64,000 nt of DNA from Candidatus Accumulibacter aalborgensis (GTDB taxonomy: Bacteria; Pseudomonadota; Gammaproteobacteria; Burkholderiales; Rhodocyclaceae). The stretch is from contig NZ_FLQX01000111.1 in NCBI RefSeq assembly GCF_900089955.1, forward strand, positions 1 to 64,000, written 5' to 3'. Under the pieces are notes generated by a model. That model did not search any database and had not been told where the DNA came from. It was given only the letters and a program-made list of their open reading frames with translations. Positions 1-64,000 of this stretch are shown here, in pieces (within the stretch, counting starts at the first letter, position 1; each line of letters opens with the position of its first letter). A program made the position numbers and the translations under genes.

Positions 1-34
1 TTGCCCTTCTCGCCGCCAATTACTGCCGCCAGAT

Positions 35-109
35 TTATGCGGATTTACTCCGCCGGCAACACTCGGCGACGACCTCCAGCAGGGCCACGTTGGGATCGTT
101 GGCGTTCAT
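35..109 (-). pseudogene. 5' stub of an AbiEii-like nucleotidyltransferase gene
   Basis: The ATG overlaps the stop of the upstream HTH-like gene (ATGA), as in a translationally coupled pair. The frame reads MNANDPNVALLEVVAEC and stops after 24 codons. From memory, that opening resembles AbiEii/AbiGii-type nucleotidyltransferase toxins, which are usually over 200 residues, so nearly the whole gene is missing. The text after about residue 17 (CRRSKSA) does not look like the family, which places a recombination junction near position 60. Identification from so short a stretch is tentative. Confidence 0.4.
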
Positions 110-699
110 GGCTGCAAGCGCTTTTCCAGCAGATCGATCGCCAGCGCGCGTTCGCGGGCGCTACCGCCGCGCACCGCATCGAAGAGCACCAGCAACTCGT
201 ACAGCGCCGGGTTGCGCCCGGCCGCATCCGGCACCCTCGGGTAAAGCGGATAAAAGGCCACGCCGCGCACGGTGCCGTCCTTGTGCGGCCACACCGGCAG
301 CGGGTCGCCCCCCGGCACGATCAGGTCCTTCAGCGGCGCTGCCGCGTAGCCGGTTGGCATGCCCCGCGTCAGCCCGCCGCGGGTGGCTGGAAAGCAGTAG
401 CGCGCGCCGTGCTGGACGAACAGCCGCAGCGCGGCAAGGATCACCGCTGCCTTGCCGCTCGTGCCCTTGTGGGCAAGCTGGGCGGCCACCGCCCGCTCCA
501 CCGCCCCATGCACCTCCGATGCCGTCATGCCCAGTTCGGCCGCCAGCGCCGCATAGGTCGGCGCCGGGCCGCGCTCCAGCGCCAGGCGCAGCAGCACCAC
601 CAGATCCTGCGGACGCAGCACGATTTGCGGATTGGACTTTGAGCCGGCCACCGAAAGCTTTCTGTATTCGCTATTCGCGAATAGCGAATATAGGCGCAT
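106..699 (-). CDS. HTH-like protein, probable partner of an AbiEii-type toxin
   Basis: This is a soluble protein of up to 197 residues. Its first third (LRPQDLVVLLRLALE, then PTYAALAAELGMTASEVHGAVERA) looks like a winged-helix DNA-binding fold. The rest (TRGGLTRGMPTGYAAAPL, WPHKDGTVRGVAFYPLYP) is a conserved-looking region I cannot name. Genes like this sit directly upstream of AbiEii-like nucleotidyltransferases, and here the ATGA overlap with the stub at 35-109 shows the same pairing. The first codons of the longest frame lie inside a perfect 26-bp palindrome (665-690), so a GTG at about 649-651 may be the true start with the palindrome as an operator. An antitoxin or autorepressor role is inferred. 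With the toxin gene lost it is probably an orphan. Confidence 0.7.
   Translation of the reverse strand: MRLYSLFANSEYRKLSVAGSKSNPQIVLRPQDLVVLLRLALERGPAPTYAALAAELGMTASEVHGAVERAVAAQLAHKGTSGKAAVILAALRLFVQHGARYCFPATRGGLTRGMPTGYAAAPLKDLIVPGGDPLPVWPHKDGTVRGVAFYPLYPRVPDAAGRNPALYELLVLFDAVRGGSARERALAIDLLEKRLQP
665..690. promoter_or_regulatory. perfect 26-bp palindrome, candidate operator
   Basis: Two 13-base arms (TATTCGCTATTCG and its complement) meet without a loop. The palindrome covers the first codons of the longest reading of the HTH-like gene, where an autoregulatory DNA-binding protein would be expected to act. It is seen directly; the operator role is inferred. The arm motif GCTATTCG also occurs once, in inverted orientation, just past the Ada-like gene near 44474. 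Confidence 0.5.
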
Positions 700-746
700 G
701 GCGCGTTGTTGGCAATGGCGACGGGGTGGCCGTGCCGAGCGGATGT

Positions 747-772
747 CTACTAAAACACCAACAGATTAGTAG
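747..772. repeat. 7-bp inverted repeat between hsdS and the HTH-like gene
   Basis: CTACTAA (747-753) and TTAGTAG (766-772) flank a 12-base spacer in the 97-bp gap after hsdS. The stem is AT-rich with no clear T tract, so it is a poor intrinsic terminator. It may be an operator half-site pair or chance. Confidence 0.3.
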
Positions 773-796
773 GAGTGTCACTGCCGCGGGGCGGCT

Positions 797-2091
<1,295 letters not shown>

Positions 2092-2161
2092 CCTCACGGC
2101 TCCAGGATCCCCGCCCCACTCGCGGCGATGGTCTGCTCCAGTTTCCGTACCTTCGCAACCT

Positions 2162-2462
2162 TCATTTCCCAATTCTTCCCGCCCAATAAGCCGGTCGGCG
2201 GCGCTGATGTGCGATGGCGAGGACAAGGATCTGCGCAGATTTCACCTGATAAATGACGTGAAACGGGAAACGCTTGAGCCCGGCTTTGCGGAGGTCGGAA
2301 TCGCCGACCCTTGGGTAGAAGTCTGGCGTGGCGCAGACGCGCGCCATGGTCTTCTCGAATTCGGCAAGGTAATCCGCGCCCTAGGCCCGGAAGTCGGCTT
2401 TCATAAAACGCAACTTCATCCAGATGCTCGGCCAGAGCAGCCCGGTGGAAGCGATAATTCAT
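2162..2462 (-). pseudogene. RelE/ParE-family toxin, frameshifted
   Basis: The start ATG overlaps the antitoxin stop (ATGA). The N-terminus [20 protein letters not shown] matches the ParE/RelE fold opening, and after a frame switch the rest follows: ADYLAEFEKTMARVCATPDF, then LRKAGLKRFPFHVIYQVK and ILVLAIAHQRRRPAYW. The switch lies near 2380-2386 in a run read as CTAGGGCGCG; removing one G restores a single frame of about 99 residues. As written the toxin would be non-functional. Toxins of this family act on ribosome-bound mRNA or on gyrase; which applies cannot be told. A 23-codon ORF (MKVAKVRKLEQ...) starts at its stop and ends just before hsdS; it may be only a leader. Confidence 0.75.
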
Positions 2463-2683
2463 CGCAACAGGGCTTGAGCAGCGGCGCGGGCGTCTTCGGC
2501 CGAAGCGGTATCGGTCTGCCCGCTGTCAATTTCTGCTGCGCGACGAGCCGCCTCGGTGTGCCATGCCTGCGCGATCTCTTCCTCGTTTTGCTCTTCGAGA
2601 CTGAGCAACAACTTGTGCGCCAGTTCGGCGCGTTGATGCGTGGGCAAATGCAGTGCGGCTTGTTCTATGGTTTCGGTGTTCAT
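2459..2683 (-). CDS. addiction-module antitoxin, short acidic type
   Basis: A 74-residue acidic protein starting [20 protein letters not shown], with the helix [13 protein letters not shown] followed by a run of Glu. This is the layout of the short antitoxins of the addiction-module component family (TIGR02574 type) that pair with RelE/ParE toxins. The start at 2683 is chosen because AGGAGG lies seven bases upstream; the longer frame to 2755 lies within hsdM. It begins ten bases after the hsdM stop and overlaps the toxin by four bases, so the pair sits inside the restriction operon. It appears intact although its toxin is frameshifted. Confidence 0.8.
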
Positions 2684-2693
2684 GGGGCCTCCT

Positions 2694-4356
2694 TCATGAC
2701 AGCAACGATGCGACATTTTGCGCGATACGGTCTTGCAACTCCAGTGCCTGGGCACTCAGCGATTCCAGTTCCTCGGTCAGGGTTTCGAGCTGCTCCTTGA
2801 AGTCTTCGTCGCTCACGTCCTCGCCCGGCGCGACGCCGACGTAGCGGCCGGGGTTGAGCGACCAGCCCTGGGCTTCGATCTCGACCAGCGTCGCCGCCTT
2901 GCACAGACCGGGCACGTCACGATAGGCCGGTCCGCCTTTTTCCTTCTCGCCAAAGACTTCCTTGAGCCTGGCCGCCGTCTCGTCACCGCCGACGGTGGTG
3001 TCGAGCGCCTCGCCGCGATAGAGGCGGACAAGGTTGGCGATGAAACCGATCTGCGCCGGTGTCCATTCGCGGTGGGCGCGATCCGCCTGCCGGTAGATGT
3101 GGCGGGCATCGATGAAGAGCACCGTGTCGGCGCGCTTTGTCTGGGCCTTGCCCTTGTCGAAGAACCACAGCGTGCAGGGCAGCGTGACGGTGTAGAACAT
3201 GTTGGAGCCGACGGCGACCATCACATCCACCGCCCGCGCTTCGATCAGCTTCTGCCGCAGTTCCTGCTCGCTGGAGCGGGCATCGGAGGCCGAGTTGGCC
3301 ATGACGAAGCCGGCGCGGCCGGTGGCGTTCAGCGCCGAGTAGAAGAGCTGAATCCACAGGTAGTTGGCGTTGTCGGTGCGCGGCAGGCCGAAGGGGAAGC
3401 GGCGAGGGTTTACCACGTGAATCATGGCCGACCATGTCCTTGAGCCGTTCCTTGTCCACCGCATTGACGTTGAAGGGCGGATTGGCGAGGACGAAGTCGA
3501 ACGATCCAGTGGCGGCGTGCGGGTCGTCGTAGTAGCTGTTGATGTTGCCGCCGTGCTTGATGTCGCCTTCCAGCCCATGCACGGCGAGGTTGAGGCGGCA
3601 CAGGCGGCCGGTTTCGTCGGTCTTTTCGACGCCGAAGATGGCAAGCTCAGCGGCGGGGTTCCTCCGGTGCTCGGCGACAAAGCGCGCCGACTGCACGAAC
3701 ATCCCGCCGGAGCCACAGGCGGGGTCGAGGATGCGGCCGTAAAAAGGTTCGATGACTTCGGCGAGCAGGCGGACGATGCCACTCGGCGTGTAGAACTCGC
3801 CGCCTTTCTGGCCTTCGGTGCGGGCGAATTCGCCGAGGAAGTATTCGTAGATGCGCCCGAAAGCGTCGTAGTCGGCCGTCGCCGGAATCTCGGAAACCTT
3901 CTTGAGCAGTTCCTTGAGCAGCGTGCTGGTGAACAGGTTGAAGGTCTTGGGCAGCACACCGGCGAGTTGTGGGTTGAGCTTCTCTATGTCGCGCATCGCC
4001 GCGTTGACCTTGGCGCCGATGTCGGCCACCTCGGGCAGCGTCAGCAAATAATCGAAGCGCGCCTCGGGGCTCAGATACAGAATGCTTTCGGCGTGATAGG
4101 CAACGGGTTCATCGACTCGGCTGCTTCGACGGGAAAATTCGCTTGATGACGCGCCGGCGGCTTTGAGCTTGCTGCGCTGAATGGCGAAGCGCACCTCGGC
4201 AAAGCGCAGGAAGAACAAGCCGAGGATCGGGCCGGGGTATTCCTGGGCCTTGAGACCGGAGTTGGCGCGGAACTGGTCGGCGGCATCCCACAGGCGCTTT
4301 TCGAGCGTGGCCGAGGCGGCGTCTTTTTCGGAGGGGGCGATCCATTGCACGGTCAA
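2694..4356 (-). pseudogene. hsdM: type I restriction-modification methylase subunit HsdM, frameshifted
   Basis: HsdM is the adenine methyltransferase subunit of type I systems. The frame from 4356 shows the helical N-terminal domain (YPGPILGLFFLRFAEVRF), the SAM-binding motif [10 protein letters not shown] and the catalytic NPPF. Near 3400-3422 the frame changes. The family text resumes as [17 protein letters not shown] and continues to the coiled-coil C-terminus ([18 protein letters not shown]), stopping at 2694. Between the two blocks about 20 bases (reading HDSRGKPS) do not fit the family, so this is more than a single indel. No hsdR is found on either side, so at best the locus encoded an orphan methylase. 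The antitoxin, toxin and hsdS genes follow in the same direction. Confidence 0.9.
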
Positions 4357-4386
4357 TCAAGCTCGAGCAAGCAGCGAGAAGGTGAA

Positions 4387-4956
4387 TCACCAGCCGTCAA
4401 GCAACACCTTCTCGGCCCAGAAAAGCCCGGTGATGGTTTTTGCATCGGTGATTTCGCCGCTTCTCACGGCAGCCACGGCCTCGGCGAGGGACAGACTGAG
4501 AACATCGAGGAACTCGCCACGGTCGAGGTTCGGCTCGGCTTCTCTACGCAGACCGCGGGCGAGAAGAATCTCGATCCGCTCATCGGAATAACCGACACAG
4601 GGATGCATCAGGCCGAGGTGACGCCACTCGGCTGCGCGGTAGCCGGTCTCTTCCAGCAACTCACGACTCGCCGTATCGAGGGCCTCCTCGCCGGGATCGA
4701 TCTTGCCGGCCGGCAGCTCGAGGAAAGTACGATGCAGCGGATAGCGATGCTGCCGGACGAAGAGAATCCGGCCGTCGTCGAGTGACGCGATGATCACCGC
4801 CGCTCCCTGGTGGCGCACGTACTCCCGCAGGCACTCGTTGCCGTCCGGCAGGCGAACCCGATCACGGCGGACGTCGAGTAGCTTGCCGCGAAAAACCTGC
4901 GTGCTCTCGAGCTGCTCTTCGAGGAGATGTTCGTACGCTGGGGCTGCGTTTTCCAT
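4387..4956 (-). CDS. NUDIX hydrolase, ADP-ribose pyrophosphatase type
   Basis: A 189-residue cytoplasmic hydrolase. The Nudix box runs from about residue 84 (GKIDPGEEALDTASRELLEE) and carries the REXXEE metal-binding residues. The preceding segment (DGRILFVRQHRYPLHRTFLE) is typical of the ADP-ribose pyrophosphatase/NudF group that cleaves ADP-ribose or related sugar nucleotides. The ATG at 4956 is preferred over an in-frame TTG further out because GGGAG lies seven bases upstream. It follows the nuo operon in the same direction but is separated from nuoN by a strong hairpin. The exact substrate is not visible. Confidence 0.88.
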   Translation of the reverse strand: MENAAPAYEHLLEEQLESTQVFRGKLLDVRRDRVRLPDGNECLREYVRHQGAAVIIASLDDGRILFVRQHRYPLHRTFLELPAGKIDPGEEALDTASRELLEETGYRAAEWRHLGLMHPCVGYSDERIEILLARGLRREAEPNLDRGEFLDVLSLSLAEAVAAVRSGEITDAKTITGLFWAEKVLLDGW

Positions 4957-4970
4957 GGCGGTACTCCCAA

Positions 4971-5001
4971 TCAAAACGCCCCGACTGGCGGGGCGTTTTG
5001 A
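4971..5001 (-). terminator. intrinsic terminator after nuoN
   Basis: Two 13-base arms (TCAAAACGCCCCG and its complement) enclose a five-base loop. Read leftward the hairpin ends GGGGCGTTTTGA. It lies 16 bases past the nuoN stop and just before the NUDIX start, so it probably ends the nuo transcript. The reverse direction also ends in GTTTTGA, so it may act both ways. Confidence 0.75.
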
Positions 5002-5016
5002 TCGATCGTTGGGTGG

Positions 5017-6516
5017 TCAGAGTGAGCGCAGAAGCGCGAAGGCGCAAATCGACATCAGCGCCTGCGGAAAGATCCCGAGCAAGGCGACCGCCAGTCCGTT
5101 TGCCGACATGAGAATTTTCATGTCCAACGGCGCTATGATCGGCAGGCTGTTCGTCGGCTGATCGAAATACATGATCTTGACCACCCGCAAGTAGTAGAAA
5201 CAACCGATCAGCGAGAAGAATACGGCGACGAGGGCCAGCCACAGGTAGCCTGCTGCAACGACCGCCTGCAACACCGAGAACTTGGCGAAGAAGCCGACGA
5301 AGAACGGTATCCCGGCCATCGAGAACATCATCATCATCATCATCGCGGCAAACCACGGGCTGCGCTTGTTGAGTCCCTTCAGGTCTTCGAGTTCATCCGA
5401 TTCAAGGCCACCACGGGCCAGCAGGAGGATCATGCCAAAGGTTCCGGCACTGGTCAGCACATAGGTGACGACATAGAACATCGACGAACTGTAGGCGTTG
5501 AGTGCGAAGCGCGCGTCGCCATTGGCGACGCCGGTGACCATGCCAAGAAGCATGAAGCCCATGTGCGAGATCGCCGAATAGGCGAGCATGCGCTTCAGGT
5601 TGGTCTGGGCGATCGCGGCAATATTGCCAATGGCCATCGACAGCACGGAGAGAAGGATGAGCATCATCTGCCAGTCCGGCGCCATGACGATCAGGCCGTT
5701 GACCAGCATGCGGACGACAATGGCGAAAGCCGCCAGCTTCGGCGCGGTGGCGATGAACAGGGTGACCGCCGTCGGAGCACCATGGTAGACGTCCGGAATC
5801 CACATGTGAAAGGGGACGACGCCGAGCTTGAAGGCGATACCCGAGACCAGGAAAACCAGGCCAAAAACGAGGATCCCCCGGTCGACCTGGCCCATGTACA
5901 GACGCTCGGCAACAGCGGTGATCTCGAGCGTGCCGGTCGCCCCGTAGATCATCGACATGCCGTACAGAAGAAGACCGGAAGCCAGCGCGCCAAGAACGAA
6001 GTACTTCATTGCCGCTTCGGTCGCCGGTACCGAATCACGATTCATGGCCACCATCGCGTAAAGCGAGAGCGACAACAGTTCCAGTCCCAGATAGACGGTC
6101 AGGAAATGGTTGGCCGAGATCATCACCATCATGCCCAGGGTGGCGAAGAGCGTCAGTGCGTAATACTCGCCCCTGGCCATCTGCGGCCGTTCGAGAATGT
6201 AGCCACGCGAATAGAACAACACCACGATCACCGTCAGGTACAGCAGTAGTTTCAGCACGTCACCGAGGAGGTCACCGACGTACATGTTGCTGAAGGTATA
6301 GCCAATGTCCCCGGAGGTCGTGGCGAAGGTGACCACCGCCGCGCCGACCAGCGTCAGTTGCGTGGCCACGAAAGTCACTGTCCGCTTCCGATCCTTGACG
6401 AAGAGATCGAGCATCAGGATCAGGCAAGCCATCACCAGCATGAAGATCTCCGCACTTGCGAGGCGGAGCTCAGGCGTCTGGAACTGCATTTCGGCAAGAG
6501 TCATAGCGGCTACCAA
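5017..6516 (-). CDS. nuoN: NADH-quinone oxidoreductase subunit N
   Basis: A 499-residue membrane subunit of complex I, related to Mrp-type cation antiporters and part of the proton-pumping arm. The frame is hydrophobic throughout with about 13-14 membrane segments. The antiporter core is visible: [20 protein letters not shown], with the conserved Lys and the HxWxPD turn, and [19 protein letters not shown] with its buried Lys. It is the last gene of the nuo operon, starting one base from the nuoM stop and followed by an intrinsic terminator. Length and order match the betaproteobacterial norm. Confidence 0.96.
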
Positions 6517-8001
6517 TTATTGGATCTTGCTGAGGGCGACGTGACGCAACAGCTCATTCACCGAGCTGTGCATGACTTCAGTAAAGGGCTGGGGATAGAG
6601 ACCCATGCCCAGCGCGCCAGCGGCGAAGAGGAGGAAAATGAAGAACTCGCGGCCAGTGATGTCGGTGAGTTCCGCCACGTGGTGATTGGCCACCGCCCCA
6701 AAAACGACGCGCTTGTACATCCACAGCGTATAGGCGGCGCCGACGATCATTGTCGAGGCGGCTGCGAAGGCCACCCAGAAGTTATACTCGACGGCAGCGA
6801 GGATGACCATGAACTCGCCGACGAAACCCGAAGTGGCCGGCAGTCCGGCGTTGGCCATGGCAAAGAGCATGAAGAAGGCGGCAAACTTGGGCATCGTGTT
6901 GACCACACCGCCGTAATCCGCGATCTGGCGTGAATGCGCCCGGTCATACATCACGCCGATCGAGAAGAACATGGCGCCGGAGACGAAACCGTGCGAAATC
7001 ATCTGCACCAGCGCACCTTCGATTCCCAGCGCGCTGAAAACGAAGAAACCCAGCGTAACAAAGCCCATGTGCGCAATCGACGAATAGGCGACGAGCTTCT
7101 TCATGTCCTCCTGGGCCAGGGCGACAAAGCCGATGTAGATGATGGCGATCAGCGATAGTCCGATGACCAGGCCGCCAAGCTGATGTGCGGCATCCGGCGC
7201 AATCGGCAGCGAGAAACGCAGGAAGCCGTAGGCGCCGAGTTTCAGGGCGATGGCCGCCAGCACTATGGAGCCACCGGTCGGCGCCTCGACGTGCGCATCG
7301 GGCAACCAGGTATGCACCGGCCACATCGGCACCTTGACGGCAAAGGCGACCAGGAAGGCCAGAAAGAGCCAGGTCTGCGGCGCCATGCCCAGCGGCATCT
7401 GCTGCCAGTCGAGAATCGAGAAGCTGCCTCCTGACTGGACGAACAGGTAGAGCAGGGCGATCAGGAACAGCAACGAACCGAGCAGGGTGAAGAGAAAGAA
7501 CTTGAACGCCGCGTAAACGCGCCTGGCCCCGCCCCAGATGCCGATGATCAGGTACAGCGGAATCAGCGAAGCCTCGAAGAAGACGTAGAAGAGCAGGCCA
7601 TCGAGCGACGAAAAAATGCCGTTCAACAAACCCGACATGATCAGGAAACCGGCGTTGTACTGCGCCACCTTGCTGTCGATGACCTTCCAGCCGGCGAGAA
7701 CCACGGTCACCGTGATGAAGCTGTTGAGGATCACGAAGAGCATCGAGATGCCGTCAACACCGAGATGGTAATTGACATTGAAACGCGGAATCCAGCTTTT
7801 CAGCTCGACGAACTGCATCGCCGGCGTGTGCAGGTCAAAACCGGTATAGAGCGGAATGGTCACCAACAGGCCGGCAAGCGCACCAATCAAGGACAGCATT
7901 CGTGCCAGTGGTGCATTGCGATCGGAGCCGGTCGCCAGGACAACAAAACCGGCGAGGATCGGAACCCAGATGGCAAGAGAGAGAAGCGGCGTGCCTGACA
8001 T
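6517..8001 (-). CDS. nuoM: NADH-quinone oxidoreductase subunit M
   Basis: A 494-residue antiporter-like subunit of the membrane arm of complex I. Diagnostic segments include LGVDGISMLFVILNSF, a Glu in FYVFFEASLIPLYLIIG (the essential TM5 glutamate of this family), and VKVPMWPVHTWLPDAHVEAP. MKKLVAYSSIAHMGFVTLG carries the second conserved lysine. It lies between nuoL (23-bp gap) and nuoN (adjacent). Nothing is unusual in length or motif content. Confidence 0.97.
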   Translation of the reverse strand: MSGTPLLSLAIWVPILAGFVVLATGSDRNAPLARMLSLIGALAGLLVTIPLYTGFDLHTPAMQFVELKSWIPRFNVNYHLGVDGISMLFVILNSFITVTVVLAGWKVIDSKVAQYNAGFLIMSGLLNGIFSSLDGLLFYVFFEASLIPLYLIIGIWGGARRVYAAFKFFLFTLLGSLLFLIALLYLFVQSGGSFSILDWQQMPLGMAPQTWLFLAFLVAFAVKVPMWPVHTWLPDAHVEAPTGGSIVLAAIALKLGAYGFLRFSLPIAPDAAHQLGGLVIGLSLIAIIYIGFVALAQEDMKKLVAYSSIAHMGFVTLGFFVFSALGIEGALVQMISHGFVSGAMFFSIGVMYDRAHSRQIADYGGVVNTMPKFAAFFMLFAMANAGLPATSGFVGEFMVILAAVEYNFWVAFAAASTMIVGAAYTLWMYKRVVFGAVANHHVAELTDITGREFFIFLLFAAGALGMGLYPQPFTEVMHSSVNELLRHVALSKIQ

Positions 8002-8024
8002 ATCGTTCCCAGTCTTTCTCTAGC

Positions 8025-10112
<2,088 letters not shown>

Positions 10113-10113
10113 G

Positions 10114-10419
10114 TCAACCCTTCAGGCTGTCCAGATCATCCACGTGGATGGTCTTCAGGTTGCGGAACAGCACCACGAGAATCGCCAGCCCGATGGCCGA
10201 TTCGGCGGCGGCGACGGTCAGGATGAAGAAGACGAAAACCTGTCCGGCAAGATCCTGCATGTAGTGGGAAAAGGCGATGAAATTCATGTTCACCGCCAGC
10301 AGCATCAACTCGATCGACATCAGTATGATGATCAGGTTTTTGCGGTTGAGGAAGATGCCAACGACGCTGATCGCGAATAGGATCGCGCCCAGGATCAAAA
10401 AGTGGGACAGTGTAAGCAA
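10114..10419 (-). CDS. nuoK: NADH-quinone oxidoreductase subunit K, TTG start
   Basis: A 101-residue three-helix membrane subunit of complex I. The sequence [20 protein letters not shown] then [16 protein letters not shown] carries the conserved membrane Glu of TM2 (IELML); a second Glu lies in [13 protein letters not shown]. The start is placed at TTG (10417-10419) because it gives the standard length and follows GGGAGG at normal spacing; no ATG fits. The longer frame upstream runs into the nuoJ-nuoK gap with no family likeness. It lies between nuoJ and nuoL. Confidence 0.94.
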
Positions 10420-10504
10420 GGTGCCTCCCTGATTCCTTCTGCACAGGGGTGGAAGATTCTCTGCCACCCCATCTTGTTCTCGGTTTTGCGCGTGGGTCGC
10501 GCGG

Positions 10505-11107
10505 TCAATCTCGCTTCTCGGCGGGCATCTGCAGCACGCGGACACGGTCCCTGGCTTTGACGAAGACCTGCTGCGAGGGATTGACCGACTTGTTTTTTCT
10601 CTTCTCGCGCTGCGTCAGGGCCACGGCGGCGACAATCCCGACGAGAAGGATCACCGACGCCAATTCGAACGGGTAGACGTACTCGGTAAACATCAGGCGC
10701 CCGATTGCCTGGACATTGCTCTCGTCAGCGCCTGCCTGACGGACGCTGCTCTCGAACAGGCCAAGATAATTTCCGCCGAGGACCAGTCCCATTTCGCCGA
10801 CCATGAGCAGCGCAATGATCGCACCCATCGGCAGGTAGCCCCAGAATCCTTCGCGCAGACGGTCGAGGTTGATGTCGAGCATCATGACCACGAACAGGAA
10901 GAGCACCATTACCGCGCCGACATAGACCAGAACCAGCGCCATGGCCAGAAACTCGGCCTGCAACAGCAGCCAGACGCCGCTCGCCGTAAAAAAGGCGAGG
11001 ACCAGAAACAGCGCGGCGTGCACCGGATTGCGCGAGGTGATCACGCGCAGCGCGGCAAACACCAGGATCGCCGAGAGAAAATAGAAAACGAAGGTCTTGA
11101 ATTCCAT
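10505..11107 (-). CDS. nuoJ: NADH-quinone oxidoreductase subunit J
   Basis: A 200-residue membrane subunit at the junction of the hydrophilic and membrane arms, with five predicted helices. It includes [20 protein letters not shown] and the flexible helix [20 protein letters not shown] typical of NuoJ, with the pi-bulge region (YVGAVMVLF). The C-terminal cytoplasmic tail is basic ([14 protein letters not shown]). It sits between nuoI (12-bp gap) and nuoK (85-bp gap). Confidence 0.95.
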
Positions 11108-11119
11108 CGCGTCGGCCTG

Positions 11120-11608
11120 TCAGCGGTATTTCGAGTCGAGTTCGCGGTCTTCGGCGATCTGCGCTTCGTAGCGGTCACCATTGGCCAGCAGCATCGGCTT
11201 GGTGTAATAGAGGTCGCCACGCGTTTCCCCGTGGTACTCGTAAATCCGCGTTTCAACGATCGCATCGACCGGGCAGGCCTCTTCGCAGAAACCGCAGAAG
11301 ATACATTTCGTCAGGTCGATGTCGTAGCGCGTCGTTCGCCGCGAACCGTCCTCGCGCTGATCGGATTCGATGGTGATCGCCATCGCCGGACAGACTGCCT
11401 CGCACAACTTGCAGGCAATGCATCGTTCCTCACCATTGGGATACCGTCGCAGCGCGTGCAGGCCACGAAAGCGGACGCTTTGTGGCGTTTTTTCTTCCGG
11501 GTACTGAACGGTGATCTTTCGCGCGAACATGTAGCGCCCGGTCACCGACATCCCCTTGAACAGCTCCCTGAGCAGCAGACTGTTGAAAATTTCCTTCATC
11601 GAACCCAT
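11120..11608 (-). CDS. nuoI: NADH-quinone oxidoreductase subunit I, 8Fe ferredoxin
   Basis: A 162-residue peripheral subunit carrying clusters N6a and N6b. Two complete 4Fe-4S motifs are visible: [12 protein letters not shown] and [12 protein letters not shown], each with the CxxCxxCxxxCP spacing. It passes electrons from NuoG towards NuoB. Length and the [20 protein letters not shown] lead-in match the betaproteobacterial family. It lies between nuoH and nuoJ. Confidence 0.97.
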
Positions 11609-11618
11609 GGCGAGCCTC

Positions 11619-12671
11619 TCACTTCCAGATGTTCAGCGGCGACATCATCCAGCAGCCGACGACGACCAGCCAGATCAGACACAAGGGAATGAACACTTTC
11701 CAGCCGAGACGCATGATCTGGTCGTAGCGATAGCGGGGGAAAGTGGCGCGAATCCAGAGGAAGAAGAAAAGAACCGCCGAGATCTTCACAAACAGCCACA
11801 GGATGCCATCCGGCAGAAATCCGACGGGCGACAACCAGCCGCCGAGGAAGAGGACTGAGGCCAGCGTCGACACCAGGATCATGTTGGCGTATTCGGCGAG
11901 GAAGAAGACCGCGAAGGCCATTCCCGAATATTCGACGTGGAAGCCGACGATCTCGGATTCACCTTCGGCCATGTCGAATGGCGCCCGGTTGGTCTCGGCG
12001 ACGATCGACACCAGATAGACGACGAACATCGGCAGCAGTGGCAGCCAGTTCCACGACAGGATGCCGAGCCCCTTGTCAGCGAAATACCCTTGCCCCTGTC
12101 CCTGCACGATATCGCCCAGGTTGAGACTGTTCGAGACCATCAGCACGACAACCAACGCCAGGCCCATGGCCACTTCGTACGAGATCATCTGCGCTGCCGA
12201 GCGCATGCCGCCAAGGAAGGCGTATTTCGAGTTCGACGCCCATCCCGACAGGATGATTCCATAGACGCCGATCGACGTGATCGACATGATGTAGAGCAGG
12301 CTGGCATTGACGTTCGCCAGCACCAGCGTGTCGTTGAATGGAATCACCGCCCAGGCGGCAAGCGCCGGCGCAAAAGCAAACATCGGGGCGATCAGGAAGA
12401 CAGCCTTGTCCGATCCGGTAGGGATCACGACTTCCTTCAACAACAGCTTCAAGCCGTCGGCGATCGGCTGGATCAACCCCCAGGGACCGACACGATTGGG
12501 CCCGATGCGTACCTGCATCCAGCCAATGACCTTGCGCTCCCAGAAAGTCAGGTAGGCCACTGCCAGCAGCAACGGCGCGATGATCAGGACGATCTTGAGC
12601 AGCGTCCACACCAGGGGGAACAGCGACCCGAAAAGACCCTGCAACAGTCCCTGCAGCGCATCAACCATCAT
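11619..12671 (-). CDS. nuoH: NADH-quinone oxidoreductase subunit H
   Basis: A 350-residue membrane subunit that helps form the quinone site. It contains [40 protein letters not shown] with its acidic quinone-chamber loop, and [20 protein letters not shown]. Eight helices are expected. The ATG at 12671 overlaps the nuoG stop by ATGA, supporting this start over the longer frame to 12749. Confidence 0.97.
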
Positions 12672-14995
12672 GCACGCTCCACGTTGATCGCACCGAACAT
12701 GGCGCCCAGCGCTGCCGTCGAAGGATGTCCGGCGGCGACGCGAACACAACGTGCGGGTACCGTTTCGTCAAACCTGGCAGTCAGAACGGCCTCGCCAGTG
12801 CCTTGCCTGACGCGCACCGGGACGCCGTCGGTAACCCCGATTGCCGCCAGCGTGTCGGCGTTCATGCGCGCCGTTGGCGCCACTGCGTCACGCGTTTTCT
12901 GCAGGGCCGGGGCACGACGAGCCAGCGGGTCGGAGAAGTAGATCGGTACATCGGTGACCCGCTGCAGGCCTTCACCGGCATCAGCCAGCAACCAGGCCCC
13001 TCGCTCAAGATCATTGCTCAGGCCGCCGACAAAGCCCTCACCCGCTGGCACGATTTCGGCGCGAACCTGTTCACTCGAGTCGTAATCGAAGCCGGGCAGC
13101 GCCAGCAGATTGCCGAGCACACGCAGCACCTTCCAGCCTGGACGGGCATCGCCCAGGGGACGGACGACACCATTGAAGCTCTGCACACGACCCTCGGCGT
13201 TCACGAAGGTACCCGAAGTCTCGGTAAAAGGCGTCGTCGGCAGCAGAACGTCCGCGTACTCGCGCGCCGCGCCATCGTTGAACGGCGTCAGCATGACCAC
13301 CAGGGCGGCTTCCTTGAGGGCAGCCACGGCTTGCTGGGGGTTGTAGCAATCCAGCTCCGGTTCGACGCCGAGCAGGATGTAAGCCTTGCGCGGCTGGGCA
13401 AACATCTCGTCGGCGTTGAGCGCGGTCGGCAAGGCCTTGGCGACGTGACCACCGACACTGTTGGCTGCCTCGCCGATGAAGCCACAGGTAGCACCGGTCA
13501 GCCGCGCGAGTTCCAATGCCAGCGCATGCAACTGTGCCGCCTGAGGGCTCTGCTCGGCGGCGTTGCCGAGAAAGATCGCCCGCTTGTTTCGTTCGAGCAG
13601 GCTCCTGGCGATCGCCTGACTGGTCGCGTCAGCCTCGACGGAATCGAGGCCGGCGGGGATCGTTTCCCCTTGAAACTGTGCTGCGGCCTTGACCACTCGC
13701 GCCAGGGCCAGCGGCAGGTCAGCCGGCGAAACGGTCACCTGCGCGTGCAGATCGATCAGCGGATCGTCACCGCCAACCGACAGCATACTGACCTGGCCCC
13801 AATTCTTGGCGAGCTGCCGCAGACGCTGGGCAAACAGCGGGTGGTCCTTGCGCAGGAAGCTGCCGACGACCAGCGCCGCGTCGAGGTCCTTGATTTCAGA
13901 GAACCGCAGACCCAGCCAGGGAATTCCGCCGAGCTGGCCATCGTTCGAGAAATCGCGTCGCCGCGGACGGAAGTCGACGTTTCCCGAACCGAGACCGCGG
14001 GTCAGCTTCTGCAGCAAGTACAATTCTTCGAGCGTCGCCTGCGGTGACGAAAGAGCCGCAAACGATTCGCCGCCATGGGTAGCGACGATATCCTTCAGCG
14101 CGTGGGCGACGTAATCGAGCGCGCTATTCCAATCAACTTCGCGCAGGGTGCCATCGACGCGAACCATCGGTCTCGTCAGCCGCGCCGGGGAATTGAGTGC
14201 CTCGTAGGAGAAGCGCTCCTTGTCCGAAATCCAGCACTCGTTGACCTCTTCGTTCTCGCGCGGCAGAACGCGCAGGACGACGCCGTTCTTGACCTGAACC
14301 GTGAGGTTGGCGCCGATGCTGTCGTGCGGGCTGATCGACTTGCGCCGCCCCAGCTCCCAACTGCGCGCCGCATAGCGGAACGGTTTGGAAGTCAGCGCGC
14401 CGACCGGACACAGGTCGATCATGTTGCCCGACAGCTCGGAATCGATCGAGCGCCCGACAAAGGTCATGATCTCGGCGTGCATGTTCCGGTTGGCCATGCC
14501 CAGCTCCATGACCCCGGCAATTTCCTGGCCGAAGCGAACGCAACGCGTGCAGTGGATGCAACGCGCCATTTCCTGCATCGAGATCAGTGGGCCGACGTCC
14601 TTGTGGAAGACGACGCGCTTGTCTTCCTGAAAACGCGAGGCGCTGTTGCCGTAACCCACAGCCAGGTCCTGTAGCTGACACTCGCCGCCCTGATCGCAGA
14701 TCGGGCAGTCGAGCGGGTGATTGATCAGCAGGAACTCCATCACGCCTTGCTGGGCCTTGACCGCCAGTTCAGAATGCGTGAACACCCTCATCCCGTTGGT
14801 CGCCGGCGTCGCGCAGGCAGGCAGGGGCTTGGGTGCCTTCTCGACCTGTACCAGACACATGCGACAGTTGGCAGCAATCGAGAGCTTCTTGTGATAGCAG
14901 AAATGCGGGATATAGGCGCCAACCTGCTGGGCAGCGTCCATGATGGTGCTGCCATCAGGCACCTGCGCCATCTTGCCGTCTATTTCGATTTCCAT
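12668..14995 (-). CDS. nuoG: NADH-quinone oxidoreductase subunit G
   Basis: A 775-residue subunit that carries iron-sulfur clusters of the electron chain. The N-terminal domain has the 2Fe-2S ligands ([15 protein letters not shown]), the His/Cys cluster region ([14 protein letters not shown]) and a 4Fe-4S site ([10 protein letters not shown]). The large C-terminal part is the molybdopterin-oxidoreductase-like domain, which has no cofactor role in complex I. It overlaps nuoH by four bases and lies 11 bases after nuoF. Confidence 0.97.
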
Positions 14996-15006
14996 CGTGT
15001 CGGACC

Positions 15007-16335
15007 CTAAACCGTTGCCGTGAAGAAGCCACTGCCGGCACGCTGGACATCAACGGGCACCAGGCACTTCTTTTGTTCGATGTGGTACGCGAACTCGTCG
15101 CGATAATGCTTGATGAAGCTCTGTACAGGCATCGACGCCGCGTCACCGAGTGCGCAAATGGTGCGGCCCATGATGTTGCCGGTGACGCTGGCCAGCAGAT
15201 CGAGATCATCTGGCCGGCCCTGTCCATGCTCGATGCGGTGCACGACCTTGTACAACCAACTGGTTCCTTCACGGCACGGCGTGCACTGACCACACGATTC
15301 TTCGTAATAGAAGAAGGAAAGACGTTCTAGCGCCTTGACCATGCAGGTCGTCTCGTCCATCACGATGACCGCTCCCGAACCGAGCATCGAGCCGGCCTTG
15401 GCTATCGAATCGTAGTCCATCGTGCAGTCCATCATCGCCGCTGCCGGTACTACCGGCGCTGACGAACCACCCGGAATGCAGCCCTTCAGCTTGCGTCCAC
15501 CGCGAATTCCGCCAGCCATTTCGAGCAGCGTGGCGAAGGGCGTCCCGAGGGGGATTTCGTAGTTCCCCGGTCGGTTGACGTGACCCGAAACTGAAAAGAG
15601 CTTGGTGCCGCCGTTGTTCGCCTTCCCGGCTTCGAGATAGTGCTCGCCGCCCAGGTTGATGATGTACGGTACCGAAGCAAAGGTCTCGGTGTTGTTGATC
15701 GTCGTCGGTCTGCCGTAGAGGCCGAAGGAAGCCGGAAATGGCGGCTTGAAGCGCGGCTGCCCCTTCTTGCCTTCGATCGACTCGAGCAACGCGGTTTCCT
15801 CGCCGCAGATGTAGGCGCCGTAACCGTGATGGCCAAAGAGATCGAAGTTGAAACCCGAACCAAGAATATCGGCGCCGAGAAAACCCGCCGCCCGCGCCTC
15901 GTCGATCGCCTCTTCGAAGCGTTCGTAGATCTCCCATACTTCGCCATGGATGTAGTTATAGCCACGCACGGCGCCCATCGCAAAAGCCGCGATGGCCATT
16001 CCCTCGATTACCGAATGCGGGTTGTAACGCAGGATGTCGCGGTCCTTGAAGGTTCCTGGCTCTCCTTCGTCCGAGTTGCACACCACGTACTTGTCACCCG
16101 GAAACGAGCGCGGCATGAAACTCCATTTGAGTCCCGTCGGAAATCCGGCACCGCCGCGACCTCGCAGAACGGATTTCTTTACCTCATTGATGACGTATTC
16201 CTGCGGCAGCTTCTGTTCCAGAATCCGACGCAGGGCGACGTAACCGCCGCGCTTGACGTAGTCGGCGAGGCGCCAGGCGTTGTCGCCGTCCAGACCGACG
16301 CTGAGCATCGGGTTGATTGCACCGAGGATCGCCAT
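15007..16335 (-). CDS. nuoF: NADH-quinone oxidoreductase subunit F
   Basis: A 442-residue flavoprotein holding FMN, the NADH site and cluster N3. The Gly-rich nucleotide/FMN motif [15 protein letters not shown] is near residues 60-74. The N3 4Fe-4S ligands appear in [12 protein letters not shown], with the fourth Cys in ICALGDAA. It works with NuoE and NuoG in the NADH dehydrogenase module. The start overlaps the nuoE stop by one base (TAATG), indicating tight coupling. Confidence 0.97.
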
Positions 16336-16808
16336 TACTTGAGCTCCGCCAGCAGTTTGTCGATTTGCTCGGGGTTCATCCAGCTACACATGCGACGGTT
16401 ATTGACGATCATCACTGGCGCATCGCCGCAGGCACCCATGCACTCGCCTTCCTTGAGGGTGATCAGGCCATCCGGGGTCGTCTCGTTATAGCCAATTCCG
16501 AGTTTCGTCTTGAGGTACTCGCCGGCATCGACACCTCCCGTGAGCATGCACGGCAGGTTGGTGCACACGGACACCTTGTACTTGCCCACCGGCTTCAGGT
16601 CGTACATGTTGTAGAAACTGGCCACTTCGTAGGCGGCAATCGGGGCCATGCCCAGATAGCCGGCAACGAACTCGATGGCGGCGCTGGAAAGCCAGCCCTG
16701 TTCTTCCTGCGCGATGGCGAGAGCGGCCATGACCGCCGACTGTTTCTGCTCAGCCGGGTACTTGGCAATCTCGCGATCGATTCTCTTGAGGGATTCTGAA
16801 GTGAGCAT
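16335..16808 (-). CDS. nuoE: NADH-quinone oxidoreductase subunit E
   Basis: A 157-residue thioredoxin-fold subunit with the 2Fe-2S cluster N1a. The four ligands are visible in CTNLPC (first pair) and [10 protein letters not shown] (second pair). The helical N-terminus ([20 protein letters not shown]) is typical of the family. It shares its ends with nuoD and nuoF (overlap of one base each). Confidence 0.97.
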
Positions 16809-18061
16809 CAGCGGTCAATCTCGCCAAAAACGACGTCCTGGGAACCGATGATGGTCACCACATCGGCCAGCATGTGACCACAGACCATCTCGTTCATGGC
16901 CGACAGGTGTACGTAGCCCGGAGGGCGAATCTTCAAGCGGTAGGGCTTGTTCGCCCCGTCGGAAATCACGTAAATGCCGAACTCCCCTTTCGGGTGCTCA
17001 ACCGCCGAATAGGCTTCCCCGGCGGGGACATGCATCCCTTCGGTGCACAGCTTGAAGTGGTGAATCAATTCTTCCATGTTCGACTTCATGGCTTCACGGC
17101 TCGGCGGCGCGACCTTGTGATTGTCGGAGATCACCGGGCCAGGATTGAGCCGCAGCCAGTCGATGCATTGCTTGACGATACGATTCGACTGGCGCATCTC
17201 TTCCATGCGCACCAGGTAACGATCATAGGAGTCGCCCGTCTTGCCCACCGGGATGTCGAAGTCGACCCGGTCGTACACTTCGTAGGGCTGCTTCTTGCGC
17301 AGATCCCAGGCAATGCCGGAACCGCGCAGCATCGGCCCCGTAAACCCGCGCTGCAGCGCGCGCTCAGGCGAAACGATACCGACGTCCACCAAGCGCTGCT
17401 TCCAGATCCGGTTGTCCGTCAGCAGCGTTTCGTACTCGTCGAGCAGCTTCGGAAAGCGGCTCACGAAATCATCGAGGAAATCGAGCAGGGAGCCGCTACG
17501 CGCGTCGTTGAAAGGCTTGATCTGCGCCGCACTCTTCCACTTCGATTCCTTGTACTGCCCCATATGATCGGGCAGATCACGATAAACGCCACCCGGCCGG
17601 TAGTAGGCTGCATGCATCCTGGCACCCGATACGGCTTCGTAGGCATCAACCAGATCCTCGCGCTCGCGAAAGGCGTAGAGCACCATGGTCATCGCACCGA
17701 CGTCGAGGCCGTGACAGCCGATCCACAGCAGGTGATTGAGGATGCGGGTGATTTCATCGAACATCACGCGAATATACTGCGCGCGGATGGGCACCTCGAT
17801 CTGCAACAAACGTTCGATCGCCATACAATATGCGTGCTCGTTGCACATCATCGACATGTAGTCGAGGCGGTCCATGTAGGGCACCGACTGAATCCAGGTC
17901 TTGGTTTCGGCCAGCTTTTCGGTCGCCCGATGCAAGAGGCCAATATGCGGATCGGCACGCATGACCACTTCGCCGTCAAGTTCGAGCACCATTCGCAGCA
18001 CACCGTGGGCGGCCGGGTGCTGCGGCCCGAAATTCAGTGTGAAATTACGCAGTTCAGGCAT
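16808..18061 (-). CDS. nuoD: NADH-quinone oxidoreductase subunit D
   Basis: A 417-residue subunit related to the large subunit of NiFe hydrogenases that forms the quinone-binding pocket with NuoB. The quinone-site loop [20 protein letters not shown] is at the N-terminus; the 49-kDa-type segments [18 protein letters not shown] and [18 protein letters not shown] are intact. It is a stand-alone NuoD, not a NuoCD fusion as in enterics. It overlaps nuoC by eight bases. Confidence 0.97.
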
Positions 18062-18659
18062 TTTCGACGTTCCCGTAGGACGCTTCGCGAACGATCCGCG
18101 GCGTGACCTCGCGCGGCTCTATGGTCACCGGTTGATAAATCACCCGCTGCTGGTCCGGGTCGTAACGCATCTCGACATAGCCGGAAACCGGGAAATCCTT
18201 GCGGAATGGATGGCCGATGAATCCGTAGTCGGTCAGAATCCGACGCAGGTCAAGGTGACCGGGGAAGACAATACCGAAGAGGTCGAAAGCTTCGCGTTCG
18301 AACCAGTCGGCCACGTTCCATACCGCCGTCACCGACGGGACTGACGGAAAATCGTCATCGGGCGCGAAGCAGCGAACACGCAAGCGCCAGTTCCTGGCAA
18401 TCGAGAGCAGGTGACTGACTGCGGCAAAGCGTTTGCCCTCTCGCGGCACATTGGCGTAGGCTGAGTAATCGACCCCGCAAAGGTCGATCAATTCTTCGAA
18501 GCACAACTCCGCCTCGTCGCGAAGCGTATTCATCACGGCAAGGTAATCGGCGACATCGACCTCGATGGTCACTTCACCGAGCGCAACTTTCAGCGACTGT
18601 ACTCGATCACCGAGATGCTTCTGCAGGTTTTGGCAAAGCGCTTCCAGCGTGGCGGACAT
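18054..18659 (-). CDS. nuoC: NADH-quinone oxidoreductase subunit C
   Basis: A 201-residue peripheral 30-kDa subunit of the connecting module. The signature is visible in [20 protein letters not shown] followed by [20 protein letters not shown], the classic complex I 30-kDa motif. It has no cofactor. It is separate from nuoD but overlaps it by eight bases, consistent with coupled synthesis. Confidence 0.97.
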
Positions 18660-18679
18660 GGCTCACTCTCGGTTGGTTG

Positions 18680-19156
18680 TCAGCGGGCGATGGTGTTCGT
18701 GCGACGGATCTTGTTCTGCAACTGGATCAAACCATAGATCAGCGCCTCGGCAGTCGGCGGACACCCCGGCACGTAGATGTCAACGGGGACGATCCGGTCG
18801 CAGCCACGGACCACCGAATACGAATAATGGTAGTAACCACCGCCGTTGGCACACGAACCCATCGAGACCACCCAGCGCGGCTCGGCCATCTGATCGTAGA
18901 CTTTGCGCATCGCCGGCGCCATCTTGTTGGTCAAGGTCCCGGCGACGACCATCACATCGGACTGCCGCGGACTGGGACGAAAGACGATGCCGAAGCGGTC
19001 GAGATCGTAGCGCGAGCAGCCGGCATGAATCATTTCGATGGCGCAACACGCGAGCCCGAAACTCATGGGCCACAGTGAACCGGTGCGGACGTAGTTGATC
19101 AGTTTGTCGGCCGTAGTGGTAACGAAGCCTTCTTGAAGAATTCCTTCAATGCCCAT
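18680..19156 (-). CDS. nuoB: NADH-quinone oxidoreductase subunit B
   Basis: A 158-residue subunit holding terminal cluster N2, the electron donor to quinone. The unusual tandem Cys pair ([11 protein letters not shown]) is present along with [17 protein letters not shown] and [10 protein letters not shown], supplying the four ligands. It starts three bases after the nuoA stop. Confidence 0.97.
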
Positions 19157-19159
19157 TAC

Positions 19160-19534
19160 TCACTCCCAATCCAGAGCGCCCTTGGCCCAGGCGTACAAAT
19201 AGCCGACGACCAGAATGGCAATAAAGACCATCATCTCGATGAAACCGAACCACCTGACTGAATCGGTGTTCGCGATCTCCTTGAAGATCGTCGCCCAGGG
19301 CAGGAGAAAGGCCACCTCGAGATCGAAGAGGATGAAGATGATGGCAATCAGGTAGTAGCGCACATCGAACTTCATGCGCGCATCTTCGAAAGCCTCGAAG
19401 CCACATTCGTAGGGAGAGAGTTTTTCGCTGTCGGGGCGATGCGGCGCCACAATCAGACCTGTCAGGACGGGCGCAAAACCAAACGCAATGCCGACCAGGA
19501 TGAAGACAAAGACCGGGAAATAGCTTTCCAGCAT
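19160..19534 (-). CDS. nuoA: NADH-quinone oxidoreductase subunit A
   Basis: A 124-residue, three-helix membrane subunit and first structural gene of the complex I operon. The Cys loop [20 protein letters not shown] is the family signature, and the helix [16 protein letters not shown] carries the buried Glu/Asp. ATG at 19534 ([11 protein letters not shown]) gives the usual N-terminus; a GTG four codons earlier (19546) is also possible. tRNA-Leu lies 59 bp upstream. Confidence 0.95.
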
Positions 19535-19567
19535 GATCCGCCCCACAAGCCCTTCGATTCACACTAC

Positions 19568-19588
19568 AGCCACCCGCAACGGGTGGCT
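19568..19588. other. GC-rich hairpin between tRNA-Leu and nuoA
   Basis: AGCCACCCG and CGGGTGGCT form a 9-bp stem with a three-base loop. It has no T run on either strand, so it is a poor terminator. In the leftward transcript it lies directly after the tRNA and before the nuoA leader, so it may guide tRNA processing or protect the 5' end of the nuo mRNA (inference). Confidence 0.45.
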
Positions 19589-19592
19589 CCCC

Positions 19593-19677
19593 TGGTGCCG
19601 ACGATGAGAGTCGAACTCATACGACCGAAGTCACTACCCCCTCAAGATAGCGTGTATACCAATTTCACCACGTCGGC
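19593..19677 (-). tRNA. tRNA-Leu(GAG)
   Basis: An 85-base tRNA with encoded CCA. The acceptor arms GCCGACG and CGTCGGC pair fully. The anticodon arm CTATC-TTGAGGG-GGTAG puts GAG at the anticodon position. A variable arm (GTGACTTCGGTCGT) and the T arm (GTTCGACTC) fit class II leucine tRNA. It lies between secG and nuoA and is probably cut from the same transcript. Confidence 0.95.
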
Positions 19678-19744
19678 ACTGCCCTCGTCAGCGAACGAGT
19701 CCATCGAGGAAATCTGCACTTCCCGTCGCTGCCGTCAAACCCAA

Positions 19745-20116
19745 TTACTTTGGAATATCCCTCGCCTTCGAATCAGCATCTACGGGCACTGCAGGCTGGT
19801 CAACGCTGCCAGCCGGCGGGACTGGGACAGGGGCAGATTTTACTGCATCCTGCATCACACTGCCAGTCGTTTTTGGCTTGCTGGAGGCAAGGTAGGCCAG
19901 CGACAGGCTGGTGACAAAAAACACCGTGGCCAGCACGGCGGTGGCGCGGCTGAGAAAATTCGCTGAACCGGTGGCCCCGAAAAGGCTACCTGACGCGCCG
20001 CTACCGAAAGCGGCGCCCATGTCGGCACCTTTGCCGTGCTGCACAAGGACGAGACCTATCACACCGATGGCCGCCATGATGTGCACCACCAGAACCACAG
20101 AAAAAAGATAATCCAT
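19745..20116 (-). CDS. secG: protein translocase subunit SecG
   Basis: A 123-residue inner-membrane subunit of the SecYEG channel. It has two helices: an N-terminal one (YLFSVVLVVHIMAAIGVIGL) and a second (AVLATVFFVTSLSLAYLAS). They are joined by the conserved cytoplasmic loop GKGADMGAAFGSGASGSLFG. The Pro/Val-rich C-terminal tail is longer than in E. coli and ends in KARDIPK. GAGAGGTGAT precedes the ATG. A good promoter lies about 180 bp upstream, making secG the first gene of a secG-tRNA-nuo unit. Confidence 0.95.
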   Translation of the reverse strand: MDYLFSVVLVVHIMAAIGVIGLVLVQHGKGADMGAAFGSGASGSLFGATGSANFLSRATAVLATVFFVTSLSLAYLASSKPKTTGSVMQDAVKSAPVPVPPAGSVDQPAVPVDADSKARDIPK

Positions 20117-20292
20117 ATCACCTCTCAGTCGACGTGGCGCCCCGCGGGAAGCCGCTCAGGAGCCCACTCACGCAACGGCGCAGCCAACGGCAACGCCCGC
20201 GCGAGGCAGCCGTGCCGAACAGACGCCAGACAGCGATGATCTGTGTCCACCGATCGCGGTCGCAGCGGCCGGCGCGCCAGAAAAACTCGTCG

Positions 20293-20322
20293 AGTATAGC
20301 TAGTTCGAGAGCTTCTGGTCAA
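20293..20322 (-). promoter_or_regulatory. sigma-70-type promoter for secG-tRNA-nuo
   Basis: Read leftward: TTGACC (20317-20322), an 18-base spacer, TATACT (20293-20298). This is close to consensus and points at secG about 180 bp downstream. It is the best candidate for the start of the long nuo transcript. The 20117-20506 gap otherwise holds only this and the opposing prfC promoter. Confidence 0.6.
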
Positions 20323-20397
20323 TTGACTTTGACCCCGAATGGCGTCGTTCGTGGTGGCACGGCGACGTGACCACAGGCTTCTCGGCCGGTAGCAAGG

Positions 20398-20426
20398 TTC
20401 CAGCGCGGGCTGAGTCTTGCTATAGT
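20398..20426 (+). promoter_or_regulatory. possible promoter for prfC
   Basis: TTCCAG (20398-20403), a 17-base spacer and TATAGT (20421-20426) lie 80 bp before the prfC ATG. The -10 box is good and the -35 box weak. Confidence 0.4.
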
Positions 20427-20506
20427 CCATTCTGCGCACCGCCAGCGGGTCAGCCTTCATCTTCCCGGCCGGCGGCTTTTGTTTTCCTGCTGCCGAAAGC
20501 CTTCTG

Positions 20507-22141
20507 ATGAGCACCACCCCGAACGACACGCCGAGCGAAAGCCGGTTCCCACCCGAGATTCTGCGCGATATCGCGCAGCGGCGAACGTTTGCCATCATTT
20601 CGCACCCCGACGCAGGCAAGACCACGCTGACCGAAAAGCTCCTGCTGTTCGGAGGCGCCATCCAGCTCGCCGGGACGGTCAAAGGACGCAAGAGCGCTCG
20701 CCATGCCACTTCGGACTGGATGGAGGTCGAGAAGCAGCGTGGCATTTCGGTAACCAGCTCGGTCATGCAGTTTGAGTATCAGGGGCACACCATCAACCTC
20801 CTCGACACCCCTGGCCACGAGGATTTTTCGGAAGACACCTACCGCGTGCTGACCGCCGTCGACGCGGCGGTGATGGTCATCGATGCCGCCAAGGGAGTCG
20901 AGGCACAGACGATCAAACTGCTCAACGTCTGTCGGATGAGGCAGACGCCGATCATTACGTTTGTGAACAAGTTCGACCGCGAGGTGCGCGAACCCTTCGA
21001 TCTGCTTGAGGAAATCGAGTCAGTACTGGGTATGGAATGTGCGCCGATTACCTGGCCGATCGGCATGGGAAAGACATTTCGCGGAGTGTATCACCTGCTC
21101 AATGACCGCCTGCTGCACTTTGCTGCCGGCGAGGAACGGCGGAGCGAATCGGCGCGGCTTGACGGTCTGGACAATGCACTTCTCGACGCCCAGTTTCCTG
21201 GAGAAATTGGCAAGCTGCGTGAAGATGTCGACCTCATTCAGAGCGCCAGCAGCCCGCTGGATCTGGTCGGTTTTCTCGCCGGACGGCAATCGCCGGTTTT
21301 TTTTGGCTCGGCGATCAATAACTTCGGCGTCCAGGAAATCCTTCAGGCCCTGCTCGACTGGGCGCCGCCACCGCAGGAACGCGACGGCGGCACTCGTGTG
21401 GTGCAGCCCGCCGAGGCGGCTTTCAGCGGTTTCGTCTTCAAGATTCAGGCCAACATGGACCCCCGGCATCGTGACCGGATCGCCTTCTTCCGCGTCTGCT
21501 CGGGCCGCTACACGCCGGGAATGAAGGTCAGGCACATCCGCCTGGATCGCGAGATGAAACTCGCCAACGTGCTGACCTTCATGGCCAATGAGCGTCTGCT
21601 GATGGACGACGCCGTCGCCGGCGATATTATTGGTATCCACAACCATGGCAATCTGCACATCGGCGACACCTTGAGCGAAGGTGAAACCCTTGCCTTCAAA
21701 GGGATTCCCTACTTCTCACCCGAACTGTTCCGGGTTGCGCGGCTACGCGATCCACTGAAGAGCAAGCAGTTGCTGAAAGGTCTTCAGGAACTCGGCGAAG
21801 AGGGGGCGATCCAGGTTTTCGAGAACCTTGCCAGCGGTGCACTTCTGCTCGGCGCGGTCGGCAACCTGCAGTTTGAAGTGGTCGCCCAGCGGCTGCAGAC
21901 CGAGTACAAGGTCGATGCCATCTTCGAGTCGGCCGACATTTACACCGCGCGCTGGCTGACTTTCCCCGACGACGCGACAAGGCGCAATTTCGAGCGCGAG
22001 CAACTCCACCGCATGGCCAAGGATGTTGACGGCAATCCCGTTTACCTGGCCAGCACGCGCTACAACCTCGAAGTGACGAGCGAAAAGTGGTCCAGCGTCG
22101 TCTTCCTCGACTCGCGTGAGCATGGACAAGTACTCGGTTGA
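20507..22141 (+). CDS. prfC: peptide chain release factor 3
   Basis: A 544-residue translational GTPase that removes RF1/RF2 from the ribosome after peptide release. G1 is at residues 32-41 ([10 protein letters not shown]), switch II at 100-106 (DTPGHED) and G4 at 154-157 (NKFD). The RF3-specific segments [20 protein letters not shown] and the C-terminal [19 protein letters not shown] domain separate it from EF-G. Length is near the family norm of about 530. It stands alone after a divergent gap with secG. Confidence 0.96.
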
Positions 22142-22228
22142 ACGGTAGGGCCACATCGGCCAATCGGCGCAGAATGAACGGCCGCGCTGCCGAGCCTAGC
22201 AAGAAGAGATCAACAGGAACCCTGCTGA

Positions 22229-22876
22229 ATGCCTGATAGCCAAGCGACACTGAGCTTTCTCGAAGCGCGCATCCTCGGCGTACTGATCGAGAAGGAAAGA
22301 ACGACCCCTGACGCGTATCCACTGACGCTGAACAGCCTGAGCGCCGGCTGTAATCAGAAATCAGCCCGCGACCCGGTGATCAGCGCCACGGACAGCGAAG
22401 TGCAATCGGCGCTCGAGGCCCTGCGCAGCCGCGTCCTGGTGCTCGAAACCTATGGGGCATCCGGCCGCGTGCTGCGTTATGCCCAGAATTTCGGGAAGGT
22501 GTTCGGCGTACCGGCAGCGAGTGTCGCCTTGCTGGCCACCCTGATGCTGCGCGGTGCGCAAACGGTCAGCGAGCTGCGCGCCAATAGCGAACGGCTGTAC
22601 CGCTTTGACGATGCCTCCTCCGTCGAAGCCTATCTCGAGGAACTGGCAGCGCGCAGTGGCGGCGCTTTGACGACCAGATTGTCCAGACAGCCGGGGTCAC
22701 GCGAACATCGCTGGGCGCACCTGCTCTGCGGAACAGCCGCCCTGCCGCGAGAAGCCTCTGCTGGCGAGACCATCACTGAAAACGCGGCCTTGGCAGAAAG
22801 GGTGGCTTGCCTGGAACTCGAGGTCGCTGAACTCCGGGCAGCGATCAAGGCGCTCGCTGGCGAACCCGGCCAGTAG
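22229..22876 (+). CDS. YceH-family protein (DUF480)
   Basis: A 215-residue cytoplasmic protein of unknown function. LEARILGVLIEKERTTPDAY followed by PLTLNSLSAGCNQKSARDP is the hallmark of the DUF480/YceH family, which folds as two winged-helix domains. The C-terminal end is a short coiled coil (LAERVACLELEVAELRAAIK). It lies 87 bp after prfC in the same direction and may be co-transcribed. DNA binding is plausible from the fold but not shown. Confidence 0.9.
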   Translation: MPDSQATLSFLEARILGVLIEKERTTPDAYPLTLNSLSAGCNQKSARDPVISATDSEVQSALEALRSRVLVLETYGASGRVLRYAQNFGKVFGVPAASVALLATLMLRGAQTVSELRANSERLYRFDDASSVEAYLEELAARSGGALTTRLSRQPGSREHRWAHLLCGTAALPREASAGETITENAALAERVACLELEVAELRAAIKALAGEPGQ

Positions 22877-23005
22877 AAGTCCTCCAGCGGTCGTTTATTG
22901 CTTGAAGCGGCGCCCCGTCTGTGCCACATTCTGAATTTCCGCCCATCTATCTGCCCAACACCAGAAGTCAGAGGCTGTGAAAAAATTGACGCAGCCCCAC
23001 CAAGC

Positions 23006-23033
23006 CGTCATTCCCGCCTTCGCGGGAATGACG
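23006..23033. repeat. dispersed intergenic hairpin repeat
   Basis: CGTCATTCCCGC and its complement pair around a CTTC loop, a perfect 12-bp stem. This sequence type recurs between genes in many Beta- and Gammaproteobacteria. It lies 51 bp before the small membrane protein gene. Only one copy is in this window. Confidence 0.65.
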
Positions 23034-23084
23034 AGACCCGGAATCGGGATTTGTTGATTTATCCACAGGCTCTCAGGAGACAAC

Positions 23085-23384
23085 ATGCAGCACGTGATCT
23101 GGATAATGTGGCCGGCATTCATCGCGGCCGGCATCGCGGAGACGATATTTTTTACGATGATTGATCCGCGGCAGTTGTACCTGTTCGGAAATCTGGTCGA
23201 ATGGTCGCCGACGGCCACCTACTCGACGGGCTTTCTCCTCTTCTGGCTGGTCTGCATCGGATCAAGCCTGATGACCTATTTCATGATGCCGCGTGGTGTC
23301 AAGGATGTGCTCACCAAGGCGGCCGGCGAACGCGAGGACCTCGCCCGGCCCAAGCGCAGGGAACCGGCCGGCGGCGGCCGCTAG
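23085..23384 (+). CDS. small two-helix membrane protein, unknown function
   Basis: A 99-residue protein with two membrane helices, about residues 4-25 (VIWIMWPAFIAAGIAETIFF) and 47-67 (STGFLLFWLVCIGSSLMTYF). A short outside loop (MIDPRQLYLFGNLVEW) joins them and a basic cytoplasmic tail follows. AGGAGA six bases before the ATG supports the start. I recognise no named family, though similar small proteins occur in other betaproteobacteria. Its TAG overlaps the metZ TAG on the opposite strand within CTAG. Confidence 0.75.
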   Translation: MQHVIWIMWPAFIAAGIAETIFFTMIDPRQLYLFGNLVEWSPTATYSTGFLLFWLVCIGSSLMTYFMMPRGVKDVLTKAAGEREDLARPKRREPAGGGR

Positions 23385-24562
23385 AGCAGGGACAACCCGG
23401 TTTGAAGGTCGTTCTGCAGGTCGATGACCGCCTCCAGACCGACGGCAATACGCAGCAATGCTTCGGTGATTCCCGCTGCTGCCCGCTGCTCCGGTGTAAT
23501 GCGTCCATGCGTCGTCGAGGCAGGATGCGTCAGGGTGGTCTTGGTATCGCCAAGATTGGCGGTAATCGACAGCAGACGACAGTGGTCCACCACCTTCCAG
23601 GCTTCGGCGCGCCCTCCCTTGACGGTAAACGAGACGATTGCACCACCGCTTCTTTGCTGCCGTCTGGCGAGATCGAACTGCGGATGCGAGGGCAGGCCGG
23701 GATAGTAGACGCGCGCCACACTCGGATGCTTCTCCAGCCACGTGGCCAGTTGCAGTGCCTTGGCTGACTGCGCTTCAAGGCGGATCTGGAGAGTCTCCAG
23801 CCCTTTCAGCAACACCCAGGCGTTGAAGGCAGACAGTGTCGGCCCGGCCGTACGCAGAAACTTGAATACTTCATCGGTCAAGACTTTCCGTCCAGCGACG
23901 GCGCCTCCCAGTACCCGCCCCTGACCATCGAGGAACTTGGTCGCCGAATGGACGACCAGATCAGCTCCGAGGTCGAGCGGTCGCTGCAAAATCGGCGTAC
24001 AAAAGCAGTTGTCGACCGCGACCAGGACACCCTGCCTGTGCGCGAGAGAGACCAGTGCTGCGATGTCGGCGATTTCGGTCAGCGGGTTCGACGGTGTTTC
24101 AAGAAAGAACAGCTTCGTTTCCGGCCGCATGGCAGCCTCCCAAGCGGCGACATCCGTCTGCGCGACAAAGGTGGTCTGGATGCCGAAACGCGGCATCATG
24201 GTGGCGAGCATCTGCTGCGTCGCGCCGAACAAGCCCGTCGAGCCAACGATGTGGTCGCCGCTGCTGCACAGCGCCATGACCAGCGAAAGGATGGCCGACA
24301 TTCCCGATGCGGTGGCAATGCACGCCTCAGCGCCTTCGAGAGCCGCCAGGCGATCCTGAAAAGCGGCTACGGTCGGGTTGGTGAAGCGCGAGTACACATT
24401 GCCCGCTTCCTCACCTGAAAACCGTGCCGCAGCCTGCGCCGCGTTGTCGAAAACGAAACTCGAGGTCAGGTACAGCGCTTCGCTGTGCTCATTGAACTGA
24501 CTACGTTCCTGGCCCGCGCGCACCGCCAGAGTTTCGAGGGAATAAGGGTAATCATGATCCAT
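23381..24562 (-). CDS. metZ: O-succinylhomoserine sulfhydrylase
   Basis: A 393-residue PLP enzyme that makes homocysteine from O-succinylhomoserine and sulfide. The PLP lysine is K209 in HSATKFLDGQGRVLGG. The Cys/Met-metabolism signature continues with YSRFTNPTVAAFQDRLAALE and ETPSNPLTEIADI. It is assigned to MetZ rather than MetB by its place directly after purF, the order usual in Beta- and Gammaproteobacteria. The purF stop lies five bases upstream. Confidence 0.92.
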   Translation of the reverse strand: MDHDYPYSLETLAVRAGQERSQFNEHSEALYLTSSFVFDNAAQAAARFSGEEAGNVYSRFTNPTVAAFQDRLAALEGAEACIATASGMSAILSLVMALCSSGDHIVGSTGLFGATQQMLATMMPRFGIQTTFVAQTDVAAWEAAMRPETKLFFLETPSNPLTEIADIAALVSLAHRQGVLVAVDNCFCTPILQRPLDLGADLVVHSATKFLDGQGRVLGGAVAGRKVLTDEVFKFLRTAGPTLSAFNAWVLLKGLETLQIRLEAQSAKALQLATWLEKHPSVARVYYPGLPSHPQFDLARRQQRSGGAIVSFTVKGGRAEAWKVVDHCRLLSITANLGDTKTTLTHPASTTHGRITPEQRAAAGITEALLRIAVGLEAVIDLQNDLQTGLSLL

Positions 24563-24567
24563 TGACT

Positions 24568-26094
24568 TCAGCCTTCAGACATCAGGTTCAGTTGCAACTG
24601 CTTTGCTGCCCAACGATCGTCCTTGCTCAAGGCGTGGTGACCTTCGCGGGCCAGTTCGATGGCATTCAGATAGTCGAGGCTGACATCGCCGGTGACGTAG
24701 GTGCCATCAAAGCACGACGTATCAAACGACGAGAGCGTCGGCTTCAATTCGCGAATCGAAGTCTTTAGCGCGTCCAGATCCTGATAGACCAGGGCATCGG
24801 CACCAATCTCGCACGCGATCTCCTCGCCGGTTCGTCCGGTGGCGATCAGTTCGTGGCGCGACGGCATGTCGATACCATAGACATTGGGATAACGCACGGG
24901 CGGCGACGCGGAAGCGAAGTACACCTTCAACGCACCAGCAGCCCGCGCCATCTCGACGATCTCGCGGCTCGTCGTGCCTCGGACGATCGAATCATCGACC
25001 AGCAGGACGCGCTTGCCCTTGAACTCCTGGGCCACGGTATTGAGCTTCTGGCGGACAGACCGGGTGCGCGTCGCCTGACCGGGCATGATGAACGTGCGGC
25101 CGATATAGCGATTCTTGACGAAACCTTCGCGATACGGAACACCGATGCGCTGCGCCAACTGCATGGCCGAAGGACGGCTCGAATCGGGAATCGGGATGAC
25201 GACGTCGATCTGGTCGACCGGAATATACTTGACCAGTTTGTCGGCCAGATGCTCACCCATGCGCAAACGTGCTTCATAAACCGATACCCCGTCGATCACC
25301 GAGTCCGGTCGGGCCAGGTAGACGAATTCGAAAATGCAGGGTGAGAGCACCGATTTGGTGGCGCATTGACGATGGTGCAAGCGGTGCTCGAGGTCGACGA
25401 AGATCGCCTCGCCCGGATCGACATCGCGTAGGACCCGGAAACCCAGGGTATCGAGCGCCACCGACTCGGAAGAAAACAGGTACTCGATGCCCTCAGGCGT
25501 CTCATGCGTCCCAAAGACCAGCGGCCTGATTCCGAAGGGGTCGCGGAAAGCGAGCAGGCCGTAACCAGCGATCATCGCGACCACCGCATAGGCTCCGCGG
25601 CAGCGGCGATGAACGGCGGCCACCGCGGCAAAGATGGTGTCGAGATCCAGGCGACAGCCTTTGGCTGTCGCCTGCAGTTCATGGGCCAGAGCGTTGAGCA
25701 ACACCTCTGAATCCGAACTGGTGTTGATGTGTCGCAGATCCTGACGGAACATCTCTTCCTTCAGTTGTTCGGTATTGGTCAGGTTGCCATTGTGTCCGAG
25801 GACGATGCCGAAGGGCGAGTTGACGTAGAAGGGCTGGGAGAGGGCAGCATCGAATGCCGAGCCGGCGGTCGGGTAGCGGCAGTGGGCAATCCCCATGTTG
25901 CCTGGCAAGGCCCGCATGTTGCGCGTGCGGAAAACATCGCGCACCAGCCCCGACCCCTTGTGCATGTGAAATGCATCATGCTCGGCGGTCGCGATACCGG
26001 CCGCGTCCTGTCCTCGATGCTGCAGGACCATCAATCCATCATAGAGCAACTGGTTTACGGCTGTTGTTGCAACGACCCCGAGAATCCCGCACAT
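24568..26094 (-). CDS. purF: amidophosphoribosyltransferase
   Basis: A 508-residue enzyme for the first committed step of purine synthesis (PRPP plus glutamine to phosphoribosylamine). It has no propeptide: the catalytic Cys is residue 2 (MCGILGVV). The glutaminase domain includes HRGQDAAGIATAE and AHCRYPTAGSAF. The PRPP loop VLLVDDSIVRGTTSREIVEM is near residues 358-377. It follows cvpA by ten bases, the usual pairing. Confidence 0.97.
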   Translation of the reverse strand: MCGILGVVATTAVNQLLYDGLMVLQHRGQDAAGIATAEHDAFHMHKGSGLVRDVFRTRNMRALPGNMGIAHCRYPTAGSAFDAALSQPFYVNSPFGIVLGHNGNLTNTEQLKEEMFRQDLRHINTSSDSEVLLNALAHELQATAKGCRLDLDTIFAAVAAVHRRCRGAYAVVAMIAGYGLLAFRDPFGIRPLVFGTHETPEGIEYLFSSESVALDTLGFRVLRDVDPGEAIFVDLEHRLHHRQCATKSVLSPCIFEFVYLARPDSVIDGVSVYEARLRMGEHLADKLVKYIPVDQIDVVIPIPDSSRPSAMQLAQRIGVPYREGFVKNRYIGRTFIMPGQATRTRSVRQKLNTVAQEFKGKRVLLVDDSIVRGTTSREIVEMARAAGALKVYFASASPPVRYPNVYGIDMPSRHELIATGRTGEEIACEIGADALVYQDLDALKTSIRELKPTLSSFDTSCFDGTYVTGDVSLDYLNAIELAREGHHALSKDDRWAAKQLQLNLMSEG

Positions 26095-26103
26095 AGTCTT
26101 TTC

Positions 26104-26592
26104 CTACCCGAACCTGATTCGTTTAGCCACTTCCGATGGCAGCCAAGGCTTGCTGGCCAGAACTGCCGTTTCGAGCGGAGCAGCGAAATACGCCTCACTC
26201 CACCACTTTTCTCTCGGCAGGGAAGTCATGCCGCCCACAGCAACGAGGACCAGGACGATCAGCAGACCCCGAGCCACCCCGAAGATGACGCCGAGCAGAC
26301 GATCGGTCAAAGTCATGCCAAGTGCCTTGAGCAGGCCACGTACGGCCAGGCGAAGAATCGCCATCGCGACCAGGACGAGAACGAATACCGTCACCCAACC
26401 AGCCGCCACGCGCAAGGCCGGATCGGCAATCGCCGCGTACCCCTGGGCAAGCCATGACCCCCATCCCTTCGCCGCAAGAAAAGCGAGCACCCAGGCGACC
26501 AAGGCGATGATCTCGCCGACCACGCCGCGCCACATGCCGAGCAAGAGAGACGCCGCGACGACCAGTATTACAAAGGAATCAAAGATGGTCAT
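26104..26592 (-). CDS. cvpA: CvpA family membrane protein
   Basis: A 162-residue inner-membrane protein with four predicted helices and the family opening MTIFDSFVILVVAASLLLGM then WRGVVGEIIALVAWVLAFL. The family was named for colicin V production and its role is not settled. It overlaps the SPOR gene by four bases and is followed by purF, the standard arrangement. Confidence 0.93.
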   Translation of the reverse strand: MTIFDSFVILVVAASLLLGMWRGVVGEIIALVAWVLAFLAAKGWGSWLAQGYAAIADPALRVAAGWVTVFVLVLVAMAILRLAVRGLLKALGMTLTDRLLGVIFGVARGLLIVLVLVAVGGMTSLPREKWWSEAYFAAPLETAVLASKPWLPSEVAKRIRFG

Positions 26593-27683
26593 TGCCTGCC
26601 GGCGACGACTCCATTGACGCCACTTCGTTGCAGCTTCTCGAGAGCCTTCTCAGCGGCCTCGCGAGTTGGGAAAGGGCCGGCGCGCACACGCGTCTTCGTG
26701 CCGTCCGGCGAACTGAGGACCTCGGTATAGGTATTCACCCCCAGTCCACCGATCTTGCTCTGTAACTGCTTGGCGTTGTCGGGATTGGCAAAAGCCCCGA
26801 TCACGATGACATGCTGCCCCCTGCCCCCTTTGGGCGGCGCTGCGGCGGCCACTGGCTTGCCGGCAGGGTGCGCATTCGTGCGCGGTGGATCATCCGCGGC
26901 CGGCTTGCCAGTCTCCTCAGCCGGTTTCTCGGCCGCCTGAGGAGTCGGCGTCTCGACCGGTTTGTCGGCCTGCTTGTCAACCGCTTTTTCGGCTGGCTTC
27001 TCGGCCGGCTGGTCAGCCTTCTTCACCGGGGCTTTATCCGGAGACTTTTCCGCGGGCTTTTCAACCTTCTTCGCCACCGGCTTCTCGGGCGCCTTTTCGA
27101 CCGGCTTTTCAACCTTCTTCGCCGCCGGCTTTTCGGGCGCCTTGTCGGCGGCTTTTTCAACCTTCCTTGCCACCGGCTTCTCGGGCACCTTGTCGGCGGG
27201 CTGGGTCGGTTTCGCTTCGGCAGCTTTTTCCGGCAACTTCTCGACGGGCTTGACGATTTTCTTGTCAACAGCTTTCTCCGGCACCTTCTCGGCCGGCTTT
27301 ACAAGCTTCCGTTCAGCAGTCTGGTCACCCGCTTTCTCCGTCGGCCTGGCCGCCGTGCCAACTGCCGGCTTGGCCACTGGCACGACTGCCGGCGGCTTTT
27401 GCGGAGCATCGCTCGACACGATCGCCTCCGGCGGCGGTTCGACGCTGGCCACGGGCGCAACAGGCGCGCTTGACGGCGACTTGGCGGCCAGATCCCTGGC
27501 CTTCAGCGGCGGGGGATCCTGACCCGGAATCCGTATCAGGACTTCCTGCACCGTGGGTTTCGGCTCCTCGTCCATGGCCATCGGTAGAATCACAGCCGCC
27601 AACCCGGCAAGAGCCACTGCGCCAACCAGGCGGCGCCGTGCCCTTTTCTTGAGCTGAAGTTGCGGATCGGAGGATTCAGTCAT
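26589..27683 (-). CDS. SPOR-domain cell-envelope protein, DedD-like
   Basis: A 364-residue single-pass membrane protein. A basic N-terminus (KKRARRRLVG) leads into a helix (AVALAGLAAVILPMAM), then a long periplasmic linker, then a C-terminal SPOR domain (about 286-364, from GQHVIVIGAFANPDNAKQLQ). SPOR domains bind denuded septal peptidoglycan, so a division role is likely. The linker (about 110-260) is an almost repetitive Lys/Pro/Glu/Ala tract with units like VEKAPEKPVAKK, encoded at about 26900-27350. Its place before cvpA matches DedD. The repeats may vary in number between strains. Confidence 0.88.
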   Translation of the reverse strand: MTESSDPQLQLKKRARRRLVGAVALAGLAAVILPMAMDEEPKPTVQEVLIRIPGQDPPPLKARDLAAKSPSSAPVAPVASVEPPPEAIVSSDAPQKPPAVVPVAKPAVGTAARPTEKAGDQTAERKLVKPAEKVPEKAVDKKIVKPVEKLPEKAAEAKPTQPADKVPEKPVARKVEKAADKAPEKPAAKKVEKPVEKAPEKPVAKKVEKPAEKSPDKAPVKKADQPAEKPAEKAVDKQADKPVETPTPQAAEKPAEETGKPAADDPPRTNAHPAGKPVAAAAPPKGGRGQHVIVIGAFANPDNAKQLQSKIGGLGVNTYTEVLSSPDGTKTRVRAGPFPTREAAEKALEKLQRSGVNGVVAGRQ

Positions 27684-27710
27684 CGGTATCGTGCAGTCAA
27701 CGCGCTTCGC

Positions 27711-29063
27711 TCAGCGGCCATTCTTTAAGCTGCGCAAGACGGCAGCGACCGTGTAGAACGATCCAAAAACGACGATTCTATCATTTTCCCTGGCCAGCTT
27801 GGCAGAACGGTCGAAGGCCAGCGCCGGGGAAGCAAGGCACTCGACCTGACCGCCGAGACCACCGGCGGTCACGGCATGGGCCAGGGTAGCAGCCGTCGCG
27901 CCCCGTGGCACGTCGAGATTGGCTACCAACCACACGTCGACCTTGCCCGCCAGCGGCGCCAGCGACCCGGCGATATCCTTGTCGGCAAGCATGCCAACAA
28001 CGACGATCGTTCTGGCGAAGAAACCCATCTCACCGAGGTTGTCGACCAGGTTACCGACGGCCTCCGGATTGTGCGCCACGTCAAGGACGATTGCTGGCCT
28101 CCCTGGGAGCACCTGAAAGCGTCCGGAGAGTTCCGGTTCGATGAGTCCGCGCCGCACCGCCTGCATCGAAACCGGCAGTCTGGGCCTGAGCAACTCGACG
28201 GCAGCAAGCGCGGCGCTGGCATTGCGCAATTGACCGCGGCCACGCAGGGCGGGATTGGCCAGGCCGCCGCGGCGCAGGCCATCGCGGCCCCAGAAGGTCC
28301 ACTGCAGCTGGTCTCCGAAATAGCCGAAATCACGCCCGAGCAGGTGCAGGTCGGCACCAATCGCCAAGGCGTGCTCGATCAGTGACTGCGGCGGGTCGGG
28401 ATCGGCACAAAGCGCCGGTCTGCCTGCACGGTAGATGCCGGCCTTCTCGAAACCCACCGCCGCGCGCGTCGACCCCAGCCAGTCTGTGTGATCGAGGGCA
28501 ATGCTGGTCACCACGGCGCAATCCGGATGGTAGGCATTGACCGCATCCAGCCGGCCACCCAAGCCGACTTCGAGAATCATCACGTCGACCTGACGGACGC
28601 GAAAGACCTCCAGTGCGGCCAGCGTACCGAACTCGAAATAGGTCAGCGCTACGTCGCCGGCCTCCTGCCTTGCCGCCTCGACCTTCGCGAAAGCCTCACC
28701 CAGCTCGGCGTCGCCCACCGGCAGCCGATCAATGCGCACTCGCTCGTTGTACTCGAGCAAATGCGGCGAAGTGTAGCAACCGACGCGGTAACCGGCGAAG
28801 GCGTAAATAGCTTCGAGATAGGCGCAGGTCGAACCCTTGCCGTTGGTCCCGGCGACGGTAAGCAGCGGACACTGCGGTTGCTGACCCAACGCATCCTTGA
28901 CCAGGACAACGCGCTCCAGGCCCAGTTCGATTCCGGCCTGCCCAAGTGGATGGAGGCGTTCTAGGTGCGCCAGCCACAACGCCAGTGAGGAGGATTCCGG
29001 GGGAGCACCGGTCGTTGCCGCAGGCTGCCCCCCACCCTGCTCAGCGATCACGCCGCTCCTCAC
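27711..29063 (-). CDS. folC: bifunctional folylpolyglutamate / dihydrofolate synthase
   Basis: A 450-residue Mur-ligase-type enzyme that adds glutamate to folates and joins dihydropteroate to glutamate. The P-loop is at 71-79 (AGTNGKGST), followed by the folate loop [16 protein letters not shown] and [20 protein letters not shown]. The C-terminal ligase domain has [17 protein letters not shown]. The first 25 residues are low-complexity and the true start may be later, but the ATGA overlap with accD supports this one. Confidence 0.94.
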
Positions 29064-29932
29064 TGCAATGCAGGCCGCTTCTGCAACAGGGCCAACAGTC
29101 CGGCCACCCGGTGCTTCATTTCACGGCGGTCGACGATCATGTCGATCGCCCCCTTGTCGAGGAGGAACTCGGAGCGCTGAAAACCGTCGGGCAAGGTCTC
29201 GCGCACGGTTTGTTCGATGACCCGCGGGCCGGCAAAACCGATCAGCGCCCCCGGTTCGGCAATCACCACATCGCCGATGAAGGCAAAGGAGGCGGACACG
29301 CCGCCCATCGTCGGGTCGGTCAGGATCGAGATGAAGGGTAATCCGACTTGCGACAGTCGCGTCAATACTGCCGTCGTCTTGGCCATCTGCATCAGCGAGA
29401 ACAAGCCTTCCTGCATACGCGCGCCCCCCGAAGCGGTGACGCAGACAAACGGCACATCGTGCTCGACTGCCGCCAGCACGCCCCACGCGAAGCGCTCACC
29501 AAGGACCGAGCCCATCGAACCACCCATGAAGTCGAACTCAAAAACGGCGAGAACCACTGGCACTGACGCGATCGCTCCGCGCATGACCACCAGTGCGTCA
29601 GTCTCGCCAGTGGTCGCTGTGGCGTCCTGCAGGCGCTCGGGATAAGCGCGGCTATCCTTGAAAGCGAGCGAATCGACCGGCAGCACCTCGGCACCGATTT
29701 CGCGACGTCCCTCGACATCGAGCAGCAGATCGATACGCGCCCGGGCGTCCAGGCGCTTGTGATGACCACACCTGGGGCAGACGTGGCAGTTGTTCGCCAG
29801 ATCGGTGGCGTAGAGCACGGCTTCGCACGCCACGCACTTGCTCCACAAGCCTTCGGGCAGCGACGACCTGCGCGCCACACCGCTGTCGTTGCGCTTGATT
29901 TTCGGCGGCAGCGCCTTGCTCAACCAGCTCAT
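29060..29932 (-). CDS. accD: acetyl-CoA carboxylase carboxyltransferase subunit beta
   Basis: A 290-residue subunit of the carboxyltransferase step of fatty acid synthesis. The N-terminal zinc ribbon is intact with Cys33, Cys36, Cys52 and Cys55 (CVAC...CPRC). The crotonase-like core shows [20 protein letters not shown] and [20 protein letters not shown]. It overlaps both folC (ATGA) and trpA (ATGA), so the block trpA-accD-folC is translationally coupled. Confidence 0.97.
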
Positions 29933-30753
29933 GGCTGTTCGCGCAAAGCGCTGCTGGTGGCATCGATCCCCCGACGAAGGCCAGCAACCAGGGCCCTCAC
30001 GTTCTCACACGCTTTGTCGGGTGATGACTGCTCGATTTCTTCGATGATCCGGCTGCCGATGACGACCGCGTCAGCCAGTTCGGCTACGGCAGCGGCAGTT
30101 GCAGCATCGCGGATACCGAAACCGACGCCGACCGGGACACCCGTGCGGGCCCGAATTTCCGGGATGCGAGCGGCTACGGCAGCGACGTCGAGGGTGGCCG
30201 AGCCGGTCACGCCCTTCAGGGAGACGTAATAGATGTAGCCGCTCGCTAGTGCCCCGACCTGCTCCATACGCGCCTCGCTCGACGTCGGCGCGACCAGAAA
30301 GATCGGATCGAGCGCGTGCCGGTGCAAGGTCCGGGCAAACTCGACCGCTTCCTCGGGTGGGTAGTCAACCACCAGGACGCCGTCGACGCCGGCATCGAAG
30401 GAAGCGGCGGCAAAGGCATCGAGACCCATTGACTCGATCGGATTGGCGTAGCCCATGAGGACGATCGGCGTCTCGTTGTCGTCGGCACGAAAGTTGGCCA
30501 CCATGCCGAGCACCTGCCGCAGGTTGACACCCTGCGCCAGCGCTCGCTCGGAAGCCCGCTGGATGGTTGGCCCGTCGGCCATCGGATCGGAGAAAGGCAC
30601 ACCAAGCTCGATGATGTCGGCCCCCGCCTGGACCAACGTATGCAGAAGCGGAACGGTCAGTTCCGGATGGGGGTCACCAGCGGTGATGAACGGGATCAGC
30701 GCCTTGCGCCCTTGCGCCTGCAGGCGCTCGAATACAGCCTGTATTTTCGACAT
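29929..30753 (-). CDS. trpA: tryptophan synthase alpha chain
   Basis: A 274-residue TIM-barrel enzyme that splits indole-3-glycerol phosphate. Catalytic Glu49 and Asp60 are in place ([16 protein letters not shown]), at the same numbers as in E. coli. FITAGDP near the start and GVGFGIRD near the end bind phosphate. It lies two bases after trpB and overlaps accD. Confidence 0.97.
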
Positions 30754-30755
30754 GG

Positions 30756-31967
30756 TCAGAATGTGATTCCCGATTTTTCGGCAACGGTGTGCATATCCTT
30801 GTCACCACGACCGGAGAGGTTGACCAACAGGATCTTGTCTTTCGGCAGGGTCGGTGCCAGCTTGCTGGCGTAAGCGAGGGCATGGCTTGATTCGAGCGCC
30901 GGAATGATGCCTTCGAGGCGGCACAGATCGTGAAACGCCTGCAGCGCCTCGGCATCGCTGACGCTGACGTATTCGGCGCGACCGCAGTCCATGAGCCAGG
31001 CATGCTCGGGGCCGACGCCCGGATAGTCGAGGCCGGCCGAGATAGAGTGCGTCTCGATGATCTGGCCATTCTCATCCTGCAGCAGATAGGTCCGGTTACC
31101 GTGCAGCACGCCTGGCCGACCAGCCGTCAAGGAGGCGGCGTGGCGCCCCGTGGCGATGCCTTCACCGGCTGCTTCGACGCCAATTAGACGCACCGCCGCG
31201 ACCGGAATGTAGGGATGAAAAATGCCCATCGCGTTCGAGCCACCACCGACACAGGCGATCACGGCGTCCGGCTGGCGCCCGCACTGTTCCTGCATCTGGG
31301 CGATCGACTCGCGACCGATGACCGACTGAAAATCGCGCACCATCATCGGATAGGGGTGCGGACCGGCCACCGTCCCGATGATGTAGAAGGTGTTGGAGAC
31401 ATTCGTCACCCAGTCGCGCATCGCTTCATTCAAGGCGTCCTTGAGCGTTCGTGAACCACTCTCGACCGGAACGACGGTGGCGCCGAGCAACTTCATGCGG
31501 TAGACGTTGGCGGCCTGCCGCCTGATGTCTTCGGAACCCATGTAGACGACACACTCCATGCCATAGCGCGCGGCAACGGTCGCCGTGGCGACGCCATGCT
31601 GGCCGGCACCGGTCTCGGCGATGACGCGCGGCTTGCCCATGCGCCGGGCGAGCATCGACTGACCGATGCAATTGTTGATCTTATGCGCACCGGTGTGGTT
31701 CAGGTCTTCGCGTTTCAGGTAAATCTGCGCCCCGCCAAGCCCTTCCGACCAGCGTCTGGCGTGATAGAGCGGACTCGGCCGACCGACGTAATGCCTCAGG
31801 TCGTAGTCGAACTCGGCAATGAACTGCGGATCACGCTGAGCGGCGGCGTAGGCTTCCTTCAGTTCATCGAGCGCGCCGATCAGGGTTTCGGCGACGAAGA
31901 CACCACCATACTGGCCGAAATGGCCACTGGCGTCGGGTAGATCGTAGTCTTGCGCATGCTGGGTCAT
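30756..31967 (-). CDS. trpB: tryptophan synthase beta chain
   Basis: A 403-residue PLP enzyme joining indole and serine. The Schiff-base lysine is K96 in [11 protein letters not shown], and the phosphate-binding run is [10 protein letters not shown]. The start [10 protein letters not shown] is preferred because AGGACA precedes it. An alternative ATG seven codons earlier overlaps the trpF stop (TGATG), so coupling is possible either way. Confidence 0.96.
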
Positions 31968-31987
31968 CAACACTGTCCTTGTCGCCA

Positions 31988-32617
31988 TCAATCGCTGTTC
32001 ATCAATCGAGCAGCCCACACTGCGGCGACAAAGGCACGCATCTTGTCGGCATCCTTGATTCCCTTGCCCGCCTCGACTCCCGACGAGACATCGACCGCCG
32101 CCGGTCGCAGGCGACGTACCGCTTCGCCGACATTGTCGGCGTCCAGACCACCGGAGACGATCAGCGGTCTGTCCAGCGCCGCAGGTACCAGCGACCAGTC
32201 GAAGACCTTGCCGCCACCACCGTACCCGTCCACAAAAGCATCGAGCAGGATCGCCTGGGCCGACGGGAAGGCAGCCGCGTATTGTACCAAATCCATTCCC
32301 GGCCTGACGCGCGCTGCCTTGATGTAAGGCCGATCGAACTGCCGGCAATACGCTTCGTCTTCGTCGCCGTGCAGTTGCAACACATGGATCGGCACGGCGG
32401 CCAGCGTTGCCCGCACCACCGCCGGATCAGCATTGACGAACAAGCCGACGATACTGACGAAAGGCGGAACGGCGCGCGCCAGTCGAGCCGCCGTCTGCAG
32501 ATCGACGAAGCGCGGACTCGGCGGGTAGAAGACCAGGCCGAGCGCGTCGGCGCCGGCGTGCACAGCGTGCAGCAGATCGTCGATGCGGGTCAGCCCGCAG
32601 ATTTTGATACGTGTCAT
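31988..32617 (-). CDS. trpF: phosphoribosylanthranilate isomerase
   Basis: A 209-residue TIM barrel for the third step of tryptophan synthesis. [11 protein letters not shown] carries the catalytic Cys7. [20 protein letters not shown] forms the C-terminal phosphate-binding region. It is separate from trpC and directly upstream of trpB, the betaproteobacterial arrangement. Confidence 0.96.
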
Positions 32618-32696
32618 CAGTAAAACATCCTAAAGTGCCGAACATCGCATCGCCCGACTGATACCTGATTGCGGTCGACTCTGGCATCCGGTACGT

Positions 32697-32723
32697 GGTG
32701 CAATGCGCTTCGCTTATTGCACC
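32697..32723. repeat. intergenic inverted repeat between truA and trpF
   Basis: GGTGCAAT and ATTGCACC enclose GCGCTTCGCTT, itself a small hairpin. The surrounding text (GTGGTGCAATGCGCTTCG then CTTATTGCACCCTACG) resembles a short repeat scattered through many proteobacterial genomes. It occupies the 132-bp gap and has no T tract. Confidence 0.55.
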
Positions 32724-32749
32724 CTACGCATTGACGCTCGTTTCAGCTA

Positions 32750-33544
32750 TTACCATGACGGCACGAAGGGCAGAAATGGCGTCGCGTCGGCAATCGGCAA
32801 ACCACTATCCGCGGGGTAGCTGACCGCGACGAGATAAAGCCCTGCGGCCGAAAAGGTCGGCGCTGCCAGACGGCGATCGCCGGCGAGCAGCAGTTCTGCG
32901 ATCCATTCCGGCGGACGCTTGCCCTGCCCCACGTGCACCAGACTGCCGACCAGATTGCGCACCATATGGTGAAGGAAGGCAGACGCCTCGAAGTCGAAGA
33001 CCAGCAGATCCCCGCAACGTCGTATGTCGGCCTGACGCATGAGCTTCACCGGCGAACGTGCCTGACAAGCCGCCGCTCGGAACGCGGAAAAATCGTGCTC
33101 ACCGAGCAGTAACTCAGCGGCTACCTGCATCGCTTCGACATCGAGCGGATGATGGTACCAGCCGACCTTGCCGTGGCAAGCCCCCGTTCGATGCGGCCGA
33201 TTGAGCAGCAGATAACGGTATCGCCGGGCGTACGCCGAAAACCGGGCATGAAAATCGTCAGCCACCACTCGCGCCCAGCGGATGGCCACCGCCGGTGGCA
33301 GAAAGGTGTTGGTACCGCGCACCCAGGAGAACAGCGAACGTTCAATCAGGGTATCGAAGTGAACGACTTGCCCCGTCGCATGCACACCGGCGTCCGTACG
33401 CCCGGCACAGACCACCTGGAGCGGCACTCCGGCGAACTTCTGCAAGGCGTCTTGCAGGGCGTCCTGCACGGTACCGCCATGCGCTTGCTTCTGCCAGCCG
33501 CGAAAGCCACTCCCATCGTACTCGACAGCCAGGGCGATTCTCAT
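32750..33544 (-). CDS. truA: tRNA pseudouridine(38-40) synthase
   Basis: A 264-residue enzyme that modifies the tRNA anticodon arm. The catalytic Asp51 lies in CAGRTDAGVHATGQVVHFDT. FLHHMVRNLVGSLVHVGQGK is the second family block. It starts four bases after the upstream membrane-protein gene and precedes trpF, a gene order common in this group. Confidence 0.96.
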   Translation of the reverse strand: MRIALAVEYDGSGFRGWQKQAHGGTVQDALQDALQKFAGVPLQVVCAGRTDAGVHATGQVVHFDTLIERSLFSWVRGTNTFLPPAVAIRWARVVADDFHARFSAYARRYRYLLLNRPHRTGACHGKVGWYHHPLDVEAMQVAAELLLGEHDFSAFRAAACQARSPVKLMRQADIRRCGDLLVFDFEASAFLHHMVRNLVGSLVHVGQGKRPPEWIAELLLAGDRRLAAPTFSAAGLYLVAVSYPADSGLPIADATPFLPFVPSW

Positions 33545-33547
33545 TCC

Positions 33548-34198
33548 TCACGCCTGCCGAAGACAGAACAGCGCCACGCAGCCGGCCACGACCACGAACA
33601 CGGCGACCACATAGTCCACCCAGGAGAATTGGCAATCAGCAATTTCAAAGACTTCGTTTGTGCTGCTGGTGGGCACATCGAGCAACAGGCGCCAGTCGCG
33701 GGGACGCGGCATCGTTTCGAGGTGGCGCAGGACCAACAACAGGCGAACCAGGGCATGATCAGGGTCTAGCCCCAAGCGTCGCAGTGGTCCCAGCAAGCGG
33801 CGCGTGGCGGTCAACAAATCGGGCAGCGCCATTCGCTCGCGGAGAACCGCCACCGCCATCAACACCAGCAGCAAGCGTCCGACATGGGTCAAGGCATCAA
33901 CCAGTCCCTCACCAGCAGGTGCCAGGGGGCCGCTCCAGACAGGCTCACCGGCTCCTCCCCAGGCGAGAATGACAAACAGCGACAGGAAGAACCAACGCGC
34001 GCCCGAGACCAGCCGTCCCCAGCGCCGCAGCGTCGGTCCGCCGACCAGAGGCAGCATCAGCACCACGGTCGCCAGCAGGGTGCCGTCAAGGGACTGGAGC
34101 GCGACCAGCATGAAGAGCCAGACGACCAGTCGGGTGGTGGGATGCACAGCGCGCTTGGCTGCTCTGGAGTCAAGGCATCGGCGTGGCCCGCGCGACAC
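33548..34198 (-). CDS. membrane protein, CbiQ/ECF-transmembrane-like
   Basis: A 216-residue hydrophobic protein with about five helices, including LVVWLFMLVALQSLDGTLLA, WFFLSLFVILAWGG and the last one YVVAVFVVVAGCVALF. The central part (GLVDALTHVGRLLLVLMAVA, then ERMALPDLLTATRRLLGPL) recalls the transmembrane component of energy-coupling-factor transporters, but no ATPase or substrate subunit lies nearby. It sits between fimV and truA as in related genomes, so a conserved house-keeping role is possible. Function not known. Confidence 0.75.
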   Translation of the reverse strand: MSRGPRRCLDSRAAKRAVHPTTRLVVWLFMLVALQSLDGTLLATVVLMLPLVGGPTLRRWGRLVSGARWFFLSLFVILAWGGAGEPVWSGPLAPAGEGLVDALTHVGRLLLVLMAVAVLRERMALPDLLTATRRLLGPLRRLGLDPDHALVRLLLVLRHLETMPRPRDWRLLLDVPTSSTNEVFEIADCQFSWVDYVVAVFVVVAGCVALFCLRQA

Positions 34199-34233
34199 CG
34201 CAGGCCAACAGCCGCTAGTCGCCCTGGCTTGTC

Positions 34234-37200
34234 CTACTCGCGCAGGCCGGCAAGAATCGCCAGCGCCGCTTCCCGTTGCGCGGCATCACCGTCCTTGAGG
34301 ACCTCCTGCAAGAGTTCGCGCGCACCTTCCAGATCACCCATTTCCTCATAGGCCTTGGCCAGGTCTAGCTTGGTGGCCAACTCTTCGCTGGAGCTGATCT
34401 CGGGTTCCGCCACCAGGTCCATGTCACCCATGTCAGAGCGGAGCGCTGCGTTCAGTTCGGCGTCTGTCTGTTCTGCGGGAAAGCCGGGATTGACCAGCGT
34501 ATCCTCCTGCTCGGCATCGAAGGAGAGATCGGGCGAATCGCCCGTCACCCGTGCCGCCGCAGGACTGAGTCCATCGACATCCGCCAGATCCAGGCTGATC
34601 GACGACATATCGTATGAGGGATGCTGCATCGACTCACCCAGGATGGTCGACTCGGTCAGTGTGACGTCGAACTCCAGGGCATCGCCAGCCGCTGAACCGA
34701 CGTCCACCAGTTCGTCCGGTTCGGTAGGCGCAGGTGCCCGAGCCTCCGCTGTCTCCCGCTTCTCCACTTCCGGATCGGTTGGCCACTCGGCCCCCAAGTC
34801 AAACTCGAAATCAAGCCCTGTATCATCTGACAAGGCACCTGGCAGCGAGCCGGGTGCAACGAGGATGGTGATCTCCGGCGCTTCGATGTCGCCCCTAGGT
34901 GGGAGATCATCCAGATCGTCTGCTGGCGGCACTGGCCGAATCGGCGGCGCCGACGGCAGCGGCAAAGAAGCAGCCAGGTCGAAATCCAGAGTTTCTCCGG
35001 GAGCCGGACTGGGGAACGACAGGGTCGTTTCCAGGTAGGCATCCTCAGCAGCGGCGCGTGCCACTGGCTCGGCATGGCCCAGGCCAAGATCGAAATCCAG
35101 GCCCGCCAGCTCGATCGGCTCTGCTGCTGCTGCCGCTGCCACTCGACCCTCCTCGGAAGGCCCGGAAAGAACGTTCGCCACGGCCGCGGCAGCAGCCATC
35201 TGTGACAGTTGCCCCGGCTTGCTGACCGTATCCTGCAGCGAGGCAGCGGACTCCTTGGGGACGATGATGGTCGCTTCGACATCAGGAGACGACGGCGTAA
35301 TGATCTCGGTCGCGCCATACAGCCGGCTCCTCGGGTCCATCTGCAAACCCATGGCAGCCGCTTTCTCCCAATCGGCACCGACCCCGCCGGTGGCCGCAAA
35401 GAGCTCTGTAGCCAGCGTGTCAAATGGTCTGGCATCGCGGCGGCTCAAATAGATCTCGAGCAGCTTCAGATGAATGGCATAGCGTTGCGGTTCCTTCTGC
35501 TTGGCTTCGAGCAGAATCTCTTCCGCCTGTGCGTCGCGCCCGTAGGCCATATAGACGTCTGCTTCGGCCACGGGATCCACGTCATCAGTGTCGATGCTCC
35601 CCGGGCCCGCCTGGCTGAAATCGGTCTGTGCCATCGAGTGAGAGGTATCGACACTCTGCCCGCCGGTGCTGCGGAATACCGAATTGGCCACGAGCACGCT
35701 TTCACCCTGAGGCGCAAGCGTGCTGGTTGACTCAAGCGACCTCTCGCTCTCACTCCGATGGCGACGTCTGGAAAACCAGTACGCAGCAAGCAGCGCGAGG
35801 ATGCCGGCAGCGCCGAGCAAGACGGGCGTTCTGGTCAGCAACTCCTCAAGGAAACCGGGTTCTTCCGGCGCCGGCGGAGGCACCACAATCTTGGCTTTTG
35901 GCACTTCGGCTGGCTTCGGAGCTTCCTCCTTGACCTCTGGCTTGGGCTCTTCCGGCTTGGGCTCGGGCTTGGCTTCGGCAGGCTTGACCTCAGGAGCCTG
36001 TTCGGCCGGCTTCTCAACAGGCGTCGCGGCGGGCAGCGGTACAGCAGGCGGCGAAGCTTCGCTTCGACCAGGCGGAGCCGCTGGCGTGGACACTGGCGCC
36101 ACGATCGGCGCGACGGGCGGCGTCCGTGTGTCCTCGACCGATTTCTTTGCTTCGACGGCCGGCACACCCTTGGCAGCCGACTGTTTCTCCAGATCGGCCA
36201 GGCTCTGGCTCTTCAGCTCAACCAGCCTCTGCAACTCGGCGACATTCCGCTCAAGGCTCGCCAAGCGTTCGTTGGCATCCTTGAGCGCCTTCTCCTTGGC
36301 GATCAGGTCCTCGTCAGTGCGCTTGGCCGTGGCCACCACCGGCTTGCCACCGGGAAGCTCGGTCTTCGAGACCTTCAGTTGATCCTTGGGCTCGACCGAA
36401 GGGCTCGCCTTGTCCGCCACTCTGGCCGTGATCTTGCCGCCAGCCTGCTGCCTTGCTGCCTCGTCGACTACCGGGGCGTCGGCGGCGACGGCAGCCAGTT
36501 TTCGGCGATAGCCACCCCAGTCCGACGACTGCGCGATCACCATTCTGCTGGCTTCGTCCCGCGGAATTGCCCCCAGCGAGGCCTTGTCCGGTACCGCAAG
36601 AATTCGTCCAGCCTTCAGCCGGTTCATGTTGCCCCGGTCGAATGCGTCCTGGTTGGCCTGGAACAAACCAACCAGCATTTGGTCGAGCGATACCCCATCG
36701 GGGCGGAGCTCACTGGCAATCTTGCCCAGCGTTTCACCGCGTCTGACCTCGTAGGTGCCGCCACCATCCGCCGTTTGCGGCGCCTGTTCGCTGCCCCTGG
36801 ACTTGTTGTAACGTTCCACCCTGACCGGTCTATCGCCAGCGCGCGCTTCGCCAGACGCCGGCAGCGCCGCCACTGGTCTGGCAACGGCGGGCGCCGTGGC
36901 AGCAGCGGTCTTGGCGGCAAACTCGACAGGATCGAGCAGGAAGGTGTACTCCCGAACCACGCGACCTGTTGCCCAGTTGAGTTCCAGCAGCAGATCGATG
37001 AATGGATCGTTGATCGGCTTGTCCGAACTCAGCCTGAGGATGGTCTGACCATTTGGGCGCTTGCCGACGGTGAAAGCAATGCCCAGCAAGGTCGGCGCGT
37101 ACTCCACACCCGCCTGCCTGAAGGCATCCTGAGAGGCGAGTTGCGCCTTCATTCCCGCGAGTTCTTCGCGGGACGCAAAGACTTCGACCTCAGCGCGCAA

Positions 37201-37353
37201 GGGTTGGCCAAGAGCAGACAGGACAGTGACCTTGCCCAACCCGGCGGCATCAGCGGCCAATGGCAAAGCTGCGACCACCAGAGCCGACGCGACCGCCCAG
37301 GCAGAGGTCCGCAGTCTCGGATTTTTCGTTGTGTGATGTATTTTCTTGGCCAC
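34234..37353 (-). CDS. fimV: FimV/HubP-type polar hub protein
   Basis: A 1039-residue inner-membrane protein that in relatives organises the cell pole and type IV pilus assembly. A GTG start leads to a signal peptide ending near ADAAGLGK. The FimV N-terminal domain follows (TVLSALGQPLRAEVEVF), then a LysM peptidoglycan-binding domain at about 198-256 (YEVRRGETLGKIASEL). A coiled coil lies near 345-390, a Pro/Glu/Lys linker comes next, and one membrane helix lies at about 506-531 (VLLGAAGILALLAAYWF). The acidic cytoplasmic part ends in the FimV C-terminal TPR-like domain (LDLAKAYEEMGDLEGARELL). The domain order is complete. It lies between asd and truA, its usual place. Confidence 0.95.
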   Translation of the reverse strand: MAKKIHHTTKNPRLRTSAWAVASALVVAALPLAADAAGLGKVTVLSALGQPLRAEVEVFASREELAGMKAQLASQDAFRQAGVEYAPTLLGIAFTVGKRPNGQTILRLSSDKPINDPFIDLLLELNWATGRVVREYTFLLDPVEFAAKTAAATAPAVARPVAALPASGEARAGDRPVRVERYNKSRGSEQAPQTADGGGTYEVRRGETLGKIASELRPDGVSLDQMLVGLFQANQDAFDRGNMNRLKAGRILAVPDKASLGAIPRDEASRMVIAQSSDWGGYRRKLAAVAADAPVVDEAARQQAGGKITARVADKASPSVEPKDQLKVSKTELPGGKPVVATAKRTDEDLIAKEKALKDANERLASLERNVAELQRLVELKSQSLADLEKQSAAKGVPAVEAKKSVEDTRTPPVAPIVAPVSTPAAPPGRSEASPPAVPLPAATPVEKPAEQAPEVKPAEAKPEPKPEEPKPEVKEEAPKPAEVPKAKIVVPPPAPEEPGFLEELLTRTPVLLGAAGILALLAAYWFSRRRHRSESERSLESTSTLAPQGESVLVANSVFRSTGGQSVDTSHSMAQTDFSQAGPGSIDTDDVDPVAEADVYMAYGRDAQAEEILLEAKQKEPQRYAIHLKLLEIYLSRRDARPFDTLATELFAATGGVGADWEKAAAMGLQMDPRSRLYGATEIITPSSPDVEATIIVPKESAASLQDTVSKPGQLSQMAAAAAVANVLSGPSEEGRVAAAAAAEPIELAGLDFDLGLGHAEPVARAAAEDAYLETTLSFPSPAPGETLDFDLAASLPLPSAPPIRPVPPADDLDDLPPRGDIEAPEITILVAPGSLPGALSDDTGLDFEFDLGAEWPTDPEVEKRETAEARAPAPTEPDELVDVGSAAGDALEFDVTLTESTILGESMQHPSYDMSSISLDLADVDGLSPAAARVTGDSPDLSFDAEQEDTLVNPGFPAEQTDAELNAALRSDMGDMDLVAEPEISSSEELATKLDLAKAYEEMGDLEGARELLQEVLKDGDAAQREAALAILAGLRE

Positions 37354-37462
37354 AGCGCCGCCCTGCGCGTCGAAATCGGAATTATTAAAGTAACATCATG
37401 AAGTTAGCCATGCAAGCTAAACTTGCCTCTGATTCGAAAGCCGCGTGCACACCAAAACCGGC

Positions 37463-37491
37463 AACCGGCTGCCAACACCCGGTTCTTTTTT
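37463..37491. terminator. hairpin between asd and fimV
   Basis: AACCGG and CCGGTT close a 10-base loop with two more possible inner pairs, and six T follow on the plus strand. Leftward, the direction of asd and fimV, the stem is followed by TGCCGGTTTT. It may end or attenuate asd transcripts before fimV. The stronger T run is on the strand without a gene. Confidence 0.35.
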
Positions 37492-37500
37492 GTCATTAAA

Positions 37501-38631
37501 TTAGTTATCAAGCAAAATACGAAGCATACGACGGAGTGGCTCGGCGGCCCCCCACAGCAACTGGTCGCCTACCGTAAAAGCCGCAAGATATTCCGGCCCC
37601 ATCGCCAGCTTGTGCAGACGGCCAACCGGGACGGTCAGAGTACCCGTGACCGCTGCGGGGGTCAGCTCCCGCTCACTGCTCTCGCGTTTATTCTCCACCA
37701 CCTTCACCCAGGGGTTGGCCTGCGCGATGATGTCGTTGACCTCATCCAGCGGGACATCCCGCTTCAGCTTGATGGTCAAGCCCTGCGCATGGCAACGCAT
37801 GGCACCGACGCGCACGCACAGCCCGTCGACCGGAATGCTGCCCGGCGAGCGAAAAGCGGGGCGACCGAGAATCTTGTTGCACTCGGCGCCACCCTTCCAC
37901 TCTTCCTTCGACTGGCCGCCATCGACCGGGACGTCGATCCAGGGGATCAGGCTTCCCGCCAGCGCCGTAGCGCGGAAGTTGGTCGTCGGGAAACTCGGCG
38001 AGCGCATGGTTTGGGCGACCTTGCGATCGATCTCGAGGATCGCCGATGCCGGATCGGCCAGTTCGACCTTCACCGCGTCGTGCAGAGCGCCCATTTGTAG
38101 CAGCAACTCACGCATGTTCTGCGCTCCGGCACCGGAGGCCGCCTGGTAGGTCATGGCGCTGACCCACTCGACCAGGTCGTGCCGGAACAGCCCACCCACA
38201 CCCATCAGCATCAGCGAAACGGTGCAGTTGCCGCCAATCCAGTTGCGGCCGCCATTCGCCAGTGCCTCCTTGATGACCGCGAGGTTCACCGGATCAAGGA
38301 TGATCACCGCGTCAGCGTGCATGCGCAGCGTTGAAGCCGCGTCGATCCAGTGGCCTTGCCAACCGGTAGCGCGCAGCCTGGGGAAGACTTCCTTCGTGTA
38401 ATCGCCACCTTGACACGTCATGACGATGTCCATCTGGCTGAGCGCCTCGATCGACATCGCATCCTGAAGCGTGCCGGCTTCCTTGCCGGCAAACACCGGC
38501 GCCTTGGCGCCCACGGCGGAGGTCGAAAAATAGAGCGGCTCGATGTGCTCGAAATCCTGCTCGTCGATCATCCGCTGCATCAGGACCGAGCCTACCATGC
38601 CACGCCAACCCACCAGACCAACCTTCAGCAT
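37501..38631 (-). CDS. asd: aspartate-semialdehyde dehydrogenase
   Basis: A 376-residue NADPH enzyme at the branch to lysine, methionine and threonine. The Rossmann motif is [17 protein letters not shown], the catalytic Cys is residue 136 ([10 protein letters not shown]), and the acid/base His lies in [17 protein letters not shown] at 38631 is chosen because GAGGTGAAGCG precedes it and it gives the usual N-terminus. The longer frame overlaps leuB. Confidence 0.96.
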
Positions 38632-38657
38632 CGCTTCACCTCGACCAGTAATCCGAA

Positions 38658-39722
38658 TCACAACGCCGCCAGAACCGCATCACCCATCGCTCGGGTACCG
38701 ACCTTCCGAGTACCCTCCTCGTAAATGTCGGCGGTGCGGTAGCCCTGCGCCAGAACCTGTTTGACCGCGCGTTCGACGCGTAGAGCGACCGCCTCCTGAG
38801 CAAACGTGTAGCGTAGCATCATCGCCACCGAAAGGATCGTCGCCAATGGATTGGCCACGCCCTGGCCAGCGATATCGGGTGCCGAACCGTGACAAGGCTC
38901 ATACAGGCCCTTGTTGTTCGCATCGAGAGAGGCCGAAGGCAACATGCCGATCGAGCCAGTGAGCATCGAAGCCTCATCCGACAGAATGTCGCCGAACATG
39001 TTGCCGGTTACCATCACGTCGAACTGTTTCGGATTGCGCACCAACTGCATGGCTGCGTTATCGACCAGCATGTGGCTGAGCGCGACATCGGGGTACTCGG
39101 CGGCTGTCTCGCTGGCCACGTCGCGCCACAACTGGGTCGTTTCGAGGACGTTCATCTTGTCCACCGAACACAACTTCCGGTTCCGCCGACGCGCTGCCTC
39201 GAAAGCAACCCGCAGGATCCGGCGAATCTCGCTTTCGCTGTAGTGCATGGTATTGAAACCGAAGCGCTCCTGGCGACCATCGATAGCGCGCGTTTCGATC
39301 CCGCGCGGCTGACCGAAATAGATGTCGCCGGTCAGCTCGCGCACGATCAGGATGTCCAGACCGGCCACCACTTCGGGCTTGAGTGTCGACGCGTTGGCAA
39401 GTTCCGGGTACAGAATCGCCGGACGCAGGTTGGCGAACAGGCCGAGCTGCTTGCGAATCCCGAGCAGACCGCGCTCCGGACGCTGGGTCCGCGGAAGCTG
39501 GTCCCACTGCGGACCGCCGACCGCACCGAGCAGGACCGCATCGGCTTCCTGAGCCAGGCGTTGCGTGGCCTCCGGATAGGGGTCGCCGGTGGCATCGACC
39601 GCGCAGCCTCCGAGCAGAGCTTCCGCCAGCTCGCAATCGAGGTCGAGGGCCTGCAGGACGCGCACTGCTTCAGCCATGATTTCCGGGCCAATACCGTCGC
39701 CGGGGAGAACACAAATCTTCAT
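38658..39722 (-). CDS. leuB: 3-isopropylmalate dehydrogenase
   Basis: A 354-residue enzyme for the oxidative decarboxylation step of leucine synthesis. [20 protein letters not shown] is the family start, [14 protein letters not shown] the substrate loop, and [20 protein letters not shown] the NAD/metal region. It is followed by asd. leuCD are not in the window. Confidence 0.97.
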
Positions 39723-39809
39723 CTTCTGTCTTTCAAACGAACCACCCGAGTGTCGCGACCCCAGGCTTCTCGGCGAGGGCCTCGAACCGTTGGGACATCG
39801 AATGGCGGA

Positions 39810-41072
39810 TTATGTCACAGCGCTGTCGTCGCTGTCAGCGAAGAGTTGACCATCTGACCGCCCGCTGGTCTGCGGTGGCTGCAAGGCAGGAGCAGGCACG
39901 CGCAGAGTGGCTTTCTGACCGGCATCATCGAGGTCTGCCCTGTTCACCCATAACGCGACGAAGATCAGGCCGACGAGCGCAAAAGCAGAACTCAAGGAAA
40001 AGGTCAGCGCCGCACCCAGGTGCTCCCACGTCCACCCACTGAGCAGACCGCCGACCAGACCCCCGGCGCCAAACGACACGCTTGAATACAATGCCTGTCC
40101 GCGCGCCTGGCAGCGACCCGGGAACCAGCGATTGACGGCGGCAATCGCTGCCGCATGGTAGGCACCGAAGGTCAGCCCGTGCAGCAGTTGGGCCAGGACG
40201 ATCACCGGCAGCCACTCGACACCCCAGCCGATCATCAGAAAACGCACCGCCGCAGCAGCAAAGCTGACCAGCAGAATCGTCCGCAGACCGAACCGGTGCA
40301 GCAGGCCGACCATGAAGAAGAAGACAACGATCTCGGCAAGCACACCAAGGGACCACAGGCAGCCGACCAGCAGTTTGCTGTAGTGATGATCCGACAGGTG
40401 GATCGAGTAGAAGACGTACAACGCCCCGTGTGCCGCCGACATCGCAAAACACGCGGCAAACAGTGCCTTGACGTGCACCTGACGGATAACCGTGGCGACC
40501 GGCACGGGCTCCTCTGCATAACCGTGCATTGGCGCCTCGGGAATGGCCAGCGCGTAGATCAGAATGCCAGCCAGCGTGCCGACGATCACCCACAGCAGGC
40601 TGGGCAGTGGCAGCTCATCGAGCAGCGCCCCGGTGGCCATCACGGCGAGGATGAAGCCGATCGAACCCCACAGCCGTATACGGCTGTAACGCCCCGACTG
40701 ATCACGCAGATGATCGAAAGTCACCGTTTCGACCAGCGGGAGGGCAGCACTCCAGAAGAAGGCCAGCAGGGCCATGGCGAGCAGCACGGGGACGAAGCCC
40801 TGCACGGCGAAAAAGCCTGCAAAACCGATCAGGCTCAACAGGGCTGCCAGACGAACGACGGCCATCCGTTGGGCGAGATGATCCGCGAGCGCACCCCACA
40901 AAAAGGGCGCGCAGAGACGCATCAACTGCATCTGCGACATCAACAGACCAATATCCCAGGCTGAAAACGACAGCGACTGGAGATAAAGCCCAAAATAGGG
41001 CGAAAACGCGCCGACAAAGGCGAAATAGAAGAAGTAGTAGCCGGAGAGGCGCCAATACGGCAACGCATGCAT
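39810..41072 (-). CDS. MFS transporter, HcaT-like
   Basis: A 420-residue, 12-helix major facilitator. The opening WRLSGYYFFYFAFVGAFSPY followed by FGLYLQSLSFSAWDIGLLMS is that of the MFS_1-like family containing HcaT and related permeases. RIRLWGSIGFILAVMATG is the motif after TM4. The C-terminal tail is soluble. The substrate is not visible. Its ATG lies inside a 10-bp inverted repeat whose loop contains TATAAT, so the mRNA may have no leader. Confidence 0.85.
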   Translation of the reverse strand: MHALPYWRLSGYYFFYFAFVGAFSPYFGLYLQSLSFSAWDIGLLMSQMQLMRLCAPFLWGALADHLAQRMAVVRLAALLSLIGFAGFFAVQGFVPVLLAMALLAFFWSAALPLVETVTFDHLRDQSGRYSRIRLWGSIGFILAVMATGALLDELPLPSLLWVIVGTLAGILIYALAIPEAPMHGYAEEPVPVATVIRQVHVKALFAACFAMSAAHGALYVFYSIHLSDHHYSKLLVGCLWSLGVLAEIVVFFFMVGLLHRFGLRTILLVSFAAAAVRFLMIGWGVEWLPVIVLAQLLHGLTFGAYHAAAIAAVNRWFPGRCQARGQALYSSVSFGAGGLVGGLLSGWTWEHLGAALTFSLSSAFALVGLIFVALWVNRADLDDAGQKATLRVPAPALQPPQTSGRSDGQLFADSDDSAVT

Positions 41073-41094
41073 CCGGCAATTATACCGGATGCAT
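41067..41094 (-). promoter_or_regulatory. palindrome-embedded promoter over the MFS start codon
   Basis: ATGCATCCGG and CCGGATGCAT are perfect 10-base arms around an 8-base loop that reads TATAATTG leftward. TATAAT (41079-41084) ends six bases before the MFS ATG (41070-41072), where transcription would start. The -35 region (TTCTCT at 16-base spacing) is weak, suggesting an activator or a regulator bound to the arms. A leaderless transcript is inferred. Confidence 0.5.
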
Positions 41095-41113
41095 CAGATC
41101 AGAGAAGATCGGA

Positions 41114-41371
41114 TCAGTCGCCGTTCTTGTGTGCGACCAGCATTCGGTACATCTGGTCCTTGAGTCGCACGCGGTGCTTCTTCATGGTCTCGATCGCGAA
41201 ATCATCGACCGGTAGATCTTCCTCTTCCAGACGTTCGACCTCACTGGTCAGGTGCTGGTATTCATCATACAGCGTGCCGAATGGCTCACTGGCGGCTTTC
41301 AGCGCGTGAATCACATCCAGATACTCAGGGAACTCATGGTGAAGGTCGTGGTGCTCAACTTGCATGATCAT
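41114..41371 (-). CDS. DUF465 (YdcH-like) small protein
   Basis: An 85-residue helical protein ending in the DUF465 pattern FAIETMKKHRVRLKDQMYRM. The first half has LDVIHALKAASEPFGTLYDE and an acidic stretch (EVERLEEEDLP). Two closely spaced starts (MIMQ) leave the N-terminus uncertain by two residues. The family forms a helical hairpin of unknown role. Confidence 0.88.
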   Translation of the reverse strand: MIMQVEHHDLHHEFPEYLDVIHALKAASEPFGTLYDEYQHLTSEVERLEEEDLPVDDFAIETMKKHRVRLKDQMYRMLVAHKNGD

Positions 41372-41448
41372 AGCCTCTCACTGATCGATCCTGGTCCGCC
41401 CCATGCGCGACCGGGCCTGGCCATTATAACCATTGGCGCGCCTGCCCG

Positions 41449-42552
41449 TCACCCCACAGCGCGGCCTGCGATGCGCGGTGTGGCGCACACCACGTCGCCG
41501 CACTGGGCGCGATGGCGCAGCGCCTGATCGATCAACACCAGCGCCAGCATAGCCTCGGCAATCGGCGTTGCCCGGATGCCGACGCAGGGATCGTGGCGAC
41601 CGTGCGTTTCGACCCGCATGGCCTGGCCCGACAGGTCCACCGAACGGCGCGGCAACCGGATGCTCGAGGTCGGCTTGATGGCCAGGTTGACCCGTAGATC
41701 CTGTCCGCTAGAGATGCCGCCGAGTACGCCACCAGCGTGGTTGGAGAGAAAGCCCTGCGGCGTCATCTCGTCGCCGTGCTCACTTCCCTTCTGGGCAATG
41801 CTGGCAAAGCCGGCGCCGATCTCGACACCCTTGACGGCATTGATGCCCATCATGGCATAGGCGATCTCGGCATCGAGACGGCCATAGACCGGCTCGCCCC
41901 AGCCTGGCGGCACGCCGGTGGCGGTCACGGTGATCTTCGCGCCGACAGAATCGCCGGACTTGCGCAATTGATCCATGTACATCTCGAGCTGCGGCACCAG
42001 TGCTGCATTCGGGGCGAAGAAAGCGTTGCCGGCGATATCGGCCGCGTCGACAAAGGGAATCTCGATCGGTCCGAGTTGGCTCATCCAGCCCAGAATCGCC
42101 ACGCCGTAGCGTTCTGCCAGCCACTTGCGGGCGATTGCCCCGGCGGCCACGCGCACCGCCGTCTCGCGTGCCGAAGAGCGGCCACCGCCGCGGTAGTCGC
42201 GAAAGCCGTACTTCTGCGTGTAGACGTAATCCGCATGGCCGGGACGAAAGGTCTCGGCGATGTTGCCGTAGTCCTTGCTGCGCTGGTCCTGATTGCGGAT
42301 CAAGAGGGCGATCGGCGCACCTGTCGTCCGGTCTTCGAATACTCCGGACAGGATCTCGACGGCGTCAGGCTCGCGCCGCTGCGTCACATGGCGTGAAGTG
42401 CCCGGCTTGCGGCGGTCGAGTTCAGCCTGGATGTCGGCTTCGCTGATCGCCACTCCCGGCGGACAACCGTCAACCACGCAGCCGATCGCCGGCCCGTGCG
42501 ATTCGCCAAACGAAGTCACGGTAAACAGGGTACCGATGGTGTTGCCGGACAT
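41449..42552 (-). CDS. aroC: chorismate synthase
   Basis: A 367-residue FMN-dependent lyase, the last step to chorismate. The three family signatures are visible: [38 protein letters not shown] and [28 protein letters not shown] is the usual start with GAGGAA upstream. It stands alone here; its product feeds the trp genes of this window. Confidence 0.97.
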
Positions 42553-42996
42553 GGATTCCTCTGGCGGGTTAGAATGGCAGTAAAGTCTAGCACAGTGCCG
42601 CTGCCCACCTGGACTGACCCCGATGAGCATCAAGCCGATACGCCCCCACAAACCGCCGGCAAGACCCGGTCCAGGCCTTGCCAAGCAGCGTCATTCAGCG
42701 CCCGACGACCATGCGCAGCGTCAGCCGGATCGCCGCTGGCAGCGGACGGTTCGCTATGGCTGGGACAAGGGTGGCAGCAGAGGCGGCCGCTAGCCACAGA
42801 CAGCCCGTCAGGCGCTGCCGATTTGCCCGTTGTCGACACCGCGCGCTCGGTCCTGAAGCGCGCCACCTGTGGTGATGGATGTTCCTGAGCAGTGCCGCGT
42901 CTTTCGCACAGACCCCGAAAAGCGCAAGAATCGGGTGGCCAGCAAAGCCCATCGGTACGACAATCCGATCACACCACGACTTTGACGAAGGCCTTC
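42553..42996. other. 444-bp gap between aroC and the EamA remnant
   Basis: No supported gene. It holds one small plus-strand ORF (42623-42793, 56 residues, Pro/Arg-rich, starting [15 protein letters not shown]) with no good ribosome-binding site. It could be a real basic peptide or chance in GC-rich DNA. No hairpin or clear promoter was found. Confidence 0.4.
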
Positions 42997-43622
42997 ATGG
43001 ACGCCGCCAGCATCGCCAGACTGTTCTTGCTCGCCGCCATCTGGGGAGCTTCGTTCCTCTTCATGCGCGTCAGTGTTCCCGCCTTCGGCCCGGTCGCGTT
43101 TATCCTCTTCCGCGTCGCCATTGCAGCCGGGTTCCTCTGGCTGGCGAGCCGCTGGCTGAAGCAGAAGCTGGAACTGGGCCACCATTGGCGATATTTCCTG
43201 ATTCTTGGCGTGTTGAACTCGGCCTTGCCCTTCATCCTTTTTGCCTATGCCGCTCAATCGCTGCCCGCCTCGCTGCTATCAATTCGCACGGCAGCATGTG
43301 GATGGCCAGCCTGGCCGTTCTGCCGCTGTTCCTGCTCGCGCCGATCCGCCAGACACCGGACGCCGGCGACTGGGCTGCCGTCTCGCTGCTCGGTATCGTC
43401 TGTACCGGGGCAGCGTATCTGCTCTACTTTCGGCTGATCGCCGACGTGGGTCCCACACGTGCACTCTCGGTGACTTTTCTGATCCCGGTATTTGGCGTTC
43501 TCTGGGGTGCCATGTTCCTCGGCGAAGCCATCGGCTGGCATACCCTGTTCGGGGGCACGCTGGTCCTGGCCGGCATCGCACTGACTAGCGGGCTGCTCAA
43601 ACTACGGAGAGAACAGGCATGA
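42997..43622 (+). pseudogene. EamA/DMT-family transporter with internal deletion
   Basis: The first part from ATG 42997 reads as a normal DMT permease start (LFLLAAIWGASFLFMRVSVP, then FILFRVAIAAGFLWLASRWL) up to SLPASLLSI near 43285. Family text then resumes in another frame as NSHGSMWMASLAVLPLFLLA and runs to 43622 with four C-terminal helices. Total coding length is about 208 codons against about 290-300 for the family, so some 85 residues (roughly helices 4-6) plus frame are missing. The junction is at or near AATTCG. The stop overlaps the ATG of the next gene (ATGA), so translation of that gene may suffer. Confidence 0.8.
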
Positions 43623-44473
43623 ATGACGCCAGCGAACGCTGCCGGGCGTACGCCACGGTCGCCAGGGCGATCCGTTTCGTACGCCAGAACACCGCCTCGC
43701 AGCCCGACCTGCAGCAGGTCGCCGACCACGTCGGCATGAGCCCGTTTCACCTGCAGCGCACCTTCACCCTGTGGGCCGGGATTTCACCCAAGCGCTTTCT
43801 GCAATACCTGACCAAGGAGCATGCGCGGACACTCCTGCGCGCGCAGCACGACGTTCTCACGACCGCACACGCCGCCGGCCTGTCAGGGCCTGGACGACTG
43901 CACGAGTTGATGGTCACCTGCGACGCCGTCACGCCGGGAGAGGTCCGCGCGCTGGGCGATGGGCTGGCCATCACTTACGGTTTCGGCCCGACGCCATTCG
44001 GATGGGTGATCGTCGGCACGACCGAGCGCGGCCTTTGCCATTTGCATTTCACCGCGTCGGATAACGACCTTGAGGCGATCACACAACTGCAGTCCGACTG
44101 GCCACGAGCGACGCTGATGCGCGACGACGATACCCTGGCCGAGACCATCGAACGGGTTTTTCGGCTTGCCGACGGGCAGCAAGGGCTGCACCTCTTGCTC
44201 CGCGGGAGCAATTTCCAGATCAAAGTCTGGGAGGCCCTGCTCAGCATTGCGCCCGGTGATGTCGTCTCGTACCAAACGCTGGCGGCTGGCATCGGTAATT
44301 CGCGTGCTCAGCGCGCCGTCGGCTCCGCGCTGGCACGCAATCGAATCGCGTGGCTGATCCCCTGCCATCGCGTCATTTGCGAGAGCGGTGATGTCGGAGG
44401 TTATCGGTGGGGCAGCGAGCTCAAGCTCGCTCTGCTGGGATTCGAAGCGGCCTACGCTGCGAGTAGCAAATAG
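43619..44473 (+). CDS. Ada-like methylated-DNA-[protein]-cysteine methyltransferase
   Basis: A 284-residue DNA repair protein. Residues 1-110 form an AraC-type helix-turn-helix (LQQVADHVGMSPFHLQRTFT, then LWAGISPKRFLQYLTKEHA). The C-terminal half is an O6-methylguanine methyltransferase with acceptor Cys249 in the IPCHRVI motif. The N-terminal zinc domain of full-length Ada, which senses phosphotriesters, is absent. It therefore probably repairs O6-alkylguanine, and whether it regulates is unclear. The start overlaps the EamA remnant by ATGA. Confidence 0.92.
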   Translation: MNDASERCRAYATVARAIRFVRQNTASQPDLQQVADHVGMSPFHLQRTFTLWAGISPKRFLQYLTKEHARTLLRAQHDVLTTAHAAGLSGPGRLHELMVTCDAVTPGEVRALGDGLAITYGFGPTPFGWVIVGTTERGLCHLHFTASDNDLEAITQLQSDWPRATLMRDDDTLAETIERVFRLADGQQGLHLLLRGSNFQIKVWEALLSIAPGDVVSYQTLAAGIGNSRAQRAVGSALARNRIAWLIPCHRVICESGDVGGYRWGSELKLALLGFEAAYAASSK

Positions 44474-44502
44474 CGAATAGCCAGGGCCGGCGCCAGAAAC
44501 TG

Positions 44503-44532
44503 AAAAAGCCTGGGAGCTTTTGACTCCCAGGC
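44503..44532 (-). terminator. intrinsic terminator after actP
   Basis: GCCTGGGAG (44508-44516) and CTCCCAGGC (44524-44532) form a 9-bp stem with a 7-base loop, followed leftward by TTTTT. It lies 32 bp past the actP stop. It could also serve the converging Ada-like gene. Confidence 0.8.
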
Positions 44533-44564
44533 CTTCTGGCGGTTCAAGCCAGCCCAACGACCGC

Positions 44565-46253
44565 TCAGTGACCGGATGCCGAAGACGAGCCGACGCCCGT
44601 TTCTGAACGCACCTTCTGCGCCGGGTAGAGCGAACGCTCAAGTTGCGCCTGCTTGCTGTTGTCCATCTTGGAAACCAGATAGATCACCAGGAAGGCGGCC
44701 GACATCGAGAACAGGCCCGGTGAGGAGTAGGGGAACAGCGCGCTGCCTTTCGGGTTGTGCAACACGTGCTCCCACACCGAGGCCGAGAGAATGGTCAGCA
44801 CCACCGAAGAAATCAGCCCAACGACACCGCCGGCAACCGCCCCCTTGGTCGTGCAGTCTTTCCAGAGGACCGACATGAAGAGCACGGGGAAGTTGGCCGA
44901 ACACGCGATGGCAAAGGCCAGCATCACCATGTAGGCGACGTTCTCCTTCTCGAAGGCGATGCCGAGGAACACCGCGAGGATGCCGAGACAGATCGTGGTG
45001 ATCTTGGAAACACGCAGTTCCGACGCCGAGTCGGCATTGCCATGCTTGAACACCGTCGCGTACAGGTCGTGCGACACGGCCGAAGCGCCCGACAGCGTCA
45101 GGCCCGCAACCACCGCCAGGATCGTCGCGAAGGCCACCGCCGAGATGAAACCGAGGAAGACGTTGCCGCCGACCGCGTTCGCCAAGTGGATGGCGGCCAT
45201 GTTGCCCCCGCCCTTCAGGCCCTTGGCCAGGTCCCCATCGACGTAATAGAGCTCGGGGGCCTCGATCAGCAAAACCACCGCGCCGAAACCAATGATAAAG
45301 GTGAGGATATAGAAGTAGCCAATCCAGGTGGTCGCCCAACCGACGGACTTGCGTGCTTCCTTGGCGCTCGGCACAGTGAAGAAGCGCATCAGGATGTGCG
45401 GCAGACCCGCGGTCCCGAACATCAGCGTCATGCCAACCGAGATCGCGGAGATCGGGTCCTTGATCAGCGCCCCAGGGCTCATGATCGCGTCGTGCTTGCT
45501 GTGCACCTCAACCGCCTTGGCAAACAGCGCTTCCGGGTTGAAGCCGAACTTCCAGAGCACGGCCAGGGCCATGAAAGTGGCACCGGTGAGCAGCATCATG
45601 GCCTTGATGATCTGCACCCAGGTGGTCGCCGTCATGCCGCCAAACAGCACGTAGCACATCATCAGTACACCGACGATGACCACCGCGTAGGTGTACTCGA
45701 GACCGAATAACACCTTGATCAACTGACCGGCACCGACCATCTGGGCGATCATGTAGAAGGCCACGACGACCAGCGAACCGGTCGCCGCAAAGGTGCGCAT
45801 AGGCGTCTGCGAGAAGCGATAGGCAGCGACATCGGCAAAAGTGAACTTGCCGAGGTTGCGCAGACGTTCAGCCATCAGGAAGGTGATCACCGGCCAGCCG
45901 ACCAACCAGCCGATCGAGAAGATCAGCCCGTCAAAACCGTTGTTGAACACCAGACCTGAAATACCCAGGAAGGACGCCGCCGACATGTAGTCGCCGGCGA
46001 TCGCCAGACCATTCTGGAAGCCGGTAATGCCGCCACCGGCCGTGTAGAAGTCGGCAGCGGACTTCGTTTTCGCCGCGGCCCACTTGGTGATCCCCAGGGT
46101 AATGGCGACGAAAATGGCGAACATCGCAATCGCCACCCAGTTGGTCGCCTGCTTTGTCGTGTTGCCGAGGTCGGCACCCGCGGCAACAGCGCCCGTGGCG
46201 GCCAGGAGGCCGAGCGTCAGGCCGATAATGTTGCGAGTCGATTTACTGATCAT
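44565..46253 (-). CDS. actP: cation/acetate symporter ActP
   Basis: A 562-residue sodium/solute symporter family permease with about 13 helices that takes up acetate and other short acids. A cleavable-looking N-terminus ([20 protein letters not shown]) precedes [20 protein letters not shown] and [20 protein letters not shown], the SSS family core. [20 protein letters not shown] is also diagnostic. ATG 46253 overlaps the yjcH stop and follows GGAGGCGAACAGGAA. Confidence 0.95.
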
Positions 46254-46564
46254 TTCCTGTTCGCCTCCTTGATGATCTCGGCGTTCAGTTCGTCGAACTC
46301 CGTGTTGGCGCGCCGAACATAAATGTTGGTCAGGATGATCGTGAATATGATCACGCCGACACCGAGCGGGATGCCGATCGACGTAACCATGCCGGCGCCG
46401 AGTTTGGTCGCCAGCCATTCCTTGTTGAAGGCGATCAACAGGATGTAGCCGTAGTACACAATGATCATCAGGATCGACAGGGTGATGCCGAATGAATTGC
46501 GCTTGTGCACCAGCTCGTGATACTTCGGATTGGCCTCAATCCGTGCAACGATGTCGTCGTTCAC
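46250..46564 (-). CDS. yjcH: DUF485 membrane protein YjcH
   Basis: A 104-residue protein with two helices ([20 protein letters not shown] and [19 protein letters not shown]). The DUF485 family is nearly always encoded just before actP, as here with an ATGA overlap. It is thought to aid or modulate the symporter. A three-unit 12-bp tandem repeat sits 21 bp upstream of its start. Confidence 0.93.
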
Positions 46565-46585
46565 TTCGCTTTTCCTCCTCCAAAA

Positions 46586-46621
46586 TGGACTTGTGTCTGG
46601 ACTTGTGTCTGGACTTGTGTC
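46586..46621. repeat. three perfect 12-bp tandem repeats upstream of yjcH-actP
   Basis: The unit TGGACTTGTGTC occurs three times without mismatch. It lies between the yjcH start and any promoter further right, so it is in the leader or promoter of the acetate uptake operon. It may be a multiple operator or a slippage tract. Confidence 0.7.
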
Positions 46622-46622
46622 G

Positions 46623-46639
46623 AGTCACTTAGCGTGACT
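46623..46639. promoter_or_regulatory. inverted repeat beside the tandem repeats
   Basis: AGTCAC and GTGACT with a 5-base spacer, two bases from the tandem repeats. This looks like a regulator site for the yjcH-actP operon. The rest of the 46565-46884 gap has only AT-rich text such as GGTTATTATGATTTG leftward, with a possible -10 (TATGAT) but no clear -35. Confidence 0.35.
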
Positions 46640-46884
46640 AGCGACAAATCATAATAACCATTGCTTACTTCGGGCTTACGGTATGAAAAAAACCATAGGT
46701 ACAGCAACGCTTTGCTGCGCCTGCTTGATGTTCCGCTTCAGGTCGTCCAGGGCATGGGCCAAACGCCAGGAAGGCAGCCGTGCATCGCGCGAACGTTGAG
46801 GAACAATTTAACGGTCACCACTCCTGTTTTCGTTAGAATCGGGAGAATCCGTTTCCACCACATCCCCCGAATGGCGCCGAAGAA

Positions 46885-48531
46885 ATGACCGATGCAAACC
46901 TGCTGCACGATCTGATCACCCGCTCTGCAACTCACGACCCGGGCGCCATCGCGCTCACCTATGGCCAGCAGTCGATGAACTACGGCGTCCTGCAGCAGTC
47001 GATCGCGGGTTTTGTCAGTGGCCTTGTCAGCCTCGGGCTGCAACGTGGTGAGCGGGTTGGCATCTACCTCGAGAAGCGCCTCGAAACGGTCGTCGCCAGT
47101 TTTGGCAGCGCGGCCGCCGGCTGCGTCTTCGTGCCACTCAATCCCCTGCTCAAAGCTGATCAGGTGGCCTACATCCTGCGCGACTGCAATGTGCGGGCGC
47201 TGGTCACCTCCAGCGAACGCCTGTCGCTGCTCGCATCGGTTCTGCCTGCCTGCCATGATCTGCGGCACGTGCTGCTGGTCAATGCCGACCGGCATGCAGC
47301 CAGTGACGGTCCGCTCGCCTACCTGGGCTGGGCCGATCTGCTGCAGATGGGCGGGCAGACCGGCCACCGAGTGATCGATACCGACATGGCGGCGATTCTC
47401 TATACGTCGGGCAGTACCGGCAAACCAAAGGGCGTTGTTCTCTCGCACCGCAACATGGTCGCCGGCGCAAAAAGTGTCGCCGGCTACCTCGAAAACACCG
47501 CTGGCGATACTCTGCTGGCGGCTCTGCCGCTCTCTTTCGATGCTGGATTCAGCCAGTTGACCACAGCTTTCCACGTTGGAGCACGCGTGGTGCTGCTCAA
47601 CTACCTGTTGCCTCAGGACGTGCTCAAGGCGCTGGCGCGCGAGAGTGTCACCGGGCTGACGGCGGTGCCACCGCTCTATATACAGCTCGCGGAACTCGAA
47701 TGGCCGCTAGCCATTGGCGAGCGTCTGCGCTACTTTGCCAATACCGGCGGGCGCATGCCGCGCGAGACCCTGACCGCCTTGCGCGCCCGCCTGCCGAAGA
47801 GCCAACCGTTTCTGATGTACGGCTTGACGGAGGCCTTCCGCTCGACCTACCTGCCACCGGCGGAGGTCGACCAGCGACCCGATTCGATCGGCAAGGCCAT
47901 CCCGAACGCCGAAATCCTGGTCCTGCGTGACGATGGCTCGCCCTGCGCAGCCAACGAAGCTGGCGAACTCGTCCATCGTGGCGCACTGGTCGGCATGGGC
48001 TACTGGAATGACCCCGAAAAGACCGCCGAACGCTACAAGCCACTTCCCGCCAACACACCTGGTCGCGATGCCGGACTGGTGCTGCCCGAAATCGCCGTCT
48101 TTTCCGGCGATACGGTGCGCATGGACGAACAGGGATTCCTTTATTTCATCGGTCGCCGCGACGAAATGATCAAGACCTCTGGCTATCGGGTGAGCCCCAC
48201 CGAGGTCGAGGAGGTGGTCTACGCCACTCGGCTGGTCGGCGAGTGCGTCGCCTTCGGAAGTGATCACCCCAAACTCGGCCAAGCCATCCAGGTGATTGCC
48301 ACGCCACCCGCCGGAGCTGGTCTGGACACCGCCGCCTTGCTCGCCGAATGTCGCCGCCGGATGCCCGCCTACATGGTGCCGGCGGATGTCGTCGTGCGAC
48401 CAGGCCCTTTGCCACGCAACCCTAATGGCAAGATAGACCGCAAAGCGCTGGCCAGCGAATTCCTTGCCGACGCGTCACCCGAAAACACCGGCCTGCATGC
48501 ACATGCTGACCGCAAAGAAAGCTACAAATGA
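46885..48531 (+). CDS. acyl-CoA ligase (AMP-forming), exosortase A-associated type
   Basis: A 548-residue ANL-superfamily adenylating enzyme. The ATP loop is at about 171-190 (LYTSGSTGKPKGVVLSHRN), motif A5 is FLMYGLTEAFRSTYLPP, and the catalytic Lys near the C-terminus lies in RNPNGKIDRKAL. The sequence style and the decarboxylase directly downstream match the TIGR03098/TIGR03099 pair found in bacteria with exosortase A/PEP-CTERM systems. The acyl substrate is not known. It overlaps the next gene by ATGA. No acyl-carrier protein gene or polysaccharide cluster follows here. Confidence 0.85.
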   Translation: MTDANLLHDLITRSATHDPGAIALTYGQQSMNYGVLQQSIAGFVSGLVSLGLQRGERVGIYLEKRLETVVASFGSAAAGCVFVPLNPLLKADQVAYILRDCNVRALVTSSERLSLLASVLPACHDLRHVLLVNADRHAASDGPLAYLGWADLLQMGGQTGHRVIDTDMAAILYTSGSTGKPKGVVLSHRNMVAGAKSVAGYLENTAGDTLLAALPLSFDAGFSQLTTAFHVGARVVLLNYLLPQDVLKALARESVTGLTAVPPLYIQLAELEWPLAIGERLRYFANTGGRMPRETLTALRARLPKSQPFLMYGLTEAFRSTYLPPAEVDQRPDSIGKAIPNAEILVLRDDGSPCAANEAGELVHRGALVGMGYWNDPEKTAERYKPLPANTPGRDAGLVLPEIAVFSGDTVRMDEQGFLYFIGRRDEMIKTSGYRVSPTEVEEVVYATRLVGECVAFGSDHPKLGQAIQVIATPPAGAGLDTAALLAECRRRMPAYMVPADVVVRPGPLPRNPNGKIDRKALASEFLADASPENTGLHAHADRKESYK

Positions 48532-49772
48532 GCACCCCCGAACGTACTCTTCCGCTCCATGCGCCAATGAGCCAGTTTCAGGTGAAAAACGGAGAACTCG
48601 CCGTCGGCGGCATACCCTTGTCCCGCCTCGCGGCGCGCGTTGGGCAGACGCCTTTCTACGCCTGTGACCGCCAATTGCTGACCCGCCGGGTTGCCGAATT
48701 GCGCGCCGCGTTCCCAGCTTCGCTAAAGCTGCACTTTGCGATGAAAGCGAACCCGATGCCGGCAGTGGTGTGTCACCTGGCCAAGCTGGTCGATGGCATC
48801 GACGTGGCGTCGGGCGGCGAACTGAAGGTCGCTCTCGACGCCGGCGCTGATCCGCAGGCGATCAGTTTTGCCGGCCCCGGCAAGCGACGCAGCGAGTTGG
48901 AACAGGCGGTCGCTGCCGGCATTCTGATCAACATCGAGTCCTTTCGCGAAGTCGCCGAACTGGCGGCGATCAGCCGCGAAACCGGTTGTCAGGCACGCGT
49001 GGCCGTACGGGTCAACCCCGATTTCGAACTGAAGAGCGCGGGAATGAAAATGGGCGGCGGTGCCAAGCAGTTTGGCGTGGACGCAGAGCAGGTCCCCGAA
49101 CTGCTGGCTGAAATTGGCCGATCGGGATTGGCATTTGAAGGTTTCCACCTCTTTGCCGGCTCGCAGAACCTCAAGCCCGAGGCGATCGTCGAAGCACAGA
49201 ACAAGAGTTTCGACCTCGCCTTGCGCCTCGCGCAGTCGGCGCCGTCTCCGGTTCGTTTCCTCAATCTCGGCGGCGGCTTCGGCATCCCCTACTTCCCGGG
49301 CGAAAAGCACCTCGATCTGACGGCCATCGGCACCAACCTCGCGCTCATCGTGAAACGTGCCGCGCGAGACTTGCCCGAAGCTGAAGTGGTCATCGAACTC
49401 GGACGCTACCTGGTCGGCGAAGCCGGCATCTACGTCACGCGCGTCGTCGATCGCAAGATCTCGCGTGGCCAAACCTTTCTGGTCACTGATGGCGGTCTGC
49501 ACCACCACCTGTCGGCGTCGGGCAACTTCGGGCAAGTGATCCGCAAGAACTATCCGGTCGCCATCGGCAACAGGATGACTCCGGCCAAACGTGAGACCGT
49601 CTCGGTGGTAGGAGCTCTGTGCACGCCACTCGACCTTCTCGCTGACCGCATGGAACTGGCCACGGCTGAACCGGGCGACCTGGTGGTCATCTTCCAATCG
49701 GGGGCGTATGGCCTGACGGCAAGCCCACAAGCCTTCCTCGGCCATCCGGCCTGCCTTGAAGTGATCGTCTGA
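48528..49772 (+). CDS. PLP-dependent decarboxylase, exosortase A-associated type
   Basis: A 414-residue fold-type III decarboxylase of the diaminopimelate/ornithine family. The PLP lysine is K73 in LHFAMKANPMP. VASGGELKVALDAG, the phosphate loop NLGGGFGIPYF and ELGRYLVGEAGIYVTRV are the usual blocks, and GALCTPLDLLADR carries the active-site Cys. It is not placed as LysA because it is coupled to the acyl-CoA ligase in the exosortase-associated arrangement. The pair may make an amine-bearing building block of envelope polymer (inference). Confidence 0.87.
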   Translation: MSTPERTLPLHAPMSQFQVKNGELAVGGIPLSRLAARVGQTPFYACDRQLLTRRVAELRAAFPASLKLHFAMKANPMPAVVCHLAKLVDGIDVASGGELKVALDAGADPQAISFAGPGKRRSELEQAVAAGILINIESFREVAELAAISRETGCQARVAVRVNPDFELKSAGMKMGGGAKQFGVDAEQVPELLAEIGRSGLAFEGFHLFAGSQNLKPEAIVEAQNKSFDLALRLAQSAPSPVRFLNLGGGFGIPYFPGEKHLDLTAIGTNLALIVKRAARDLPEAEVVIELGRYLVGEAGIYVTRVVDRKISRGQTFLVTDGGLHHHLSASGNFGQVIRKNYPVAIGNRMTPAKRETVSVVGALCTPLDLLADRMELATAEPGDLVVIFQSGAYGLTASPQAFLGHPACLEVIV

Positions 49773-49854
49773 GCGGGACGCCGAGTCGGCACCACCCGGT
49801 CAGGGCCATTACCGGCCTCGTGGAGCTGCGGCGGCCCTCTCCCCTTCCGACAGC

Positions 49855-51816
<1,962 letters not shown>

Positions 51817-51861
51817 TTCCCGGATAGCGTTGAACTGGAAAACTCTAAATTATAGCACACC

Positions 51862-53613
51862 TTAGGTCACCTGCCGGCCTCGCCCGCGAGCGCTGAGAGC
51901 CTGCAGGTACTGGTGCTTTTCTTCACTTGACAGGCCGCTCACGCCAAGTTTTTGAATCTTGTCCTGCAGAACATTGAAAGCACGCTTGTGCTCGCCTTCG
52001 AGCAGTCGCTTGACCGCACCGTCAAATTCCGCATCGATCTCGTCTTCGGCAAAGGGCTGTTGCATTAGTTCAGCCGCCGCGGAGTGCAGCATGCTCTCGT
52101 GCTCGCTCCCTCTGAGCCTTTCAAGCAAAGCCGGATAGGCCAGCATCCGATCGCCGCCGGCAGCAATGGTTTCGCATAACAGGTGGATGGCTTGGGCTTC
52201 CGCCGAGTTGTCAGACAACAGGTCGAGCGGCAGGCTCGTGGCCAATTGCGGTTTCTGGAGCAGCAAGCACAATAATCGCTGCCGCAACAGCGATGAAGGC
52301 GCCGGTCGCGGTACGCGCGCGGGTGCCGCGCGGGCAATCGGCCGCAGCTCGCACAGCCGCTCCACCTCGACCTGCGAAAAGCCGCTGGCCCGGGCCAGGC
52401 GCTTGACCAGTTGCAAGCGCAACAGAGGCGCCTGCAGGCGGCCGAGCAGCGGTTTGGCATCGGCCACGAGTCGGGATCTCCCTTCGGCAGTGGTCAGGTC
52501 GCAATGCCCGGCCAGTTCGCGCAGCAGGAAGTCCGACAATGGCAGCGCCTCGACAATCCGCCGCTGAAATTCCGCGCAGCCCTGTTGGCGTACGAAGCTA
52601 TCCGGGTCGTCGCCCTCGGGCAGAAAGGCAAAGCCAATGGTCTTCTGCTCGGGGAGTATCTCGATACTGTTCTCCAGCGCGCGCCACGCGGCCTTGCGCC
52701 CGGCGTTATCGCCGTCGAAGCAGAAAACCACGCGGTCAGCCTGGCGCAGCAACTTCTGCACATGCGTGGGCGTAGTCGCGGTGCCGAGCGTGGCGACCGC
52801 GTTGCCAACGCCATGCTGAGCCAGAGCGACGACATCCATGTAACCCTCGACGACGATGGCCGTCTCGTTCTCGCGGATGGCCGCGCGCGCCTGCGGCAGG
52901 CCAAACAATTCACGGCCTTTTTCGAACAACGGCGTCTCTGGCGAATTCAGATATTTCGGCTCGCCGTGGCCCAGTACGCGGCCACCGAAGGCGATTACGT
53001 CGCCTTTCTGGTTGACGATCGGAAACATCACCCGGTCGCGAAAGCGGTCGTAGAGACGCCCTTGCTCGTTGCTGATGACCAGCCCGGCGAGCTGCAGTTC
53101 AGGGCTGCCGTAATCGTCGAAAGCGATGCCGAGGCCCTGCCATTCTTCCGGCGCATAGCCAAGACCGAAGCGACGGGCGACTTCACCGCTGACCCCGCGT
53201 GCCTTGAGATAGGACACAGCCTTTTCCGAAACCTTGAGTTGCTCGTAGTAGAACCTGGCCGCGCGCCTCATGATCTCGGTGAGCGCCTTCGCTTTCGGGC
53301 CTGGTGGCAGCCCTTGCCCCGGGCCATCGGGAACCTGCAGGCCGACGCGGGCTGCCAGTTCCCTGAGGGCATCGACGAAGCCAAGGCCGGAGTACTCCAT
53401 CAGGAAGCCGATCGCCGTGCCGTGCGCGCCGCAGCCGAAACAGTGGTAAAACTGCTTGCTCGGACTGACCGTAAACGACGGCGACTTCTCGCTGTGGAAC
53501 GGGCAACACGCAGTGAAATTGGCGCCCGCCTTCTTCAGTGGGACGCAACCATCAATGAGGTCCACCACGTCGACGCGATGCAGCAGTTCCTGAATGAACG
53601 AATCCGGGATCAT
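51862..53613 (-). CDS. dnaG: DNA primase
   Basis: A 583-residue primase that lays down RNA primers at the replication fork. The CHC2 zinc site is intact (Cys37, His40, Cys58, Cys61; CCPFHSEK and CFGCGAHG). The TOPRIM core has IVVEGYMDVVALAQHG and the metal residues in VVFCFDGDNAGRKA. The C-terminal DnaB-binding region ends KEKHQ-like (SSEEKHQYLQALSARGRG). It lies between rpsU and rpoD. Confidence 0.97.
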   Translation of the reverse strand: MIPDSFIQELLHRVDVVDLIDGCVPLKKAGANFTACCPFHSEKSPSFTVSPSKQFYHCFGCGAHGTAIGFLMEYSGLGFVDALRELAARVGLQVPDGPGQGLPPGPKAKALTEIMRRAARFYYEQLKVSEKAVSYLKARGVSGEVARRFGLGYAPEEWQGLGIAFDDYGSPELQLAGLVISNEQGRLYDRFRDRVMFPIVNQKGDVIAFGGRVLGHGEPKYLNSPETPLFEKGRELFGLPQARAAIRENETAIVVEGYMDVVALAQHGVGNAVATLGTATTPTHVQKLLRQADRVVFCFDGDNAGRKAAWRALENSIEILPEQKTIGFAFLPEGDDPDSFVRQQGCAEFQRRIVEALPLSDFLLRELAGHCDLTTAEGRSRLVADAKPLLGRLQAPLLRLQLVKRLARASGFSQVEVERLCELRPIARAAPARVPRPAPSSLLRQRLLCLLLQKPQLATSLPLDLLSDNSAEAQAIHLLCETIAAGGDRMLAYPALLERLRGSEHESMLHSAAAELMQQPFAEDEIDAEFDGAVKRLLEGEHKRAFNVLQDKIQKLGVSGLSSEEKHQYLQALSARGRGRQVT

Positions 53614-53716
53614 CTAGAGCGCCGTTTTTGGGTCATCCCCAGGATCCTTCCCGATCTGCGGCCCAGGCAACGCCGTACTCCGCACGCCACCAAGGCGGCA
53701 ATTCCATAAAACGCCA

Positions 53717-53746
53717 ACAGCCGCCTATCTGAAGACAGGCGGCTGT
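53717..53746 (-). terminator. hairpin between rpsU and dnaG
   Basis: ACAGCCGCCT and AGGCGGCTGT form a 10-bp stem with a 10-base loop, followed leftward by TGGCGTTTTATGG. An attenuating terminator after rpsU is known in this operon of enterics and would explain higher S21 than primase output. The 53614-53762 gap has no GatB/YqeY gene. Confidence 0.65.
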
Positions 53747-53762
53747 CCAGACGCGGGCAGTG

Positions 53763-53975
53763 CTAGTACAACTTGGGCGGCAGGGTCTGGCTGCGCATCC
53801 GCTTGTGGTGACGCTTGACCGCGGCGGCCAGCTTGCGCTTGCGCTCCGCGGTGGGCTTCTCGTAGAACTCGCGAGCCCTCAGCTCGGTCAGCAAACCGGT
53901 TTTCTCAACAGTACGTTTGAAACGACGAATCGCAACTTCGAACGGCTCATTTTCCTTCACACGAATTGCAGGCAT
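53763..53975 (-). CDS. rpsU: 30S ribosomal protein S21
   Basis: A 70-residue basic ribosomal protein. [20 protein letters not shown] and the tail [20 protein letters not shown] are typical. It is the first gene of the macromolecular synthesis operon with a good promoter 47 bp upstream. Confidence 0.97.
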
Positions 53976-54021
53976 CGACTCATCCCAAGGTCAAAAAAAT
54001 AATCTTACAGTTTAGCCGCGC

Positions 54022-54051
54022 ATTATAAACACAGTTTCGGCACAACTCCAA
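54022..54051 (-). promoter_or_regulatory. sigma-70 promoter for rpsU-dnaG-rpoD
   Basis: Read leftward: TTGGAG (54046-54051), an 18-base spacer and a perfect TATAAT (54022-54027). The leader then contains a run of seven T and the site CTTGGGATGAG before the rpsU start. Confidence 0.65.
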
Positions 54052-54082
54052 GAGTCAATTGCCGAGCAGAGGAATCGCCGAA

Positions 54083-55750
54083 TCACGCCAGCGACGAAGC
54101 GAAGCGCACGCCGAGACGTCGGAGCGTCCTTTCTGCCGCCAGCACGCCGCGATACTGCGCCTCTTCGAACAACGAAAAACCGCTGACGTCGGCATGGGCA
54201 AAGCGCAAGCGTTCGCCATCGACGGCGAAGCGCTGCCGGGCCGCGCCCCAGATCAGGCCGGGGACTGGCCGGGCCATGGCATGCCCATTGCGAAAGACGT
54301 CCAGGCGAGTCGTCAGTTTCCTGATCTCGGGGTGTGGCCGCTCCAGTTCGGCGAGGATCTGTTCGGCCCAGACCTCGCGTGGCGTGTCCTGCAGCGCGTT
54401 CCTGCCTTGTTGCGGACTGCGGTCGTCGAACGCCCGGTAGTAGGTGAGCACCGTTGCTCCCGACCATAAGCGCATCCGTTGGTGCGTGGCCACCACGTAG
54501 CCGAGGCCGGTACTGCCGTAGAGCACGTTGTCCCAGGCCAGGGGCGCGCCGGGGCGGTGGTCGGGAACACCCGACAAGGTCAGGTTGGCAACCAGCCAGG
54601 GCGCGTAGCTGTAGTCGCGGGCAGCCTCCTTCAGCGCTTCGTGACCGACGAAGACGTGTGGAACGAGGAACAGCGGTGCCGCCCAGATCAGTTGCTCGGC
54701 CAGCAGGCGTAGCGTCCGGCCCTCGCCCGGCAACCACAGGTCGACCTCGATCTTGTGGCCGGGCGAGGCGCAGTCTGGAACAGCGACGCGAAAGGCGACA
54801 GCGTCGCCGAGCAGCCGATCGCCGGCGCGTGCGCTGATCGAGCGCAGCATTCCACGGGTCAACCAGGCGTTGCCCTCCGGCGCGGTGAGCACGGTTTCAC
54901 TGCCGGCGTTCTGCGCCTCGCCGTCGCGGCAGGCAAAATAGTGGATTCCGGCCCACGCCGAGACAGCCGCGCTGCCCGTGCCATAGTCGTCGCGACAGGC
55001 ATAATCGACGTACCAATGCAGATGTGGTGAATCGAGGCCCTGCGCGAGCAGCCAGTCGTGCATGCTGATTCGGTCGAGCGCGAGCAGATCGGGAGAGTCG
55101 CTCGATAGCGCCATCGGCAAGGCGAAAGCTCGTCGCCCCAGGCCATCCCAACGGCGCCTGAAGGCTGCCATGAGATCGGCAAAGTACTGGTACTGCCGGC
55201 GCTCGACAGGACCGACACCGACTTGAGGCAATATCCCTTCCTGCCAGCGGCCGTCGCGAAAAAGGCGCTCCTGCGGCGTGGCGCACAGGTAGCGCTCGTC
55301 ATAGATCGGTTTGACTGCCCGCGGATCACCCTGCAGCACCTCCAGTTCGGCGAGCAACTCACGTACAGCCGTCGCCTCGCGCGTTGGCAGCGGCAGGTAA
55401 TGCGCACCCCACGGATAGGCACAGACGGTATTGCTGCCGGCACGTGAATTGCCTCCTGCTTCGCGCTCAAGCTCGACCAGCAGGAACTCGGCGAAGCCCG
55501 ACTTGGCAAGCTTCCAGCCGGCCGCCAGACCACCGACGCCGGCACCGACAATGACTACCGGCACCTGCCGCGTTTCACCTGGCGGCGGGAAGCGCGGGTC
55601 GCGCAGCCGATGACCAAGGTCGAGTGAAGCGCCGAGCAATTCACCGGGCGGCAAGGGAGTTCGCGCGCCGTGGCAGCCGGCCAGCGAAGCCGCCCCGGTG
55701 GCGGCGAGGGAAGACGCGAAACTGCGCAGGAACTGACGCCGATCCATCAC
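54083..55750 (-). CDS. Tat-exported FAD-dependent oxidoreductase (amine-oxidase-like)
   Basis: A 555-residue flavoprotein. The N-terminus has a twin-arginine motif (RRQFLRSF) and a lipobox-like end (SLAGC at about 22-26), suggesting a periplasmic lipoprotein exported folded. The FAD motif is VVIVGAGVGGLAAGWKLAKS with its Glu in LVELEREAGGNS. A second block (AFRVAVPDC...EQLIWAAPLFL) and the C-terminal FAD contact (RFAHADVSGFSLFEEAQYRG) fit an amine-oxidase-type fold. It starts two bases from the spermidine-synthase-like gene, so a polyamine-like substrate is a reasonable guess. The substrate is not shown. Confidence 0.82.
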   Translation of the reverse strand: MMDRRQFLRSFASSLAATGAASLAGCHGARTPLPPGELLGASLDLGHRLRDPRFPPPGETRQVPVVIVGAGVGGLAAGWKLAKSGFAEFLLVELEREAGGNSRAGSNTVCAYPWGAHYLPLPTREATAVRELLAELEVLQGDPRAVKPIYDERYLCATPQERLFRDGRWQEGILPQVGVGPVERRQYQYFADLMAAFRRRWDGLGRRAFALPMALSSDSPDLLALDRISMHDWLLAQGLDSPHLHWYVDYACRDDYGTGSAAVSAWAGIHYFACRDGEAQNAGSETVLTAPEGNAWLTRGMLRSISARAGDRLLGDAVAFRVAVPDCASPGHKIEVDLWLPGEGRTLRLLAEQLIWAAPLFLVPHVFVGHEALKEAARDYSYAPWLVANLTLSGVPDHRPGAPLAWDNVLYGSTGLGYVVATHQRMRLWSGATVLTYYRAFDDRSPQQGRNALQDTPREVWAEQILAELERPHPEIRKLTTRLDVFRNGHAMARPVPGLIWGAARQRFAVDGERLRFAHADVSGFSLFEEAQYRGVLAAERTLRRLGVRFASSLA

Positions 55751-55751
55751 C

Positions 55752-57284
55752 TTAGCGTATCACCTGTCGCCATTCACGTTCGAAGTAGCGGACCAGTACC
55801 TGACTATTGAGGCGATTGACCTCGGCGCCAACGCGCGCCATGTCTTTCGGAAACAGGAACAGCGCCGGCGTGGTTTCTGCAGTCAGGAAGCGGGTGTCGA
55901 CCGCGTAAGACGTCGGCGCCTTGTAGGCCCGCCGACCAGCCAGCACGAAACCCCATTCGCCGAAGGATGGTACCAGCGCGTGGTAGGGAGTGGTCACCAG
56001 GCCGACGCTCTCCAGCGTCGTGACGACGCACCAGAAGGACTGCCGCGCATAGAGCGGCGAGGTCGACTGGATGACGGCCAGCGCTTCGCCCGTCAGGTGC
56101 TTGTTTAGCAGGCGGTAGAAAGCCGAGCTGTAAAGCTTGCCAATGGCAAAATTCGATGGATCGGGGAAATCGACGACCACGAAGTCGAACAGATCGTCAT
56201 TGTCTTCCAGCCACTGCAGCGCGTCGGCATTGACCACCCTGACCTTGGGCGAAAGGAGCGCGTCCTGATTGAGTTTGCGCAAAGGCGGCGCGGTGGCAAA
56301 GAGTCGGGTCATCGCCGGATCAAGGTCGACCAGTGTCACCGACTCGATCTGTGGGTACTTTAGAATCTCGCGCAAGGCCAGCCCGTCGCCCCCGCCAAGC
56401 ACCAGCACCTGCCGTGCTGCCGGCAGCGTGGATAGCCCCGGATGGACGAGCGCCTCGTGGTAGCGGTACTCATCGCGTGAACTGAACTGCAGGTTGTTGT
56501 TCAGATGCAGGCGCAGGTCATCTTTCCAGCGGGTGACGACAATCCGCTGGTAGGGTGTGTTCTCGGCATGGACGATCTCGTCGGCGTAGAGATGCGCCTC
56601 GGCCAGCGAGGTCAACTCGCCGGCAGCGGCGAAAGCGACCACCAGTACGAGCATGGCTATGCCACCCTGCACGCGCAGCCAGGCAAAGTTCTGCAACTGC
56701 TCGCGAAACAGCCCCCAGGCCCACAGCGCGACAATGACGTTGAGCAGGCCGAAGAGCAGGCCGCTGCGCATCAGTCCCAGATGCGGCACGAGCAGGACGG
56801 GAAAGAGGATCGAGACGGCCAGCGCGCCGAGATAATCGAAGGTCAGCACCTGCGAAACGAGATCCTTGAACACCAGATCTCGCTTTAGAATCCGCATGAT
56901 CAACGGAATTTCAAGCCCGACCAGCACACCGATGCCGGCTACCACCAGGTAGAGCGCCAGTTTGAACGGCGCTGGCGACCAGGCGAAAACGAAAAACAGC
57001 GCCGCAGCCGAGAAACCGCCGAGGACGCCGACCATCAACTCGACCTGAATAAAGCGTGCCACCAGATGGCGTTCGACGTAGCGCGACAGCCACGAGCCGA
57101 TTCCCATGGCGAACAGGTAGGTGCCGATGACCGTCGAAAACTGGGTCACCGAATCACCAAGTAGATAGCTGGCCAGCGCCCCGGCAATCAGTTCGTAGGC
57201 CAGCCCACAGGAGGCAACAATGAAAACCGAGAACAATAGCGCGTGCTTCATTTCATTCTTGACGGTAGACAAGCCAAGCATCAT
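55752..57284 (-). CDS. membrane-bound spermidine-synthase-like protein
   Basis: About 510 residues. Seven N-terminal helices (e.g. LFSVFIVASCGLAYELIAGA) come first. A C-terminal polyamine aminopropyltransferase fold follows, with SAM/dcSAM motif VLVLGGGDGLALREIL, VTLVDLDPAMTRL and FDFVVVDFPDPSNFAIGKLY. Such membrane-fused forms are known in Proteobacteria and Actinobacteria, often beside DUF350 and oxidoreductase genes. Only the oxidoreductase is present here and no speD is in the window. ATG ATG at 57279-57284 is the likely start; the longer frame overlaps the divergent promoter region. Confidence 0.82.
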   Translation of the reverse strand: MMLGLSTVKNEMKHALLFSVFIVASCGLAYELIAGALASYLLGDSVTQFSTVIGTYLFAMGIGSWLSRYVERHLVARFIQVELMVGVLGGFSAAALFFVFAWSPAPFKLALYLVVAGIGVLVGLEIPLIMRILKRDLVFKDLVSQVLTFDYLGALAVSILFPVLLVPHLGLMRSGLLFGLLNVIVALWAWGLFREQLQNFAWLRVQGGIAMLVLVVAFAAAGELTSLAEAHLYADEIVHAENTPYQRIVVTRWKDDLRLHLNNNLQFSSRDEYRYHEALVHPGLSTLPAARQVLVLGGGDGLALREILKYPQIESVTLVDLDPAMTRLFATAPPLRKLNQDALLSPKVRVVNADALQWLEDNDDLFDFVVVDFPDPSNFAIGKLYSSAFYRLLNKHLTGEALAVIQSTSPLYARQSFWCVVTTLESVGLVTTPYHALVPSFGEWGFVLAGRRAYKAPTSYAVDTRFLTAETTPALFLFPKDMARVGAEVNRLNSQVLVRYFEREWRQVIR

Positions 57285-57360
57285 ACGTTCCCGTCGCTGA
57301 ATTGCGCTACCATGCACGCAAAAAGGGAGCCATTGTGCCCCGGCGAACCGACTATTTTGG

Positions 57361-58530
57361 ATGGATGACGACACGTCGATGAACATGACACCGCCCGAAC
57401 TGACCCGCCCCACGCTGGCAGTCCTTTTCCTCTGCGCGTTGATCGCCGCTTCGACCTGGATCCTGAGCCCGTTTCTGCCGGCGCTGATCTGGGCCACGAC
57501 AGTGGTCATCGCTACCTGGCCGGTCATGCTGCGGGTGCAGCAGCGTCTCGGCAATCGGCGTGCTCCGGCGGTGCTCATCATGACGCTGCTGGTCCTGCTG
57601 GTTCTTGTCGTCCCCTTGTCTCTGGCCATCGCCACCCTGGTTGACAATGCCGACCGGATTGCCGACGCGGCGAGATATGTCGCTGCCTTCGAGGTGCCGT
57701 CGCCACCCGCATGGGTCAGTGACCTGCCTCTGCTCGGAAACCGGGTCGAGCACGCCTGGGCGCACCTGGCCAGCATCGGAACGGCCGAACTCGCCGCCAA
57801 GGCGGCTCCCTACGCCGGTAACCTGACGAAATGGTTCGTCAGGGAAGTGGGCAGTTTCGGACTGGTCTTCGTCCAGTTCCTGCTCACCGTCGCCCTGTCG
57901 GCGATTCTCTATTCGGCGGGCGAGAAAGCTGCCGTGGCCGTGCGGCGTTTCGGCTATCGCCTGGCGGGCGAACGCGGCGATAACGCCGTTGTGCTGGCCA
58001 GCCAGGCCGTTCGTGCCGTTGCCCTCGGCGTCGGCATTACCGCGCTCGCGCAGTCGATCCTTGGCGGTATCGGCCTGGCCATCGCCGGCGTCCCGTTTGT
58101 CCCCGTCCTGACTGCCCTGATGCTCATGTTCTGCATCGCCCAACTCGGGCCAGGACTCGTGCTGGTGCCTGCCGTCATCTGGCTCTACTGGAGTGACAGC
58201 ACCGGCTGGGGCACTTTTCTCCTGGTCTGGACCGTCATCGTCGGCACGATGGATAACTTTCTGCGTCCGCTTCTGATTAGAAAAGGCGCTGACCTTCCCC
58301 TGCTGCTGATCCTCGCTGGCGTCATCGGCGGACTGCTGGCCTTTGGGCTGGTCGGCATCTTCGTCGGCCCGGTCGTGCTCGCCGTTGCGTATACGCTGCT
58401 ACAAGCCTGGATCGACGACGTTCCGGCCTACCCAGCCGCGACTCCGGCGGTAGTCAGCCGATCACCCAACGCCACGATACGCGGTGCGGCTCCCGCTGCT
58501 CAGACAGCTTCTCATCTCCCCTCCGATTGA
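57361..58530 (+). CDS. AI-2E family transporter (YdiK-like permease)
   Basis: A 389-residue membrane protein with about eight helices. LFLCALIAASTWILSPFLPA at the N-terminus and VIVGTMDNFLRPLLIRKGAD near residue 300 are family signatures. The middle region (about 100-160) is the soluble domain. Members range from signal export to Na+/H+ exchange, so the substrate is open. The ATG overlaps no neighbour and lies 76 bp from the divergent spermidine-synthase-like gene. ribE follows with only nine bases between. Confidence 0.85.
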   Translation: MDDDTSMNMTPPELTRPTLAVLFLCALIAASTWILSPFLPALIWATTVVIATWPVMLRVQQRLGNRRAPAVLIMTLLVLLVLVVPLSLAIATLVDNADRIADAARYVAAFEVPSPPAWVSDLPLLGNRVEHAWAHLASIGTAELAAKAAPYAGNLTKWFVREVGSFGLVFVQFLLTVALSAILYSAGEKAAVAVRRFGYRLAGERGDNAVVLASQAVRAVALGVGITALAQSILGGIGLAIAGVPFVPVLTALMLMFCIAQLGPGLVLVPAVIWLYWSDSTGWGTFLLVWTVIVGTMDNFLRPLLIRKGADLPLLLILAGVIGGLLAFGLVGIFVGPVVLAVAYTLLQAWIDDVPAYPAATPAVVSRSPNATIRGAAPAAQTASHLPSD

Positions 58531-58538
58531 TTTGCGCC

Positions 58539-59147
58539 ATGTTCTCGGGAATCATCGCCGCTCTCGGCCGGATCACCAAAATATCCCCACGTCATGACGG
58601 CGCCGCGACCCTGCGCCTGACGATCGATGCCCATCAGCTCGGGCTGGACGACGTCGGTCTTGGCGATTCGATCGCCTGTAACGGCGTCTGCCTTACCGTG
58701 GTCGGCAAACAGGAACGCTGTTTCTTCGTAGATGTTTCACCGGAATCCCTGGCGTGCACCGTCGGCCTGGCAGCGCCGGGACCGGTCAATCTCGAAAAGG
58801 CGCTTCGCCTGGCTGACCGCCTTGGCGGGCACCTCGTCTCCGGTCATGTGGACGGCGTCGGCGAAGTGCTGCGTTTCGACCCGATCGGCGATAATCGCCT
58901 GCTCGCAATCCGTGCGCCGGAAGATCTCGCCCGGTACATCGCGCGCAAGGGCTCGATCACCGTCGATGGAGTCAGCCTGACGACCAACTCGGTCGATGGC
59001 GCAACGTTCACCATCAACCTGATTCCTCATACGCTGGCAGTCACCACGCTCGGGCGCCTTCAACCCGGCAGCCGGGTCAATCTCGAAATCGACCTGATCG
59101 CACGCTATTGTGAACGCCTCCTTGGTGTGTCCGATACCGTCAAATAG
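58539..59147 (+). CDS. ribE: riboflavin synthase alpha chain
   Basis: A 202-residue enzyme that makes riboflavin from two lumazine molecules. The two homologous barrels are clear: MFSGIIAALGRI with DSIACNGVCLTVV, and ENRLLAIRAPEDL-like text with GSITVDGVSLTTNSV. The ATG at 58539 gives the conserved MFSGII start. No FMN riboswitch precedes it, and the usual ribBA-ribH do not follow. Confidence 0.95.
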   Translation: MFSGIIAALGRITKISPRHDGAATLRLTIDAHQLGLDDVGLGDSIACNGVCLTVVGKQERCFFVDVSPESLACTVGLAAPGPVNLEKALRLADRLGGHLVSGHVDGVGEVLRFDPIGDNRLLAIRAPEDLARYIARKGSITVDGVSLTTNSVDGATFTINLIPHTLAVTTLGRLQPGSRVNLEIDLIARYCERLLGVSDTVK

Positions 59148-59528
59148 GCATGCAGCATGTCCTGCAAATCCTTAGCACCGACGAACGCCGACAGGCCGCT
59201 CAACTCAAGGAATTGGCACACCACCCGGACCCCGGCACCGCCCCGCAGGGTGATGGCGAAGTGCGCCGCCAAGCGCGAGGTGGCCCCGCCCCAAGCTGCT
59301 CCGCCCGCTCCAGGCGCGAGCAGCGCCTCACGACCAACCGACCATCGACAACCGCGAAGGACGCGGTGACACCGGCCTCGTGTATGGGCTATAGTCGATC
59401 CCGGCAGGACCTTCGAGCATCTTCCTTCTCCCTCGATTCCCTTTCTGTTCAGCTCCGCCTGTCCTTTAATTGTGGCGAATTCGCCATGCTTTGATCGCCC
59501 TGCCGGCGCCGGCAAAGCGATGTCGTCA
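59148..59528. other. 381-bp gap after ribE
   Basis: No supported gene; the open frames on both strands are composition artefacts without ribosome-binding sites. It may contain decayed 3' sequence of the helicase fragment that ends at 59529, but no family motif is legible. Confidence 0.5.
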
Positions 59529-60257
59529 TCACAGCAGCTCCAATTCGTCGATCAGGCTGTCTCGCCGGGCCTGAATCTTGAGTTGTCCGAATTGGGCGCG
59601 GAAGCTATCCAGATCACCGAATACGCGCTGGTCAACAAAGCTGACCAGCCCGTACAGTTCCAGCAAGGAATTCTGGAGCGGCGTTGCCGTCAGCAAGACC
59701 TTGTGCGGCAGCCGCAGCGCATCGCGCAGGATGCGGGCTGTCTTGTTCTCTGGCTTATAGACGTTGCGCAGGCGGTGCGCTTCGTCGACGACCACCAAGT
59801 CCCACGGCACCGACTGCACGTCCTTGGCTTTGCCTGCCGCGAATTGGTAGGAGCAGATGAGTACGGTGGCGCTATTGCCTGCAACGTCGAACGGGTTGGT
59901 GGCACCATCCTTGATGGCTTGGCGGTAGGACTTGGCTTCAAGCAGACTGCTGGCGATAGCGAACTTGTCGGCCAGTTCCTGATGCCACTGCTTGCGCAAG
60001 TTAGCCGGGGTGGTGACCAGAATGCGGCGTTTGCGCCCGGCCCATTTCTGCGTGATCAGCAAGCCGGCCTCGATGGTTTTGCCGAGGCCGACCTCGTCGG
60101 CAAGGATGGCACCCTTGGACAGCGGGTTGCTCGTCGCGAACAGCGCCGCGTCGATCTGGTGCGGGTTCAAGTCGACTTGAGCATCCAGCAGCGCGCCGGC
60201 CATGCGGTCCATGGAATTGGACGCGGCACGGCGGGTCAATTGATGCGCGAAATACGC
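59529..60257 (-). pseudogene. SNF2/DEAD-type helicase fragment, truncated at both ends
   Basis: About 240 codons of an SNF2-family ATPase. The leading text YFAHQLTRRAASNSMDRM and VDLNPHQIDAALFA is the usual N-terminal part. Walker A is LADEVGLGKTIEAGLLITQK, motif Ia ILVTTPANLRKQWHQEL, Walker B VVVDEAHRLRNVYKP and motif III LLTATPLQNSLLELYGLVSF. Full-length relatives exceed 900 residues. After SFRAQFGQLKI the frame reads QARRDSLIDELELL and stops, which looks like a piece from further down the protein joined by deletion. At the other end the family frame is legible up to position 60257, one base from a 22-bp inverted repeat, and no start codon remains. Confidence 0.85.
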
Positions 60258-60258
60258 T

Positions 60259-60324
60259 AACGAGGCTCCGCCTCAGACCGACAAGTGGTATTGGGGAGTT
60301 GCCGGTCTGAGGCGGAGCCTCGTT
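60259..60324. repeat. perfect 22-bp inverted repeat at the helicase breakpoint
   Basis: The arm at 60259-60280 (starting AACGAGGCTCCGCCTCAGAC) is exactly complementary to 60303-60324, with a 22-base spacer. Each arm holds a smaller GAGGC/GCCTC hairpin, so a long hairpin or two short ones can form. It lies between the severed helicase frame and the orphan gene, as a mobile-element terminus would. No second copy was seen on the far side of the orphan gene. Confidence 0.8.
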
Positions 60325-60451
60325 TGATAGTGGCGAGTTGTCGGACGATAGGTATGAAGTGGCCCCGGTCGAGCCGGCTGGGAGTAACCCAGATGAGTCG
60401 GAGGTCAAAGCCTCAATGGGTCAGAAGACCCGTGGACGACCGGAGCCGAAG

Positions 60452-62062
60452 ATGAAACTACCACAAAGTGTGGGCGAAGTTCTACGGGAACATGTGGTGC
60501 TTGAGAACGAGAGCATCGACCGGATGTACCTGAACGTCTATGTTCCACAATTGCAGCGGATCGGTGGCGTGGTGTGGTATCTGCGGGGGCATTTGGGGCA
60601 GCGCTTTGCCTCGACGGTTGCTATAGCGCCAAAGACCGAACAGTTCGTGGCGGCGATCGAAAAGTTTGCGAAACGCCGTGGCGTCGACGTCGTGAGTTTC
60701 AGGAAAGATCAACGCAAAGACGACGTCACGCAGGAGTATCTGGCGAAGTTCGAGGCCGATGAAGGAGTGCTGTACATCGGGCGGGCGCAAGAGAAGGCGC
60801 GCGTGGTGCGCACCGAGAAGCGGCACAGCACGATCACGGGAGGCACCTACCCATGGGTGGTGGATGGCAGCGCGTTCGTCAATTACTACTACTTTTACTG
60901 TGTGGACGAAGACTTTGGTCCCTTCTTCCTGAAGTTCTGCTCGTACTTTCCGTACAACGCCAAGCTCTGCCTCAACGGGAACGAGTACGCCAAGTGCCAA
61001 TTGCGCAAACAGGGCATCGCCTTCCAGGCGCTGGACAATGGCATCTTGTCGTGCGCGGACCCCAAAGCGCTCCAACGCATCTGCGATGAACTGGACGCCA
61101 CGAAGATCGACGGCCTGCTGCGCAAATGGCTGGACCGTTTGCCGCATCCGTTCGACGACAAAGATCGCGCCGCCGGTTATCGCTACGAACTGTCGATCCT
61201 GCAAGCCGAGTTTGCCTTGACCCAAGTCCTTGATCATCCGGTGACCGGCCGGGTGTTCTTCGAGCAGGTCATCCGCGAAAATCTGGATATTGGCCGTCCG
61301 GATCAAGTGCAACTGATCTTCAATCGCCGTGTAACCCGGCGGACGCCTGGGAGGTTTCGTACCCGGGTGATCACCGAAGGGGTCACCCCTTCGTTGCATG
61401 TGGACTACAAGCGTTCACGGATCAAACAGTATCACAAGGAAAGTCAGGCCTTGCGCACCGAAACCACCATCAACGACACCCGCGACTTCGGCATTGGTCG
61501 CCTCCTGCATAACCTGCCCGCACTGCGTCGCGTGGGCTTCGCCGCCAACCGGCGGTTATTGGAAGTGGAGCGGGTCAGCCATGATTGCGCATTGGGCGAG
61601 GAGGCTTTCCAGGACTTGCAACATCCTCGCCAGATAGCAGGCCAGCGGGTGCCGGCACTGCGCTTCGCCGATCCACAGGTGCAAGCTCTCCTGCATGCTC
61701 TGTTGATGTTCGTCTTTCTCCCTCAGGGGTTCACTAACAAGGAACTCCGCCAAGTATTCGCTGTGCTTCTCGGGAAATGTTCCGGTGAGATCAAGCCCGG
61801 TCGCATGAGCTATGAGCTTCGCCGCTTGCGCTTGCACGGCTTGATCGAGAGGATACCGAAATCACATCGCTATCGACTCACCGAACATGGACTGCGAACA
61901 GCCATGTTCTACACCCGCGTGTACGCGCGCGTCCTGCGTCCGGGTCTCGCCATTCTGAGTGCACACGACGACAAGACATCACCATCCCCTCTGCATCGCA
62001 CTTTCCAGGCCGCCGAGAAAGCCGTCCATTCATGGTGCGACAACGCCAAAATCGCCGCATAA
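60452..62062 (+). CDS. large protein of unknown function, mobile-element-like context
   Basis: About 536 residues from ATG 60452 (MKLPQSVGEVLREHVVLENE), which follows GGAG at good spacing; the frame is open back to a TTG at 60338. I remember similar hypothetical proteins in unrelated bacteria but no named domain. Visible blocks are YYYFYCVDEDFGPFFLKFCS with YFPYNAKLCLNGNEYAK, YRYELSILQAEFALTQVLD, and FRTRVITEGVTPSLHVDYK followed by RIKQYHKESQALRTETTIND. The C-terminal 100 residues (ELRQVFAVLLGKC, SYELRRLRLHGLIERIPKSH, RYRLTEHGLRTAMF) look like a winged helix. No signal peptide or membrane helix is seen. The gene sits beside a 22-bp inverted repeat in a broken helicase gene. A DNA-handling role is possible but unproven. 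Confidence 0.75.
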   Translation: MKLPQSVGEVLREHVVLENESIDRMYLNVYVPQLQRIGGVVWYLRGHLGQRFASTVAIAPKTEQFVAAIEKFAKRRGVDVVSFRKDQRKDDVTQEYLAKFEADEGVLYIGRAQEKARVVRTEKRHSTITGGTYPWVVDGSAFVNYYYFYCVDEDFGPFFLKFCSYFPYNAKLCLNGNEYAKCQLRKQGIAFQALDNGILSCADPKALQRICDELDATKIDGLLRKWLDRLPHPFDDKDRAAGYRYELSILQAEFALTQVLDHPVTGRVFFEQVIRENLDIGRPDQVQLIFNRRVTRRTPGRFRTRVITEGVTPSLHVDYKRSRIKQYHKESQALRTETTINDTRDFGIGRLLHNLPALRRVGFAANRRLLEVERVSHDCALGEEAFQDLQHPRQIAGQRVPALRFADPQVQALLHALLMFVFLPQGFTNKELRQVFAVLLGKCSGEIKPGRMSYELRRLRLHGLIERIPKSHRYRLTEHGLRTAMFYTRVYARVLRPGLAILSAHDDKTSPSPLHRTFQAAEKAVHSWCDNAKIAA

Positions 62063-62091
62063 CACAATCTTGACTCAACACAATTTGACTC
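62061..62091. repeat. imperfect 15-16-bp tandem repeat at the orphan gene end
   Basis: AACACAATCTTGACTC (62061-62076) and AACACAATTTGACTC (62077-62091) differ by one base plus an indel and begin inside the stop codon of the orphan gene. It could mark the element's right end or be recent slippage. Confidence 0.5.
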
Positions 62092-62193
62092 AACCGCTTC
62101 AAGATTTCTCACCCAAGGAATCTAGCTGGTGCGGACTGTAATTCATCGTTCGTCACTTCTTCCCTGTATGACAAATAGTACTATGGCGTTGGC

Positions 62194-62583
62194 CTATCGT
62201 CCCCAATGGCCTTCAAAGTCGAAGGAAAGTTGCCGCTGATGGCGGATGGCGAGGAGGTAAATCGTTCCGCCAGTCAGCGCGTAGAGCAGCAGGTAGTCCT
62301 TGAGGACGTATTCGCGCAATGCGTCCATGTCCTGCGTCAGCGCCGATAACTTTGCGCTGAGCGTTGCCAGTGCATTGATGGTCTCGACCGAGCGCGGTTG
62401 GCGGGCCAAAAATGGCCGCCCCATTTCGGGGAAGCGCTCAAGGTTGGGAGTCACCGTTTCAAGCAGTTCATCCAACAAGCCGTCGAAGGCTTGCGGTGCT
62501 TCCTCTTCGGTCAGGAAAAGTTCAATGTCTTCGAGGTTACGCTCGAAATTCGCGGTGAATTTGACGGCAGGTTTTTTCGCCAT
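62194..62583 (-). CDS. RelE/ParE-family toxin
   Basis: A 129-residue protein. The start MAKKPAVKFTANFERNLEDI is typical of ParE/RelE members, as is the end YLLLYALTGGTIYLLAIRHQ followed by RQLSFDFEGHW (the last strands with basic residues). It is somewhat longer than the roughly 95-residue norm owing to a middle helix (SVETINALATLSAKLSALTQ). ATG 62583 is chosen over the longer frame, which enters the upstream gene. It is the last gene of a three-gene cassette, two bases after the middle gene. Confidence 0.8.
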   Translation of the reverse strand: MAKKPAVKFTANFERNLEDIELFLTEEEAPQAFDGLLDELLETVTPNLERFPEMGRPFLARQPRSVETINALATLSAKLSALTQDMDALREYVLKDYLLLYALTGGTIYLLAIRHQRQLSFDFEGHWGR

Positions 62584-62585
62584 GC

Positions 62586-62933
62586 TTAATGTCGTCCCTC
62601 GTCGGCATCCCACGTTGTTCGGTAAGCATAGACGTGGGACGCCGTCGCTACTGGGTCAATGTCCCAATAGTGGCGACACAGCCGACGGTAGAGGTCGAGC
62701 GCAGGCTCAAAGCAGCAAAAGCTGAGCAGGTCATCGAGGGTTTGGTCGATCTGCCGCGTGTCCTGGCTGCGGGTGCGCAAGATCCCTTCAACGAGGGGCG
62801 TGTACTCGTTCACCGCCTGTTGATGGATGACGTCGATTTCGGCGGCAAGCTGGGCGATGCTATTGACGTGCGGATCAACTCGCACGGCAACAGCCCCTGA
62901 ATACGGTTCTGAGAACCCGGCGATCTCGACCAA
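62586..62933 (-). CDS. unknown protein between antitoxin and toxin genes
   Basis: Up to 115 residues from a TTG that directly abuts the antitoxin stop. The N-terminal third is irregular; the rest is helical with LVEGILRTRSQDTRQIDQTL then DDLLSFCCFEPALDLYRRLC and RHYWDIDPVATASHVYAYR. Proteins with this LYRRLCRHYWDIDP pattern recur beside Phd-type antitoxins in other Proteobacteria as I recall, but I know no assigned function. Its fixed place between antitoxin and toxin suggests a chaperone, second antitoxin or regulator. Confidence 0.7.
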   Translation of the reverse strand: MVEIAGFSEPYSGAVAVRVDPHVNSIAQLAAEIDVIHQQAVNEYTPLVEGILRTRSQDTRQIDQTLDDLLSFCCFEPALDLYRRLCRHYWDIDPVATASHVYAYRTTWDADEGRH

Positions 62934-63224
62934 TTACGCACTACGCCGACGCTTGAGGGCGGTAATGGCGCTGCGGGCATCCTTCACTTTGCCAGCGACA
63001 ATGTCGTCGAGTCCCTTGGCAGCCTCGTCGATCAGCAGCAGGTGAATTCGCTCGCGCTCCAACTGGTGGTAGTAATCCAGACGCCTGGCGTCGATCAGGG
63101 CGATGTAACTCTCGCCGTTTCTGGTGATGATTTTCTCGGCGCCGCCCCTGACCTCTTCAGCCAGTTCGGAGAAATTCGCTCGGGCGTTCGAGAGGGGAAT
63201 AACGTCGCTTGCGCAAATACCCAT
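62934..63224 (-). CDS. Phd/YefM-family antitoxin
   Basis: A 96-residue protein with the family N-terminal DNA-binding domain: IPLSNARANFSELAEEVRGG, then EKIITRNGESYIALIDARRL. A helical tail (ERERIHLLLIDEAAKGLDDI) would bind the toxin. ATG 63224 has AGGAGG upstream. A YefM-type TGTACA palindrome lies 37 bp before it, as expected for autoregulation. Confidence 0.87.
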   Translation of the reverse strand: MGICASDVIPLSNARANFSELAEEVRGGAEKIITRNGESYIALIDARRLDYYHQLERERIHLLLIDEAAKGLDDIVAGKVKDARSAITALKRRRSA

Positions 63225-63256
63225 GATGGCCTCCTGTGCCGCACAAGGTGTGCAGT

Positions 63257-63294
63257 ATGTTGTACATAATACGCTTTGGCGGTCAGAGGTGAAA
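63257..63294 (-). promoter_or_regulatory. promoter and TGTACA operator of the antitoxin cassette
   Basis: Read leftward: TTTCAC (63289-63294), a 17-base spacer, TATTAT (63266-63271), then the inverted repeat ATGT-ACA-ACAT (63257-63267), whose core is TGTACA. YefM proteins are known to bind TGTACA palindromes, so self-repression is likely. Confidence 0.6.
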
Positions 63295-63669
63295 GCAGAA
63301 CCTGCGCGGCTCTTCGGAGTGTTTGTCCGTGAAATGATTGAATGCAGACTGCCCGCGATAGGGCGGTCCAGCCCGGCGAAGACAACAATCAGCGGCGTGT
63401 CGTCACTGTTGCGGTTGGGTGCGGCTATTGTGAGCCACGGTTTGTGTATAGTGGTCACCAGATGTGGGAAAATACAAAACTAGCCATTAGGTTTAAGCGC
63501 GTCTTTCACCCGAAAAGTGCTGGGCGGTTTCGGCAATAGTCGATGACGGTAAGCGGTCATCAAAAAGTCTTCCGTGCTTCCGTTCCCGGTTTTCAAAGGC
63601 CTGGAGCCTTCTGAAGATCGGAGGACTTATCCGAGAGCGCTTTAAGAGGCAAAGGCTTTCCGCAATGCC
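63295..63669. other. 375-bp gap between the antitoxin cassette and the DOMON-like gene
   Basis: No supported gene. The leftward frame over 63493-63930 is antisense to the DOMON-like gene and shows no family motif. A possible rightward -10 (TATAGT near 63447) lacks a matching -35. Confidence 0.4.
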
Positions 63670-63696
63670 ATGGCGCGCCACCCCCAACCCCTGACC

Positions 63697-64000
63697 ATGT
63701 TCCCGACCGAATTCGCACTTACCCTGCTTCGCCATCCCGCAACGCCCGCTCCGGTTGTGCGGCTGATTGAAGTCCACGCCGCACGCACCGCGGACGGTCA
63801 TCTTGAGTTGGCTTACTGTCTGCGCGGCGACATGGCCCGCTTGTTGATCCCTGAGCCAGAAACAAGGGGCGATGCAGACGAGCTTTGGCAACACACTTGC
63901 TTCGAGGCATTTGTCGGTATTGCTGGCCAAGCCTCCTACCGCGAGTTCAACTTCTCGCCGGCCGGACAGTGGGCAGCCTATGCGTTCGCCGACTACCGCC
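63697..64000 (+). CDS. DOMON-like domain protein, 5' part only
   Basis: An open frame of 101 codons runs off the window end. It reads MFPTEFALTLLRHPATPAPV, ELAYCLRGDMARLLIPEP, DELWQHTCFEAFVGIAGQAS and YREFNFSPAGQWAAYAFADY. The WQHTCFEAF and REFNFSPAGQWAAYAF blocks are what I remember of the DOMON-like (CBM9-related beta-sandwich) family found in Proteobacteria. An in-frame ATG nine codons earlier (63670) is an alternative start. No signal peptide is evident. The function of this family is not known. Confidence 0.8.
   Translation, partial: MFPTEFALTLLRHPATPAPVVRLIEVHAARTADGHLELAYCLRGDMARLLIPEPETRGDADELWQHTCFEAFVGIAGQASYREFNFSPAGQWAAYAFADYR

What the first reader, a model, noticed from the sequence alone, without database searches (positions are those of the whole stretch)
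59529..62091. Unclassified mobile element: inverted repeat plus orphan gene at a helicase breakpoint
The SNF2 helicase frame is legible up to 60257 and a perfect 22-bp inverted repeat starts at 60259. A single large gene of unknown family follows, with a C-terminal winged-helix-like region and a tandem repeat at its stop. No transposase of a known class is visible. This fits one terminus of a single-gene element carrying its own hairpin.
Basis: partly seen in the sequence, partly recalled or inferred. Interest (0 to 1): 0.72.

Follow-up and report, generated by a model that had tools for sequence, protein, structure and literature searches.

The report
New insertion sequence with unknown transposase
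A jumping gene of an unnamed type has landed inside a bacterial helicase gene; its exact ends, its empty target site and many relatives can be shown, but the enzyme that moves it belongs to no family in the libraries searched.

Summary
The element is 60260-62124 (1,865 bp), in a CTAG site at codon 8 of a DrmD-like SNF2 helicase gene; three relatives carry the same CTAG uninterrupted. Eight other copies share the left end and eight the right end (CTA|G), with unrelated flanks. A distant branch (about 23% protein identity) has three 99.7% identical 1.64-kb copies in one closed genome; 26 of 26 of its well-matched left ends follow CCT(A/G).

The branches share one end anatomy: CTA, two bases, a small covarying hairpin, no terminal inverted repeats, CTA again at the right end.

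The 536-aa protein has no significant Pfam, NCBIfam, PHROG or PDB match; relatives show a weak C-terminal winged helix. Its conserved residues (QxE, KxYxK, RxE) follow the order of the Rep_trans active site, but profile comparison was not significant. I propose a tyrosine nicking transposase working by IS200/IS605-like logic; that step is inferred.

The parts
60260..62124 (+). the whole element, 1,865 bp, counted with the left CTA as target and the right CTA as the element's end
   Evidence: shared ends in relatives, empty site in relatives
60257..60259 (+). CTA of the target, left junction
   Evidence: empty site ACGCTAGCTGG in G007, G016 and G041
60262..60274 (+). left-end hairpin GAGGC-TCC-GCCTC, two bases inside the CTA
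   Evidence: same anatomy in 14 aligned left ends; stem covaries
60277..60289 (+). second small left-end hairpin (predicted only)
   Evidence: DNA fold; not tested for covariation
   Evidence: absent from the seven relatives aligned
60360..60448 (+). structured 5' leader: closing stem with three inner hairpins
   Evidence: similar shape in two of three Rhodococcus copies folded
60452..62062 (+). orphan gene, transposase candidate, 536 aa (the frame is open from 60338 with a TTG start)
   Evidence: no curated family matched
61202..61222 (+). Q289-x-E291-x-A-x-T, candidate motif I (residue numbers from the TTG start at 60338)
   Evidence: Q and E invariant in 19 of 19 members
61424..61438 (+). 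K363-x-Y365-x-K367, candidate catalytic tyrosine motif
   Evidence: K363 and Y365 in 19 of 19, K367 in 18 of 19
61454..61462 (+). R373-x-E375, candidate metal-binding motif
   Evidence: 19 of 19
61595..61927 (+). C-terminal winged-helix-like domain
   Evidence: weak HTH hits in relatives and the best-modelled stretch of the model
62061..62094 (+). 15-bp tandem repeat at the stop, seen only in the window and in L002
62063..62124 (+). right end, closing with AATCTA
   Evidence: CTA also closes the 15 group C right ends
59529..60259 (-). DrmD-like SNF2 helicase, downstream part (interrupted by the element; also cut short at 59529)
62125..62146 (-). first codons of the same helicase (MNYSPHQL), split off by the element

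Best explanation
It is an autonomous one-gene insertion sequence of an unclassified family. Shown: both ends, insertion into CTAG inside a helicase gene, no terminal inverted repeats, CTA at both junctions, a covarying hairpin two bases inside the left junction, recent multiplication of a related branch. Inferred: the 536-aa protein is the transposase. It recognises the hairpin, nicks one strand 3' of CTA at both ends through tyrosine Y365 in a Rep_trans-like active site (E291 and E375 plus D61 or D190 holding the metal), releases the element as a circle and rejoins it 3' of a new CTA. This is the logic of IS200/IS605 with a different enzyme. The structured leader in front of the gene most likely dampens its expression. 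I put the mobile-element part at about 0.95 and the tyrosine, single-strand part at about 0.5.
For: Shared ends with unrelated flanks. Empty site with one CTAG in G007, G016 and G041 and the split helicase reading frame. Second right end in the same genome (L002, 99% over 124 bp, different right flank). Distant branch: three 1.64-kb copies 99.7% identical in G009. Its left ends, searched with a pattern that does not contain CTA, gave 26 matches with at most 1 mismatch in 5 of 8 genomes, and all 26 follow CCT(A/G). Left hairpin: paired in 55 of 55 cells of 11 distinct rows; covariation score 0.378 against a shuffled mean of 0.074, 0 of 500 shuffles as high. Motif order QxE...KxYxK...RxE as in Rep_trans (PMC4797284 and PMC6499999, passages seen; alignment). 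A strict pattern for it matched 16 of 19 family members, 8 of 13 Rep_trans members and 0 of 404 background frames of 350 aa or more; the pattern was written after seeing the family.
Against: Profile comparison with 13 Rep_trans proteins was not significant: best score 15.2, reached by 4 of 60 column shuffles; the untrimmed comparison gave only a trivial C-terminal match. Pfam Rep_trans matched none of the 11 members scanned at E up to 1. The structure model was poor (mean pLDDT 44). No strand bias could be read from seven copies in G009. No right-end hairpin is clearly shared. Left-end fold energies are not exceptional in A and B (z -0.9 to -1.3; C -3.0), and the best fold of the Rhodococcus end L031 uses an overlapping stem instead. 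Two hairpin measures were not exceptional: pairs changed on both sides (149 of 500 shuffles) and further pair types (97 of 500). A 3-bp duplication of CTA is not strictly excluded: the case against it rests on one copy, L034 (CCA left, CTA right), which could also be a later mutation.
Confidence: 0.55

Rival explanations
1. Site-specific recombinase type: the element moves as a double-stranded circle with a 3-bp CTA crossover, through an unrecognised serine, tyrosine or DEDD recombinase, as IS607 or IS110 elements do.
For: CTA at both junctions and in the empty site, and asymmetric ends, fit a shared core. Groups A and B have a structured stretch in front of the gene.
Against: No serine recombinase, tyrosine recombinase or DEDD transposase domain in the Pfam or NCBIfam scans. 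A long RNA guide is unlikely: near-identical G009 copies sit in flanks that share only CCTA|A, and group C has under 80 nt in front of the gene. Guide pairing itself was not computed.
Confidence: 0.25
2. DDE-type cut-and-paste element with a 3-bp CTA target duplication and degenerate ends.
For: CTA on both sides of the filled site, once in the empty site.
Against: The two ends show no inverted similarity by eye in the aligned copies. L034 has CCA on the left and CTA on the right. No DDE family matched.
Confidence: 0.1
3. The orphan gene is a passenger, and the ends are moved in trans by another transposase.
For: No direct test of the protein's activity exists; several copies have broken genes.
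Against: The gene, whole or broken, fills the 1.5-2.0 kb between the ends in the copies measured, and branches about 23% identical in protein keep the same left-end anatomy.
Confidence: 0.07

Closest known systems
IS200/IS605 family (TnpA Y1, HUH)
   Same: small hairpin near the end, no terminal inverted repeats, insertion 3' of a short fixed sequence, right end closing with a similar short sequence, exact empty site. IS200/IS605 features from PMC6006769 (passages); lack of inverted repeats and of target duplication in that family is recalled.
   Different: protein about 3.5 times longer than TnpA (536 against about 150 aa), no conserved HxH, a winged helix at the C terminus; only two bases lie between the target CTA and the hairpin foot, so there is no room there for a 4-nt guide; right-end hairpin unclear
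Rep_trans / MOBT nicking enzymes (PF02486)
   Same: order of RxDxAxD / RxYxK / RxE motifs resembles QxExSxD / KxYxK / RxE
   Different: no significant sequence or profile match; the members described in the passages seen are plasmid and phage replication proteins and relaxases, not transposases
IS110/IS1111 (DEDD, seekRNA)
   Same: asymmetric ends, structured noncoding stretch in groups A and B (compare PMC11187229, passages)
   Different: no DEDD domain found; near-identical copies sit in targets that share only a few bases
REP / TnpA-REP
   Same: short conserved sequence at the foot of a hairpin
   Different: REPs carry GT[AG]G and are separate from the gene (PMC6006769, passages); here the gene lies inside the element

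Membership tests
IS200/IS605 | HUH Y1 transposase | tested here: not met
   no Pfam or NCBIfam match; no conserved HxH among 19 aligned members
IS200/IS605 | hairpin at the left end | tested here: met
   perfect hairpin one or two bases from the junction in 23 of 28 loci examined; covarying stem in 14 aligned ends
IS200/IS605 | hairpin at the right end | tested here: inconclusive
   predicted hairpins differ between groups and are weak
IS200/IS605 | insertion 3' of a fixed short sequence, no terminal inverted repeats | tested here: met
   CCT(A/G) before 26 of 26 group C left ends with at most 1 mismatch; ends unrelated to each other
IS200/IS605 | single-stranded circular intermediate | not testable with these tools
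   needs biochemistry; strand bias of 7 copies uninformative
Rep_trans (PF02486) | profile match above the curated cut-off | tested here: not met
   none in 11 members scanned; hhalign not significant
Rep_trans (PF02486) | ordered acidic, RxYxK and RxE motifs | tested here: met
   QxE, KxYxK, RxE in the same order; 16 of 19 fit a strict pattern, 0 of 404 background frames; motif level only, pattern made after the fact
Rep_trans (PF02486) | fold of the catalytic domain (tyrosine and metal residues on a beta sheet) | tested here: inconclusive
   model mean pLDDT 44
IS110/IS1111 | DEDD transposase | tested here: not met
   no such domain
DDE insertion sequences | terminal inverted repeats | tested here: not met
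   left and right ends dissimilar

The most novel reading that the evidence does not exclude
A new class of transposase: a non-HUH, Rep_trans-like tyrosine nuclease that moves a hairpin-ended single-gene element as single-stranded DNA into CTA targets, spread across Betaproteobacteria and Actinomycetota (Rhodococcus, Mycobacterium), with a structured RNA leader in two branches.
Probability: 0.4. Interest if true: 0.85.

Novelty: new variant of a known kind. Interest (0 to 1): 0.66.

Why it matters
Insertion sequences are mostly found through known transposases, so a family annotated as 'hypothetical protein' (one member as 'ArsR family transcriptional regulator') stays invisible. This one interrupts a gene, is present in many copies in some genomes, and has defined ends and an empty site, so the enzyme can be tested directly. 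If the tyrosine proves catalytic outside the HUH fold, it would add a chemistry to the list of transposases.

Tried and rejected
Viral contigs: of five scans, four found no relative and one found two partial loci, L071 and L072. Profile comparison with Rep_trans: not significant, full or trimmed. L171 as a query found no phage relatives. Strand bias: GC skew from 40 stretches of 20 kb of G009 does not place the origin well enough for 7 copies. RNA guide idea: set aside because near-identical copies have different flanks. Rfam: nothing above a gathering score; three weaker hits, the best (mir-1269, E 0.0041, 33 bits against 100) lies on the private inverted repeat and is taken as chance. Phage records: no match for the window protein. 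One end tested (L126) was given with wrong coordinates and missed the left end; it is not counted.

Literature: nine searches listed no paper that, by title and start of abstract, describes this family. They cover open-licence PMC papers only, and ISfinder could not be searched. So 'unclassified' means not in the libraries and listings seen here.

Circularity mended: the first left-end search of group C had CTA in its pattern. It was repeated without CTA: the same 26 ends came back with at most 1 mismatch, all after CCT(A/G); four further matches with 3 mismatches do not follow CTA (one, L255, looks like a decayed left end; the reversed control gave 2 matches).

Full report
The perfect 22-nt inverted repeat (60259-60280 / 60303-60324) is real and not expected by chance, the SNF2 helicase frame runs into it, one large ORF follows, and a 15-bp tandem repeat lies at its stop. 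The window protein has no Pfam or PDB match and only weak ones elsewhere: NCBIfam E 0.18, PHROGs E 0.19 and 0.32, PADLOC E 0.0048 over the winged-helix stretch. Scanning 11 family members adds winged-helix hits (best 3.3e-5) and a scatter of other weak hits that agree on nothing.

Ends. Relatives at 55-91% protein identity (best segment) occur in the closed genome G009, on Caballeronia, Paraburkholderia and Variovorax plasmids, and in Paraburkholderia, Caballeronia and uncultured contigs. Aligned with the window, they agree up to one sharp boundary on each side and not beyond it. The left end is CTA|(A/G)CGAGGC-TCC-GCCTC in the window and eight relatives (L003, L034, L029, L036, L030, L037, L035, L127); exceptions are CCA for CTA in L034, CTG in L037 and one changed loop base in L036. 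The right end is CTA|G in the window and eight others (L003, L034, L029, L036, L030, L127, L035, L002). For L037 no right end was found; the contig of L035 begins at the end itself, so it has no left flank.

Empty site. With the window's flanks as queries, relatives of the same genus and family give a continuous sequence. G007, G016 and G041 read ACGCTAGCTGG where the window has ACGCTA|element|GCTGG; G021 and G027 read CGAGC at that place, also without an element. In reading frame, the window has MNYSPHQL right of the element and AYFAHQLTRR left of it; four relatives read M(S/T/N)YSPHQLAYFAHQLTRR. The helicase, closest to DISARM DrmD (213 bits, below the whole-protein cut-off because it is short), is also cut short at 59529, so the gene is broken twice.

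Recent movement. The own genome holds a second right end on a short contig (L002), 99% identical over 124 bp, with another flank. A distant branch (group C, about 23% protein identity) has three copies 99.7% identical over 1,637-1,638 bp in G009 with different flanks, out of six left ends there. In eight genomes searched for its left end with a pattern free of CTA, five held 26 ends with at most 1 mismatch: G005 12, G009 6, G013 4, G024 3, G026 1. All 26 follow CCT(A/G); further out the bases are mixed. Four further matches with 3 mismatches do not follow CTA; the reversed control gave 2. Of 15 right ends read, all close with CTA, followed by A in 13, T in 1 and G in 1; in seven of the 20 loci given no right end was read.

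Shared anatomy. Of 28 loci examined, 23 have a perfect hairpin one or two bases from the left junction: groups A, B (Rhodococcus), C, E (11-bp stem), L012, L074, L076 and L128. None was found next to a junction in L033, L126, L086, L009 and L015; L126 and L086 have imperfect ones. The junction itself is not CTA in L074 (CCA), L076 (ACA) and L012 (TTA). On a gap-free alignment of 14 left ends chosen for the 5-bp type (11 distinct), the stem is paired in 55 of 55 cells, two pairs change on both sides, and the covariation score of 0.378 was reached by 0 of 500 shuffles; slid registers pair 29-49%. Two other measures in the same call were not exceptional (149 and 97 of 500 shuffles as high), and shuffles do not allow for relatedness. 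Fold energies of the short ends are modest: z -1.3 (window), -0.9 (L029), -1.1 (L031, where an overlapping stem is preferred) and -3.0 (L025). CTA plus one or two bases plus a hairpin of at least 5 bp occurs 82 times in 40 stretches of 20 kb of G009, both strands, 5.1e-5 per base.

The window copy carries an extra inverted left end shortly after the first one, absent from the seven relatives in the alignment. It may have arisen by template switching (inference).

Leader. Groups A and B have about 150-190 nt between left end and gene that fold into a closing stem with inner hairpins. z-scores of ten copies folded range from -1.2 (L129, 26 of 200 shuffles as good, and a different shape) to -5.4 (L036); the window gives -2.3, 6 of 200. 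Covariation within group A is weak: score 0.066 against 0.047 shuffled, 12 of 500 as high. Group C has under 80 nt there, so the leader is not needed for movement in the whole family. A dampening leader is the likeliest role (inference).

Enzyme. In 19 members, Q289, E291, K363, Y365, R373 and E375 are invariant, K367 is 18 of 19, D190 18 of 19 and D61 16 of 16. Rep_trans proteins use R140-x-D142-x-A144-x-D146, R189-x-Y191-x-K193 and R212-x-E214 with D46, the tyrosine on a beta strand and three carboxylates on the metal (PMC4797284, passages; MOBT relaxases, PMC6499999, passages). Order and type agree; spacing differs (tyrosine to RxE glutamate 10 residues here, 23 there). A strict pattern matched 16 of 19 members (not L004, L012, L128), 8 of 13 Rep_trans members (12 of 13 with a looser one) and 0 of 404 background frames, but it was written with the family in view. 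Profile comparison did not confirm kinship. So I claim resemblance of the active site, not membership.

Mechanism. The features fit IS200/IS605 logic (PMC6006769, passages): hairpin, fixed flanking sequence, matching last bases, exact empty site. Differences: a larger protein without a conserved HUH, only two bases between target and hairpin, and an unclear right hairpin. A double-strand recombinase with a CTA core remains the main rival.

Spread. Among 200 relatives, own genome included, the window protein matches in 16, often only in pieces; the group C profile matches in 15 of 28 genomes of the genus; the family profile in 13 of 398 of the phylum, own included. On plasmids, 25 of 72,556 records match, 18 of them Rhodococcus, 8 with one place covering at least 80% of the protein.

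Noticed in passing
62194-63458 (minus strand): Toxin-antitoxin-like genes right beside the element: ParE-like (E 8.4e-10), a small gene of unknown family, and a Phd/YefM antitoxin (E 1.8e-8).
   Followed up: no
L031, L130, L222 and L032: Three Rhodococcus copies share the left flank AAGTGCCGTTGCAGTACTA, and a similar stretch recurs at L032:8360-8401: they may target the end of another repeat.
   Followed up: partly
L033 / L128 (Mycobacterium riyadhense plasmid): Two family members of different branches lie side by side in the same orientation.
   Followed up: no
L123 and L160 (G009): Two group C copies are themselves interrupted, with 3-nt and 8-nt overlaps at the breaks, as expected for target duplications of other insertion sequences.
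   Followed up: partly
L002 (own genome, contig C89, 61-184): A second right end of the element, 99% identical over 124 bp, joined to unrelated sequence inside the gene and to another right flank.
   Followed up: partly
L071 (IMG/VR contig): A broken family member next to a gene that reads like a DNA cytosine methyltransferase (from its translation, no family search run) on a contig filed as viral.
   Followed up: no
L255 (G005, contig C304): A sequence that looks like a decayed group C left end without CTA before it.
   Followed up: no
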